A stretch of DNA of 55,261 bases from a virus, in the IMG/VR virus record IMGVR_UViG_3300009159_000087, positions 1-55,261 of that record. One strand, 5' to 3'. Of the stretch, positions 1-55,261 are shown one piece after another; position 1 is the first letter of the stretch, and each line of letters starts with the position of its first letter. The notes under the pieces are model-generated. The model made no database searches, was not told the origin of the DNA, and saw only the letters and a program-made list of their open reading frames with translations. The position numbers and the translations under genes were made by a program.

Positions 1-3000
1 ACCTAATGCACCACGTGTATTTTCACCCCATGTCCATAATGATCCATCAGTCTTAACTGCTGCAGTATGCCTTTGGCTAACACCTACTTGTTTCCAATTG
101 GTCAATGTACCTACTTGAACTGGTGATGAGTAATATGTAGTGTTTTGATTACCTAACATACCATTAGCATTATATCCCCACGCATACAGTCCAGCATCTA
201 AGAATAATTCTTTTCGAACAAACATGTCATCAAAGTCTACTAGTGTGCCTGATACAGAACCATCATAGTTTAATATAGGGAATTTGTAACCTGAATTACC
301 TGGTGTTCGATAAGTAAATGAAGATGTTGTTCCTGAACCTGCCGAGTTTGTAACTGCTACTGTTTTTGAACCAAGACTGTGTGTAGGTGCAGTAGCGATA
401 ATTGTAAAATCATCTACAATTATAAAAGATGCTGATACTCCACCAAAAGTTACACTTGATGTTGAATTAAATGAAGATCCAGATATTGTAACCACAGTTC
501 CAATGGCACCTGAAGAAGGTGAAACCGAAAACGCATCGGCAGCGCCAAATGCAAAATAATTAATAATAATAATACCGCTTTTACCAGCACCTCCAGCAGC
601 ACCACCTAAAATAGAATTAGGTCCTCCACCGCCTCCACCGCCGTATGATCCACCATCACCACCTGCGGCTCCGCCTCCACCTCCACCGCCGCCACCGCCA
701 CCAATATAATCTAAGATATCAATACCATCTCCACCGGTACCACCTCCACCTGAGCCGGCATTAGCTGGACCACCACCGCCACCATTAGATCCAGAACCAC
801 TAGAAAGAGCACCACCGCCAGAACCTTGTGCATTATTACCACCAGTAGCTCCTGTACCACCAGCAGTACCGCCTCCGTTACCACCACCAGAACCTGGACT
901 TGCAACGCCATTACCACCAGAACCACCAGCGCCTAGAGGTCCGCCAGCACCACCGCCGCCACCTCCGTAGTTAGATCCTCCACCTGATCGGCCTGAACCG
1001 CCAGCTCCACCGTTAAATGTAGTGCCTACACCTGCAGTGCCTCCAGTGCCAGTACCACCCCTAGCTCCTCCGCCACCACCACCTGCTGTAGATGCCCCAG
1101 AGTTCCATGATGTTGTTCCACCAGTACCACCCGCAGTGCCAGAACCGGTACCAGAACCTGCGGAACCTGCCGCTCCTATTGCATAAGTGATGCTCGTTGA
1201 AGGTGACGATACAAAATTAGTAATTTTTGTATACCCTCCACCACCACCGCCACCGCCAGCGCCAGTGCCAGAAGTAGCACCACCACCACCGCCACCACCA
1301 CCACCAAAAAGATGAATAGTGTTGTTGGAATTATTCCAATTCGATGGAATAGAATAACTAGTGCCTGAAGACAATACAATTAGAACTGAACTAGTATTAT
1401 TATTAAGCCATCCAGTTGAACTAATAAGTTGTCCATAAGAAACTGTTCCGTTTGCTGAAGATAGTGTTATGTTTGTTACATATGTGTAATTTGTTGTAAA
1501 TGAGTTTGCAGAAGATAAAGTTGCTATTGAAGCGCTTGACGATTTTAAAGTAAAGATGTTTCCAGAAGTACCATCAATATTAAAATTTGGGCAAGTAAGT
1601 GTAGTTCCAGCAGTAATAACAATAGTGTGTGCTACAGTTTTAGTGCTTGATAATGTTGTAATTGTGCATCCAGCGCTAATAGTTGTAGTGGATATTCCTG
1701 TAGTTCCACCTATAGTTAATTCATTAAACGTTTGTCCGGAGCCAGGTGTAAAGGTTCTTGCAGTAGTAGAAGTATCAGACAAAATAATATTTGTGGTTCC
1801 AGAACTAAATGTAAGCCCTGTTGTAGTACCAGTATTCCATACAGTGCCTGTACCAGATAATGTCCATGTGCCAGAACCCATAGTAAGTGTTCTAGTATTG
1901 CTGTTACTAGAAGCGAATGTGCTTGCGGATACATTAAATGTGCTTCCATTTAAAGTACCATTAGTTAAAGTAAGTGCTCCTGTAGTGACAAAATTACTAC
2001 CTAATGTTGCTGTAATTCCAACACCATCAATAGTTAAAGGAGATGCCATAGAAATACTGTTTGTAGAAATTGTACCTGTGCCAGCAATTGTTACGGCTCC
2101 TGTAGCACTCCATACAGTAGTTGCTGAAAGAGTTAGGTTTCCATAAATACCTATAGTACCTGTGCTGCTAAATGTAAACGATGATCCAGTAGTAACTAAA
2201 CCTTTACAATATAAGGCACCTGTTAATGTAACTGTTCCCGATCCAGAACTTCCATTAAAATAAACAACATCATCACTAGTTGGAGCTAAAGCACCGGATG
2301 CTCCTCCAGATGAAACTGACCAGTTAGTTCTACTAGTGCTAGACCAAGTTCCAGCACCACCTACCCAGTAACGATCAACAGTTGAAACATAAGTAATTAA
2401 AATAAGACCACCGCCACCTGAAACGTTAGCTGATCCTCCACCAGCGCCACCGCCATATGAACCACCAGCACCTCCAGTGCCTTTTATACCTATAACATTA
2501 GTTCCGGCACCACCACCGCCACCACCAGGACCATATGCAACTCCATCTATAGTATAAATGGTTGATGTAGTACCAGCACTACTATTTCCAGCATTACCAG
2601 CTCCACCACCAGGAGATCCACCAGCGCCACCACTACCACCGGCAGTACCAGCGGTACCTCCATTTGCACCACCACCACCGCCGCCAGTTGCACTGTTGCC
2701 AGCTGCTGAACCTGCACCACCAGTTGCACCAGCTCCACTAGGTCCTGCTGCACCACCGCCGCCACCAGCAGCAGAGTTATTTGCAGTTGAAAATCCAGCT
2801 CCTCCTGTACCACCATCAAATTTGGTTGTACCTACAGAGGCAGATGCTAATCCACCGGCGCCAGGAGTAATAGATGTTGCGGTTGAATTTCCACCAGCTT
2901 TAGCTAAAACACCTTGAGTTGTTAATGTAGGAGCGGCCGCTGAAGCTATGTTAGCCCATGTATCAGTAGCGGCAATTGCTCCACTACCACCAACACCTAC

Positions 3001-3213
3001 TTGATAATTAAGAGTTGCACCAACTGTAAAGCCTGTGACTGAAATTGTTTTAGCATAAGCACCACCACCAGCACCACCATTACCAGTATTTACGGTAGAA
3101 GATCCACCACCAGCACCAATAGCCTCTATAGAAACTAAACTTACAAAATCCGTAGGAACTTGCCAGCTGCTAGTACCTGATGTAAATGCAACGGTTCTAT
3201 TAATTGTTGCCAT
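1..3213 (-). CDS. Glycine-rich / beta-helix / IPT-TIG / RCC1 adhesin, partial at 3' end
   Basis: The reading frame opens at an ATG (3211-3213) behind an AAGGAAAA Shine-Dalgarno and stays open to base 1, so about 1071 residues are visible and the C-terminus lies outside the window. Seen in order: a glycine-rich domain (about 1-270) starting like the two paralogues to its right (TSSWQVPTDFVSLVSIEAIG); a Ser/Thr-rich repetitive region (about 270-605) opening with a YWVGGAGTW motif, probably a beta-helix; a second glycine-rich domain (about 610-885); an IPT/TIG-like Ig domain (about 890-970); and the first RCC1-type blades (from about 1000), cut at the edge after two. Inference: a distal tail adhesin. 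Poly-glycine domains are known in T-even gp38-type receptor-binding tips. Function confidence is moderate; the reading frame itself is secure. Confidence 0.85.
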   Translation of the reverse strand, partial: MATINRTVAFTSGTSSWQVPTDFVSLVSIEAIGAGGGSSTVNTGNGGAGGGAYAKTISVTGFTVGATLNYQVGVGGSGAIAATDTWANIASAAAPTLTTQGVLAKAGGNSTATSITPGAGGLASASVGTTKFDGGTGGAGFSTANNSAAGGGGGAAGPSGAGATGGAGSAAGNSATGGGGGGANGGTAGTAGGSGGAGGSPGGGAGNAGNSSAGTTSTIYTIDGVAYGPGGGGGGAGTNVIGIKGTGGAGGSYGGGAGGGSANVSGGGGLILITYVSTVDRYWVGGAGTWSSTSRTNWSVSSGGASGALAPTSDDVVYFNGSSGSGTVTLTGALYCKGLVTTGSSFTFSSTGTIGIYGNLTLSATTVWSATGAVTIAGTGTISTNSISMASPLTIDGVGITATLGSNFVTTGALTLTNGTLNGSTFNVSASTFASSNSNTRTLTMGSGTWTLSGTGTVWNTGTTTGLTFSSGTTNIILSDTSTTARTFTPGSGQTFNELTIGGTTGISTTTISAGCTITTLSSTKTVAHTIVITAGTTLTCPNFNIDGTSGNIFTLKSSSASIATLSSANSFTTNYTYVTNITLSSANGTVSYGQLISSTGWLNNNTSSVLIVLSSGTSYSIPSNWNNSNNTIHLFGGGGGGGGGATSGTGAGGGGGGGGYTKITNFVSSPSTSITYAIGAAGSAGSGTGSGTAGGTGGTTSWNSGASTAGGGGGGARGGTGTGGTAGVGTTFNGGAGGSGRSGGGSNYGGGGGGAGGPLGAGGSGGNGVASPGSGGGNGGGTAGGTGATGGNNAQGSGGGALSSGSGSNGGGGGPANAGSGGGGTGGDGIDILDYIGGGGGGGGGGGAAGGDGGSYGGGGGGGPNSILGGAAGGAGKSGIIIINYFAFGAADAFSVSPSSGAIGTVVTISGSSFNSTSSVTFGGVSASFIIVDDFTIIATAPTHSLGSKTVAVTNSAGSGTTSSFTYRTPGNSGYKFPILNYDGSVSGTLVDFDDMFVRKELFLDAGLYAWGYNANGMLGNQNTTYYSSPVQVGTLTNWKQVGVSQRHTAAVKTDGSLWTWGENTRGALG

Positions 3214-3268
3214 TTATTTTCCTTATGCTAGTGTTTTTATTGCAACAGCGTCTCAAATATGCCATAGT

Positions 3269-5377
3269 TTATATGTATCCGTCTTGAATTGCGATTGATC
3301 CTGATACTGCTTTCCACGTAGTTAATGTCCCTACTTGAACTGGTGATGAGAAATATGCTGTGTTATTTAAACCTATTTGACCATATGAATTATTTCCCCA
3401 ACCCCATAAAGTTCCATCAGTCTTTAGTGCTAATGTTGCATAACCTGATCCTGTAGCAACTGCTTTCCAGTTAGTTAATGCCCCTACTTGAACAGGTGAT
3501 GAATAGTTTCTAGTATTATTTATACCGAGTATACCGAGACTATTATCTCCCCATGCCCATAATGTACCATCTGTTTTTATAGCATGTATACTATTAGATG
3601 AACTTCCAGGATAAAGTTGTTTCCAATTTGTCAATGAACCAACTTGAACCGGTGATGAATATGATGTTCTATTTCCAATACCTAACTGTCCACTTGAATT
3701 ATCTCCCCACGCCCATAATGTACCATCTGTTTTTATAGCGTATGTTGCAGATTTACAAACTACTTGTTTCCATGTTGTTAATGTTCCTACTTGTACCGGA
3801 CTTGAATAGTTTGTGATATTACCAACACCTAATTGTCCATTGAGATTATATCCCCAGGTCCATAGTGTACCATATGTCTTGATTGCTGCAACAGCATAAC
3901 TATTAGTAGTGGATACTTGTTTCCAATTTGTCAATGCTCCAATTTGAACAGGTGATGATATATCTATTAAAGAATTATTACCTACTTGCCCAAACGCAGA
4001 ATTACGTCCCCATCCCCATAACGTACCATCAGTCTTAATAGCTATGCAAGTATAAACCCCCATTTCTACTTGTTTCCAGTTTGTCAATGCCCCTACTTGA
4101 ACAGGAGATGAATAAGAGACAGTATTACTAAGTCCTAATGCACCAGCAAACCCAACCCCCCATGTCCATAGTGTACCATCTGTCTTGATTGCTGCAACTT
4201 GGCCTGTATTTTGATTACTGCTTACTTGCTTCCAATTAGTTAATGAACCAACTTGAACAGGTGATGAATAATATGTAGTGTTACCATTACCTAATTGACC
4301 TGTATCATTAACTCCCCAACCCCACAATCCTGGTGCCGTTCTGTTACCTGTGCTTGATGCTATGTTAGGATAAACATCGAGTAAATAATCCTTTGTGATA
4401 TATCGTGAACCTAAATCTTGTGTATTATTTGTATTAGGGTCTGTCGTTCTAAATCCTGTTCCTGGTTGGTATGGTATATTGCCTTGACCAGTTGCTGAAA
4501 CATTATATGTGAATACGATGATGCCTTGAGCGCCATTAGTGCCACTGCCTGAACCGCCACCACCATACAATCCACCAACACCATTGCCTCCATCACCACC
4601 TCCACCAGAACCTGCTGTTGCTGAATTAGAAGATTGTGTCCAATAACTTCCTGTGCCACCTGCGCCGCCATCACCACCAAATGTGCCTCCACCACCACCA
4701 CCACCGCCAGTTCCCGCAGTGCCACTAGTAGCATTAATTGCATTAGTACCAGCAGTACCGCCACCGGTGCCACTGCCACCATTACCACCTGAACCTCCGT
4801 TTGTCGATGTAGCAGTTCCAGCATTATTTCCTGCAGCTAATAATGAAGCACCACCGCCACCGCCACCTTTACCTTGACCGGTTCCAAAAGCTGCGCTACC
4901 ATTACCGCCGATACCACCTGGACCTGCAGCACCACCGCCACCACCGGCTGAAGTACCTCCAGGATTGCCTCCAGTTCCTCCAGAGAATGCTCCTGTAATA
5001 GGTATACATGATGCTGACGCACCACCAGAACCTCCAGAATTGCCACCACCACCGCCACCTTTGGCTAAACAACCTTGTGTATTTAATGTTGGTGCAGCGT
5101 TAGAGGCTGCATTGAACCATGAATCGCCTCCTGCGGTACCGGTACTACCACCAACGCCGAATATTCCTACTGAATAATATGCTGTACCACCCGCAACTAA
5201 ACTTGTAACTGATGTAGATTTTGCATATGCACCTCCACCACCACCACCATTTGATGTAGAACTTCCACCACCTCCGCCACCACCAATAGCCTCGACGGAT
5301 ACTAGTGATGCGAAATCAACAGGTACCGTGAATGTACCGGCACCAATTGTGGTTATAAAGACGACTTTTTGTGCCAT
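3269..5377 (-). CDS. Glycine-rich adhesin with seven RCC1 beta-propeller repeats
   Basis: A 702-residue protein in two parts. Residues 1 to about 290 are a glycine-rich domain of GG/GGG tracts broken by small residues, with the N-terminal signature FTVPVDFASLVSVEAIG. Residues about 345-702 hold seven consecutive RCC1-type repeats of about 50 residues (TLWxWGxNxxGQLG ... SSPVQVGxLTNWKQV ... AIKTDG). Seven is the blade number of the RCC1 propeller, so a closed propeller is expected. It lies 3 bases after the stop of the DUF4376-like gene and is paralogous to the genes on either side of that pair. Inferred role: receptor-binding tail adhesin. RCC1 repeats here are read as a structural scaffold, not a nucleotide-exchange factor. 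Confidence 0.85.
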   Translation of the reverse strand: MAQKVVFITTIGAGTFTVPVDFASLVSVEAIGGGGGGGSSTSNGGGGGGAYAKSTSVTSLVAGGTAYYSVGIFGVGGSTGTAGGDSWFNAASNAAPTLNTQGCLAKGGGGGGNSGGSGGASASCIPITGAFSGGTGGNPGGTSAGGGGGAAGPGGIGGNGSAAFGTGQGKGGGGGGASLLAAGNNAGTATSTNGGSGGNGGSGTGGGTAGTNAINATSGTAGTGGGGGGGGTFGGDGGAGGTGSYWTQSSNSATAGSGGGGDGGNGVGGLYGGGGSGSGTNGAQGIIVFTYNVSATGQGNIPYQPGTGFRTTDPNTNNTQDLGSRYITKDYLLDVYPNIASSTGNRTAPGLWGWGVNDTGQLGNGNTTYYSSPVQVGSLTNWKQVSSNQNTGQVAAIKTDGTLWTWGVGFAGALGLSNTVSYSSPVQVGALTNWKQVEMGVYTCIAIKTDGTLWGWGRNSAFGQVGNNSLIDISSPVQIGALTNWKQVSTTNSYAVAAIKTYGTLWTWGYNLNGQLGVGNITNYSSPVQVGTLTTWKQVVCKSATYAIKTDGTLWAWGDNSSGQLGIGNRTSYSSPVQVGSLTNWKQLYPGSSSNSIHAIKTDGTLWAWGDNSLGILGINNTRNYSSPVQVGALTNWKAVATGSGYATLALKTDGTLWGWGNNSYGQIGLNNTAYFSSPVQVGTLTTWKAVSGSIAIQDGYI
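3290..4335 (-). repeat. Seven RCC1-type repeats (coding)
   Basis: The translated strand repeats a unit of about 150 bases seven times. Each unit encodes LWxWG, a GQLG-like turn, SSPVQ(V/I)G, NWKQV and AIKTDG. The count matches a seven-bladed propeller. Confidence 0.85.
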
Positions 5378-5380
5378 TGA

Positions 5381-6022
5381 TTACTCAGTAATAGTAAGAG
5401 ATTTTAATGAAGATAATTCTGTTGCAGTTTCAATTGTTTCACCAATTGTTTTTTCCCAATCAAATTGAGTTTGAATGTGTGAACGAATTGCATCAACGAT
5501 ACTTTGAACATTTGCTTTAGTCAACGTGATAAATCCTTCTTTGAATTTCCAATTAACTGAATCTACACCAATCGAAGCAAGTAAAGAAACAAAGTTTGCC
5601 AACTCATCAGCATCAGTCGCTAATGTCACATCAGTTCCACCAATATTTAGGGTAGTTCCTAATAGTTGTTTACGTTGTCTTTCTAACTTTGCCACTTGTT
5701 TGAGTGATTCTTTAACATGAGAGATGTCTCTATCGAGAACATTGTAAACTTCTGAAGCTACATTGTTATCGTATGTGTAGAATGGACCAGCAAGTTGTTC
5801 ATAGATTGGATCATGAGCAGAACCTTCTGATGATGCGATAGGAAATATTTCAAATCCATCATTACAGTCTATGTAACCTGTTTCTGTGGGTGAGATAGTG
5901 TAAGCCGTTGCTTTTTCACCAGCATCAAACAGATCATTAAGTTCTGACTGAATAAATCTAGGACGCCATTCAATAGGTCCTAAAAGAACAGTTGTTTTGT
6001 TTTGAACGAGTAAGTATTTCAT
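5381..6022 (-). CDS. DUF4376-like tail fibre accessory protein
   Basis: A 213-residue protein with no glycine-rich or collagen segment, unlike its neighbours. The first about 85 residues (MKYLLVQNKTTVLLGPIEWR...) look like a short beta domain found at the start of phage tail-associated proteins. The second half, from about residue 95 (LKQVAKLERQRKQLLGTTLN), resembles DUF4376: a helix rich in K/R/E, then a beta element with GGTDVTLATD, then LTKANVQSIVDAIRSHIQTQFDWE. Such domains often lie beside tail fibre genes, where assembly or attachment roles are suspected. It sits between two paralogous adhesins, 3 bases from one and 31 from the other. The start is supported by an AGGAAAT site. The exact role is unknown. 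Confidence 0.7.
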   Translation of the reverse strand: MKYLLVQNKTTVLLGPIEWRPRFIQSELNDLFDAGEKATAYTISPTETGYIDCNDGFEIFPIASSEGSAHDPIYEQLAGPFYTYDNNVASEVYNVLDRDISHVKESLKQVAKLERQRKQLLGTTLNIGGTDVTLATDADELANFVSLLASIGVDSVNWKFKEGFITLTKANVQSIVDAIRSHIQTQFDWEKTIGETIETATELSSLKSLTITE

Positions 6023-6053
6023 ATTTTATTTCCTAAGTTTTTTTATTATATAT

Positions 6054-8171
6054 CTAGTTTAAATCCGTAAAGGTGATTCCTAATACATGGTTTCCACCAA
6101 ATGAAACATACTTCCAATTAGTCAAAGAACCAACTTGAATTGGTGAAGAATAATAAGATGTTGTTGCAGAATAATTTTGACCTAATTGGCCAAGAGCATT
6201 ACCGCCCCATGCCCATAAAGTGCCATCAGTTTTAATGGCTAAAGTTGAAGCTGTAACTCCATCATAGTTGGTAGATACTTGTTTCCAATTAGTTAATGTA
6301 CCTATTTGAATTGGTGATGAATAACTTGTTACAGTGCCATTGCCTAATTGACCGGTAGAATTTGATCCCCATGCCCATAATGTGCCATCAGTTTTAATGG
6401 CTAAACAATGTTGACCACCAGCGTATACTTGTTTCCAATTGTTTAATGCACCTATTTGAATTGGTGATGAATAATATGTTCTATTACCATTACCTAATTG
6501 TCCAAAAGCATTATATCCCCATGTCCATAAAGTGCCATCTGTTTTAACGGATGCCATCCATCCAGAAGAAGTTGTTCCTGGAAAAAATGCTGAAGATACT
6601 TGTTTCCAATTGTTTAATGCACCAACTTGAATTGGTGAAGAATAGTAATTATTAACACCAGCAGTTCCTAATGCTCCATTTTTATTACTACCCCAAACCC
6701 ATAAAGTGCCATCTAATTTTACTGCAGCACTTGATTGTTCAACAGCCGGAGAACCTTTATTCGCTGACACTTGTTTCCAATTGTTTAATGCACCTATTTG
6801 AATTGGTGATGAATAACTGGTTATATTGTTATTACCTAATTGACCGGCAGAATTTGATCCCCATGCCCATAATGTGCCATCAGTTTTAATAGCTAAACAA
6901 TATAAAATACCAGTAGATGTTTGTTTCCAGTTAGTTAATGCACCCACTTGAACAGGTGATGAATAGCTTGTTGTGTTACCAACACCTAATTGACCAGATC
7001 CGTTTACACCCCAAGACCATAATGTGCCATCGTTTTTTATCGCCGTTGAATAATTTGTAAAACCACCACTTTGAAATGACGATGCACTTACGTAACTCCA
7101 TGAAGCTAAAGAACCCACTTGAATAGGTGAAGAGTAATATGCAATATTGCCAAGTCCTAATGCACCCCCTGTACCAACTCCCCACGCAAACAATGTGCCA
7201 CCGACATACTTGTCAACCAACCACTGGTCTGTGACGTATTGATCGTCTAAGTCTATTGTGCCGAATACATCATCGGGTTTTTCGAAGCCTGAACCAACTC
7301 TAGCATAATATGTGAATACGATGATGCCTTGGGTACCAGAACTTGCGGTATTTGTAGCGGAATCACCGCCTCCGTAAAGTCCACCAAGTGCAGTGCTACC
7401 ACCCGCACCTCCGCCAGATCCGGCTGTTGCACCCGTTAAAGATGTCCAATATGTACCATCACCACCTCTACCACCACCATTAAGCAATCCACCACCACCG
7501 CCACCACCATTTGATCCGGGGCCACCTGGATCGCCTGCTGTACCAGATGTTTGACCTGCCGAAGCACCACCAGCACCAGTTACACCACTTGTTCCACTAA
7601 CACCATTTGTTCCTGCGACAGTTAATGTTGCACCTGATCCTCCACCACCATTTCGGCTACTTGGAGATGTAAGAACTGCGTTACCACCATTGCCTCCAAT
7701 GCCACCAGGTCCAGCAGCTCCACCACCTGCACCACCGTATGAAGAGGGGCCGGGTCCACCGGTTCCACCGTTTCCGCCCGCATATCTAAGGTCACCGGTA
7801 GAATTTGCAACTGTACCGCCAGCTCCACCAGCACCTGAGTTACCTGTGGTGCCGGTCCCTCCTGCTGCAGCTAATACTCCCGAAGTGCCACTTGATAAGT
7901 TTAATGTTGGAGACGCATTTGCTGTTGGGTTAAACCATGAAGACAATGCAACACCCACTCTAACAAAACAGGTTTGATTTGCAGTTAATGACATCGTGGT
8001 TGATTTGGCATAAGCACCACCGCCTCCACCACCACCAGCTTGAGCATTTACCGCACCAGCACCACCACCACCTATAGCCTCAACAGATACTAATGATTTA
8101 AAGTCACTAGGTATAGTATATGAATACTGTCCAATTGTGGTTAAAAATACGGTTTTGACTGGTGCTGGCAT
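6054..8171 (-). CDS. Glycine-rich adhesin with seven RCC1 beta-propeller repeats
   Basis: A 705-residue paralogue of the 702-residue adhesin to its left. Residues 1 to about 300 are a glycine-rich domain starting YSYTIPSDFKSLVSVEAIG. Residues about 325-705 carry seven RCC1-type repeats (LWAWGSNSxGQLG ... YYSSPIQIGxLNNWKQV ... AIKTDG), with extra loop residues in blades 1, 3, 4 and 7. Its start codon overlaps the stop of the upstream collagen/S74 fibre gene by one base (TAATG), so it is probably translationally coupled to it. Inferred role: distal adhesin or alternative receptor-binding protein. The loop-length differences between paralogues lie where a propeller would expose its ligand-binding face. 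Confidence 0.85.
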   Translation of the reverse strand: MPAPVKTVFLTTIGQYSYTIPSDFKSLVSVEAIGGGGAGAVNAQAGGGGGGGAYAKSTTMSLTANQTCFVRVGVALSSWFNPTANASPTLNLSSGTSGVLAAAGGTGTTGNSGAGGAGGTVANSTGDLRYAGGNGGTGGPGPSSYGGAGGGAAGPGGIGGNGGNAVLTSPSSRNGGGGSGATLTVAGTNGVSGTSGVTGAGGASAGQTSGTAGDPGGPGSNGGGGGGGLLNGGGRGGDGTYWTSLTGATAGSGGGAGGSTALGGLYGGGDSATNTASSGTQGIIVFTYYARVGSGFEKPDDVFGTIDLDDQYVTDQWLVDKYVGGTLFAWGVGTGGALGLGNIAYYSSPIQVGSLASWSYVSASSFQSGGFTNYSTAIKNDGTLWSWGVNGSGQLGVGNTTSYSSPVQVGALTNWKQTSTGILYCLAIKTDGTLWAWGSNSAGQLGNNNITSYSSPIQIGALNNWKQVSANKGSPAVEQSSAAVKLDGTLWVWGSNKNGALGTAGVNNYYSSPIQVGALNNWKQVSSAFFPGTTSSGWMASVKTDGTLWTWGYNAFGQLGNGNRTYYSSPIQIGALNNWKQVYAGGQHCLAIKTDGTLWAWGSNSTGQLGNGTVTSYSSPIQIGTLTNWKQVSTNYDGVTASTLAIKTDGTLWAWGGNALGQLGQNYSATTSYYSSPIQVGSLTNWKYVSFGGNHVLGITFTDLN
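6070..7205 (-). repeat. Seven RCC1-type repeats (coding)
   Basis: Seven units of about 150-170 bases encode the RCC1-like blade LWxWG / GQLG / SSPIQ(V/I)G / NWKQV / A(I/V)KxDG. Blades differ mainly in the loop between NWKQV and the next AIKTDG. Confidence 0.85.
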
Positions 8172-11100
8172 TATTCTTTATTCTCTAATTGTTTAACTTT
8201 TTCGTTAAGTTCTTTGATTGCTTCCACTAAAATACCGATGACGCCATTGTAATTAAGTGTCTTTTTATCATCAGATGTTTCTATTAATTCTGGTAGATAT
8301 TTTTCAACATCTTGTGCTAATAGACCGGCAGAAGGAAGATTACTTTCTTTCCAGTCAAATGTAACACCTTTAATATTCTTCACTATATTTAGGGCATTTT
8401 GAATTGGTTTAATATTAGTTTTTTGATTTTCATCGGATAGTGAAGTGAATATAACCGCACTCAAAGTACCAGTAGATGGGTTATATTGTAAGTCCGAAGA
8501 ACCAGTATATACAGTAGATAATGTACCTGATGTTGCAGCTGCAAACAATGGATATCGGGTAGCGTCAGTCGTTGTGTCATCAGTGATTGTTACTGCTGGT
8601 GATGCTACGTTGGCTGCATATGTTAAACGACCTTTTGTATCAACTGTGAATACAGGTATGGCTGTTGTACCACCATATGTAGCCGCAGTCACAGCAGTCG
8701 TTGCTAAACCAAGTAATATATTACCTGTAACAGGAGTATTAATACCGTTAGCTAATAAGTCACCAGTATTTGCAGTTAATTGTATTCTACCATAAGCAAC
8801 GTTAGCGGCTGTAAAGGCTACGTTAGCTACATTGAATGAATTATTTGCTTGAGTAAAGGCAGCGTTAGCTACGTTGAAAGCATTATTAGCTTGTGCAAAA
8901 GGTGGAGTTATAGTTGCTGATAGATCACTAATTTGTGATGATGTAATTACTAATGCCGTATTAGTTACAGCAGTAATATCACCATAAGCATTTGTCGTAA
9001 ACACAGCCATTGTGTTAGCGTTAGCGTATTGACCTTGAGTTAATGCTGAGTTAGCTAATGAAACAAAAGCAGCGCCGTTATAGAATAATCTTTGACCAGT
9101 CGTAAATGCAGATTGATTAGTACCACCTTGAGCTATCGCTAAACTACCTGATGTAACTTGAGCGGCTGAGATTGATACAGGAACGTTAGCTGAATATGTT
9201 AAACGACCTTTTGTGTCAACAGTATAAACTGAAATTGTATTAGCATTAGCATATGAAGCTGCCGTTACAGCAGTCGTTGCTAAACCTAATAATATGTTAC
9301 CTGTAATTGGAGTATTTACACCATTTGCAAGTAAATCACCTGTGTTAGCAGTAATTTGAATTCTACCGTATGCAACGTTAGCTGCCGTGAAGGCACCGTT
9401 AGCAAATGATTGAGCAGAACTAATGTTTGTATTTTGTGTTGTATCAACGCCTGTCGTATTATTAGCTAATGTAAAGGCTGCATTAGCAAATGAAGCCGCT
9501 GAGTTAGCAGTTACAAAAGCACCGTTAGCATAAGATTGTGCTGAACTAATGTTTGTATTTTGAGTAGTATCTACACCAGTGGTGTTGTTTGCTAACGTAA
9601 AGGCTGAGTTAGCAAATGAAGCCGCATTATTTGCTTGGGTGTAAGCTAAATTAGCCACGTTAAAGGCATTGTTAGCTTGAGCGAATGCTGGTGTGGCTAT
9701 GTTTGCTTGTGAATAGGCCAAGTTAGCAATATTGAAGGCTGAGTTGGCATAAGACTGAGCAGAACTAATATTAGTATTTTGCGTATTGTTGATTGCTTGA
9801 GAAACGTTAGCAGCTGTAAATGCACCGTTAGCAAAAGAGGCCGCTGAGTTAGCAGTAACAAAGGCACCATTAGCATAAGACTGAGCAGAACTAATGTTTG
9901 TATTCTGTGTTGTATCAACACCTGTGGTACTATTAGCAAGTGTAAAGGCTGCATTAGCAAAAGAGGCCGCTGAGTTAGCAGTAACAAAGGCACCATTAGC
10001 ATAAGATTGTGCTGATGATATATTAGTGTTTTGGGTTGTATCAACACCTGTGGTATTATTAGCTAATGTAAAGATTGCATTGGCCACATTAAATGAATTA
10101 TTAGCCTGAGTAAAGGCTGCATTAGCAACGTTAAAGGCATTGTTAGATTGACCGAAGGCCGCTTGAGTTAAGTTTGCTGAAGAAATAGAAGCAAACGTAT
10201 TACCATCAGACATTCTCCATGCAGTTGCAACTTCAGACCAAACCAACTGAGTATTTTGATAGAGACCACGATTAACTTCAATACCAGAATCAATTGATGG
10301 TGCTGGAACGTTTGTAGGTATGGTCGAATCTAATGTAACAATATTATCACGAACTAATAGATTAACAGTATTAACTGATGTCACCGTACCTAATACAGAT
10401 AAGTTACCATTTACAGATAAGTCGCCTGTGATAACTGTATTACCACCTACATATAGATTTCCAGCAACACCTGCTCCACCCTTGACCTGTAAAGCACCAG
10501 AGGTGGTAGAGGTTGATGCTGTAGTTTTGTTTACTAATACTACAGTATCGTCAGTAACTAAAGTTGGAGTACCTGCATCGCCAATTTGGAATTCACGAGG
10601 TGTAACTTGAGTAATAATACCAAAAACAGGTCTTGTTTCAAATCTTAAAACTCTTTGTGCGGCAGATGTTTTAAATCCAAAATCAACTAAAGCATAAGGA
10701 TTAGCGGAACAATCAAATAAAGCGCCATTTAAGCCAGTACGACTTTGTAGCCTTAAAGTTGAAGGACCATATTGATCACCAGTTTGTGTTAATACTAATT
10801 CAGTAGATGGTGTAGTAATTGTTGCAGAACCAGTAGTCGAACCAGCTCTAACTGTAATATCACCTGAAGCATTGATAGAACCAGTTGCACCTGTGATACC
10901 AGTGGCGCCAGTTGCTCCTGTACCTACTGTTAATGTACCTAATACAAATACATAACCTGTCGCACCAGTCGCAGCTGTCTGTGGACCAAACTGTGCAGTG
11001 AATGCACTGAATGAACCAGTCGCTCCTGATGCACCTTGAATACCTTGAATACCAGTTGCGCCACTAGCACCTTGAATACCTTGAACACCTGTGGCGCCAT

Positions 11101-12919
11101 TAGTACCATTTGAACCCGCAGCTCCCGTAGCACCTGATGCGCCTTGTATACCTTGAACGCCTGTAGCACCAGAAATACCTGTAGCGCCTGGTCTACCTGT
11201 AGGACCTTGACCGCCTTGTATAGAATCTACAAGAGCAATATAATCTATATTTGATTGATGTGAAACGTTACCTGTATTTGAGTGGTATAGTCTTAATAAT
11301 ACAACACCAGCTGATACATATGGTAATGATGAGATTACGCCTAGTTCAAACATATAATAACCAGCTAAACCATTATATGAACCAATTGAATCCCATGTTG
11401 ATGTATTATTATTATATAATTGTATATAGACCGTATGGCCTGAAGCCTGAGTATATTGAATATTAAGATCAACAATATTAAATTTATCTACATTGATGTA
11501 ATCTACATTGAATATCCACGCTGGACCTGCATGACTTCCGTCTGTTAATATGTATTGATCACCATCATTAAATGCTTGGATGCTTTGAACGTTACCTGAA
11601 ACATAAACACCATCTGTTAAAGAAATAGAATTTGCTGTATAAATTGTAACTGCCGGAGCTTCACCAGTAGCACCAGTTAAACCAGTAGCACCTGAAGCAC
11701 CTTGAATTCCTTGAACGCCAGTAGCGCCAGTAAGACCTGTAGAACCACTAGCACCTTGGAAACCTGTAGCACCTGTGGCACCTGAAGCACCTTGAACGCC
11801 GGTAGCACCGGTAAGTCCTGTTGAACCTGAAGCACCTTGAACACCATCAGTGCCGGTAGCACCTGAAGCGCCTTGTAAACCTTGAATACCGGTAGCGCCT
11901 GTGAGGCCGGTTGAACCACTAGCACCTTGTATACCTTGAGTGCCGGTAGCCCCTTGGTTACCTTGTGATCCTGTAGCACCTGAAGCACCTGTTATACCTT
12001 GAACACCTGTAGCACCTGTTAAACCAGTAGCACCTTGAGATCCTGTCGCACCATCAACTGGTGTCGATACGATAGCTACGATGATACTATTATTATTACC
12101 AATACCAGTACCTCCACTATCAAGTAGTGTTACTGGAAATTCATAGTATGAATTCGTATGAGCTATTGGAGTGCCATTGACTTGCCATTTTTGAAATCTT
12201 GAAGAATCATTTTGTTCTTGGATAATGATGATATCATTTAGATTAATGATACTTAGGAATAAATCCACATCAACTGAATCACCAGTTAAATGACTGATTT
12301 GAAGGTATGTAGATGATAATAGAGTAACGTTATTCCAGTTTACATGACCGCTACCTGGATCACCTGATTGCTGATTAGTTTTTGCATTATAGTTATAATA
12401 ACTCGATGATTGTCCGGATGGACCTTGAAGACCTGTAGAACCACTAGCACCTTGTTGACCAATACCTGTAGCACCAGAAGCGCCTTGGTTACCTTGAACA
12501 CCGGTAGCACCAGTTAAACCTGTAGAACCTGAAGCACCTTGTGTGCCAGTGGCACCAGAAGCACCTTGAATACCATCAGTGCCTGTAGCACCCGAAGCAC
12601 CTTGTAAACCTTGGATACCTGTAGCGCCAGTTAATCCTGTTGATCCACTAGCACCTTGGTCGCCTTGAGTTCCTGTGGCACCAGAAGCACCTTGTAAACC
12701 TTGAACACCTGTAGCACCAGTTAATCCTGTAGAACCACTAGCACCTTGAACACCAGTTGCACCAGTTAATCCTGTAGCACCAGTATATCCTGTAGCACCA
12801 TGTAATGTTCCTGTTGCACCAATCCAAGCACCAGAAGTGTCAATGACTTCAACGATGCCAGACGCACCGCCAACGGCAAGGCCGTTCTTTACTAGAAAAG
12901 ATTTATTTGTTGTTGACAC
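8171..12919 (-). CDS. Long collagen-like tail fibre with heptad shaft and C-terminal S74 chaperone
   Basis: A 1582-residue fibre starting at GTG (12917-12919) behind GGGGAAAA. Seen in order: an N-terminal module KSFLVKNGLAVGGASG...VIDTSGAWIG shared with two neighbouring fibres, probably the virion anchor; collagen-like Gly-Ala-Thr/Ser triplets in three blocks (about 35-175, 285-415, 565-640) separated by two globular beta inserts; a GALQVKGGAGVAGNLYVGG segment typical of phage fibres; AFxxANx heptads (about 910-1380); and a C-terminal peptidase S74 intramolecular chaperone (about 1490-1582) with the signature SLSDENQKTNI and a terminal coiled coil. S74 domains trimerise fibres and then cut themselves off at the conserved serine. 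It runs into the RCC1 adhesin gene with a one-base overlap. Confidence 0.88.
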   Translation of the reverse strand: MSTTNKSFLVKNGLAVGGASGIVEVIDTSGAWIGATGTLHGATGYTGATGLTGATGVQGASGSTGLTGATGVQGLQGASGATGTQGDQGASGSTGLTGATGIQGLQGASGATGTDGIQGASGATGTQGASGSTGLTGATGVQGNQGASGATGIGQQGASGSTGLQGPSGQSSSYYNYNAKTNQQSGDPGSGHVNWNNVTLLSSTYLQISHLTGDSVDVDLFLSIINLNDIIIIQEQNDSSRFQKWQVNGTPIAHTNSYYEFPVTLLDSGGTGIGNNNSIIVAIVSTPVDGATGSQGATGLTGATGVQGITGASGATGSQGNQGATGTQGIQGASGSTGLTGATGIQGLQGASGATGTDGVQGASGSTGLTGATGVQGASGATGATGFQGASGSTGLTGATGVQGIQGASGATGLTGATGEAPAVTIYTANSISLTDGVYVSGNVQSIQAFNDGDQYILTDGSHAGPAWIFNVDYINVDKFNIVDLNIQYTQASGHTVYIQLYNNNTSTWDSIGSYNGLAGYYMFELGVISSLPYVSAGVVLLRLYHSNTGNVSHQSNIDYIALVDSIQGGQGPTGRPGATGISGATGVQGIQGASGATGAAGSNGTNGATGVQGIQGASGATGIQGIQGASGATGSFSAFTAQFGPQTAATGATGYVFVLGTLTVGTGATGATGITGATGSINASGDITVRAGSTTGSATITTPSTELVLTQTGDQYGPSTLRLQSRTGLNGALFDCSANPYALVDFGFKTSAAQRVLRFETRPVFGIITQVTPREFQIGDAGTPTLVTDDTVVLVNKTTASTSTTSGALQVKGGAGVAGNLYVGGNTVITGDLSVNGNLSVLGTVTSVNTVNLLVRDNIVTLDSTIPTNVPAPSIDSGIEVNRGLYQNTQLVWSEVATAWRMSDGNTFASISSANLTQAAFGQSNNAFNVANAAFTQANNSFNVANAIFTLANNTTGVDTTQNTNISSAQSYANGAFVTANSAASFANAAFTLANSTTGVDTTQNTNISSAQSYANGAFVTANSAASFANGAFTAANVSQAINNTQNTNISSAQSYANSAFNIANLAYSQANIATPAFAQANNAFNVANLAYTQANNAASFANSAFTLANNTTGVDTTQNTNISSAQSYANGAFVTANSAASFANAAFTLANNTTGVDTTQNTNISSAQSFANGAFTAANVAYGRIQITANTGDLLANGVNTPITGNILLGLATTAVTAASYANANTISVYTVDTKGRLTYSANVPVSISAAQVTSGSLAIAQGGTNQSAFTTGQRLFYNGAAFVSLANSALTQGQYANANTMAVFTTNAYGDITAVTNTALVITSSQISDLSATITPPFAQANNAFNVANAAFTQANNSFNVANVAFTAANVAYGRIQLTANTGDLLANGINTPVTGNILLGLATTAVTAATYGGTTAIPVFTVDTKGRLTYAANVASPAVTITDDTTTDATRYPLFAAATSGTLSTVYTGSSDLQYNPSTGTLSAVIFTSLSDENQKTNIKPIQNALNIVKNIKGVTFDWKESNLPSAGLLAQDVEKYLPELIETSDDKKTLNYNGVIGILVEAIKELNEKVKQLENKE
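8780..10180 (-). repeat. 21-base coding repeats for AFxxANx heptads
   Basis: Dozens of 21-base units encode (A/S)(F/Y)xxAN(A/N/S). Phe and Ala fall at a/d-like spacing (3 then 4), suggesting a trimeric alanine-rich coiled coil. Larger units of about 150-200 bases containing TTGVDTTQNTNISSAQS are themselves repeated. Confidence 0.85.
10860..12830 (-). repeat. Collagen-like Gly-Ala-Thr/Ser triplet blocks (coding)
   Basis: Three blocks of nine-base-periodic coding ([16 protein letters not shown] type) in the 1582-residue fibre, separated by two globular inserts of about 110-150 residues. Confidence 0.85.
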
Positions 12920-12956
12920 GGTTCATTTTCCCCGGTGTTATACGATTGTTATATGT

Positions 12957-12964
12957 TATTTATT
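12957..12964 (-). promoter_or_regulatory. Late promoter -10 element (AATAAATA)
   Basis: The minus strand reads AATAAATA, one base from the T4 late consensus TATAAATA. It overlaps the stop codon of the 1165-residue fibre gene and lies about 38 bases upstream of the 1582-residue fibre's GTG start. Confidence 0.5.
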
Positions 12965-15900
12965 AGTAGCCATAGGTGATTTTATCCAATGTGGTTCTAT
13001 TTGTAAATGATCCACTTGAGATAGTTACAACTAATGTTGTGCCGTCCCAACTATCAACAACACCTACTGCCGGACTTTGTGGTCCAACACCAGCTTCATC
13101 AAATGTTACACTTGAACCAATTAATGATGTGAAATTAATTAAGTTTGTCCAATATGTTCCAAAATATAGATTAGCTTTACCTACTGCAATTGCTGGATTA
13201 TCTGTATGTGAATATGAAAAGAAGAAACTAGTTCCAGTTATATCTTCTATAGTTGTTCCACCAATTCTTCCTTTAATTGATTCACGAACCCAATTGTAGG
13301 TTGTAGGAGAAACTGTTGGAGTTACTCTGAGTGATATCACCGAACCGTCACTAGATGCGGTTACATCCATCACTTTAGATCCAGTTTTGAGTGTTGCATA
13401 TTCTGTGATGTATACACCACTACCGTTTTGTGTTAGAATAACTTCAGTAGCTTGAACGTTAGAACTATATACACCTTGAACAAGATACTTAGCCGTTCCA
13501 ATTTCGTTAGCAGCAAATATATTAATAGTTTGTTGTGATGTGCCAGTTAAACCAGTTGAACCTTGTGCTAAACTAAAACCTTTTAGACCAGTAACACCAG
13601 TAGCGCCTGTAGCACCAGTTTCACCTTGTTCACCATCTAAACCAGTTACACCAATGACACCATCAGAACCGGTTTCACCTACTAATCCGTTTTGACCAGT
13701 GTCACCTTTAACGCCTGTAGCGCCAGTTCTACCTGTAGTACCTTGAACACCATAAGTGCCGGATAAACCAGTATCACCTTGGTCACCTTGAGAACCTATA
13801 GTACCTGTAGCACCTGTAGCACCATCTTGACCAGTTACACCAGTTGCACCTGCGATACCTACTGCACCATCAAGATTGACTATCCAGCCACTACCTGAAC
13901 CGCTACCTACTGAAGTAGTTACGTCAAAGGATAATGCACCATTTGTATTATTGTATGCAGTAACTATACCAATCATGTAGTTATTGACATCACGAGCAAC
14001 AACAATATACATACCAACTGCAAATGAATAAGAATAATCTTCTGATTGTGAGTCAGGTAATAATGTAACTCCTGTGCTAGTACCTACACCTTGAATTGAA
14101 TATGTACCATCAGCAAGTGCATGGAATCTTAATCCGTTTGAACCTGTTGCACCGTCTACACCAGTAGTGCCAGTTACACCTGAAGCACCATCAACGCCTG
14201 TAGCGCCATCGATACCTGTTGCACCAAATGAACCTGTTGCACCACCATATAATTGATCATATCCAGATATACCTTGTTGACCATTATCGCCTGTAACACC
14301 GCTAGCTCCTGTTATACCTGAAGCGCCATCTGTACCAATTTCACCAGTAACACCTGAAGCACCATCTGTGCCTGAAGCACCACTAGCACCAGCCCAAGCT
14401 GTAGTTACCCAATATCCTGAAGTAGTATCTGGATCGTTGCCTGTATTTTGCACTATACATCTGTGTGAATCAGCAGGAGCAGCAGTAACTACGATATCAT
14501 TTACATAGTATAATGTGTAAGGATCCCATGCACCACGTGGATTACCAGTAGTGAGTTGATCAGCATTATAACCTTGATTACCCACATCTCCTTGAGGACC
14601 TGTGGCACCAGTTGAACCTGTATAACCTGTATTTGTTGGACCTGTAAATGATTCATAAACAATTGTATCACCTGGAGCAGTAGAGAATATGACAGAAGGT
14701 GATCCAAGTCCACTTTCCGTGATAGGACTAATATCTACACCAATATACCAATCATTAAATGTTCCAGTTGCACCACCATTTGTTGTCCATGTTTCAGTGA
14801 CCGTTACTATGGCTTGTGTCCATCCACCGCCATTTGTGTATCCCCAATTTAGAGTAAGAGTATCACCTACGTTTAAATAATTTAGAGTTGATGCTATTGG
14901 CTCTGTTGATTCATATTCAATACGATTTATTCCTATAGCACCTTGTGATACATCTACCCAAGAGACATTTGAATAAGCTACACCAAAAAGTAATGATACG
15001 GGACCAGTTGTGGTGGAACCATCACCACCTTGAGCACCAGTAGCACCATCTTGACCTACTGCACCATTATTGCCTGAAGTTCCTTGATCACCATCTACAC
15101 CTTGATCGCCATTTTCACCGGTCACACCTCTTACACCTAGTGTTCCATTTGAACCTTGTGTGCCGTCAGAACCAGCAATACCTTGGTCACCTTGAACCCC
15201 ATTTGATCCTCTTGAACCTTGTGTGCCTAATGAACCATCAATACCTTGGTCACCATTTGATCCTGTCTCACCTTGTGAATCAAAGTTAGAACCTTGTGTG
15301 CCATCTGAACCTATTTGACCTTGATCACCATTAGTACCAGTTACACCTGAAGCCCCCACTTGACCTACTGCACCATCAAGGTTAATTTCCCATGAAGTTG
15401 ATGATATAGTACCAACATAGTCAATAACTGTGAAGTTTAAATCATGTGTTTCTTGGTCATAGTAATTAACTGTAGCATGAAAATGTTGACCTGCGTGTGC
15501 AAGGTCATTAATAATTATAGTTTGACCAGCTGAATAGTTTAAGTGATCGTCATCTACTAAAATAGAAGTAGTGAACAGTGTACCAAAGTCTAGATTAGTT
15601 GAACTTGTTGTATGGTATCTTGCACCTGAAACACCCGTTGCACCATCGTCACCCGTCACACCTGTTGCGCCATCTATACCAATTACGCCTGTAGCACCAG
15701 TAGCGCCGTCTAAACCTTGAGCACCTGAAGCGCCTGTTACACCAGAAGCACCATCGGTACCTATAACGCCTGTTAAACCTGTAGAACCATCGACACCCGC
15801 AATTCCACGAATACCTTGATTTCGTGGACCTGTGCCAATCATTAATACATCAGATGCATTGGTTGATCCATATCCACCAGAAGAATATCCATCAGGATTT

Positions 15901-16460
15901 GCACTTATTTGTAGATAATGTCTTCCATTAGTATATGCTGTTGGAGATTGAACAGTGCCTATAGTGGTAACTGTAGCAACAGTTAAACCAGTCCAATCTA
16001 TAACTAACGAAGTACCTGGAGATATTGCATTTAAATATGAGTAAATAGGATCTGATTGAAGAAATTCTAGTCTTGATACTGCTGGAGATGCACCGCCAGC
16101 GTATGCATTACCTCTCCATTGTAATTGATCATTAGTCCACTCATATCCATGTTGAAGTTTTATAGCACCAAGAGGACCTGTAGCTCCTTGTAGACCATCA
16201 GCACCTGAAGCGCCATCTTCTGCTCGAGTACCAACAATACCTGTTGCACCGTCTTGACCTGTTACACCCGAAGCACCATTAACACCTGAAGCACCATCAG
16301 CACCTTGAACACCGTCTGGACCTGTAGCGCCATAAGGACTTTCACCAGGACCTGAATTACCAACCCATTCAGCTGATGTATTAATTACTTGTATGCCAGA
16401 AGCACCTACCGCCAGGCCATTCGTTACATTAAATTTTATATCATTCGTTGGTAGTGACAC
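12963..16460 (-). CDS. Collagen-like tail fibre protein with multiple globular inserts
   Basis: A 1165-residue fibre starting at GTG (16458-16460) behind AGGGAGA. The N-terminal module (FNVTNGLAVGASG...VINTSAEWVG) matches that of the neighbouring fibres. Collagen-like triplets (GASG, GATG, GDQG, GTQG), more acidic than in the paralogues, alternate with globular segments. Two inserts end in NLDGAVG and share a module with the 752-residue fibre. Two others share a RxE(F/Y)...DPI...LN...W pattern with each other. One, near residues 632-692 (WDPYTLYYVNDIVV...HRCIVQNTGNDP...YW), looks like a small CBM5/12-type carbohydrate-binding module. The C-terminal region (about 975-1065) carries a beta domain shared with two other fibres, followed by a unique tail. 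Role inferred: an elongated side fibre with sugar-binding knobs. Confidence 0.82.
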   Translation of the reverse strand: MSLPTNDIKFNVTNGLAVGASGIQVINTSAEWVGNSGPGESPYGATGPDGVQGADGASGVNGASGVTGQDGATGIVGTRAEDGASGADGLQGATGPLGAIKLQHGYEWTNDQLQWRGNAYAGGASPAVSRLEFLQSDPIYSYLNAISPGTSLVIDWTGLTVATVTTIGTVQSPTAYTNGRHYLQISANPDGYSSGGYGSTNASDVLMIGTGPRNQGIRGIAGVDGSTGLTGVIGTDGASGVTGASGAQGLDGATGATGVIGIDGATGVTGDDGATGVSGARYHTTSSTNLDFGTLFTTSILVDDDHLNYSAGQTIIINDLAHAGQHFHATVNYYDQETHDLNFTVIDYVGTISSTSWEINLDGAVGQVGASGVTGTNGDQGQIGSDGTQGSNFDSQGETGSNGDQGIDGSLGTQGSRGSNGVQGDQGIAGSDGTQGSNGTLGVRGVTGENGDQGVDGDQGTSGNNGAVGQDGATGAQGGDGSTTTGPVSLLFGVAYSNVSWVDVSQGAIGINRIEYESTEPIASTLNYLNVGDTLTLNWGYTNGGGWTQAIVTVTETWTTNGGATGTFNDWYIGVDISPITESGLGSPSVIFSTAPGDTIVYESFTGPTNTGYTGSTGATGPQGDVGNQGYNADQLTTGNPRGAWDPYTLYYVNDIVVTAAPADSHRCIVQNTGNDPDTTSGYWVTTAWAGASGASGTDGASGVTGEIGTDGASGITGASGVTGDNGQQGISGYDQLYGGATGSFGATGIDGATGVDGASGVTGTTGVDGATGSNGLRFHALADGTYSIQGVGTSTGVTLLPDSQSEDYSYSFAVGMYIVVARDVNNYMIGIVTAYNNTNGALSFDVTTSVGSGSGSGWIVNLDGAVGIAGATGVTGQDGATGATGTIGSQGDQGDTGLSGTYGVQGTTGRTGATGVKGDTGQNGLVGETGSDGVIGVTGLDGEQGETGATGATGVTGLKGFSLAQGSTGLTGTSQQTINIFAANEIGTAKYLVQGVYSSNVQATEVILTQNGSGVYITEYATLKTGSKVMDVTASSDGSVISLRVTPTVSPTTYNWVRESIKGRIGGTTIEDITGTSFFFSYSHTDNPAIAVGKANLYFGTYWTNLINFTSLIGSSVTFDEAGVGPQSPAVGVVDSWDGTTLVVTISSGSFTNRTTLDKITYGY
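13560..16340 (-). repeat. Collagen-like Gly-X-Y triplet blocks (coding, interrupted)
   Basis: Nine-base periodic coding for Gly-X-Y triplets, mostly GAS/GVT/GDQ/GAT, is interrupted by several globular segments. Proline is nearly absent, unlike animal collagen. Confidence 0.8.
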
Positions 16461-16501
16461 AAGTAATCTCCCTAGATTATTTTTGTTTTATTTTTATTGT
16501 A

Positions 16502-18760
16502 TTAAGCTAATACTGCTTCACGTAAGAAGTCAATAGTTGTGTTTGTATTTACTGGTGAGACTTTAACATAAACATAACCAGAACTATAAAGTGCACTAAC
16601 CGTCATCAAACTAGATGTTGAGTAGAGTGTAGCATATTCTGTCACTGAAGCATCTGTTCCATTATGTGTTACAATAACTTCTGTTGAATGAACGTCAGAA
16701 CTATGAGTAGCTTGAATGATATACTTAGCAGTTCTATATACAGTAGCATCATATGTGTCGATTGTTTGATTTGGAACGGTTGTAGTTAAACCTGATGCAC
16801 CAATTTGTAAACCAGCACCAGTAGCACCTGTATAACCAGTAGCACCTACAAGACCATCAGAACCAGTGGCACCAGTAGCGCCTGTTTCGCCTGTAGCACC
16901 TTGAACGCCGGTAGCACCTGTATATCCTGTAGCGCCTGTTTCACCAGTTGCACCATTAATACCTGTAGCACCTGTTTCACCGGTAGCACCTTGAACGCCT
17001 GTAGCTCCAGTATAACCAGTAGCGCCTTGAACACCGGTAGCACCATCATTACCTGAAGAACCCGTGGCACCAGTATAACCAGTAGCGCCTTGAACACCTT
17101 GAGCACCATCTAAGTTTATTGTCCATGAATCGTGTTCACCTGAACCAACTGATGTAGTCTTATTAAATATAAGTTGATTTGTAGTTAAACTTACAACTGT
17201 ACCTAATTGATAGTTACTTGCATTATAAGCAACTATGATTGATTGGCCTGGAGTGTAATCGTATGTTGTAGCATTTAATGTTATTGTGATTTGACCAGAT
17301 CCACCAATCGTAAACACTGAAGTTGATAGAGCATGATATGTATCTCCATCAGCACCTGAAGCACCACCAATACCTGTAGCACCTGTATAACCAGTAGCTC
17401 CGCCAATACCTGTGGCGCCATCAAGACCAGTAGCACCAGAAGCACCACCAATACCTGTAGCACCTTCAATACCAGAAGCACCATCGATACCAGTTGCACC
17501 AGTATAACCGGTAGCACCATCAATACCAGTTGCACCATCGATACCAGTAGCACCCGTTAAACCGGTTGCACCATCGATACCCGTTGATCCACTAGCACCT
17601 TGTAAACCTGTAGCACCTACAATACCCGTAGCACCTGAAGCACCTTGAATACCTGTAGCACCATCTAAACCTTGAGAACCTGTAGCACCTGAAGCACCTA
17701 CTTGGCCAGTTGGACCTGTAGATCCTGTTTCTCCTGTAGCACCATCAAAACCTGTAGCACCTGATGCACCACGAATACCAGTAGCACCTGTGTAACCTGT
17801 AGCTCCTGTTTCTCCTGTAGCACCATCAGCACCAGTGGCACCTGATGCACCTTGAATACCTGTAGCACCTGTGTAACCAGTGGCACCATCTGCGCCTGTA
17901 GCGCCAGATGCACCTTGAATACCTGTAGCACCAGTATAACCAGTGGCACCTGAAGCACCATCAGCGCCTGTAGCACCCGAAGCACCTTGGATACCAGTAG
18001 CACCAGTGTAACCAGTAGCACCTTGAACACCTTGAGCACCGTCTAGATTAACGGTCCATGAAGTATGATTTAAGGCAGTACCTACATAAGTTGTTGGAAC
18101 AAAAGCTAATGTCGTTCCTGAATATGATGAGACTGTACCTAATTGATAGTTGTTAGCATCTTTTGCGATTACGATAGTTTGAGCAGGTGAATAATCTAAA
18201 TTAGCATCGACCGTGATACCAGTTGCACCTAGAACTGGAATTGATAATGATGTAGATGATGTGGTGTTATATTTGTCACCATCAAGACCAGCAGAACCAG
18301 TAGCACCAGTGTAACCAGTTGCGCCATCGAGACCAGTCGCACCTGAGGCACCATCAATGCCTGTAGCACCAGTTAAACCTGAAGCACCATCTATACCTGT
18401 TGCGCCATCAATACCCGTAGCACCATCAATACCCGTAGCTCCAGTTAAACCTGAAGCACCTTGAAGACCAGTTGCACCTGAAGCACCATCAATGCCGGTT
18501 GCGCCTGTTAGACCTGAAGCACCATCAATACCTGTGGCACCCGAAGCACCTTGAATACCTGTAGCGCCGGTATAACCAGTCGCACCATCATTACCTAGAG
18601 AACCTGTGGCACCAGGAGCACCTGTAGCACCGGTTGCACCAGAAGGAAGTTGAGCTCCTATCCAATTACCATTTTCGTCAATGACATCTATTGGACCGGT
18701 GGCACCATTGCCTACGGACAGACCGTTTTTTACTACGAATTTTGAATTATTTGTTGCCAC
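16502..18760 (-). CDS. Collagen-like tail fibre protein
   Basis: A 752-residue protein starting at GTG (18758-18760) behind a strong AAGGAGA site. The N-terminal anchor-like module is [17 protein letters not shown]...[10 protein letters not shown]. Long runs of Gly-Ala-Thr and Gly-Ala-Ser triplets ([13 protein letters not shown] type) are broken by two copies of a globular module of about 80 residues (about 160-240 and 472-553) that both end SW(T)(V/I)[13 protein letters not shown]. The C-terminal about 90 residues ([18 protein letters not shown] ... FLREAVLA) are a beta domain shared with the 1165- and 375-residue fibres. A perfect TATAAATA late promoter precedes it. Thr/Ser in the Y position suits O-glycosylation, and glycosyltransferases lie nearby. 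The fibre role is inferred. Confidence 0.85.
16800..18660 (-). repeat. Collagen-like Gly-Ala-Thr/Ser triplet blocks (coding)
   Basis: Highly repetitive nine-base coding units encode GAT, GAS, GID, GIQ and GYT triplets in three blocks separated by two paralogous globular inserts. Confidence 0.85.
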
Positions 18761-18804
18761 AGTGTTATCTCCTTGATGGTATTTTTAGTGCTTTTGTTAT
18801 CTTG

Positions 18805-18812
18805 TATTTATA
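18805..18812 (-). promoter_or_regulatory. T4-type late promoter TATAAATA
   Basis: A perfect match to the T4 late promoter -10 element on the minus strand, in the 65-base gap upstream of the 752-residue collagen-like gene. Transcription would start near 18798, leaving a leader of about 40 bases that contains the AAGGAGA ribosome site. Confidence 0.75.
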
Positions 18813-18825
18813 AAAAAATAAGTTG

Positions 18826-19953
18826 TTAGACAGATATTTCTGCCTTAATATATCTTAATGTTGTTACTGCATTAACTGGTGTATATCTTAATTCAATATT
18901 ACCAGTTCCTGTCCATTGTATTCTTGATAATAATAATGGAGGTGATCTATTTTCAGCTGTAGTTGCTTCATAAATTCCAGTAGAAACTTCTGTAAATACT
19001 GAACTTAATGTGGCGGTTGCAGCCCCACCATTAAAAGTAAATGTATCACCGGCATACATTGAAAATAAACCTTGAATGACTTCATTATGAATTGTGTAGA
19101 TAGTCAATGTTGTTCCATTCCACACAGAAAGTCCACCATTATTTATATAAGGTGAAGAATAATCATTAGATGCTGGGGAATAATATGTCTTAAATGTGCC
19201 TAGTGATTCACCTATTGATCCATATTCAGTGAGATATATGTTAGGTAAATCTACTAATAATCTTAATTCTGATGCTTGAAATTGTGAAGATGTATTTGAT
19301 TGCATTTCAAACTTAACACTTCTTTGTGTTGATGCATTGATTGTTTCTACGACAACTTGATCTGTTGATGATGTTCTAAATGTTGTTATTGCAGCCACAC
19401 CAATACCAGTAGCACCAGCAAAACCAGTAGCACCAGTAACACTCACACCGGTTGCACCTGTTAAACCTACGCCTGTAGCACCTGCTATGCCCGAAGCACC
19501 AGTAACACTTACACCAGTTGCACCTGTTAAACCTACGCCTGTAGCACCTGATAAACCAGTGGCACCAGAACCACCAACACCAGTTGCACCTGTTAAACCT
19601 ACACCTGTAGCACCTTGTTCTCCAGTAGCACCAGGAACTGTTGAGTCGGCACCTGAAGCACCTATTTCACCTATGCCAGAAGCACCTTGAACACCGGTAG
19701 CACCTGGAACCGTTGAATCAGCACCAGAGGCACCCGTTTCACCTATGCCGGAGGCACCTTGGACACCGGTAGCACCTTGAGTACCTGTAGCACCTGAAGC
19801 GCCTTGAATACCTGTTGCACCAGCAGCACCTGAACCAGAAGCACCTTGAGTACCTGTAGCACCACTAGCACCTTGGATACCTGTAGCACCAGGTTCACCA
19901 CTTCCATATTGTATAGTGTTTACGGTATATAAATCACTGGCTACGGTTGGCAT
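18826..19953 (-). CDS. Short collagen-like tail fibre protein
   Basis: A 375-residue protein starting at ATG behind AGGTAAAA. It lacks the KNGLAVG anchor module of the other three collagen-like fibres and begins [22 protein letters not shown]. Collagen-like triplets (GATG, GASG, GVGLTG, GVSVTG) fill about residues 20-185. The rest is a beta domain of about 190 residues whose ends ([17 protein letters not shown] and [15 protein letters not shown]) match the C-terminal domain shared by the 752- and 1165-residue fibres. An insertion between the two halves, including the segment around [21 protein letters not shown], is its own. It probably forms a trimeric fibre ending in a ligand-binding knob. 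Confidence 0.8.
19395..19905 (-). repeat. Collagen-like Gly-X-Y triplets (coding)
   Basis: The triplets GATG, GASG, GVGLTG and GVSVTG repeat through about 165 residues of the 375-residue fibre. Confidence 0.85.
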
Positions 19954-19968
19954 TAATTTTACCTATTC

Positions 19969-20316
19969 TTAAAATACTGTTACAGACGGAGTGACATTTA
20001 CAATTCCCTCTAAAACTCTTGAACGCCACGTATCTGAACCATTGGAGATATAGATATCATACACATATCTTCCAGGAGATATATTAGCTGTTTGTTGATG
20101 TGTTAGATTAAGAATTACTTGACCTTTAGTTGGATCATTTCCAATCCTAGTGGAGAATGTAGCTACAGCATTAGCTGAATAATATGAAGTTCGCATCTGA
20201 GAATTTGCAGTATAACCTGTCAAATTATACGGGGTATTATTAACAGCATCTAATGTAATAGTAACATTAAATGTAGCACCTTTTTCTAGATATAGTTCTT
20301 GATAACCTGTGGCCAT
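19969..20316 (-). CDS. Small beta-sandwich virion protein
   Basis: A 115-residue protein: MATGYQELYLEKGATFNVTI, then an NLTGYTANSQMRTSYYSANA segment, and a C-terminal GRYVYDIYISNG ... VLEGIVNVTP. This pattern is common in small structural proteins of tailed phages and recalls the N-terminal domain of siphophage baseplate upper proteins (BppU). It is all-beta and Ig-like in appearance with no signal peptide or membrane segment. It lies between the glycosyltransferase cluster and the collagen-like fibres and has its own perfect late promoter (20352-20359), pointing to a structural role. The specific function is unknown. Confidence 0.7.
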   Translation of the reverse strand: MATGYQELYLEKGATFNVTITLDAVNNTPYNLTGYTANSQMRTSYYSANAVATFSTRIGNDPTKGQVILNLTHQQTANISPGRYVYDIYISNGSDTWRSRVLEGIVNVTPSVTVF

Positions 20317-20351
20317 ATATTATACTCAAATAAATGATTTTTATATGGTCT

Positions 20352-20359
20352 TATTTATA
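20352..20359 (-). promoter_or_regulatory. T4-type late promoter TATAAATA
   Basis: A perfect late-promoter element on the minus strand, in the 56-base gap between the GT4 gene and the 115-residue gene. It would give a leader of about 30 bases. It suggests that the fibre genes to the left are transcribed separately from the sugar-modification genes. Confidence 0.75.
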
Positions 20360-20372
20360 TGAATTATATGTG

Positions 20373-21515
20373 TTATAGTTCAGTTCCAGGATATAATTTT
20401 CTAGCATAGTTCAAATCCGTTCTATCTGGATTCTCTTCATACCATCCTTTTTTACCATGGATATTTAAAACAGCTTGAAAGTATTCTTCATACATCTTTG
20501 CCACTTTGTCGAGTGAAAAATTCATAGCCCAATCACGACAATTTTGTGGTTTAATCTTATCGATATTCTTGGCAGCCCAACAGAATTCTTCAAAAGTTCT
20601 GCAACGATAACCAGTTACACCATGAATATTATTCTCAGTGAATGAACCCCAATCTGTAGTAATTGTTGGTGTACCGGAAAATAGATTTTCAACTTGAACA
20701 CCACCAAATGGTTCAACATACATTGAACACACAAATGATGCTTTAGCTTTACTCATAAGTTCTCTACGTTTCTCTACATCAGCATAACCTACAAATTCAA
20801 CATGAGGTGGAAACTTTGTGTTATCTGGATTTTGTCCAGCAATCTTGAGTTTAGCACCAATCTTCTCTGTGACTTGAACAGCAATATCAACACCTTTGCC
20901 GGCATAAACTCGACCTAAGAATAGGAAGTAATCTTCCTTAGTTTCAGGTGCAAAGGTAAAGTCATCAGGATCAAAGTAATTGGGGATAACAACATCATAG
21001 AAGTTATTCTTACAAGTTCCTACCGCTGTTAAACCATAGTAAGCGTGCATGATAGCATATGATTCAAAAATTTTAAATCTAGCCCAATGACCACCAGCAT
21101 AACCGATACCAGGTTCTACAGTGATTAAATCTGGATGAGCATCACATACTGGTCTAGTACCTGATCCCCAAAATGGAAGAATGAAATCTTTTGGTTGTTT
21201 ACGAAGACCAACTTCACGAATTGCGTTCTTATAAAACTCTTGATAAGCATGGTCGCCTGTAGAAAATTTAAAGAAGTTCTTACGCCAATCATAGTTACCA
21301 TAAGCAATCTCTAGGTCTTTATTAGTAGTGACTGTTACATGTTCGGTACATGGCACATCAGATTCTTCATGACCATAGTGTATTACTTTATGACCACGTT
21401 CAGTCATCATCTTGCCAAACTTCCACACTTTCTGTGTGTAGGCACAAGCTACATACTCTTTAGATGTTACTGTGTGTGGCAAACCTAGGATATGAAACGT
21501 CATTTTTTCACTCAT
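20373..21515 (-). CDS. GT-B glycosyltransferase (GT4-like)
   Basis: A 380-residue protein. The C-terminal half has the GT4 hallmarks: [17 protein letters not shown] near residue 193, a KLKIAGQNP strand-turn, and an EX7E motif (EPFGGVQVE) followed by [19 protein letters not shown], which binds the nucleotide-sugar donor. The N-terminal half ([22 protein letters not shown]) is the acceptor domain and is typical of phage and bacterial relatives. The start is supported by GGGAG seven bases upstream. It is last of a four-gene sugar-modification block with overlaps or short gaps. Inference: it glycosylates a phage protein such as the adjacent fibres; modification of a host glycan is the alternative. 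Confidence 0.88.
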
Positions 21516-21529
21516 TATATACTCCCGAA

Positions 21530-22090
21530 TTAATTATAAATTGCAATACCTGAACCAGAATAGTGGCCTAAATCTGTTAAGTCATACTTTTCTTTATTAA
21601 TAGAATCCCAAATAGATTGCATTGATGGATTTAAATGAATATCATCAAAGAATACAATGCCTTTGTAATCATTTGCGTCTAGCCAGTTTAGAAATTCTCT
21701 TTCAATAATACCATTATGTGGATCAACATCAAACATAATGAGTGGTGATTTTAAAATGTCTTTATCTTCAAAGAAATTACCAACAATGAATTCAATATTA
21801 GATGGTGGATTAAGAATACGATCATCAGGCCATGGATGTATATCATAGGTTACAACTTTATTTGTAGGGTTAGCTGCTAATGCTAGTGCTGACATACCTC
21901 TGAAAGTACCAACATCATAGATTGTAGTGTTATTAAATTGTTCTGAGATCCAACATAAGAGTGCATAGTGGTCACCTTTAGTGTTTACCCACCAACCTTT
22001 GTGTTCCGATATACGTAAATGATCTAAGAACTCTGGTCTAATTTTTAATTCAATATTCCTATTTCTAATCTTTTCAATAAAGTCGGTCAT
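21530..22090 (-). CDS. Class I SAM-dependent methyltransferase-like protein
   Basis: A 186-residue protein with a Rossmann-type SAM-binding motif I ([15 protein letters not shown], DxGxxxG), a following acidic strand ([10 protein letters not shown]), a second strand ([11 protein letters not shown]) and a [11 protein letters not shown] motif where these enzymes keep a metal or substrate site. This resembles the Methyltransf_24 group often found in glycan clusters. Its first codons overlap the stop of the preceding glycosyltransferase-like gene by 4 bases, and GT4 follows after 14 bases. Sugar O-methylation, or a glycan-tailoring role, is inferred from context. It contains no DNA-methylase NPPY or DPPY motif, so DNA modification is less likely. 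Confidence 0.75.
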
Positions 22091-22824
22091 TTTACATATT
22101 TTCCTTGATAGTGTGTTGCTAATTCAGCGTGAGCTGGTGGGTTGTTATAATCGAAACGGTCATTTACTTCAATGTAATTCGGATTGAATACATATTTTTT
22201 ACCACATAATAGATAATACCAAGTTAGAAAACAATCTATCCAGCCTGCTGTTGGATAAACATTGTCTTGAATATGATCCATATTATCTAATAAGAATTGT
22301 TTAATTCTGTAGAAGTTGTTTATGAATGTATCAACTTTTAAGACTGCACCACCTTGTGCGCCATAGCCAATAACATTTGGTTTAACACCAGAAAACTGTT
22401 CGGTGATTCTTATGAACTCATCGGGAAATCCATTAGGGAATTTAGAGCCATCAGGATAACATGTTTTAAATCCAATAACTTCAGCATCATCTGGTATTAC
22501 TAATTGTTTAAATACAATCACATCTTCTTCAACATACATGATATGAGTAGTGTTACATCTCAGACATGCTATATATAGTCGTTCTAAAAAATCGATTACT
22601 TTATCTTTTCTCCAACCAAATGGTTGAACAGGATAACTAAGTTTCTTTTTAGAATAAAAGTATTCTGTATTGTATTTCTTAGATAGATTGCTATAATCGG
22701 CACCACAATCAGAAAGTAAAGCAATATAATTATCAGGATAATGTTTGCGAATATTCTCTAAAACAAAATCAGCTGATTGTAATTGATTAGAGCCAAATAG
22801 AACAAAACTCAAAGAGGACATCAC
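22087..22824 (-). CDS. Glycosyltransferase-like protein (GT-A type, unassigned family)
   Basis: A 245-residue protein. It starts with a Rossmann-like strand (LSFVLFGSNQ), has an acidic metal-site-like motif HIMYVEEDVIVFKQL near residue 95, and a later GGAVLKVDTF segment followed by AGWIDCFLTWYY. This is the layout of small GT-A glycosyltransferases. The longest frame starts at GTG 22824, but an ATG one codon in (22819-22821) overlaps the upstream TGA as TGATG and is the likelier start. It overlaps the methyltransferase gene by 4 bases. Substrate unknown. The assignment is by fold pattern and neighbourhood, so it is moderate. Confidence 0.7.
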   Translation of the reverse strand: MMSSLSFVLFGSNQLQSADFVLENIRKHYPDNYIALLSDCGADYSNLSKKYNTEYFYSKKKLSYPVQPFGWRKDKVIDFLERLYIACLRCNTTHIMYVEEDVIVFKQLVIPDDAEVIGFKTCYPDGSKFPNGFPDEFIRITEQFSGVKPNVIGYGAQGGAVLKVDTFINNFYRIKQFLLDNMDHIQDNVYPTAGWIDCFLTWYYLLCGKKYVFNPNYIEVNDRFDYNNPPAHAELATHYQGKYVK

Positions 22825-24425
22825 AAACCTTTTTTAAGACTAATTAAATAATTTTTGATATCACCATTAGGCATTACATATCGTTTGACTAAATCTGGAT
22901 ACATCATTTCAACCATAGTAAACAAAGCTTCCTCTGTTCCAATGTGACCAGCATCTAATGACTTTCTCATTAACTGAAAATATTTATCATTGAATTTTTG
23001 AATCTGATCTTTAGTCCCACCAAAGATTGTAGCACGACACACATATTCCGGTTTCTTACCAATAGTATCTTGCATAAACTTAATATCAAGTCCATGAATT
23101 TCTGAATTCGTTGAATATGGATAAGATGTAAGTAAGAAATTATCTTTAGTAATTTTTAGAAAGTCGAAGGTGGTGATTGGATCAGTGACACCAAAGCTAT
23201 TATAGAAACCAGAATCAATCCAATAGAATCGTTTTGAACCCAATGGATTTTGAACAGCAACATCTTCAAGTATTGTATTCTTGATTAGAGTGAGTGGTAT
23301 ATAATAAGGATTAATAAGAGGTGAATTCTTAATCCAATCTGATTGATCAATCCAATTGGTGTCTGTTATAACTTTTTGTATATCATTAAAAGGTATTCTA
23401 GTTTCTAAATCTCTTAATGTCAATGATCTACACTCTACACGATTATTAGATGTAGCAATACTCAATTCTTTACGTTTATTTCTAATGTAGTCATGATATT
23501 TTGGATCAGCATAGACAACTAAAGGATTACGAACAGAAAGAAGTTGATCAAGACCTCTAATGTAATGTTCTTCAAAGTCACGATCACCTCTAGAGATATC
23601 AACAGCCATAGTAACTAATGTTACATCAGCAGGATACTCATAGATCCAGTCCATCTCCCTATAGTTAATATAAGGTGCTCTACGATTTCTTTTAAGTTCT
23701 TCTGGTAGAAAATCATATGGAGTTTTAGAATCATCTGGTCTTTGACCAGCCATCTTAGAACAATGATCTCCAAGATGTCTTGCGTATTCACCATTAAGAT
23801 ACACACCTTTGAAACCTAATGCTGTAAACTTACGATCAATGTTCCATTCATTATGCCACTTCTCTACACGACCTAACATAATAAGATCATCTCTACGTCT
23901 GAGATTAGGACTGCCACACCATAGATGCCATGCTACATGATTGTCGGTAATCTTCCATGGTTTCTTCCAAAAGAATTCACCATCGATAAGTTTCTTTTCA
24001 TATGAATCAATACCTTGGAACTCAAACGTTCTCCATGAGATATCAACGACACCGACTTCTCGGTATTTTTGTAGAATAGCTTTTGATTTGTTTAGATAAC
24101 CTGGCTGGCGGAGTTCCCAATCATCTTCAAGATAGAAAATGTATTCAGAATCACAATAGGATACCATAAAATCCATGGCAAACCATTGTGAACGATTACG
24201 TGGGAAACAAATAACATCACAGTCTTTACCATAACGTTCAACAAGAGTTTCAAATACACCAGGCTCGGCTGAGTCATCTAATATAACCATTTTAGTTACA
24301 TAGTCTCTGGTATCATAAAACGATTGGAGTGTTTTGTCTAGAACATCAAGACGATTACATGATAATACAAAGGTGGTTGTGTCTGAATCGGGTTGATCAA
24401 CCGTATGAAATTTCACTTTAGACAT
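22821..24425 (-). CDS. Two-domain glycosyltransferase: GT-A domain fused to HtrL/YibB-like domain
   Basis: A 534-residue protein with two catalytic-looking halves. Residues 1 to about 260 are a GT2-like GT-A domain: TTTFVLSCNRLDVLDKTLQS, MVILDDSAEPG, and the metal-binding segment YIFYLEDDWEL. Residues about 267-534 resemble the HtrL/YibB (WlaTC) family: VTLVTMAVDISRGDRDFEEHY, RFYWIDSGFYNSFG, IFGGTKDQIQKFNDKYF and AGHIGTEEALFTM, an order I recall from that family. It is first in the sugar-modification block, behind an AGAGGTAA ribosome site and a late-type promoter. Two domains in one chain suggest sequential sugar additions. Target inferred, not seen. Confidence 0.8.
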   Translation of the reverse strand: MSKVKFHTVDQPDSDTTTFVLSCNRLDVLDKTLQSFYDTRDYVTKMVILDDSAEPGVFETLVERYGKDCDVICFPRNRSQWFAMDFMVSYCDSEYIFYLEDDWELRQPGYLNKSKAILQKYREVGVVDISWRTFEFQGIDSYEKKLIDGEFFWKKPWKITDNHVAWHLWCGSPNLRRRDDLIMLGRVEKWHNEWNIDRKFTALGFKGVYLNGEYARHLGDHCSKMAGQRPDDSKTPYDFLPEELKRNRRAPYINYREMDWIYEYPADVTLVTMAVDISRGDRDFEEHYIRGLDQLLSVRNPLVVYADPKYHDYIRNKRKELSIATSNNRVECRSLTLRDLETRIPFNDIQKVITDTNWIDQSDWIKNSPLINPYYIPLTLIKNTILEDVAVQNPLGSKRFYWIDSGFYNSFGVTDPITTFDFLKITKDNFLLTSYPYSTNSEIHGLDIKFMQDTIGKKPEYVCRATIFGGTKDQIQKFNDKYFQLMRKSLDAGHIGTEEALFTMVEMMYPDLVKRYVMPNGDIKNYLISLKKGL

Positions 24426-24454
24426 GGATTAATTACCTCTCAAATAATATAATT

Positions 24455-24462
24455 TATTTATC
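24455..24462 (-). promoter_or_regulatory. Late promoter -10 element (GATAAATA)
   Basis: The minus strand reads GATAAATA, one mismatch to the T4 late element, at the end of the S74 fibre gene and about 30 bases before the first glycosyltransferase start. It would place the sugar-modification genes under late control, with the virion proteins. Confidence 0.5.
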
Positions 24463-27400
24463 TACTTATTATACAACTTTTCTTTGAGTGTGTCAATCTC
24501 TGTTTTCAATTCTTTGATTGATTCAATTAAGAAAGCAGATAGTGCTTGATAATCTACAGTCTTGAGACCAGCATCATTAGTTTGTACCATATCTGGTAAT
24601 ACTTGTTCGATGTCTTGAGCAATTACACCATAAGATTTGTTACCATTTTCTTTCCAATTAAATGATACACCCTCAAGTTGTTTAATAGTATCTAAAGCAC
24701 CAGTGACAATTTGAATATTATCTTTAACACTTCTATCTGATAATGATGTAAAGATTACAGCACTTAAAGTACCAGTAGATGGATTATAAGTTAAATCTGA
24801 AGATGAAGTGTAAGCAGTCGATAAAGTACCAGAAGTTGATGAAGCAAATAATGGATATCGTGTAGCATCTGTTGTGATATCATCAGTGATCGTTGCACCA
24901 CCAGAGAAGGTGACATTAGCTGCATATGTAGCACGACCTTTAGTATCAATTGTAATTACTGGAATTTGTGATGTACCACCATATGTGCCAGCAGCTACAG
25001 TAGTTGTTGCTAAACCTATTACTACATTACCAACAACTGCCGTATTAATACCATTAGCTATTAAGTCGCCTGTATTTGCCGTAACTGAAACTCGACCAAA
25101 AGCTACATTAGCTGCTGTATATGCAAGATTAGCAACGTTGAATGAATTATTTGCTTGGGCAAAAGAATTATTAGCTTGTGCAAAAGGTGGAGTTATAGTA
25201 GCTGATAAATCACTAATTTGTGATGATGTGATAACTACACGAACGTTAGCTGCATATGTGGCACGACCATACGTATCATAGGTAACAACAGAAATGGTGT
25301 TAGCATTAGCATATGTGCCAACAGAAACACCTGATGATGCTAATCCAATGAAAGCATTATTACTTGATCTTACTCCGTCAGGACCTGTATTTGCAGTTAT
25401 ACCATTCTGTGTATAGAATCCAAAACCTCTAATCAATGAAGTTGCACTATTAGCAGCAGTGAAAGCAACATTAGTTACATTGAATGAATTGTTAGCTTGA
25501 ATAAAGGCAGCATTAGCTACGTTGAATGAATTATTTGCTTGATTAAATGAAGCGTTAGCGACATTAAATGAATTGTTAGCTTGTAAGAAAGGTGCAACAA
25601 TTACATTGGTGCCGGCAGTTTGAACAAATGCAGTTGTTGCCACCATTGTGCTATTATTACCAGCTGCAGCAGTTGGTGCAGTAGGCATTCCAGACATAGA
25701 TGGTGAAATAAGTTCTGGACCCGTATGTAATACAACCGAACCTGTACCGGTAGATGTTGTAGTTCCTGTACCACCGTCAGCAACAGGAATAGCAGATGAA
25801 AGGCCTGAAACAGTACCACCTGTAAAGTTTGCATCTAAGGTTGATCGATTTAAATTATTAAACGTTACAGTATTTTGTGATGGGTCGGTAGTGAGTGCTT
25901 GAACCAAATAATATTTGTCAGCTGCTTTTCTAAACAAACCAGTATATCTGTTAAAACCACCAGTATTATATGTTCCATAGAAACCAATATCAACAGTATC
26001 ACTTGAAGTATTATTATTAGCTAAATGAATTAATGAATCATTAATATCCACTACTTTAGAATAAATGTATGTTGCTGTACCATTAACTGTTAAGTTACCT
26101 GTTACGGATACATCACCCGAGATAGTACCACCTGATGCACTATATCTTGTATTAGCAAAAGTAAACGCACCGTTAGCAAATGAAGCTGCACTGTTAGCAG
26201 TAACAAAAGCACCGTTAGCAAATGAGGCTGCTGAGTTAGCGGTTGTAAATGCACCGTTAGCAAATGAGGCTGCTGAGTTAGCTTGAGCATAGGCCGAGTT
26301 AGCACGATCAAATGCTCCTGATGTATATACCAAAGTATTAGCGAGATTAAAAGAACCTTGTGCTAGATCATATGATGTTTTAACAGAATTAGGTGTTGCT
26401 GCTGTAGTTGTGCTTGTTGATGATATTGAATCAGTTAATTGAACAATACCAGAACGTGTTGTTGATGATGTTGTATTAGATGTTACAACATTAGCATAAG
26501 CAGTAGATGTATCAGTATTATTTACATCTCTAATACCCCAAGATAAGGTAGATTCATTCCATCTAATAGCTGCATTAGAAGAACCAGAAGGTCTATAATT
26601 TGAGAATATACCATTTTGATTAGTTGCAGCACCAGAATTTAATGTAAATACATCAGAGTTATAAACAGTTACGCCGTTAATTGTAAAATTACCTTGTGCA
26701 GAAATATTTTGAAATGTAGCATTTGCACCAGTAATATCTCCTGTTAATGTTCCACCTGATTTTGGTAAAGCTGCATTAGCGGTAGTAAATACACCATTAG
26801 CAAATGAAGCTGCTGAATTGGCTTGAGCATAACCTGTATTAGCATAAGCATATACGATGTATGCTAAATCATTAGTCGTATTAGCTTTAGTGAAAGCACC
26901 ATTAGCAAATGAAGCTGCTGAATTAGCAGCATTAAAAGCACCATTAGCAAATGAAGCTGCACTGTTAGCTGATACGAAAGCGCCGTTAGCAAATGAAGCT
27001 GCACTGTTAGCAACACCAAAAACTACATTTGTCACATTGAATGCATTGTTTGCTTGAAAGAAAGCTGCATTAGCTACATTGAATGCATTGTTAGCAGTTG
27101 TAAATGCACCATTGGCAAATGAAGCAGCACTATTGGCACGACTAAATGCACCATTAGCAAAACTAGCCGCATTATTAGCTTGAGTGTAACTAGTATTAGC
27201 ATAAGAATATATGATATAAGCTAAATCATTAGTCGTATTAGCTCTAGTGAAAGCACCATTAGCAAAACTAGCCGCATTATTAGCTTGAGTGTAACTAGTA
27301 TTAGCATAAGAATAAATTAAGTAAGCTAAATCATTGGTTGTATTTGCTTTAGTAAAAGCACCATTAGCAAAAGAGGCTGCTGAGTTGGCTTGACTGAAAG

Positions 27401-27833
27401 CAGCATTTAAAAAATCATTATTGAAATTTTTAACAGTAATAGTGTTAGCAACTATATTGTCAACGTTTAAACGACCATAGATTATAGCATTATTAGAAAC
27501 TTTAAGTGAAGCATTAGGACCTATTAATTCAACAATACCATTTGCTGTAAGAACAACTTTGTTTGAACTAGTATTTGAAAGAACTAAACTATCTTTACCT
27601 TCAATCAGACCATAAGATACTATGCTACCTGAAGTGCCAACTTGAACTAAACCTTGAAATAAAGAATTATTAGCAACCACTAAACCTGTTGTTGGTTCAC
27701 TTAAATATAACGTTCCTGTCGGCTTATTAAAATTATCAAAATATAATGTGTTAATTGCATCAACAGCATCATTGGTGATATTGACCCATTCTCCAAAGGT
27801 GTTTGCTAAACTTAAATTTTCTATGACTGGCAT
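24462..27833 (-). CDS. Long tail fibre with heptad shaft and C-terminal S74 chaperone
   Basis: A 1123-residue protein. The N-terminus (MPVIENLSLANTFGEWVNITNDAVDAIN) resembles the attachment end of aquatic T4-like tail fibres. A long shaft follows of AFxxANx heptads (about 140-360, 515-565 and 745-800), interleaved with NTTNDLAYIIYSYANTSY units, a VNGTATYIYSKVVDINDSL beta segment, and a Phage_fiber_2-like MVATTAFVQTAG motif. The last about 95 residues (1030-1123) are a peptidase S74 chaperone with SLSDRSVKDNI at its start, an AQDIEQVLPDMV core and a terminal coiled coil. The S74 domain and the about 60 residues before it are strongly paralogous to the end of the 1582-residue fibre. Confidence 0.88.
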   Translation of the reverse strand: MPVIENLSLANTFGEWVNITNDAVDAINTLYFDNFNKPTGTLYLSEPTTGLVVANNSLFQGLVQVGTSGSIVSYGLIEGKDSLVLSNTSSNKVVLTANGIVELIGPNASLKVSNNAIIYGRLNVDNIVANTITVKNFNNDFLNAAFSQANSAASFANGAFTKANTTNDLAYLIYSYANTSYTQANNAASFANGAFTRANTTNDLAYIIYSYANTSYTQANNAASFANGAFSRANSAASFANGAFTTANNAFNVANAAFFQANNAFNVTNVVFGVANSAASFANGAFVSANSAASFANGAFNAANSAASFANGAFTKANTTNDLAYIVYAYANTGYAQANSAASFANGVFTTANAALPKSGGTLTGDITGANATFQNISAQGNFTINGVTVYNSDVFTLNSGAATNQNGIFSNYRPSGSSNAAIRWNESTLSWGIRDVNNTDTSTAYANVVTSNTTSSTTRSGIVQLTDSISSTSTTTAATPNSVKTSYDLAQGSFNLANTLVYTSGAFDRANSAYAQANSAASFANGAFTTANSAASFANGAFVTANSAASFANGAFTFANTRYSASGGTISGDVSVTGNLTVNGTATYIYSKVVDINDSLIHLANNNTSSDTVDIGFYGTYNTGGFNRYTGLFRKAADKYYLVQALTTDPSQNTVTFNNLNRSTLDANFTGGTVSGLSSAIPVADGGTGTTTSTGTGSVVLHTGPELISPSMSGMPTAPTAAAGNNSTMVATTAFVQTAGTNVIVAPFLQANNSFNVANASFNQANNSFNVANAAFIQANNSFNVTNVAFTAANSATSLIRGFGFYTQNGITANTGPDGVRSSNNAFIGLASSGVSVGTYANANTISVVTYDTYGRATYAANVRVVITSSQISDLSATITPPFAQANNSFAQANNSFNVANLAYTAANVAFGRVSVTANTGDLIANGINTAVVGNVVIGLATTTVAAGTYGGTSQIPVITIDTKGRATYAANVTFSGGATITDDITTDATRYPLFASSTSGTLSTAYTSSSDLTYNPSTGTLSAVIFTSLSDRSVKDNIQIVTGALDTIKQLEGVSFNWKENGNKSYGVIAQDIEQVLPDMVQTNDAGLKTVDYQALSAFLIESIKELKTEIDTLKEKLYNK
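26140..27415 (-). repeat. 21-base coding repeats for AFxxANx heptads
   Basis: Repeated 21-base units encode SFANGAF / TxANxAA heptads. A larger repeat of about 99 bases (NTTNDLAY...YSYANTSYTQANNAASFANGAF) occurs in near-identical adjacent copies around 27165-27330. Confidence 0.85.
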
Positions 27834-27840
27834 ATGTGTC

Positions 27841-28062
27841 CTACTTTAGTAGTAATTGTTTTAATAAATCTTTGATCTCAGACATCTCAGATTTCATTTG
27901 GTTGATCTCAGCATTTACTTTATTTATTTCAGTTTTTTGGTTGTTTAACATCTTAACCTTAGCATAATATTCATCTCTACCAGTGTAGTCTTGATTAATA
28001 AGAGCTCTACTCTGAACATCTCTAACAAAAGTAGAATCATTTACTTTAACTAATTCACCCAT
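27841..28062 (-). CDS. Small coiled-coil virion-associated protein
   Basis: A 73-residue protein: MGELVKVNDSTFVRDVQSRA, a YTGRDEYYAKV segment, then a C-terminal helix (QKTEINKVNAEINQMKSEMSEIKDLLKQLL) with I/V/M/L at heptad spacing, a clear coiled coil. It lies 1 base after the DUF4815 protein and 7 bases before the S74 fibre, so it is co-transcribed and probably coupled. Small proteins of this look sit in the same place in aquatic T4-like phages. An adaptor between baseplate and fibre is possible but unproven. Confidence 0.65.
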   Translation of the reverse strand: MGELVKVNDSTFVRDVQSRALINQDYTGRDEYYAKVKMLNNQKTEINKVNAEINQMKSEMSEIKDLLKQLLLK

Positions 28063-28063
28063 A

Positions 28064-31000
28064 TTAGATACCTGTGCCTGGTGGTAAAGCTAATGCACGG
28101 ACATCAGTTAAAAATGGTACATTAGTATTATCATTTGTAGCGAGAACAATCTTAATTGCAAATTGACTGAATTGTGTATACGTCACACCACTTGTGCTTG
28201 TATAAGAAACTGTATCATCAGCATACGTATCTAAACCAGGAGCACATTCAAATTCTATTAAATTATCAGAAGATGCTGAGTAATTTGTAGATCCGGTTGT
28301 TGTGGTCATTAATTGCCAGCTAGAATCATCAAATGGTTGAATATCATTTCTATTTAAAATCTTATAGTAAACATAAATATTTGTGCCTTTTGGTCTATAA
28401 GCAGTATAATAAACTCTCAAATCACCAGAATCATTTCCTGGTGTTAATACTACTTTCTTAGTAAAATACTTAGCAACACCATTACCACCATTAGGACCAG
28501 TTTCACCACTAACAACAATTGAAACATTAGCATTACCACCACGGTTAGGATCAGTAATTGAAATTGTCGGTGTTGTTGTATAACCAGAACCAGGTTCAGT
28601 AAACACAATATCCTGAATTACATTAGCAACTACATTAGCGGTTGCAATAGCTTGAACACCAGCTAGATCATCTGGAGATGATATAGTTACAACTGTGTTG
28701 ACTGGATCGTAGCCTGTCCCGCCATCAAGAATAGTAACAATCGTATTAGATAATCCCATATTGTTAATACGATATTCAATATTATACAACGATAAACCAT
28801 CTTCAGAAATAACAGGAGATACTGTATCATCACCAGATGATAGTGTAGCATATAATATAAATGATGAATTAGAATTAGAAACCAATACTCTTTGGCCTTG
28901 GCCATCATTTAAAGTAATATCATCGTATGTTGGACAAGCAAATTTACCAGGAGTGACAGAAGTTTCAGCTGTATATGTTAAATCTGAAGCTTTTGTTGAT
29001 TTAAATGTATAATTAAGTCTAGTATTTGTTGGTACGAAATCTGTAGTTGTTATATTATACGCATCTGATAAAACATCTCTACCTGGTATTAAATTAAATA
29101 AATTAGAAACACCATTGGCGTCATAAAATGTTTTAACTGCTTGTGATGTTAATTTTCTATAAGGTAAATTTCTTGGAACAACAAAAGGTATTTTAGGTGT
29201 AGCCGATGTTCTGAATCTACAACGATCAATAATAAACATCAATGCTTTACTTTGATCAACAGACCATGTTATACCATTTTGTGATTCAAATAAACCACCA
29301 ACATACGGAGCAACACCAATTTTAGTAACAATAGTAGGAATTGGGTCTGAAGGTAAATTCTTAACAGATGATGGTATAGCTATTGCATTTTGAGCTGCCA
29401 AGAATAGATTATAATCTAATGATGATGACTCTAACATAAATGCATATAATATATTAGATTGAATATAAACTGGACTATTAAAAACAAATTCAGTAAATGT
29501 ATTTGAATCAAGATAATGTGGTGTTGATGAAGTCTTAACCATATCTGGAGTTAAAGTTACTATTGAATTATCCAATATTTTACCATTTGGATATCCATTT
29601 TCTGTTCCAAGAATGCTTAATGTAACCGGAGAATTTGTAGTGGTTGGTTTAGTTCTAAAGAATAACTTAATAGAATTGATAAACGCACCATTTGGAAAAT
29701 TCTCTTTACTGATAATAAATGTTTGTGCCACTGGATCTATACGAGGTGGTGGTGGTGGTGGAGGTATAGTCACCACAGATGTATTTGAAGATACTGATGT
29801 GTTTATTAATTGATTTGCTTGAGTTGCAGTTCTAGTAAATGTACCAGCAGCAGAATCAAGAGAAGCCGCAAAATCGATTCCTTGTGATCTAGTTGATAAA
29901 CCTGATGCAGTAAATGTAGCTTCGGCAAACGTTGTTGCTGAATATGGATCAGTAGGAATTAAACGATTATCAATTTTAAATAATCTTTCACCTGTTTTAA
30001 ATGAATTAGCGGGAATATTAAATACAGCTGATACAGAACCCGTTTCATCTGTTGATAGTTTAGGAACATTGTTTCCATTTCCACTATTTTCTCCAACAGT
30101 TCTTGCTATCACTATATTATTGGCTGTACCATCAATACTGTAAGATGAGGTAATATCACTAGAAACATTGGCATTATAACCCATAGATATATTAACATCT
30201 GAATCTAAAAAGCAGGTTGTATTTGGACCAATATATTTTGTAATTTTAGCAGTATATGTTTGTGGTTGTAATGTATAAGTTTTAGTAATAGTATCATATA
30301 AAACATTTGTTGAATTAATTTTAATGGTACAATTATTGTAATAGTCATTCGCTGTATTAGCTACACCGGATAAAGATATTTGTCTAACCTTAGTATAGTA
30401 AATACCACCACCAGGTAATCCTGTGTTTGAAGAAACATTAGTAATTGGTGCTGCCGATGGCAGTGCATCCGTGCTGAATACAATTGTACCTGTTGTGAAG
30501 GAACCCAACCAAGGACTTGTAGCAATAGCTAAACCAAACCAATTATTTCGGAAAGAATTACCATTTATTAATGATGATACTGCAGTAAATGAAACATTAT
30601 TTCTTCCGTTAAGTGAAGTGAATGTTGCTCTTCTTGTATTATTTCCATCATCAGTAAAGCTTAAAATATTACCATTAACTCTGACCTGGAAAGAAGATAA
30701 ATCAGACCAATTAGCGCCAATTTTAACATGGTGAGTAGATACGCCAGTGGTTGTAAAATTAAATATTGTAGAATTTGCTGTTGCATTTGTTAAAAATTGC
30801 CCAAATCCATTTGGACGGCTCCAGATACCAAATCTTGCATGCCATGGGAAGAGCAACCAAAAAGGTCTAACTCTATAGAAAGTGAAAGTGGCTGGTGTTG
30901 ATACACTCGGATCAGTCACAAATGTATTTGCAGTAACGCCACCACCAACACCAGAAACTAAACCACTTCTATGAATTGATATAATAGTATTAGTTGTTAC

Positions 31001-34000
31001 TGGTGTTCCAAAAGCGGTATTGCCTGTTCTAGAACCTGTAGTGTCGTATATAGAATTTTCAATCTTAGAGGCACCAGTTGGAGTTGTGCCAATATTACCT
31101 ATAATGGATAATCTAACATCGTTTGTATTTGGGTATCTGTAAACTGAACTAACCGTAGCTAGAGGATAAAAATTACTCTCAAAAAATTGTCCAATTAAAT
31201 CACCAGATTTGAATGTTCCAAAAACATCCTTTAATTCTATAGTATCTGTAGCATTAATATATCGATCAACGTTTACACCATCAAACCAAGCAGATACAGG
31301 AGTATTTGTTAATAATCCTTTAGCCGTGAATGCTAACTGTTGAGGTCTAATATAAGGTAAAATACTAATATCTGTGATATAACCATTTGTTTGATTATAT
31401 GTTGTACCTAATCTATCATAAGCACCTAAAACAGTTGATTGTGATAAAGTTGCATATGTCTGAGTTGTTGTGGTTGTGGTTGTAGATATTGTTGAACCAC
31501 CAGCGGATGTTGGCGTTGTTACTGAACTAACACTTGTTGATGCTTTTGTTGCTGATGTTCCTGGAACTGGTTTCCAGTCACCAACTTGTAAAACATTAAC
31601 ATTGTTACTTGCTTGGAATATTTGTAATGTTGGATCTACAATTAATAAATCAGGAAGAGCAGTATCATCTACCCAATTGTCCATTGGAGGATTCAACATC
31701 ATCGTACCTTGATTAACTCTAACAGCAAATGGATTAATATTAACAGTGTTACTTGCTAAAGGTTGTGAAGCAAGATTTGCTGTTGTATACGGTAATGTAA
31801 AGATAGTGGTTTCACCAATAGTTTTTACACTAAATCCTAAAGTGTTAGCTGTTGTTGGTGACAATTGTCCAAATGAATTACGAATTTGTAATGATTGCAA
31901 TGGGAAATTAGACACATCATGTGCAGCTGTTAATCTTTTTTCTCTACGACTAATAGAAGAATTGAAATCTAAATTGCTTGTATCAGCAGTAGCAAAACTA
32001 GAAAAATCATCTACAAGAATGCCATTTTTAAATCTATTAAGACCATTGACATCTGGTACTTGTAATGAATAAGCATTTTTTTCTAACGCATTAAGTGCTG
32101 TATAGTATTCAATATTATTAACACGATTTTCCATATTGGAAATGTCTTGCATTGTCCAACGTTTATGTTTTACTTTTTCAATTGATAGATTAGGTAAAAT
32201 TCCACTCCTCACTTCACCTGGAACGTAAGCCGTATATGCATCTAAAGATAGATTAGCAATAACTAAAGAACCATCAGGTTCGGTTGGATATAAAGGTGTA
32301 ACTGCTGGAGTACCTTCAATAATTTGAAAATTCTTGTCTTTACTTAAAATAAGTTTATCTTTTCTTGCCAAATAATAACTATAATCTGCATAAAATACTG
32401 ATCCATTAACAGGAATATATGAATAAGCATTATGAATGCCAAACGTAAATGATGTTTGAGCATTTACGACTTTTGGTCTAAAATCTAAACAATCTTTTAA
32501 TGAATATATTCTACCATTTTTAGCAGTGTATGTTGGAATTTGTGCATAAGATTCTGGTTGTGCTGATAATGGTGCTAAGTATGAATCAACAGAAAAATAA
32601 CCGTCACCTTGAGATGCTGAATGTTCATAATAATCAAATAAAACCAACAAATCACCTTTTGGTGCAGGTTTTCCTGGATTTAATTTAATAGATGCGTGAC
32701 CATAATAACTATCTCGTTGACCATTATCTAAAGAATAATATGGTGTAACATTATGTGCGTTATTATCTAACATTGAATCTGTTGGTAAAGTATCTTTTGA
32801 TAAAGTATCAATAATTTTTACAATACGTTTAACATCAGAAACATATAATAATTGGCCTGTTGATATTGATGTGATAGCATTTGCTTGAATTAATGTTTGG
32901 CCATCAACTAAAGAAACAAATACATTTCCATTAGCCGTAGTTGCACCAGATAAAGTAATTTTTGTACCTGTTGTATTGGCATATATTGTATTTGCTGTAT
33001 TTAAATTTTTAACTCTACGAATATAATTTGCATCATCAGCATCTGTAACAGAAACTTTAGTAGATACTGTAGCAGTGATACTCGCAAGTTGTGAACCTGG
33101 TTTTATATTTAATGTTGCTGTTTTTTGATCAAGTGATAAAGATACACTATTGATACATGCAGTATTACCGATAGCGCCAGTAGATTCATTAACAATAATA
33201 TAATCTGTTGGGTCTGTGCTTAAAAAAGCAAAAGGAGCTGAACCTAAATTTAAAGTTGCTGTCGTAGCACCAAAACTTTGATTTCTAAAAACATAAGTTG
33301 TTTCATAGAGTGTACCTGAAGTATTAGCTACATACGGATAACCAAGTTGATATACTAATTCTGGATTGGATGAAGCTTCAATCAATACTGTATTACCAGT
33401 AGCCAAATTATTATCTTTACTTTGAACGCTAATATTTGCATTTGCAGCAATTTTATAATTTGCTGGATTTATTTTCATCAAACATTCAACATCTTTAATT
33501 GCAAATCTTAAAGTTATATTAGATGTGGTGTCTAAAGTGACTGTAAATGGAGCATCAACAGTTAAAGTTTTTGTTGTTGGATTGTATGCTGTAACTTTAC
33601 GTGTGTCACCAGCACTTGTACCAGAATCAACTGTAAGAGTTACACCAACGTAAGCATCATTTACTGTTGAGAATTTACCTGTAATGTCAAACAAAGCAAC
33701 ATTAGCTGATGTGCTTCCAACTCTAACATTTGAAGACAATGTTGTATTAGTAATATCAGTTAGATATGCTTTGTAAATATATTGTGATGTTTGACTTGAA
33801 GTTCCACCTAAACGATCAAAATCAATAGCTCTAAGTTTAGCAGTACCAACCACGGTAGAATTATATGTAGCCGCATTAGCTGAGGTAGCAATCGTGCTAA
33901 TACTTGCTGAAGGAACAATATGAAAATCAACAGTAGGCATTGTTGATGAATCTGGAATACCATTTGCTGAGTCTACATAAAAATAATTACCATATTGAAT

Positions 34001-35086
34001 AAGTGTTGGATCATTATTAATATTTTTCTTTGTTCTTGATCTTGACGATGTGATTGTAAATTCTGATTGATTTTCTAAACGATATCCGTGAACATAAGCT
34101 ACACCTTTACCAATTTTTAAATCATAATAATCATTGTTATTTGTATTGGCTGATGGTGCTAATTTAAAATCGTTTACAATGTAATCACCAGATTCTTCAA
34201 ATGTTCTTTTAGCAAAATAATCATCGATTGTAGAATAAACTGTGCCGTCAATTTGTTTAAGTATATTACCATTTTCTACACGTAATACCTCAATAAAACC
34301 GTCATCATCACCTAGTGATAAAGGACGAGTTTCTAAATCTAATTGAATCACATAACGATCTGCACCAGGACCTTGATAGTTTGGTGATCCATCGGCAGGA
34401 TCCAATAGACTCACATCATCAACATAATCATAGATTGTTTCTATAATATTAAGACCAACTCTTAAAGAAGGAGTTACGCCGTATTTTTCTAGAATGACTG
34501 TTTGTGGTAATACATTAACAAAGTTGCCAATAGAATATGTGGTTTCGGTTATTAATGATTGATCAAAACCATTAATAACATAGAATACACCTTCTGAAAT
34601 CGAAGCAACTGAACTACTACCAGTAGCATTTAAATTAATAGCTTGACATTGTAGATTTACATTGTCTACCGAATAGATAACGTCAGAATCTTGGAACTGC
34701 GAACCAGATAAGTAAGAAACCACTAGTGTTGCAGGATCACCACCACCTTCTTCTGCAACAGCAAGAACACGAGCGATAGCATCGCCGGTTGCATTTTGAA
34801 TTAAAATACCATCAAACAGTGCAACATCTACTGGTGAACCATTCATTTCGGTATTAATTTTAATATATTGTGCTTTTAAATTGTAAGTAACTTTAGCACC
34901 AGATACCGGTGTATTTTTTTGAAATATATGGCTAGCAAACTTAGAGATTTGATCTTGTAAGATTGTTTGGGATTGTGTTAATTCACGTGCTTGAACCGCA
35001 TATCCAGGTTTAAAAAGAATCCTATGAAAATTCTTATTTGGATCAAAATCATCATAATACGGATCAACGTTAAAATTTAGTGCCAT
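28064..35086 (-). CDS. Giant baseplate/tail structural protein with DUF4815 N-terminus
   Basis: A 2340-residue protein, the largest in the window. The N-terminus (FNVDPYYDDFDPNKNFHRILFKPGYAVQARELTQSQTILQDQI) is characteristic of DUF4815 proteins of cyanophage-type T4-like viruses, which are virion structural proteins. Further along are long beta-rich stretches, a Thr-rich linker, a poly-proline run near residue 1775 (IPPPPPPPRIDPVAQTF) followed by a jelly-roll-like FPNGAFINSIKLFFRTKP region, and near residues 2115-2200 a GGTGYxP...GSGYTTTPTISI domain that recurs in gp6, gp7 and gp8. It is 10 bases after gp8. Inference: it replaces T4 gp10/gp11/gp12-type peripheral baseplate parts, which are absent here. 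Confidence 0.82.
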   Translation of the reverse strand: MALNFNVDPYYDDFDPNKNFHRILFKPGYAVQARELTQSQTILQDQISKFASHIFQKNTPVSGAKVTYNLKAQYIKINTEMNGSPVDVALFDGILIQNATGDAIARVLAVAEEGGGDPATLVVSYLSGSQFQDSDVIYSVDNVNLQCQAINLNATGSSSVASISEGVFYVINGFDQSLITETTYSIGNFVNVLPQTVILEKYGVTPSLRVGLNIIETIYDYVDDVSLLDPADGSPNYQGPGADRYVIQLDLETRPLSLGDDDGFIEVLRVENGNILKQIDGTVYSTIDDYFAKRTFEESGDYIVNDFKLAPSANTNNNDYYDLKIGKGVAYVHGYRLENQSEFTITSSRSRTKKNINNDPTLIQYGNYFYVDSANGIPDSSTMPTVDFHIVPSASISTIATSANAATYNSTVVGTAKLRAIDFDRLGGTSSQTSQYIYKAYLTDITNTTLSSNVRVGSTSANVALFDITGKFSTVNDAYVGVTLTVDSGTSAGDTRKVTAYNPTTKTLTVDAPFTVTLDTTSNITLRFAIKDVECLMKINPANYKIAANANISVQSKDNNLATGNTVLIEASSNPELVYQLGYPYVANTSGTLYETTYVFRNQSFGATTATLNLGSAPFAFLSTDPTDYIIVNESTGAIGNTACINSVSLSLDQKTATLNIKPGSQLASITATVSTKVSVTDADDANYIRRVKNLNTANTIYANTTGTKITLSGATTANGNVFVSLVDGQTLIQANAITSISTGQLLYVSDVKRIVKIIDTLSKDTLPTDSMLDNNAHNVTPYYSLDNGQRDSYYGHASIKLNPGKPAPKGDLLVLFDYYEHSASQGDGYFSVDSYLAPLSAQPESYAQIPTYTAKNGRIYSLKDCLDFRPKVVNAQTSFTFGIHNAYSYIPVNGSVFYADYSYYLARKDKLILSKDKNFQIIEGTPAVTPLYPTEPDGSLVIANLSLDAYTAYVPGEVRSGILPNLSIEKVKHKRWTMQDISNMENRVNNIEYYTALNALEKNAYSLQVPDVNGLNRFKNGILVDDFSSFATADTSNLDFNSSISRREKRLTAAHDVSNFPLQSLQIRNSFGQLSPTTANTLGFSVKTIGETTIFTLPYTTANLASQPLASNTVNINPFAVRVNQGTMMLNPPMDNWVDDTALPDLLIVDPTLQIFQASNNVNVLQVGDWKPVPGTSATKASTSVSSVTTPTSAGGSTISTTTTTTTQTYATLSQSTVLGAYDRLGTTYNQTNGYITDISILPYIRPQQLAFTAKGLLTNTPVSAWFDGVNVDRYINATDTIELKDVFGTFKSGDLIGQFFESNFYPLATVSSVYRYPNTNDVRLSIIGNIGTTPTGASKIENSIYDTTGSRTGNTAFGTPVTTNTIISIHRSGLVSGVGGGVTANTFVTDPSVSTPATFTFYRVRPFWLLFPWHARFGIWSRPNGFGQFLTNATANSTIFNFTTTGVSTHHVKIGANWSDLSSFQVRVNGNILSFTDDGNNTRRATFTSLNGRNNVSFTAVSSLINGNSFRNNWFGLAIATSPWLGSFTTGTIVFSTDALPSAAPITNVSSNTGLPGGGIYYTKVRQISLSGVANTANDYYNNCTIKINSTNVLYDTITKTYTLQPQTYTAKITKYIGPNTTCFLDSDVNISMGYNANVSSDITSSYSIDGTANNIVIARTVGENSGNGNNVPKLSTDETGSVSAVFNIPANSFKTGERLFKIDNRLIPTDPYSATTFAEATFTASGLSTRSQGIDFAASLDSAAGTFTRTATQANQLINTSVSSNTSVVTIPPPPPPPRIDPVAQTFIISKENFPNGAFINSIKLFFRTKPTTTNSPVTLSILGTENGYPNGKILDNSIVTLTPDMVKTSSTPHYLDSNTFTEFVFNSPVYIQSNILYAFMLESSSLDYNLFLAAQNAIAIPSSVKNLPSDPIPTIVTKIGVAPYVGGLFESQNGITWSVDQSKALMFIIDRCRFRTSATPKIPFVVPRNLPYRKLTSQAVKTFYDANGVSNLFNLIPGRDVLSDAYNITTTDFVPTNTRLNYTFKSTKASDLTYTAETSVTPGKFACPTYDDITLNDGQGQRVLVSNSNSSFILYATLSSGDDTVSPVISEDGLSLYNIEYRINNMGLSNTIVTILDGGTGYDPVNTVVTISSPDDLAGVQAIATANVVANVIQDIVFTEPGSGYTTTPTISITDPNRGGNANVSIVVSGETGPNGGNGVAKYFTKKVVLTPGNDSGDLRVYYTAYRPKGTNIYVYYKILNRNDIQPFDDSSWQLMTTTTGSTNYSASSDNLIEFECAPGLDTYADDTVSYTSTSGVTYTQFSQFAIKIVLATNDNTNVPFLTDVRALALPPGTGI

Positions 35087-35096
35087 TTTTTATCCT

Positions 35097-36479
35097 TTAA
35101 TTAAATCCTACAACTAATCTAACTTGCTCAGAACCATCCGAACTTCTTTGTGTTCCAGCTCTATTCTCTATGTATGTGATGTATCCTGAATAAGGAATAT
35201 AATCAGGTAGAGATACATTTAAAACTGTTCTGGTAGTTCCTGTTGTTTCACCAATAAGTGTAAAACCATTTGATGCTGTTCCAGTTGTATTTATGAGCCT
35301 TAATACATTGGTATCATTATTAAAACTTAAACATGTTCCACTAAATGTAGCATTAGCTAAATCAGTTCCTTGATATACAACTTCATCGGATGTATAAAAA
35401 TCAAAACCATTTGAAACTACCAAATCGGTAGTGGTTGAATATATTGGTTTCTGACATTGATTAGGAAAAGCACTCCTCGCAACAGGATTAATAACAAATC
35501 CGATTTGGCGATAATTAATATCTGTCGGTATTAAACTAGCTTCATCTTCAGTAAATGTATTAGTGACCATAATATTTTGAACACCAAATTCTTCAAATGG
35601 ATCAGAACCATGGCCACCTATAGGTGATACATTAGCACTAGCAATAGCACCACTACCTGTTGTAGAAATGATTTGCACATTAGCACTTGTATATCCTTCA
35701 CCTGCATCAGTGACAACATAATCAACAATTTCGCCGTTTTCAATTATAGCCGTGGCGACTGCCGGTCTTGTATTTGCACCAATAATTTTAATAATTGTGT
35801 TGGATGCATAACCTGAACCCCTAACTATAGGATTAACAACAGGAACATTACCAGAATTTACTGTATTTGCACCAATACCAGCTGGAATTGCTAAAGGTGT
35901 TGGCATCCAATCATCATCTAAAAATCTTTGTTTTAAAGCTGCATCAATAGTATAGATATAAACCCATTTGTAACCATCTGCGCCTGTATAAATTCCACTA
36001 GCATTTAAAGTACCTGGTTGAAAATAAGGTTCATCAGTAGAAGTACCACCGTTATTATTCCATAAACATTTAAATACTTGATCAAATCTATTTTTTACAT
36101 AAAATTTATAAATCATATAACCATTAGAATTACGAGCAATAATATCAATATCATCTCGATACATGTCATAATTAAATCCGGTAATCCAGTCGATACGGTC
36201 AATCATTGGTCGCATATCTTGTGGATAAACACGTTTGATAACAAACATATTTTTAAACACATCATTGATACTTTTTTGACTTAATGATGGTGTTGGTGGA
36301 AAATTTTCTTCATTAGCTTCCGTATTAGGATCATCCCATGGATCAACTCTAGACAAAAAACAATACTTAGTTGTTTTAGTAACATTAGTATCTGGAAGCT
36401 GAACAATAACTGAATCATAATATTGTTGAACTTCATGTGTTGCACCACCGTGGGTGACTACTCCTGTATTCGCTGACAT
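35097..36479 (-). CDS. gp8: Baseplate wedge protein gp8
   Basis: A 460-residue protein, longer than T4 gp8 (334). It shows the gp8 order: YCFLSRVDPWDDPNTEANEENFPPTPSLSQ, then a FKNMFVIKRVYPQDMRPMIDRIDW region, a DGYKWVYIYTID segment, and RQIGFVINPVARSAFPNQC near residue 330. The C-terminus GYITYIENRAGTQRSSDGSEQVRLVVGFN matches the family's end. The extra length is largely a GxGY repeat domain at about 212-285. In T4, gp8 is a dimeric wedge component joining gp7, gp6 and gp10. It follows the fibre gene by 7 bases. Confidence 0.88.
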   Translation of the reverse strand: MSANTGVVTHGGATHEVQQYYDSVIVQLPDTNVTKTTKYCFLSRVDPWDDPNTEANEENFPPTPSLSQKSINDVFKNMFVIKRVYPQDMRPMIDRIDWITGFNYDMYRDDIDIIARNSNGYMIYKFYVKNRFDQVFKCLWNNNGGTSTDEPYFQPGTLNASGIYTGADGYKWVYIYTIDAALKQRFLDDDWMPTPLAIPAGIGANTVNSGNVPVVNPIVRGSGYASNTIIKIIGANTRPAVATAIIENGEIVDYVVTDAGEGYTSANVQIISTTGSGAIASANVSPIGGHGSDPFEEFGVQNIMVTNTFTEDEASLIPTDINYRQIGFVINPVARSAFPNQCQKPIYSTTTDLVVSNGFDFYTSDEVVYQGTDLANATFSGTCLSFNNDTNVLRLINTTGTASNGFTLIGETTGTTRTVLNVSLPDYIPYSGYITYIENRAGTQRSSDGSEQVRLVVGFN

Positions 36480-36486
36480 ATTTTTC

Positions 36487-37605
36487 CTATTCTACTATCA
36501 TTATCCAAATTTTAGCTACATCATGTGGGGTATTATTAGGATTAACTCCTGGATCACCAGTATTAACTATAACTGCAGATGTAGTTGTTGCTTCAATATT
36601 AATTGTGTGATCAAAATTTCTATTAGCGCCTGAATCCCCTGGATTATATGTAGATACTGCACCAGTAACAACGTATGATGTGGTGGCCATTAAAGTTGTA
36701 AAGTTAATTTGATAACGTCCTGTACCTAATCGTGATACTGAAGAAATATTAAATCCTCTTTCTAAAGAGGCTATAGATCCTGAAATAGCTACAGTAGCAT
36801 AAGCTTTTATTACACCAGGAGTAATGGCATTTTTAACAGCATTATCAACATATCTAGTTGTTGCCAACATTGTGTTGCTTGAATTATTTGCTGCCGTTGG
36901 TGCAGTTACAATACCAGAAATAGCATCACCTGTTTTTAATACAGAATTATTCGCTTTAGTAAAAGCACCATTAGCAAATGAAGCTGCTGAATTTGCCGTA
37001 TTAAAAGCAACATTAGTTACATTGAAAGCATTATTTGCTTGTGCAAAAGCGGCATTAGCTCGATCAAAAGCACCACTTCCTGAAATAGTATTAGCAAAAT
37101 CATAAGCAGAATTAGCATGGTTGTAAGCAAGATTAGCAAAGCCATAAGATGAGTTAGCTCTAGTAAAAGCACCATTGGCAAATGATTGAGCTGAGCTAAT
37201 GTTTGTATTTTGAGTATTATTGATTGCTTGAGAAACGTTAGCAGATGTAAAAGCACCATTAGCAAATGAAGCCGAACTATTAGCAGTAACAAAAGCACCA
37301 TTGGCAAATGAGGCTGCATTATTAGCTTGGTTGAATGTTGCATTAGCTTGATTATATGCTGAATTGGCTTGATTAAATGCTATATTTGCATTCCAACCTA
37401 CTGATAGTGCTGTATTTGCTCTTAGAAAAGCTGAATTAGCATGAGCAAAAGCTACATAAGCAATCGCATTATCAGAAGTGAAAGTTCCCAATCTAATGTA
37501 ATGAGATACATTTGGACTAACAGCCAAATTTGCCACATAAAATATGGTATTGGTGTTATTCGATGTTGTTAATTCTGTTAGTTCGGTTAATTTAATATTA
37601 GCCAT
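36487..37605 (-). CDS. Tail fibre protein with AFxxANx heptad shaft, inserted between gp7 and gp8
   Basis: A 372-residue protein. The N-terminus (MANIKLTELTELTTSNNTNTIFYVANLAVSPNVSHYIRLG) is a short beta module seen at the start of aquatic phage fibres. Residues about 50-215 are AFxxANx heptads (AFNQANSAYNQANATFNQANN), then a Phage_fiber_2-like MLATTRYVDNAV motif near 248. The C-terminal about 105 residues (VIKAYATVAISGSIASLERGFN ... AKIWIMIVE) look like a receptor-binding tip: a beta domain beginning ITPGVIKAYA, as in many phage fibres. Its place between two wedge genes differs from T4, where gene 8 follows gene 7 directly. Confidence 0.82.
   Translation of the reverse strand: MANIKLTELTELTTSNNTNTIFYVANLAVSPNVSHYIRLGTFTSDNAIAYVAFAHANSAFLRANTALSVGWNANIAFNQANSAYNQANATFNQANNAASFANGAFVTANSSASFANGAFTSANVSQAINNTQNTNISSAQSFANGAFTRANSSYGFANLAYNHANSAYDFANTISGSGAFDRANAAFAQANNAFNVTNVAFNTANSAASFANGAFTKANNSVLKTGDAISGIVTAPTAANNSSNTMLATTRYVDNAVKNAITPGVIKAYATVAISGSIASLERGFNISSVSRLGTGRYQINFTTLMATTSYVVTGAVSTYNPGDSGANRNFDHTINIEATTTSAVIVNTGDPGVNPNNTPHDVAKIWIMIVE
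36945..37450 (-). repeat. 21-base coding repeats for AFxxANx heptads
   Basis: The same type of heptad-coding repeats as in the two S74 fibres, with shared phrases such as VSQAINNTQNTNISSAQSFA that also occur in the 1582-residue fibre, indicating common descent or recombination. Confidence 0.8.
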
Positions 37606-37622
37606 TTAAAGTCCTATATTTC

Positions 37623-40600
37623 TTATATTAATGCTTTAATGAATACGTTACCCGTAGATATACTTCTATTTATCGTCATTGGAACAGGATTTTCTAGAGT
37701 TCCAAAAGATAATGTATAAGCGCCAACAATTATGTTATTGGAGTTACCTGGAACACCATCTTCCGTCAATATTTGATTTCCGTCTTGAGTATCTAATACA
37801 GCTTGATTATTTAAAATATAAATCAGATGTGCGTAATAATCAACAGCCTGAATAACGTAAGTATTACCAGCCACGGTCAGATTATCACCAGGATAGATTA
37901 TATCTACTAAATGATTTTTAGTGTTACTATATTCGCCATTATTAATAATATCATAAACAGGAGTATTTGCCACACTAAATTCAGCAATATTGATAGCTAC
38001 ATTATTGGTATTAGCATGGCCATAAATGATATTAGGGAACGTTAAGAAGGTATCATCTTCTAAAATAATAATAGAATTTGCGTCATCATATTCTTTTGTG
38101 GTAGAATAAACTTTACAATTACCACCAGTTTGTTCTGGATATACAGTAATCCAATGTGTATTTTGAGTTACTGGTTCGAGACCACCACCATTCATGTTTT
38201 GGATAATCATCACATTGGATGATAAATCCACAGAAACAGTTACCGAAGCATTTGAATTACCACCACGAGTTGTTGGATCAGAAATAGTAATAACCGGATT
38301 AAGAATATAATCTTTACCTGGTGCAGTAACATCAATAGACACAATTGCGCCGTTGGCAATATTAGCAACTGCGGTTGCACCCGTACCACGACCATCAATA
38401 GCATTAATTGATACGGTTGTGCTTGGTGAATATCCTGTACCACCAGAAACAATTTTAATCATGGAGTTAGCAATAATACCAGATACATTCATAGTCACAC
38501 GAGCATATGGATTACCCACTGGCCAATTAGCCCAATATTGCAATGGTTTGATTAATGATGTTCCTGAATCATGTTTAACACCAAACGCTTTTTGACTATT
38601 TAATAAATCACGGCCAATAACTTTCATACCAGCCGGATGTAATAAGTTTTTGAGTATCTGTCTATATTTTGAAATGGGTTGTTCTACTGATAATACATAA
38701 GTATAATCGTTATAGTTTCTACTTTGTAATACTGAAAATGAACTTGGTTGACCTTTAGTATCTAAGTAGATACCTTGGCCAAATATTAGACCATTTAAGA
38801 ATTTAGAAGAGGCACGAGCATTACCATCACCATATTTTTTTACGCCATTTGAATAACCTAAACTTACATCTTTTGTGATTGTTAAAATCATGTTTGCACT
38901 AGCATCAACTAAACCACCAACTTGTATTATAGTATTAGCTGAATTAGTTGGATCATATAATGATGGAGTGGTAGTGTAATTGTAAACTCTCAAATTATAA
39001 GTGTTATTAACCACAGCCCCTAAATCATCTATAGGAGTAATTCTATCCACATATGAAACATAAGTAGAATTGTTAGCATCTTGACCTTGAAATATTAATG
39101 AACCAGGAGTTATATATTCAATACCATTAACACCTGTTACACACAAATCTTGAACTCGTAAAGATATTTGTGGGTTTGAAATATAATCTTCACCAGCATC
39201 AGTAATTTTAATTTTAGTGACAGAACCAATTCGATCAGTTGTTAATTGAAACTCAGCACCATAACCTAATATGCCAGGAACAAATAATTCAGCGGCAATA
39301 CCTGATACTGAATTAGATGTAGCCATAACGGTATTTCCATTATTGACACCAATAATAGGATAAGTATTGTCTAAAGTTCCTTGAACGTTGTATATTTTTA
39401 ATGCTTTCTTCGTTGTGTCAATTCCATTTACGATACCACCAAAAGTAGCATTAGCTATTGTATAATCTGGAGATTGAAATACAATTTCCCATAAATCAAA
39501 ATCACCTTGAGAAATAGAACTCACGGCAACATTTGAACTTACACTACAAGATAATTGAGGTGATAAACCTTCACCTAAAATATCTTCAGGTTGATATCCC
39601 ATTCCACCTATTGGATAAATTTTGTCAAATTCTTCGTATCGAACATATTCAACTGATGTAATTGAACCACTAGCATCTACAGTTTTAACATTAGCTGTAG
39701 CGCCCCATCCTCGGCCACCGTCAATAGTTATTCTATCATTAACTTTATAACCTAAACCTGGATGTATAATTTCAATAGGTGCTAATTGACCAAAATTATC
39801 TAAATTATGAATACCACCAGTATCAACATCATAAAAATGTGATTTAGCTATAGCTATAGGTAATTGTGAAAAACCACCACCACCATTATCTACAATAACG
39901 GTATCTATAGGATAACCTATTGTTTCATAATAACTAAAGGCATCGACCAATCTTGTATTTGTATTTACAGATGATGTTGTGTTACTATTTGAGAAAAAGT
40001 AATTAGAATTTGATAATATGATATTTTGTTTTACTGATATTCTATCGGTGATAACAGAACTGATTGTAGAATTGGAACCAGGAGTTGTATCAAACGTACC
40101 AACATGTGCAAGAGCGCCACCATTATTTAAAAAATTAATAGTTGTATTTGAAAAAGTAGCAAAATTAATAGTAGCTTCACCTGGAATATAACCAAAACCA
40201 CCGTCTAACACATTAATTCTTTGTATAGAACCTTTTGTGACTTCTGAAATCTCAGCGGTTGCACTAGGTAAAGTATTAGATGATAATCCACCATATACAA
40301 CAACAGGATCACCAACATTATAGGTTAGTCCTCTAAATTTAGGATTAATGCTAATAGATGATAAAGCACCTACAACTTTACCTGTAACGGTTTCTGATCC
40401 AACAACCGGATTATTTAAAATTTCACCATCTTTAACATATACGGTTTGATTATTTGAATCAACAACAATTACATCTTCTCCAGATTCAAACAATCTCTGA
40501 ATATTTGAAATATAAACATTACATTTTGTACCATCTAATAAAACCTTCTCAATAGTAGCAAATGATTTTGATCTTAAACCAAATACTCTGTAACTTTCCA

Positions 40601-41105
40601 TGCCAGCAGTAAGCCAGAGTGAAATGTCTCCTCTAATTTTTAAATATTTAGGAACGTACCAATCACCAGCAGAAGCACGAAACACTAAATCACCTGTCAT
40701 TAGTATTTCAGCACTTGAATTATACAACAATCTGAATAATAGTCTAAAAGAAGCCGGCGTGCCTTTGGCTTGATATAATTGTTTTGCTATTTTTAATACT
40801 TTAGTTTTATCTGCTAAAGCATCTTCTGGGAAGTATGGTAGAAAATCATTTATGTAATATTTTAAAAACCCATCAAGTGTAGAATCTACATCAGAATAGT
40901 TTGATAAGTTTTTAGAGGCGTAAGTAACACCTTCACCTGAAGTTGATGCTATAGTAGTATTGGCGTTTGCTGTATTAGCTAATTCTAACCATTCATAATA
41001 TGCCTCAACAAATGAAACAAAGGTTTCATAGTTCACATCGTCCCGAACAAATTCGGGAAGTTGAGATGGTATTCTTAATGATGTTTTATAATTATTTGGT
41101 ATCAT
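37623..41105 (-). CDS. gp7: Baseplate wedge protein gp7
   Basis: A 1160-residue protein. The first about 150 residues (YETFVSFVEAYYEWLELAN ... LYQAKGTPASFRLLFRLLYNSSAEI) match the part of T4 gp7 that lies late in that protein (EAYIQYL ... STKGIEASYKFLFKVLYN). The large N-terminal region of T4 gp7 is therefore missing, and the C-terminal part is expanded by beta-rich domains. These include at least four GxGY-type repeats (around 293, 442, 627 and 880-958). A segment around 840-870 (YRQILKNLLHPAGMKVIGRDLL) is also typical of gp7. gp7 nucleates wedge assembly. It lies one base from gp6, as expected for the 6-7-8 order. Confidence 0.85.
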   Translation of the reverse strand: MIPNNYKTSLRIPSQLPEFVRDDVNYETFVSFVEAYYEWLELANTANANTTIASTSGEGVTYASKNLSNYSDVDSTLDGFLKYYINDFLPYFPEDALADKTKVLKIAKQLYQAKGTPASFRLLFRLLYNSSAEILMTGDLVFRASAGDWYVPKYLKIRGDISLWLTAGMESYRVFGLRSKSFATIEKVLLDGTKCNVYISNIQRLFESGEDVIVVDSNNQTVYVKDGEILNNPVVGSETVTGKVVGALSSISINPKFRGLTYNVGDPVVVYGGLSSNTLPSATAEISEVTKGSIQRINVLDGGFGYIPGEATINFATFSNTTINFLNNGGALAHVGTFDTTPGSNSTISSVITDRISVKQNIILSNSNYFFSNSNTTSSVNTNTRLVDAFSYYETIGYPIDTVIVDNGGGGFSQLPIAIAKSHFYDVDTGGIHNLDNFGQLAPIEIIHPGLGYKVNDRITIDGGRGWGATANVKTVDASGSITSVEYVRYEEFDKIYPIGGMGYQPEDILGEGLSPQLSCSVSSNVAVSSISQGDFDLWEIVFQSPDYTIANATFGGIVNGIDTTKKALKIYNVQGTLDNTYPIIGVNNGNTVMATSNSVSGIAAELFVPGILGYGAEFQLTTDRIGSVTKIKITDAGEDYISNPQISLRVQDLCVTGVNGIEYITPGSLIFQGQDANNSTYVSYVDRITPIDDLGAVVNNTYNLRVYNYTTTPSLYDPTNSANTIIQVGGLVDASANMILTITKDVSLGYSNGVKKYGDGNARASSKFLNGLIFGQGIYLDTKGQPSSFSVLQSRNYNDYTYVLSVEQPISKYRQILKNLLHPAGMKVIGRDLLNSQKAFGVKHDSGTSLIKPLQYWANWPVGNPYARVTMNVSGIIANSMIKIVSGGTGYSPSTTVSINAIDGRGTGATAVANIANGAIVSIDVTAPGKDYILNPVITISDPTTRGGNSNASVTVSVDLSSNVMIIQNMNGGGLEPVTQNTHWITVYPEQTGGNCKVYSTTKEYDDANSIIILEDDTFLTFPNIIYGHANTNNVAINIAEFSVANTPVYDIINNGEYSNTKNHLVDIIYPGDNLTVAGNTYVIQAVDYYAHLIYILNNQAVLDTQDGNQILTEDGVPGNSNNIIVGAYTLSFGTLENPVPMTINRSISTGNVFIKALI

Positions 41106-41106
41106 T

Positions 41107-43179
41107 TTACTTTGCAGTTACATTTACGACAACGGCATTAGGATCAAACTCATCGATAGAAACAATTCTATTTTTTGTAGATTCAATAATAGTTATTTTT
41201 GGTGTTGCAGTTATAGTTAATTGTCCTAAAGGATCATTTATATCGTTAGGATTAAAATTAATAAAAGTTACAATTCCATTATAATAATCAACAGTAGCAA
41301 GATTATCATTTAAAATAGTTTTCTTATTATTAAAATCATAATAATAACTTCTTAATTTACCATATTGACCTTTTAAAACAGCATACGCTGAACCTGAGTT
41401 ACCATTTGTATCTGTAGGAGAATTTTGGATAGTAACAATAGCTTGTGTATAGTTATTGCCTGAATTTGTGACATTAATTTTAGAAATACTTCCATTAACC
41501 ACAGATGCAGTAGCGGTAGCACCTTCACCATCACCAGTAATAATAATTATTGGATTTTCAGTATAACCAAAACCAATGTTTAATATATTAATAGATTCAA
41601 CACCAGATGAAGGGAAAGGAACTTCTTCAAGATATACATCATTAATTAACGTTAATTCTCCATTATCTGTATAATATTTAATAGTTGGATAAGATACAAT
41701 ACCAGCAGTAAATACTCCTCTTTCTAATGCCACACCATAATTAAGTATATAATTTTTATGTATGCCTAAAATAGGGTAAAACTTTTTCTGAACTTTAATA
41801 TCAACTTGTGTTGCAATAATAGAAGAATCAACATCTTTAATTGCAGCTGATAAATCAGACATATCAAATAATGAATTAAATGTATTCAATGAAGCATTAC
41901 TAAAATTTCTAACAGCCGTTTTTACATTTTCATGAATTTGCGCTGATGTTAAACTAGTATTCTTTTGTTCGTATACAACATCCGCTGTTACTTTTAGATA
42001 TGTATAATCTGGATCAATAATAGTTGGTGTAACTGTAACCACAGAAACAGGTTTCAATACATCATTAATTAATCTTTGTTTTTGTGTATCAGTAATATTA
42101 TAAGCACCACTTGGTTTTAATGAAATGAATACTTGACCAAATGCTGGAGTAGTATAATCAACGCCACCCCATACATTCACAGAATCAAATGTAAGTCCAA
42201 TTTTGTTATTTTGTAAAACAGAAATATAATCTTCAATTGTTACTGCACGACCTTGTGCTGAATAAGCTTTAGGTGCAGTATATTTAATTGAGTCGATTGA
42301 TTCTTTATCTGAACCGTTTGTCGCACCTGTCAGCGGATAGATTGTTGGTACACCACTACCACTAATTGTATCTAACAACACAAAATTGTTTGCACCAAGA
42401 GAACTACTACCTTTAGTTACAACATAAGAAACTCTAACAATATTGCCATCTGTCAATTGTTTACCCAACACTCCATCACCAAAATATATTTCATAATTAC
42501 CATTTAAACCTTCTTGTAAGAAATAAACGGTTGATCTTTCATTTACATTTAAAACATCGGTAGCTAATTTATAAGATTCGAGTGTTGTATCAATAGAAGA
42601 TTTTTGAACCTGAACAATAAGTGTTGAAGTATCAATATTAGAATCAGGTAAAGAAAATAAAGCTTTTGGATTTGATAAACTGGAATAAGTTAATGTTAAA
42701 GAAATTGGTTCGCCTTGAATAATTTCTAAGCCCATAAATTGTGCAACACCACCAGAAACGTTTTGTGTATTAGCATCTTTTGTAATAAATCTATAGTTCA
42801 CACCATCAATGGCTTCTGATGAAAACGCTGTAAATTTAGGAAGTGTTAATGATGTGGTCGTTAAACCAGAAACAGAAAGATTAACAGTGGCTGTTGGTGC
42901 TATTGCAGATTTAGGAGTATAATTTAATAATTTGGCATGAGAAACTGCTGAACTTCTGAGAGCGGCTGTATCTAAAAACATTTCATTAGCTACCATGTTT
43001 AGATAGTATGAATTGTAATGTGTATTGTAAGCTAATAAATCTAATAGATTAGATAAAGCCGAACCTTCAAAATCATAGTCTTTAAATTTATCTTGTGATC
43101 GTAAAAACGTTTTTAGATTAGTCTTGATTGCATCAAAATCTAAATCTGATATCTGAATGTTTGAATTTGCGGTTGCCAT
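41107..43179 (-). CDS. gp6: Baseplate wedge protein gp6
   Basis: A 690-residue protein, close to T4 gp6 length (660). The N-terminus has the gp6/gpJ-like signature: DFDAIKTNLKTFLRSQDKFKDYDFEGSALSNLLDLLAYNTHYNSYYLNMVANEMFLDTA. A central part holds GNYEIYFGDGVLGKQLTDG and a SYVVTKGSSSLGANNF strand typical of baseplate J-like proteins, then APKAYSAQGRAVTIEDY. Residues 527-596 add a GxGY domain, and the end (GQLTITATPKITIIESTKNRIVSIDEFDP) is family-like. gp6 dimers form the iris ring that opens on sheath contraction. It is separated from gp25 by one base. Confidence 0.92.
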   Translation of the reverse strand: MATANSNIQISDLDFDAIKTNLKTFLRSQDKFKDYDFEGSALSNLLDLLAYNTHYNSYYLNMVANEMFLDTAALRSSAVSHAKLLNYTPKSAIAPTATVNLSVSGLTTTSLTLPKFTAFSSEAIDGVNYRFITKDANTQNVSGGVAQFMGLEIIQGEPISLTLTYSSLSNPKALFSLPDSNIDTSTLIVQVQKSSIDTTLESYKLATDVLNVNERSTVYFLQEGLNGNYEIYFGDGVLGKQLTDGNIVRVSYVVTKGSSSLGANNFVLLDTISGSGVPTIYPLTGATNGSDKESIDSIKYTAPKAYSAQGRAVTIEDYISVLQNNKIGLTFDSVNVWGGVDYTTPAFGQVFISLKPSGAYNITDTQKQRLINDVLKPVSVVTVTPTIIDPDYTYLKVTADVVYEQKNTSLTSAQIHENVKTAVRNFSNASLNTFNSLFDMSDLSAAIKDVDSSIIATQVDIKVQKKFYPILGIHKNYILNYGVALERGVFTAGIVSYPTIKYYTDNGELTLINDVYLEEVPFPSSGVESINILNIGFGYTENPIIIITGDGEGATATASVVNGSISKINVTNSGNNYTQAIVTIQNSPTDTNGNSGSAYAVLKGQYGKLRSYYYDFNNKKTILNDNLATVDYYNGIVTFINFNPNDINDPLGQLTITATPKITIIESTKNRIVSIDEFDPNAVVVNVTAK

Positions 43180-43180
43180 A

Positions 43181-43576
43181 TTATCTTAACCTTTGTAAAA
43201 CCAAATTTAATGTGGATGGTTGTGTTCTATTGTTGATATAATAACTTATAATTGCCGAATAACTATTACTATCAGGCTCTACTTGAACAATAACTTGTTG
43301 AAGTTTTACTCTTGGTTCATAGTTTTTAATAGTATCTTCTATTTCCCTTTGCAAATAATTTGCAGTAAGTGGTGAAATAGGATCAAATAACATTTTACGA
43401 ACATTAGAACCAATTTCTGGATGAAATGGCCTTTCGTAGTGGTTTGTTAATATGAGATTGCGAACTGAACGAGCAATAGCTTGGTCATCAACACTCAACA
43501 CTATGTCCTTTTTTACAGGATGCATAGTAAAAGTGAGGTCTAAATCTGAATATCTATTTTGTATTGTGGAAGCCAT
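43181..43576 (-). CDS. gp25: Baseplate wedge protein gp25
   Basis: A 131-residue protein, matching T4 gp25 (132). It has the conserved gp25-like order: SDLDLTFTMHPVKKDIVLS, AIARSVRNLILTNHYERPFHPEIGSN, and the EPR motif (residues 87-89) followed by VKLQQVIVQVE. The fold is conserved in all contractile injection systems (T6SS TssE), and the EPR motif sits at the core-bundle contact that initiates sheath assembly. No Shine-Dalgarno precedes the ATG; a CATAAATA element lies 5 bases upstream, so a leaderless start is possible. Confidence 0.95.
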   Translation of the reverse strand: MASTIQNRYSDLDLTFTMHPVKKDIVLSVDDQAIARSVRNLILTNHYERPFHPEIGSNVRKMLFDPISPLTANYLQREIEDTIKNYEPRVKLQQVIVQVEPDSNSYSAIISYYINNRTQPSTLNLVLQRLR

Positions 43577-43580
43577 ATAC

Positions 43581-43588
43581 TATTTATG
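43581..43588 (-). promoter_or_regulatory. Late promoter -10 element (CATAAATA) directly before gp25
   Basis: The minus strand reads CATAAATAG then TATATG, the last three bases being the gp25 start codon. The element overlaps the gp5 stop codon. T4-type spacing would place the transcription start at or next to the ATG. Confidence 0.5.
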
Positions 43589-45467
43589 TTGATAAAGGTA
43601 AGATTTTATTATATCTAGCAATACGATCATCAAGTCCATTGTAACCACCATTCACACGTTTAGTGATTTGTTTAATGTCATCTTGATCAGCATATTTGTT
43701 AAGACCTCTAGTATTCCAATACCAAACAGCACTCATCACCGCACCTTCAATTGTTTCTAAATACTTAATTGTATCATCAAGTGACAACTTAACAAAATTG
43801 GCAAAATTGGTATAGTTTGCTCGACCAGTCACTTGAATATATCCACGACCTTGAAATTTCTCACCATCTCCTGGTTGATTGTTACCAAGACCGGCCCGAC
43901 CTTCATAACTATTCTGAACGGCTGTTGGACCCCAAATCTCTTTCTTGTATTTAAAACCACCAGATTCATGTGACATTTGAGCTAATAGATGAGCTTTACG
44001 TAATTTGGTATTAATATTATACGGTTCACAAGCTTTGTTAAGAGCATCTGTAATTTGTTGCACTTCAGCATCTTTAACACTTGCAGTTACTTTAACCATT
44101 TCAAACGTAAAGCATCCTGTTGAAACTACATTAGCTGATGCCACATTAGCAACTTCAGGTGTAACTGTTGGTGCTACAGGCCTTGCATAAGCTTCAGTTA
44201 ATGGTGCAGCGGCCGTGTTGGCATCAACTTGACCATTATAGATAACTGTTCTAACAACTTCAGGTGTAGGTTGAACTTCATCCGGATTATTGTATGGATT
44301 TGGTGAACCTAAATTTGCAGTTGTTGGATATGCAACATCACCACAATCAGAACCTCCACTTCTAGTATCTGATGGACATCCAAAGTCTGTTCTACCTGAT
44401 TGTTTTCTAGTATATGTATCACCACCAACCCAAGTATGTAAATCAGTATTATATCTAATTGATGTGTCACCTAATGACATCTCGTTACGAGAACCTACAA
44501 CCTCAGCATAGTTACCTGACACTTGTGAAGTCATGTTACCTGCCGTCTTGAGATTTAAATTACCACCAACTGATAAGTTCATGTCACCACCAACTTTCCA
44601 ATTAACATTACCATCAATTTCTATAGTGGTGTTACCTTTGATTCTTATTTTGGCCACATTTTCCACAGTTAATTCAACTTTACCATTCACATAACAAAAA
44701 TCTGATCCGTGAACAATTGTATAATTATCCTTAACAACTTTATCCAATTTGGTACCTGATGGATACATTTCAGAAGTGGTGCCCGTTCTATGTGCAATCA
44801 TCACACGTTCATTAGCCGCTGAATCATCCAATTCAAAAATGTGGCCAGATTCAGATTCTAATACATTATCAAAAGGATATTGTGCATTATATGACGGAAA
44901 TGGTTCTTTCCATTTAGAACCATTGGTAGATTCGGCAGTTATCCAATTATCTTTTCTGAATTGATAAACGGTATTTGCAGTATCTTCATTTCTGGCAAGT
45001 CTAGAAGTGGTAGGTTGATTTAAATCTCTTGGATATCTAGTTTTTGAATATGACTTGAGTTTTACGCCATTATTGTATATGGAACGAGCATAGGGTTTCG
45101 TAGGAGCGCCATCCAAGTTTTCTTGAACTCTTGCATCAGAAAAACCTGTTCCTTCTGCTGGGGTGAAATCTGGAATGCCTGGTAAAACACCTAAAAATAT
45201 TGGAAATTGTGCTGCATCACCATCAGTAAAAAATCCAAAGATCATATCACCTTCTTTTGGTGCTGATGTTAGATTTGATGAATTTGGTGGAAAAGCAGGT
45301 TGAGCCCATGGTAAATCGGTAGTTGGTATTTTCATCTTATTATCTGTATGCCAACCAAATATTCGAGCTTGAACTCTACCAAGTTTTAATGGATCATCAC
45401 GGTTCTCCACCACACCAAAGAACCACACAAACCCATTTAATCCCATGAAATTATTTTCTTGTGCCAT
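43584..45467 (-). CDS. gp5: Baseplate hub/needle protein gp5 with C-terminal GH19 lysozyme-like domain
   Basis: A 627-residue protein. Residues 1 to about 125 are the gp5 OB-fold (FVWFFGVVENRDDPLKLGRVQARIFGWHTD, and EGDMIFGFFTDGDAAQFPIFLGVLPG). Residues about 200-350 are VgrG/gp5-like beta-prism repeats (VENVAKIRIKGNTTIEIDGN, then GGDMNLSVGGNLNLKTAGN). A Pro/Ala-rich linker follows (380-450), then at 455-627 a GH19 chitinase-type muramidase domain: AQMSHESGGFKYKKEIW with catalytic-type Glu501 and Glu510, and GDGEKFQGRGYIQVTGRANY. T4 gp5 instead carries a T4-lysozyme-type domain between OB-fold and needle. The hub would cut peptidoglycan during tail penetration. One-base overlap with the gp27-like gene. 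Confidence 0.9.
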   Translation of the reverse strand: MAQENNFMGLNGFVWFFGVVENRDDPLKLGRVQARIFGWHTDNKMKIPTTDLPWAQPAFPPNSSNLTSAPKEGDMIFGFFTDGDAAQFPIFLGVLPGIPDFTPAEGTGFSDARVQENLDGAPTKPYARSIYNNGVKLKSYSKTRYPRDLNQPTTSRLARNEDTANTVYQFRKDNWITAESTNGSKWKEPFPSYNAQYPFDNVLESESGHIFELDDSAANERVMIAHRTGTTSEMYPSGTKLDKVVKDNYTIVHGSDFCYVNGKVELTVENVAKIRIKGNTTIEIDGNVNWKVGGDMNLSVGGNLNLKTAGNMTSQVSGNYAEVVGSRNEMSLGDTSIRYNTDLHTWVGGDTYTRKQSGRTDFGCPSDTRSGGSDCGDVAYPTTANLGSPNPYNNPDEVQPTPEVVRTVIYNGQVDANTAAAPLTEAYARPVAPTVTPEVANVASANVVSTGCFTFEMVKVTASVKDAEVQQITDALNKACEPYNINTKLRKAHLLAQMSHESGGFKYKKEIWGPTAVQNSYEGRAGLGNNQPGDGEKFQGRGYIQVTGRANYTNFANFVKLSLDDTIKYLETIEGAVMSAVWYWNTRGLNKYADQDDIKQITKRVNGGYNGLDDRIARYNKILPLST

Positions 45468-46834
45468 TATTTACCTTTAATCTCTTTCCACGCTGGTGAT
45501 TCATTGTCAATTGCATCATAAGCATTTGGTATACTTTCTTTACTCAATTCGATAAGAGTTACATATTTGTTTTCTTGGTCAATTTTATGACGAGTAGCAG
45601 TTACCAAATATTTACCTGTGTAATACTTATCCTTATCTCGGCCACCTTTATCATTGACCATCATATCAGGTATTTGCATTTCAATAACATTACCGACAGT
45701 CATTTTTGGATCGCCTGGAATAGTTATTCTGTATTTGATGGCATTAATTTGTGCAAATTGTGCTGTTCTATGTGGTATACGAGTTTCAATATTAATATCT
45801 TTAACACCTGGATAATGTGATTGAATATATGAACTTTTTATAGATTGTCCGGTATTAGTTGTAACAGTCTTTAATACACCATCATACGTAGTATTAGCCG
45901 CATCACCTCTTCTGTTTTTATAATTTGATAAGATTCCATAGGTGTTTAATTTTTTAGCATTTTTAAAATAAGTATCATAATCAAAAACAGTTGTTGAATA
46001 AGTTGAACGAATAGTATCAATAGCAATAAGTTTATTTGCAAAAGCGCCAGAATCAATCAAATTAAGTGTATCAAAATTATTTACCATTTCATACACAAGA
46101 ATATTTTTAAGTTCTAAACTCATGTCTTGAACACGAGCATCATCAGGCATCGTTAAATTCTTGGGTTCATATTTGTATATGCCATAAACTGGTGAATCAA
46201 ACAATGATTGTAAAGATTTAAAATTATAACCATAATAGTTTTCATAAAACAAATATGGTGAACCTTGAGTTTGTGGTGTTTTAGAAATTGCCTGTGTTGC
46301 TAACCAATTAATAGCCTCAAATGGTGATAATAAAGGTAAAACTATATCTCTTGTGTCACTTGTTTCTTCAACATTTGTTGTTAAAAATTTCTTAGGATCA
46401 ACCTGCAAATCGTTATTCATAACATCAATAACAATTTCAGATACTTTTTTATTCTGATATGATTTACTTACTTTATATTGTTCTGAAAGAATTGTTTCTT
46501 CTGAGGTAAAATGTAAAATATAATTCTCATTACCATCTTTAACCATTCTTCTATCAGATACTTTAAATATTCTAAAAACACGATCAATTTTATCATCTGA
46601 ACCTGGTTTACCAAATTTAATTGAAAGAAATTCATTACCATTAAAACCCAATAATGATAGGAATCCACTAGAATCATTGATAAACATATTACCAGAAATT
46701 GTATTATTATACAAATCTTCGAAGTAATTTAACTCAATCATCATAAATCTAAACTCAAAAGGGTTACCTTGAGATGTTATGATTTTGCAAGATTCTAGGG
46801 TAAAATCCTGTGGAAATACTAAACCGTCAGCCAT
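45467..46834 (-). CDS. gp27: Baseplate hub protein gp27-like
   Basis: A 455-residue protein, somewhat longer than T4 gp27 (391). Visible features: an N-terminal tube-like beta part (LVFPQDFTLESCKIITSQGNPFEFRFMMIELNYFEDLYNNTISGNMFINDSSG), a segment FRIFKVSDRRM...YILHFTSEETILSEQYKVSKSY typical of hub proteins of this type, and a late TVGNVIEMQIPDM...YTGKYLVTATRHKI segment, as in gpD-like/VgrG gp27 domains. It is directly followed by gp5 (TAATG overlap), the partner with which gp27 forms the central hub in T4. Identity rests on segments and synteny, since gp27 sequences diverge strongly. Confidence 0.75.
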   Translation of the reverse strand: MADGLVFPQDFTLESCKIITSQGNPFEFRFMMIELNYFEDLYNNTISGNMFINDSSGFLSLLGFNGNEFLSIKFGKPGSDDKIDRVFRIFKVSDRRMVKDGNENYILHFTSEETILSEQYKVSKSYQNKKVSEIVIDVMNNDLQVDPKKFLTTNVEETSDTRDIVLPLLSPFEAINWLATQAISKTPQTQGSPYLFYENYYGYNFKSLQSLFDSPVYGIYKYEPKNLTMPDDARVQDMSLELKNILVYEMVNNFDTLNLIDSGAFANKLIAIDTIRSTYSTTVFDYDTYFKNAKKLNTYGILSNYKNRRGDAANTTYDGVLKTVTTNTGQSIKSSYIQSHYPGVKDINIETRIPHRTAQFAQINAIKYRITIPGDPKMTVGNVIEMQIPDMMVNDKGGRDKDKYYTGKYLVTATRHKIDQENKYVTLIELSKESIPNAYDAIDNESPAWKEIKGK

Positions 46835-47442
46835 TATGCACTCATTAAGATTTCAAATTGATTTTTTATGTCTGGAACTAGATTATTTTTAATTAATTTA
46901 ATTACTCGTTTAGATTCATTTAATTCATTTTCATAATCATAACATGATATAGATCGTCTACTTGTTGTGACAGTTATAGTTTGATTATTTAAAACTCTAG
47001 TTTCTGTGGTTGGTTCTGCTGGTATATGATTATATGAATCTAAATCAATTTGATAAACATCAGTGGTCACTTTACCGGTATACCCATCAATAGATGTTAT
47101 AATTTTTTCATAATGATGATTAGTCATTTGTGCCGTTGCTGGTGAACCATACTTATCTGTTAGGAAAATGATGAATTGACGATAGTGCATAGGCCAATCA
47201 TAAAATGGATCGATAATTTCATTAAAGATTAATACAATCCAATGCAATTCAGAATCACCATAATACTTCGATGCAATCATTTCTGGTGTATCACCTTCTT
47301 GAATACTATATGTGTAAAATAAAGAAGTGTTATCTAATACACCTTTGATGGTGTTTATTCTTGTTAATATATCTGTTGCTAAATTAGATACACCCTGTCT
47401 GGTGTAAATTAATTTAGGAAACTTACTGAAATATTTTGACAT
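46834..47442 (-). CDS. gp53: Baseplate wedge protein gp53
   Basis: A 202-residue protein, close to T4 gp53 (196). It starts FSKFPKLIYTRQGVSNLATDIL, and residues about 43-75 are a LysM-like motif (YSIQEGDTPEMIASKYYGDSELHWIVLIFN) followed by EIIDPFYDWPMHYRQFIIFLTDKYG, the gp53 signature. gp53 is the last wedge component, clamping adjacent wedges around the hub. Its start overlaps the gp48 stop by one base (TAATG) and its stop overlaps the gp27-like start in the same way, so three genes are translationally coupled. Confidence 0.92.
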   Translation of the reverse strand: MSKYFSKFPKLIYTRQGVSNLATDILTRINTIKGVLDNTSLFYTYSIQEGDTPEMIASKYYGDSELHWIVLIFNEIIDPFYDWPMHYRQFIIFLTDKYGSPATAQMTNHHYEKIITSIDGYTGKVTTDVYQIDLDSYNHIPAEPTTETRVLNNQTITVTTSRRSISCYDYENELNESKRVIKLIKNNLVPDIKNQFEILMSA

Positions 47443-48506
47443 TAATAATTATCCTTATCAACTCGTTCTTTTGTGACGATTTCTGTTTCCATAAATTGTA
47501 ATGTTAATTTAATATGTGTTGGTGTTCCGTCACTAAATGTTGACCAACCATTTGGTGCATAATCAACGTTTAGATTTGTCAATACACAGGTACCAATTTG
47601 ATGCACTTTAGTATTGATTTGACCATTAAGTAAAAAGTCGATATCAAATTCTGATGGTGGAATAAAGTATCTACCCATACCTGATGAATTAACTTCAGGC
47701 GCCTGATGAAATTTAAATGTTTTAATAATTTCCATAACATTCTTTGCTTCATCAGGACTAAATGGTGCAAATAAGAAATCAAATTGGAACTGACGCATAT
47801 CAGTACCTTTAAATAAAACTTGTAATTGTGGGTTCAATGCATTACCACCCGCATATAACAAGAAACTTGTTGCACCTGAACCTAAAATATTACCTTCTGT
47901 TGCTGTGCCTAAAGCTTCAGCAACACCAGGGTCTTGTGCCAAACTTTTAATTGTGCCTGATGCACCTTTGCCTTTTTGATACGAATCTACAGCTGAAGCA
48001 GCTTGCTGCCCCATGGCAACATATTTACCTAATGCATCTGTTAAACTCTCACTTTGCCATGAAGCATTGTATTGGACGTTTAAAGTATCAGGCATATATA
48101 AAGCAATAGCTTGGGTAATTCGTTTTGTTTTTCTTGTGGTAACTGCTGATTGTATTTCACTTACAATATTACCAGCAGTACCAGTACCAGCAACACCAGC
48201 ACCTAACACTTGAGCTTGATTTGCTTGATTCGTTGCGGTTCGACCTGCACCACCAGCTAATGTATATCTTCCTTCTGAAAGATATTGTGATTTTTCTGCC
48301 ACATTTATATAAAAATTAATATAATGACCTCTAGTTTCTGAACCTAAATTTCTAGGATAAAAACGACTAGAAAAATCATAACCGTTTGCAAACAGACTTG
48401 CTAATGGTCCATTTGGATTGGCTGCCAATGGATCATATCCACCACCACTAGATTCTATTTGTTCACCGTAGTAACCACCACGAAAATCTGCACCAATTTC
48501 TGCCAT
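47442..48506 (-). CDS. gp48: Baseplate tail-tube cap protein gp48
   Basis: A 354-residue protein, near T4 gp48 (364). Low-complexity N-terminus (SGGGYDPLAANPNGPLASLF), a Gly/Ala-rich middle, and a conserved C-terminal tube-like domain: QFQFDFLFAPFSPDEAKNVMEIIKTFKFHQAPE, then HQIGTCVLTNLNVDYAPNGWSTFSDGTPTHIKLTLQFMETEIVTK, matching the gp48 pattern (CQIQSIRFDKTPNG ... FTLEITMREI). gp48 caps the hub so that gp54 and then gp19 tube can polymerise. The start is supported by AAAGGT ten bases upstream, and a late-type promoter lies about 40 bases away. First gene of the leftward baseplate operon. Confidence 0.85.
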   Translation of the reverse strand: MAEIGADFRGGYYGEQIESSGGGYDPLAANPNGPLASLFANGYDFSSRFYPRNLGSETRGHYINFYINVAEKSQYLSEGRYTLAGGAGRTATNQANQAQVLGAGVAGTGTAGNIVSEIQSAVTTRKTKRITQAIALYMPDTLNVQYNASWQSESLTDALGKYVAMGQQAASAVDSYQKGKGASGTIKSLAQDPGVAEALGTATEGNILGSGATSFLLYAGGNALNPQLQVLFKGTDMRQFQFDFLFAPFSPDEAKNVMEIIKTFKFHQAPEVNSSGMGRYFIPPSEFDIDFLLNGQINTKVHQIGTCVLTNLNVDYAPNGWSTFSDGTPTHIKLTLQFMETEIVTKERVDKDNY

Positions 48507-48533
48507 ACAATTTTACCTTTGATTAAGAATCAA

Positions 48534-48541
48534 CATACATA
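48534..48541 (+). promoter_or_regulatory. Possible late promoter -10 element (CATACATA) before gp4
   Basis: The plus strand reads CATACATA seven bases upstream of the gp4 ATG. It differs from CATAAATA by one base. gp4 has no Shine-Dalgarno, so transcription starting at the ATG is possible. Weak evidence. Confidence 0.3.
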
Positions 48542-48542
48542 C

Positions 48543-48550
48543 TATTTATG
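48543..48550 (-). promoter_or_regulatory. Late promoter -10 element (CATAAATA) for the gp48 operon
   Basis: The minus strand reads CATAAATAGTATG in the 41-base divergent gap between gp48 and gp4, about 40 bases upstream of the gp48 ATG and correctly ahead of its AAAGGT site. It would drive the whole leftward baseplate run. Confidence 0.6.
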
Positions 48551-48982
48551 AAGCATAAAGGCAAGTTTACACCAATTAACCCACAAAAATACAAAGGTGA
48601 TCCAACTAATATCATCTACCGTTCATCGTGGGAAAAAAGAGTGATGTTGTGGTTAGATAAACACTCACAAGTAGTCTCTTGGTCGTCAGAAGAGGTTGTA
48701 GTTCCATACAAATCACCAGCTGATGGTCGTTTTCATAGATATTTTGTTGATTTCTATGCTCAAATACGAGGTAAAGATGGTAAATTAAATTCATATCTTT
48801 TAGAGATTAAACCTAAGAAACAGGCCACAGAACCAGAAATCAAATCAAGAATCACCAAACAATACATTAATGAAGTAGTTACTTATGCAATTAATCAAGC
48901 CAAATGGAAAGCCGCAACTGAATACTGTAAAGATAGAGGTTGGGAATTCAAGGTATTAACTGAAGACCATCTTAATTTTTGA
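48548..48982 (+). CDS. gp4: Head completion protein gp4 (PD-(D/E)XK nuclease fold)
   Basis: A 144-residue protein, matching T4 gp4 (150). It has the family order KGKFTPINPQKYKGDPTNIIYRSSWEKRVMLWLD, SSEEVVVPYKSPADGRFHRYFVDFY and YLLEIKPKKQ. Asp68 and Glu86-Ile-Lys88 form the PD-(D/E)XK-type active-site pattern that explains the name head completion nuclease. In T4, gp4 with gp50 finishes the filled head for tail joining. First gene of the rightward block, divergent from gp48. No Shine-Dalgarno is visible before the ATG. Confidence 0.93.
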   Translation: MKHKGKFTPINPQKYKGDPTNIIYRSSWEKRVMLWLDKHSQVVSWSSEEVVVPYKSPADGRFHRYFVDFYAQIRGKDGKLNSYLLEIKPKKQATEPEIKSRITKQYINEVVTYAINQAKWKAATEYCKDRGWEFKVLTEDHLNF

Positions 48983-48990
48983 CATAAATA
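48983..48990 (+). promoter_or_regulatory. Late promoter -10 element (CATAAATA) directly before gp2
   Basis: The plus strand reads CATAAATAG immediately followed by ATGATG, the tandem start of the gp2 gene, just after the gp4 stop. The second ATG begins five bases after the element, which fits a leaderless transcript. Confidence 0.5.
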
Positions 48991-48991
48991 G

Positions 48992-49633
48992 ATGATGACA
49001 ACGACATCAAAATTAACAAAATTAGCCTCTGAAAAGAATGGATTAGAATTAGAACGATACTCAATGAAATCACTCAAGTGGTTTACGAGTAAAATCAATA
49101 ATCTTAAAAATCCAATTGCTTTAGCTAATCAGATAAGAAAAGAAACAAGTAGAAATAGTAATCGATTTTTGATTGGTGGATTGTATTTCTTTTATTATAG
49201 TGCCAAATATGATGACAGATTACCATATTGGGACGCATTTCCATTAGTATTACCATTAGAACGATATAATGATGGTTTCTTGGGAATGAATTTACATTAC
49301 TTACCACCAAGAATTCGTGCTGGATTTATGGATAAGTTGATGAATTTTGCTATCTATGATGACAATGATGAAATTAAACGATTAAGAATAACTTATGATA
49401 TAGTATCAGCATCAAAACGATACAAAGAATTTAGACCTTGTATTAAACGATATTTGTATAAAAACATAGCAAGTAAGATGTTAAAAGTTGAAGCTAGTGA
49501 ATGGGAAACAGCTGTATTTTTACCTGCTCAACAATTTCAAAAAGCTAAAGTTAATGAAGTTTGGCAAGATTCAATACAAGAAATTAGAGGACATACTTCA
49601 CAGACTTCTGTGGTTGGAGAAAAAAGAGAATAG
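48992..49633 (+). CDS. gp2: DNA end protector protein gp2
   Basis: A 213-residue protein. The central region (GGLYFFYYSAKYDDRLPYWDAFPLVLPLERYNDGFLGMNLHYLPPRIRAGFMDKL) is the signature I associate with T4 gp2-type DNA end protectors, and the C-terminal part (VFLPAQQFQKAKVNEVWQDSI) fits the same family. In T4, gp2 sits at the portal end of the packaged DNA and shields it from RecBCD. T4 order is 3-2-4-53, so a 4-2 neighbourhood is consistent. Start uncertain: two tandem ATGs at 48992 and 48995 have no ribosome site, and a later in-frame ATG at 49064 has none either. Confidence 0.78.
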   Translation: MMTTTSKLTKLASEKNGLELERYSMKSLKWFTSKINNLKNPIALANQIRKETSRNSNRFLIGGLYFFYYSAKYDDRLPYWDAFPLVLPLERYNDGFLGMNLHYLPPRIRAGFMDKLMNFAIYDDNDEIKRLRITYDIVSASKRYKEFRPCIKRYLYKNIASKMLKVEASEWETAVFLPAQQFQKAKVNEVWQDSIQEIRGHTSQTSVVGEKRE

Positions 49634-49636
49634 CAT

Positions 49637-50467
49637 ATGAATATCCAAGACTTTCGTTCAAGTTTTACGGGTGAATTAGCTAAACCATCAAGGTTTCATG
49701 TAATAATTAATTTACCTGCTTCACTTGGTTCAACCATCGACACAAGAACCTTAGCACTTAGATGTGAAAATGCTGTAATACCAGGTAGAACACTAGCAAC
49801 ATCTGATTTAAGAATTTATGGACCAACAGAAAAATATCCATATCAATCAACATATGAAGACATTACATTAACTTTTATATGTGATGATAATATGATTGAA
49901 AAAGCAGTTTTTGATGCATGGATGGAGAAAATAAATCCACAAACTAGTTGGAATTTTGAATACAAAGCAAATTATGTTTCTACAATTACAATTGTTCAAT
50001 TTGATAATTCTAATAATGAAGTTCATAAAATTAATTTAATAGATGCTTTTCCAATTGCAGTAAATCAATTAGATTTAGATTGGTCAAGTGATGCACCATA
50101 TCACAAATTGAGTGTGGTGTTTGCATATACTTATTGGGAAACTCAAGCAACAGCTGAAGTTAAACATGTTTCAGCAACAGCACTCAATAGTCCATTTAAT
50201 TTGGCGGCTGCTTTACAAATTGGAGCTCTTGCTGTAAGTTCAGGTAAAGCATTAACAAATGGTAATCCTTATGCTTTATTGAGTGTAGCTGGTGCAGCTA
50301 GTTCTGTAATACCAAGTATTGGTGGAACAAAAACTGTTTCATCTTTATTAAATTCGTCTGGTAGAGGTGTTCTTGATTCAAAAATGGATCAAAATGCTTC
50401 TACTGTGAATGCTAACAAATTTACTATAGGTGGATTAACGTCTACTTCTAATAAATTTACATTATAA
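49637..50467 (+). CDS. gp54: Baseplate tail-tube initiator gp54
   Basis: A 276-residue protein. It begins FRSSFTGELAKPSRFHVIINLP, a tail-tube-like first strand, and continues CENAVIPGRTLATSDLRIYGPTEKYPYQSTYEDITLTFICDDNMIEKAVFDAWMEKI, with INLIDAFPIAVNQLDLDWSSDAPYHKLSVVFAYTYWE, the gp19/gp54 tube fold pattern also seen in T4 gp54 (MDSEACNYRAMQDWVN ... FDVTFAYRVM). The last about 85 residues are low-complexity. gp54 sits on gp48 and starts tube polymerisation. It follows gp2 after 3 bases. Confidence 0.83.
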   Translation: MNIQDFRSSFTGELAKPSRFHVIINLPASLGSTIDTRTLALRCENAVIPGRTLATSDLRIYGPTEKYPYQSTYEDITLTFICDDNMIEKAVFDAWMEKINPQTSWNFEYKANYVSTITIVQFDNSNNEVHKINLIDAFPIAVNQLDLDWSSDAPYHKLSVVFAYTYWETQATAEVKHVSATALNSPFNLAAALQIGALAVSSGKALTNGNPYALLSVAGAASSVIPSIGGTKTVSSLLNSSGRGVLDSKMDQNASTVNANKFTIGGLTSTSNKFTL

Positions 50468-50489
50468 ATGATTTGAAAAGGAGTTAATT

Positions 50490-51212
50490 ATGGCTTTGCC
50501 TAAAATTGATGCCCCAACCTATGAGGTCTTGTTGCCGGCATCAAACAAAAAAATAAAATTTAGACCATTTTTGGTCAAAGAACAAAAGATTCTTTTAATG
50601 GCTATGGAATCTGGTGAAAAAGAAGTTATTGAAAATAATATTCGCCAAGTATTACAAAACTGTTCATTAGATTCTTTAGATATTGAAAATTTACCATTGA
50701 TTGACATTGAATATTATTTCTTAAATTTAAGAGCAAGGTCAGTAGGTGAAGTAATAGAAACAAAATATAAATGTGAAAATGTTGTTAATGGAGAAACTTG
50801 TGGTCATATTAATGATGTTTCATTTAATATTTTAGATAGTAAAGTAAATTTTCCAGAAGAAAAAAATGATTTAATACCATTAACGGAAACAATTGGTATT
50901 AAAATGAAGTATCCAGATTTTTCTCTAATTAAAAAATTAGAAGAAGTTGAAACAATTACAGATATTGGATTTGAGTTGGTAATCGATTGTATTGATTATG
51001 TGTATGATGGTGATAACTTATATTATGCACACGAAACACCAAAAGATGAATTGATGACATTTTTAGAAACTTTGACAAAAGATCAATTTGATAAGTTAGA
51101 ATCTTTTATTGATAATATGCCTAAATTGGAAAAGAAAATTAATTTTATTTGCACTAAATGTGGATTTAACCATAACATCAATGTCCAAGGACTTGATGAT
51201 TTTTTTTCCTAA
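50490..51212 (+). CDS. gp26: gp26-like baseplate hub / tail assembly chaperone, G-like frame
   Basis: A 240-residue protein behind a strong AAGGAG site. It belongs to the T4 gp26/gp28-type baseplate family (KKIKFRPFLVKEQKILLMAMES, then DIEYYFLNLRARSVGEVIETKYKCE). Four cysteines, Cys95/Cys104 and Cys221/Cys224 (CTKCG), form a zinc-ribbon-like set. The frame ends GAT TTT TTT TCC TAA, so a -1 slip on T TTT TTT reads through into the gp51-like frame, giving a predicted 304-residue product (239 + 65). In T4, gp26 is a hub component. In other phages the G/GT chaperone pair is made this way directly before the tape measure gene, as here. Confidence 0.88.
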   Translation: MALPKIDAPTYEVLLPASNKKIKFRPFLVKEQKILLMAMESGEKEVIENNIRQVLQNCSLDSLDIENLPLIDIEYYFLNLRARSVGEVIETKYKCENVVNGETCGHINDVSFNILDSKVNFPEEKNDLIPLTETIGIKMKYPDFSLIKKLEEVETITDIGFELVIDCIDYVYDGDNLYYAHETPKDELMTFLETLTKDQFDKLESFIDNMPKLEKKINFICTKCGFNHNINVQGLDDFFS

Positions 51213-51244
51213 CCTTTCGTCATGATAATTTGGGAAATTATTAT
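51200..51244 (+). promoter_or_regulatory. Candidate programmed -1 ribosomal frameshift site with downstream stem
   Basis: Bases 51200-51206 read T TTT TTT in the gp26 frame, a canonical X XXY YYZ heptamer, followed by TCC TAA. A hairpin follows at 51222-51244: ATAATTT, loop GGG, AAATTAT, extended by three more pairs including one G-T. The spacer of about 15 bases is longer than usual and the stem is AT-rich, so its stimulatory role is uncertain. Confidence 0.6.
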
Positions 51245-51403
51245 CGGACTAATTTCTCTTTGATGCAACATCATAAGTATAACCTAGCGGAACTTGAGAA
51301 TATGATTCCGTGGGAAAGAGACATTTATGTTTCAATGTTAATTCAATACATTGAAGCTGAAAATGAAAAGATTAAACAACAGAACGCTGAAAGAAAAAGG
51401 TAA
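51206..51403 (+). CDS. gp51: gp51-like domain, probably expressed by -1 frameshift from gp26
   Basis: The frame open from 51200 to the stop at 51401-51403 encodes 65 residues after the slip: FLTFRHDNLGNYYRTNFSLM, then QHHKYNLAELENMIPWERDIY and a charged helix. This resembles the T4 gp51 hub-assembly catalyst of cyanophage-type phages, and the HH...PWE..IY pattern is typical of the T part of GT chaperones. The first ATG (51263-51265, 46 residues) has no ribosome site and would drop the FRHDNLGNYYRTNF part. The upstream bases are coding-like to the slip point. Its stop overlaps the next ATG by one base. Confidence 0.7.
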   Translation, partial: FLTFRHDNLGNYYRTNFSLMQHHKYNLAELENMIPWERDIYVSMLIQYIEAENEKIKQQNAERKR

Positions 51404-53391
51404 TGATAACAAAGAACGTTGGTAGAATCACCTATGCTTGGAGCCCAAATGCCTTAAATGGTAAGGGCTGGTGGTTTGAGCTAGGTAAAGATGGCAATTT
51501 AGGTCTCGCTGCTACTAAAGCTCTTGGTGCTAAATTGGGTAAACCAAAATCGACTGAACTACCTCCTACAAATGTATCTAAAAACAAATATTATTTTACA
51601 CCATCCAAATCTGGAAAACCAACAAGAAGAAGATATAGAACTTCAACATCTGCATATGGTGGTGGTGGAGATGATGAAGCTTCAAAATATGAAATTGCTG
51701 ATGTAACATCGAGTAAAGGTTTAGGGTATCTTGCATCAGAAAAAATGATGTCTGGTAAAGGTTTAGGATCTTCTATTAAAGAAGCCTTTAAAGATAAAAT
51801 AGCCGCTAAAGCTACAAATTTCAAAAAGAAATTTGATCCTATGAATATGTTATCGAAAATTTCACCATTGGCCGCAACTGCTTATGGTAAAAAATTTGGT
51901 CGTAAAAATGCCGACATATCATATTTTACTGGTGTTCGTCCTACAGCTGATCCTTCGGATATGGAAAAACCATATACTGAATCGGTATCTAATAGAAGTG
52001 ATCGATCAGAGAAAACACAAACAGCCAAAAAAGTTTCAAGTAAAGGCGAAACAATCAAAGGCGGTGCTGGTACATTAAAACAAATTTATAAATTAATATC
52101 TGATAAATTTGAAGAAGATACTAAATTACGTGAAATTAATAAAAGTTTTGAAGAAGAAAAAAAATCTGAAGATGAACGAAGACACAAAGAACTTATCAAT
52201 GCCATTTTAAAAGGCAAGGGTCCAAAAGGTAAAGAAAAAGAAGAGAAAAAATCTGGCCTTTTTGATATGCTTGGTGGTTTATTCAGTATGATGAAAGGTT
52301 TACCTGGAATGTTAATGGGTGGACTATCATCTATGTTAGGACTAAAGGCACTTGGTAATATTGGTTCTAAAATGGTTGGTGGTGTTGTCTCTGCTGGTAA
52401 AAGTATTGTAAAAGGTGGCGCAAAACTTGCAGGTAAAGCAGGATCATTTATCAAAGGCGGTGTTAAATCTGCTATGGGTTTTGGTGGTAAAGCAATTAAA
52501 TCTATAAGTTCAGTAGCATCAAGTGCTGGTGGAGCTGTTAAATCTGGACTTGGTGCAGTTAAAGCCGGAACGGCAAGTAAAGTAGCTGAAGCTGCTGAAA
52601 AAACAGGATCAGCATTAGCTAAAGGTGGAAAGATGGCAACAAAAGTTGCAAGTGGTGCTTCTAAATTATTAAAAGGTGGTGGTAAACTATTAGGATTTTT
52701 AAAATCAATTCCAGGATTAAGTTTGATTACTGCTGGTGCTGACCTTGTAATGAGAATTAAAGAAGTAAATGAAAAAAAAGAAGCAGGTGAAATATCAGAT
52801 GCTGATTATAAAAAAGAAATTACAAAATCAATTGGTTCGGCCGCAGCTGCAGGTTTATTACCTGTATTAGGTGGTGCAATCGGCTCAGTAGTTCCAGGTG
52901 TTGGTACAGTTATTGGGGGTCTTGGTGGTGCAGCCGCTGCTTTGTTAGGTGGTGATAAAATTGGTGGATGGTTAGCAGGAAAAATGTATGACTTTTTTGT
53001 CGAAGATAAAAAAGGTTCTGCATCAGAAGTTAAAAAAGATACAGCCTCTCCTGTTCCATCAGCAACACCATCAGTAAGTTCTACAGGATCACCAGGAGTT
53101 TCACCAACAGGATCATCATCTTCTAGTCCATCAAATTCACCTTCTGCAAGTCCATCTGGTGGTGCACAAACACCATCGACAGCAAGAGTGAATGCAGCCG
53201 TTTCTGAAAATCAAAGTTTGGTTGGTCCTTCTGCTACTATGAGTCAAGGTTCACCTACAATCAATAAATCAACTACTAATATTATGGGCGGTGGAGGCGG
53301 CGGTGGAGGTGGTAGTAATGGTGGCACAAGTATAAGAAATGAAGAACCTATACTGATGAGAGTTCAATACGGAAAAGTAAGACCGGTATAA
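51403..53391 (+). CDS. Probable tail tape measure / hub protein (gp29-like position)
   Basis: A 662-residue protein whose ATG overlaps the gp51 stop by one base. N-terminus MITKNVGRITYAWSPNALNGKGWWFELG, then Lys/Ser-rich helices, a charged helical region (SDKFEEDTKLREINKSFEEEKKSEDERRHKEL, about 231-262), a Gly/Ala/Lys helical stretch with hydrophobic segments (about 290-530: GLFDMLGGLFSMMKGLPGML, AAAAGLLPVLGGAIGSVVPGVG), and a Ser/Pro/Thr- and Gly-rich C-terminus. Hydrophobic, membrane-insertion-like segments and position right after a chaperone pair suit a tape measure. At about 1.5 angstrom per residue it would give a tail near T4 length. I do not recognise T4 gp29 sequence directly, so this is inference. 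Confidence 0.6.
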   Translation: MITKNVGRITYAWSPNALNGKGWWFELGKDGNLGLAATKALGAKLGKPKSTELPPTNVSKNKYYFTPSKSGKPTRRRYRTSTSAYGGGGDDEASKYEIADVTSSKGLGYLASEKMMSGKGLGSSIKEAFKDKIAAKATNFKKKFDPMNMLSKISPLAATAYGKKFGRKNADISYFTGVRPTADPSDMEKPYTESVSNRSDRSEKTQTAKKVSSKGETIKGGAGTLKQIYKLISDKFEEDTKLREINKSFEEEKKSEDERRHKELINAILKGKGPKGKEKEEKKSGLFDMLGGLFSMMKGLPGMLMGGLSSMLGLKALGNIGSKMVGGVVSAGKSIVKGGAKLAGKAGSFIKGGVKSAMGFGGKAIKSISSVASSAGGAVKSGLGAVKAGTASKVAEAAEKTGSALAKGGKMATKVASGASKLLKGGGKLLGFLKSIPGLSLITAGADLVMRIKEVNEKKEAGEISDADYKKEITKSIGSAAAAGLLPVLGGAIGSVVPGVGTVIGGLGGAAAALLGGDKIGGWLAGKMYDFFVEDKKGSASEVKKDTASPVPSATPSVSSTGSPGVSPTGSSSSSPSNSPSASPSGGAQTPSTARVNAAVSENQSLVGPSATMSQGSPTINKSTTNIMGGGGGGGGGSNGGTSIRNEEPILMRVQYGKVRPV

Positions 53392-53423
53392 AAGAAAAAA
53401 CCCGCCGAAGCGGGTTTCTTTTT
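53391..53423. terminator. Bidirectional rho-independent terminator
   Basis: A-rich tract, stem CCCGC (53401-53405), loop CGAA, stem GCGGG (53410-53414), then TTTCTTTTT. The A and T tracts let it act on both strands. It sits between the convergent tape-measure candidate and the small acidic gene, and it is the only strong GC hairpin noted in the window. Confidence 0.9.
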
Positions 53424-53435
53424 GCCTATTACTTC

Positions 53436-53642
53436 TTAAGCAGCATCGCCGCCTTCTGAATCAGCAGGTTCATTTGCAGCTTCCGCTTCTGCTTTCTCAG
53501 CAGCTTCAGCAGCTTGAACTTGAGGAATTGCTTGTTCACGGATTTTATTTACAATACCATGAACTTGATTGAATGGTAACATTGCCATAGTTGAAATTAC
53601 AGCATTTACTTCTTCAATTGTTAAGTTTAATTTAATTTCCAT
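53436..53642 (-). CDS. Small conserved phage protein next to gp32
   Basis: A 68-residue protein, MEIKLNLTIEEVNAVISTMAMLPFNQVHGIVNKIREQA then an Ala/Glu-rich acidic tail. A similar short protein is common beside gp32 in aquatic T4-like phages. The N-terminal half looks like a compact beta-helix-helix unit. It follows gp32 by 10 bases with an AAGGAAAA site and ends at the shared terminator, so it is probably co-transcribed with gp32. Function unknown. Confidence 0.75.
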   Translation of the reverse strand: MEIKLNLTIEEVNAVISTMAMLPFNQVHGIVNKIREQAIPQVQAAEAAEKAEAEAANEPADSEGGDAA

Positions 53643-53652
53643 TTTATTTTCC

Positions 53653-54534
53653 TTAGATTTCTTCAGCTAATGAATTAAACAAAGCCATATCTTCATCTTC
53701 ATCTAAAGATGGTTCAATGGATGGTTCATTTACAGATGGTGTAGCAGTTTCAATGGTTGCTGATTTAGCAGTTGTCGCTGGCGCACCTAATACTCTTGTT
53801 AAACGAACTTTTAATTCATCATAAGATTTGAAGTTTTTAGGATCAAGAATTTCTTTTAATGAATATTCTGATTTCCAAATTGCTTCAAGTTTAGCATCAT
53901 CACCATCATATAGTGCTGAAGGAGCATCAAACTCTGATTTGTCATAGTTTTGAAAGCCTTCAACTTTACGGATTTTAAGTTTGAAGTTAGCACCTTTCCA
54001 TAAATCAAATGGATTAACTGGTGTTTCACCAAACTCTGGTGGTGGGTTCATAGCATCTGTGATTTTATCAAAGATTTTCTTACCAAATTTATATAACTTA
54101 ACTTGGCCATTGTTCTCAGGATGTTTTGGATCTTCAACGATCAATACATTAGAGACATATGTTAAACGGCGTTTTTGTTTACGAGCAATTTCTTTGTTAG
54201 CCTCAATACCAGAATTCCATAATTCAGAATTGTATTCTGACACTGGATCTTTTCCGTTATTAACACTTGTTAAAGAATTCTCAATATACCAACCGCCTGG
54301 TCCTTGAAAACCATGTGTGTAAATTTTAGTCCAAGGTAAACCATCATCACCATCTACTGCTGGTGCTGGTAGGAAACGGATAACGGCATAACCATTACCT
54401 GCTTTATCTACTTCTGGACGCCAGTAATTATCATCACTAGAATCTTGACTGCCTTGGTTGGAATTTAACTGCTCGATTGCTTTGGTGAGTTTGTCTAGAT
54501 TAGACGAACTTTTTAGATTTGCAAAATTACTCAT
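53653..54534 (-). CDS. gp32: Single-stranded DNA-binding protein gp32
   Basis: A 293-residue protein, near T4 gp32 (301). Order: N-terminal cooperativity domain (SNLDKLTKAIEQLN), core starting YWRPEVDKAGNGYAVIRFLPAP, GGWYIENSLTS, a KQKRRLTYVSNVLIVEDPKHPENNGQVKLYKFGKKIFDKI segment, ETPVNPFDLWKGANFKLKIRKVEGFQNYDKSEFD, and an acidic C-terminal tail (DEDEDMALFNSLAEEI) that recruits replication proteins. The zinc-binding loop of T4 gp32 (residues near 77-90, Cys/His) is replaced by an 84-101 stretch with no Cys, and the protein has no Cys at all. It starts behind AAGGAG. Confidence 0.97.
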   Translation of the reverse strand: MSNFANLKSSSNLDKLTKAIEQLNSNQGSQDSSDDNYWRPEVDKAGNGYAVIRFLPAPAVDGDDGLPWTKIYTHGFQGPGGWYIENSLTSVNNGKDPVSEYNSELWNSGIEANKEIARKQKRRLTYVSNVLIVEDPKHPENNGQVKLYKFGKKIFDKITDAMNPPPEFGETPVNPFDLWKGANFKLKIRKVEGFQNYDKSEFDAPSALYDGDDAKLEAIWKSEYSLKEILDPKNFKSYDELKVRLTRVLGAPATTAKSATIETATPSVNEPSIEPSLDEDEDMALFNSLAEEI

Positions 54535-54592
54535 ACTGCTCTACTCCTTCTACATTTAGTTTTAGTTTTTTTGTCCACGTTATACATAACAA
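54535..54592 (-). promoter_or_regulatory. gp32 mRNA leader, possible autogenous operator
   Basis: On the minus strand a small inverted repeat (GTTAT, GT, ATAAC) is followed by a long A-rich, structure-poor stretch up to AAGGAG and the ATG. In T4, gp32 represses its own translation by binding a structure-nucleated, unstructured leader. The layout here resembles that, but the hairpin is short and no pseudoknot is evident. Confidence 0.35.
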
Positions 54593-54631
54593 AATCTACG
54601 GTGTTGCCATTATAAATTTACTGCTCATATT

Positions 54632-55237
54632 TTATTTATGTGACTTCACTATATTAGTAACCATACTTTTAAATTTATTACCATCATATACAATAAATGG
54701 TTCATACTTCTTACATCTATTGAGAAACTCTGGAAATACCACATCGTCACTAATTTGTTTCTGCCACATAGGATAAAAATTCAATAGGGTGTTCAATAAG
54801 ATCAAAGTTTCAGATGCCACGTTTCCATAATAAACCTCTTTTAATAGAATCGGTTCTTGACCGTCTTTTACCAGAAGTATATCGTTCGGGGATTTAACCT
54901 TATTGAACAGATACATTATATCTTGTTCCAAGCGATATGTCAAGCTCTGGTTCGTTTTTTGCCACTTTTTATAGACATCTTCTGCTTCAGATGTATTAAG
55001 ATCGCCTATCCAAGAGTTAGGTTTAACGAATAGGTTGGCTATATAATAGCTTTTTAACTCTTCCAAAGAATACTTCCTAGACATCGCATAGTGGACATAT
55101 TTGTCCCTACGATTAAGGAAAGCATCTTTACCAACATTCACTTTACCATTATATTTTTGGTAATCGTATGATGTTGTGAAGTGTAGATGTAAACCATGAT
55201 ATAAACAAAAGGCAGCATAACCAGAATTTTCACTCAT
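54632..55237 (-). CDS. gp59: Helicase loader gp59
   Basis: A 201-residue protein, close to T4 gp59 (217). It has GYAAFCLYHGLHLHFTTSYDYQKYNGKV, the motif RRDKY (43-47), SLEELKSYYIANLF, WIGD (76-79) and a C-terminal part FYPMWQKQISDDVVFPEFLNRCKKYEPF, matching the T4 gp59 pattern (QKRRDKY ... IANLF-like ... WIGD). gp59 loads the gp41 helicase onto gp32-covered forked DNA. An in-frame TGA two codons before the ATG at 55237 shows the gene is complete. gp32 follows after 97 bases, as expected from their partnership. Confidence 0.93.
   Translation of the reverse strand: MSENSGYAAFCLYHGLHLHFTTSYDYQKYNGKVNVGKDAFLNRRDKYVHYAMSRKYSLEELKSYYIANLFVKPNSWIGDLNTSEAEDVYKKWQKTNQSLTYRLEQDIMYLFNKVKSPNDILLVKDGQEPILLKEVYYGNVASETLILLNTLLNFYPMWQKQISDDVVFPEFLNRCKKYEPFIVYDGNKFKSMVTNIVKSHK
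54633..54640 (-). promoter_or_regulatory. Possible late promoter -10 element (CATAAATA) before gp32
   Basis: The minus strand reads CATAAATA at the very end of gp59 (its last His-Lys-stop codons), about 100 bases upstream of gp32. Because it is also coding sequence the match may be chance. gp32 in T4 has early, middle and late promoters. Confidence 0.35.
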
Positions 55238-55261
55238 ACATCAAATAGGTAACCTAGCTCC

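Follow-up and report, generated by a model that had tools for sequence, protein, structure and literature searches.

We propose that gp26 and the gp51-like frame behind it in the window (the whole 55,261-nt stretch of DNA analysed here, from an uncultured T4-like phage) are a single -1 frameshifted gene for a tail assembly chaperone of the G/GT type (TAC-N/TAC-NC), a reading to which sequence comparison leads us to give a probability of roughly 0.93. This G/GT-type interpretation, already put forward in the original prediction, is supported by the register of the slip site, its conservation, the coding constraint on the -1 frame, the gene order and the contrast with T4 and RB69. Most ribosomes would halt at 51210 and release a short form of 240 residues, the TAC-N, comparable to lambda gpG, and a minority, carrying two Phe-tRNAs on TTT TTT at 51201–51206, would move back one base onto 51200–51205, resume at TTC 51206 and end at 51401, giving a 304-residue TAC-NC that resembles lambda gpGT and bears a helical C-domain. 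Judging from lambda, the N-domain would serve as a coat for the tape measure protein, the product of the next gene, and the scarce long copies would use their C-domain to bring in tail tube subunits. We infer the slippage, its rate and the chaperone role from sequence, and the features concerned are collected in Table 1.

Table 1. Positions of the chaperone gene, its slip site, candidate signals and the following gene in the window.
Feature	Position	Strand	Remarks
gp26 / TAC-N (G-like) ORF	50490–51212	+	240 aa; PF12322, phrog_150
AAGGA, weak Shine-Dalgarno-like	51187–51191	+	8 nt before heptamer
Slippery heptamer T TTT TTT	51200–51206	+	within T8 at 51200–51207; kept in relatives
-1 extension, TAC-C (T-like; annotated gp51 in cyanophages)	51206–51403	+	65 aa post-slip; phrog_634
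gp26 zero-frame stop TAA	51210–51212	+	3' limit of the shift interval
Ten-pair stem of the original prediction	51219–51249	+	can form; not conserved
Alternative nine-pair stem GGGAAATTA/TAATTTCTC	51232–51258	+	90% of cells paired in nearest relatives
First -1-frame ATG	51263–51265	+	thought to be no start: lacks a ribosome site, is embedded in conserved coding sequence
Probable tape measure gene	51403–53391	+	662 aa; by position and size; phrog tape measure match weak, E=3.5e-5

The gp26 ORF is preceded by a good ribosome site (GGAG, 50480–50483) and its 3' end reads GAT TTT TTT TCC TAA, such that the single codon TCC separates the heptamer from the stop. Because the -1 frame is blocked by a TGA ending at 51199 and the zero frame stops at 51210, a -1 shift is confined to 51200–51209, and this permitted interval is filled by the heptamer; from the TGA onward the -1 frame is open to the TAA at 51401–51403. 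Re-reading of the sequence bore out the earlier claims that the T TTT TTT sits in the zero-frame slippery register and that the -1 frame is open from 51200 to 51401, and the predicted 240-residue protein and 304-residue fusion agree with the 50490–51212 ORF and with a sum of 239 + 65 aa.

To place this junction among its relatives, we fetched homologs by gp26 protein similarity alone, with the state of the junction playing no part in the selection, and added a few isolated phages from annotated records; single-protein queries with Cr30, KVP40-like and RHph_I9 proteins gave one or two loci each. Alignment of the junction across T4-like phages, the check that the original prediction had proposed for a conserved heptamer, revealed T TTT TTN in register at the end of gp26 in 174 of 194 distinct junctions (TTTTTTC in 153, TTTTTTT in 16, TTTTTTA in 3 and TTTTTTG in 2), with the heptamer standing exactly one codon ahead of the stop in 169 of the 174. 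In every heptamer junction the codon preceding TTT TTN ends in T, and elsewhere in these gp26 genes Phe is written TTT in 69% of cases, and 80% of comparable codons are NNT. The chance of NNT TTT being chosen every time is about 4e-6 over 21 clusters at 60% identity, a figure that is drawn from heptamer-bearing junctions only and so bears on register and the choice among synonymous codons rather than on whether every relative has the motif, and whose clusters are not fully independent. Outside the junction, only 2 of the 4744 remaining codon positions in these genes carry an in-register T TTT TTN.

Both parts of the proposed product belong to recognizable families. The zero-frame product matches PF12322 'T4_baseplate' (E=1.2e-58) and, among phrogs, phrog_150 (baseplate hub), and the -1 frame peptide matches phrog_634, 'baseplate hub assembly catalyst' (E=2.9e-29). 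The -1 peptide aligns with the C-terminal end of phrog_150 as well (E=1.6e-6), and therefore fused members exist within phrog_150, which covers both gp26 and the -1 extension. We modelled the two as separate parts rather than as the fused protein: the AlphaFold model of gp26 (pLDDT 90.5) had as its top match among 350,542 PDB chains the HK97 tail assembly chaperone 2OB9, a weak and non-significant match (E 0.59, probability 0.35–0.41) that leaves the predicted likeness of fold suggestive only, and the C-domain was modelled as helices (pLDDT 80.8).

The alternative that survives best, albeit as quite an unlikely one, is that gp51 is a separate small protein with its own start, with translation either re-initiating once the gp26 stop is passed or beginning at an internal ATG (51263) or TTG (51230). 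Many cyanophage records do annotate gp51 separately, and in KVP40-like phages, Cr30, RHph_I9 and phiM7 the -1 ATG overlaps the gp26 stop, an arrangement that would permit coupled re-initiation. In the window, however, the first -1 ATG lies 51 nt beyond the stop and encodes the Met within the conserved motif TNFSLMQHHKYS, and the sequence upstream of it (CTAATTTCTCTTTG) has no Shine-Dalgarno. The earlier observation that this ATG has no ribosome site and follows coding-like sequence was therefore upheld, and the proposed search for conserved -1 codons between heptamer and ATG found constraint: codons 3–18 after the slip gave a pooled pairwise omega of 0.18, against 1.09–1.35 in the other two frames, which shows purifying selection on -1 codons ahead of the first ATG. 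Of 169 relatives, moreover, 38 lack the usual -1 ATG, and 12 of these show no ATG in the -1 frame anywhere within the first 22 codons. A separate start also leaves the in-register heptamer unexplained, and the heptamer persists even in the phages whose -1 ATG overlaps the gp26 stop.

Those last phages (L085, L086, L087, L091) carry the overlap as TAATG or TGATG with the slip heptamer present, and a free C-domain could be made there by re-initiation. As a separate observation, synonymous divergence among the window's relatives is lower near the slip site (pS 0.61 at -1 codons 3–18 versus 0.80–0.82 at codons 21–50), as if an RNA element overlapped the coding sequence.

Beyond the heptamer junctions, 18 of the 194 belong to a divergent, Ackermannviridae-type set (Kuttervirus, Taipeivirus, Cygsa01, Vibrio D506 and metagenomic relatives) in which a shorter NTT TTN is followed by one codon and the stop, with the -1 frame open. 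The sites read ATT TTC, CTT TTC, GTT TTT or GTT TTA and thus hold four or five T's, and the sole -1 peptide tested from this set (BSP101) matches phrog_634 (0.0027). Such junctions (loci L088, L095–L107, L110; L089, L090, L108, L111, L112) would need a single-tRNA slip on U_UUN, and in E. coli U_UU[U,C] motifs belong to the tetramers that shift most readily (PMC4066793). The gp51-like -1 frame of Ackermannviridae-type records is partly unannotated, for example in Menlow (L095).

These counts bear on two further alternatives. RNA polymerase slippage on the T run, by which mRNA with one extra U would yield the fusion through ordinary translation, strikes us as very improbable: the eight T's of the window would allow it, and UUUUUUU-like runs may cause transcriptional slippage (PMC4066793), but the predominant TTTTTTC sites (153/174) have six T's only, which argues that codon register and not run length is kept, and the 18 junctions with still fewer T's share the same frame layout. 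A homopolymer error of assembly or sequencing, hiding what is truly one in-frame gene or a broken gene, is nearly refuted, since, error-prone as homopolymers are and although the window is a metagenome contig, 192 of the 194 distinct junctions, isolated phages and TTTTTTC sites included, have the frame break at the identical position.

The remaining two junctions are those of T4 and RB69, which read TTC TTT GAG TTA CTA TAA and have no -1 continuation. T4 gp51 (249 aa) carries PF12322 at residues 1–201 and a C-domain of the window's type at 200–244, and the 'gp51' of the window corresponds only to the last ~45–65 residues of it. From these matches, gene 26 of T4 and RB69 is the short form and gene 51 the long form, separately encoded, and the 304-residue fusion proposed here has a natural in-frame counterpart in T4 gp51, whose two parts meet at the window's slip point. 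The window shares with the T4 gp26/gp51 family the PF12322 N-domain, and its C-domain is a homologue of the last part of T4 gp51; the window differs in having one PF12322 copy only in the 55-kb record, possibly a fragment, in place of separate short and long genes. The original prediction that the T4 26/51 pair is the G/GT chaperone of this lineage thus stands as to family identity and fails as to mechanism in T4 itself, which has a separate long gene and no frameshifting. A short gene beside a separate long fusion gene is also described for certain T4-like phages (PMC10885494). For the production of tail chaperones in T4-like phages, T4 is accordingly the exception and not the model.

Gene order places the chaperone locus between the tail tube gene and the probable tape measure gene, the family match of the latter being weak. 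Upstream stand gp4-like and gp2-like genes and a gp19-like tube protein gene (PF06841, 1.6e-7; phrog_45, 2.7e-45), and on the downstream side the ATG of the tape measure gene overlaps the -1 frame stop (TAATG). The gp4-like head closure protein (48548–48982) matches a TnsA-like endonuclease N-terminal domain (PF08722, 1.5e-22).

Vladimirov, Gautam and Davidson (2022, Virology 566:9–15) reportedly identified the tail assembly chaperone genes of T4-like phages, and are said to have found that several T4-like groups use frameshifting, T4's own group having 26 and 51 as separate genes. These TAC-N/TAC-NC genes have the PF12322 family and the two-part layout in common with the window. Lambda slips at G GGA AAG, as opposed to the T TTT TTT of the window, and its gpG is smaller than the 240-aa short form. 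As proposed for the window, lambda gpG/gpGT pairs a short chaperone with a rare -1 extension and acts with the tape measure protein (PMC5009743), and a 2016 account presents frameshifting of the lambda type as a conserved trait of long-tailed phages 'except T4' (PMC5009743). According to PMC10885494 and PMC12846349, which cite that work, the idea of a frameshifted chaperone in T4-like phages was already published in 2022 (Vladimirov et al.), and the latter source gives poly-T -1 slip signals as known for TAC-N genes of these phages (PMC12846349). Chaperones of the Adele type (Vandenendeviridae) and of Andersonviridae have an alignment-predicted poly-T GTTTTT -1 slip at the TAC-N end (PMC12846349); these are other phage families, with a shorter site nearer to the Ackermannviridae-type NTT TTN than to that of the window.

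Taking the junctions together, we see an even chance that the slip-and-stop layout (T TTT TTN or NTT TTN, usually with one codon between slip site and stop) is old and near-universal in PF12322 chaperones, that its stimulators (an upstream Shine-Dalgarno-like GGAGGG, downstream hairpins) are clade-specific, and that T4/RB69 duplicated the gene and then lost the slip site. The frameshifted-gene reading corrects many cyanophage annotations, in which a 'baseplate hub subunit' and a 'hub assembly catalyst' are listed as two proteins. New here are the testing of the idea across many relatives and a group of candidate stimulatory elements.

Regarding those elements, the stem of about ten pairs that the original prediction placed after the heptamer can form, but the rest of that suggestion did not hold: against dinucleotide shuffles it showed no excess stability (z -0.23; z +0.30 for a 101-nt stretch), and in the nearest relatives it is broken, with 70% of cells paired, equal to shuffles. 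The slip site and the alternative nine-pair stem are ~25 nt apart, and the stem is in part a by-product of the encoded GNYYxTNFS motif. Compared with synonymous recodings, the downstream fold was moderately more stable than expected in the window (MFE z -2.09), only slightly so in the wider clade (mean -0.55) and distinctly so in the S-PM2-type set (mean -2.58), which has a strong 11-pair hairpin (94% paired, one compensatory pair). Upstream, the AAGGA of the window was no better than synonymous recodings (z -0.31) and was dropped as a Shine-Dalgarno stimulator there; in many relatives a Shine-Dalgarno-like GGAGGG precedes the heptamer by ~10 nt (mean z -1.1 to -1.7). We treat the hairpins and Shine-Dalgarno-like elements as leads to possible stimulators, not as results. 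The S-PM2-type hairpin (L181–L200, L203, L094) lies ~11–43 nt past the heptamer, and other strong hairpins, of different sequence, occur at L125, L142, L149, L226, L234, L237 and L255.
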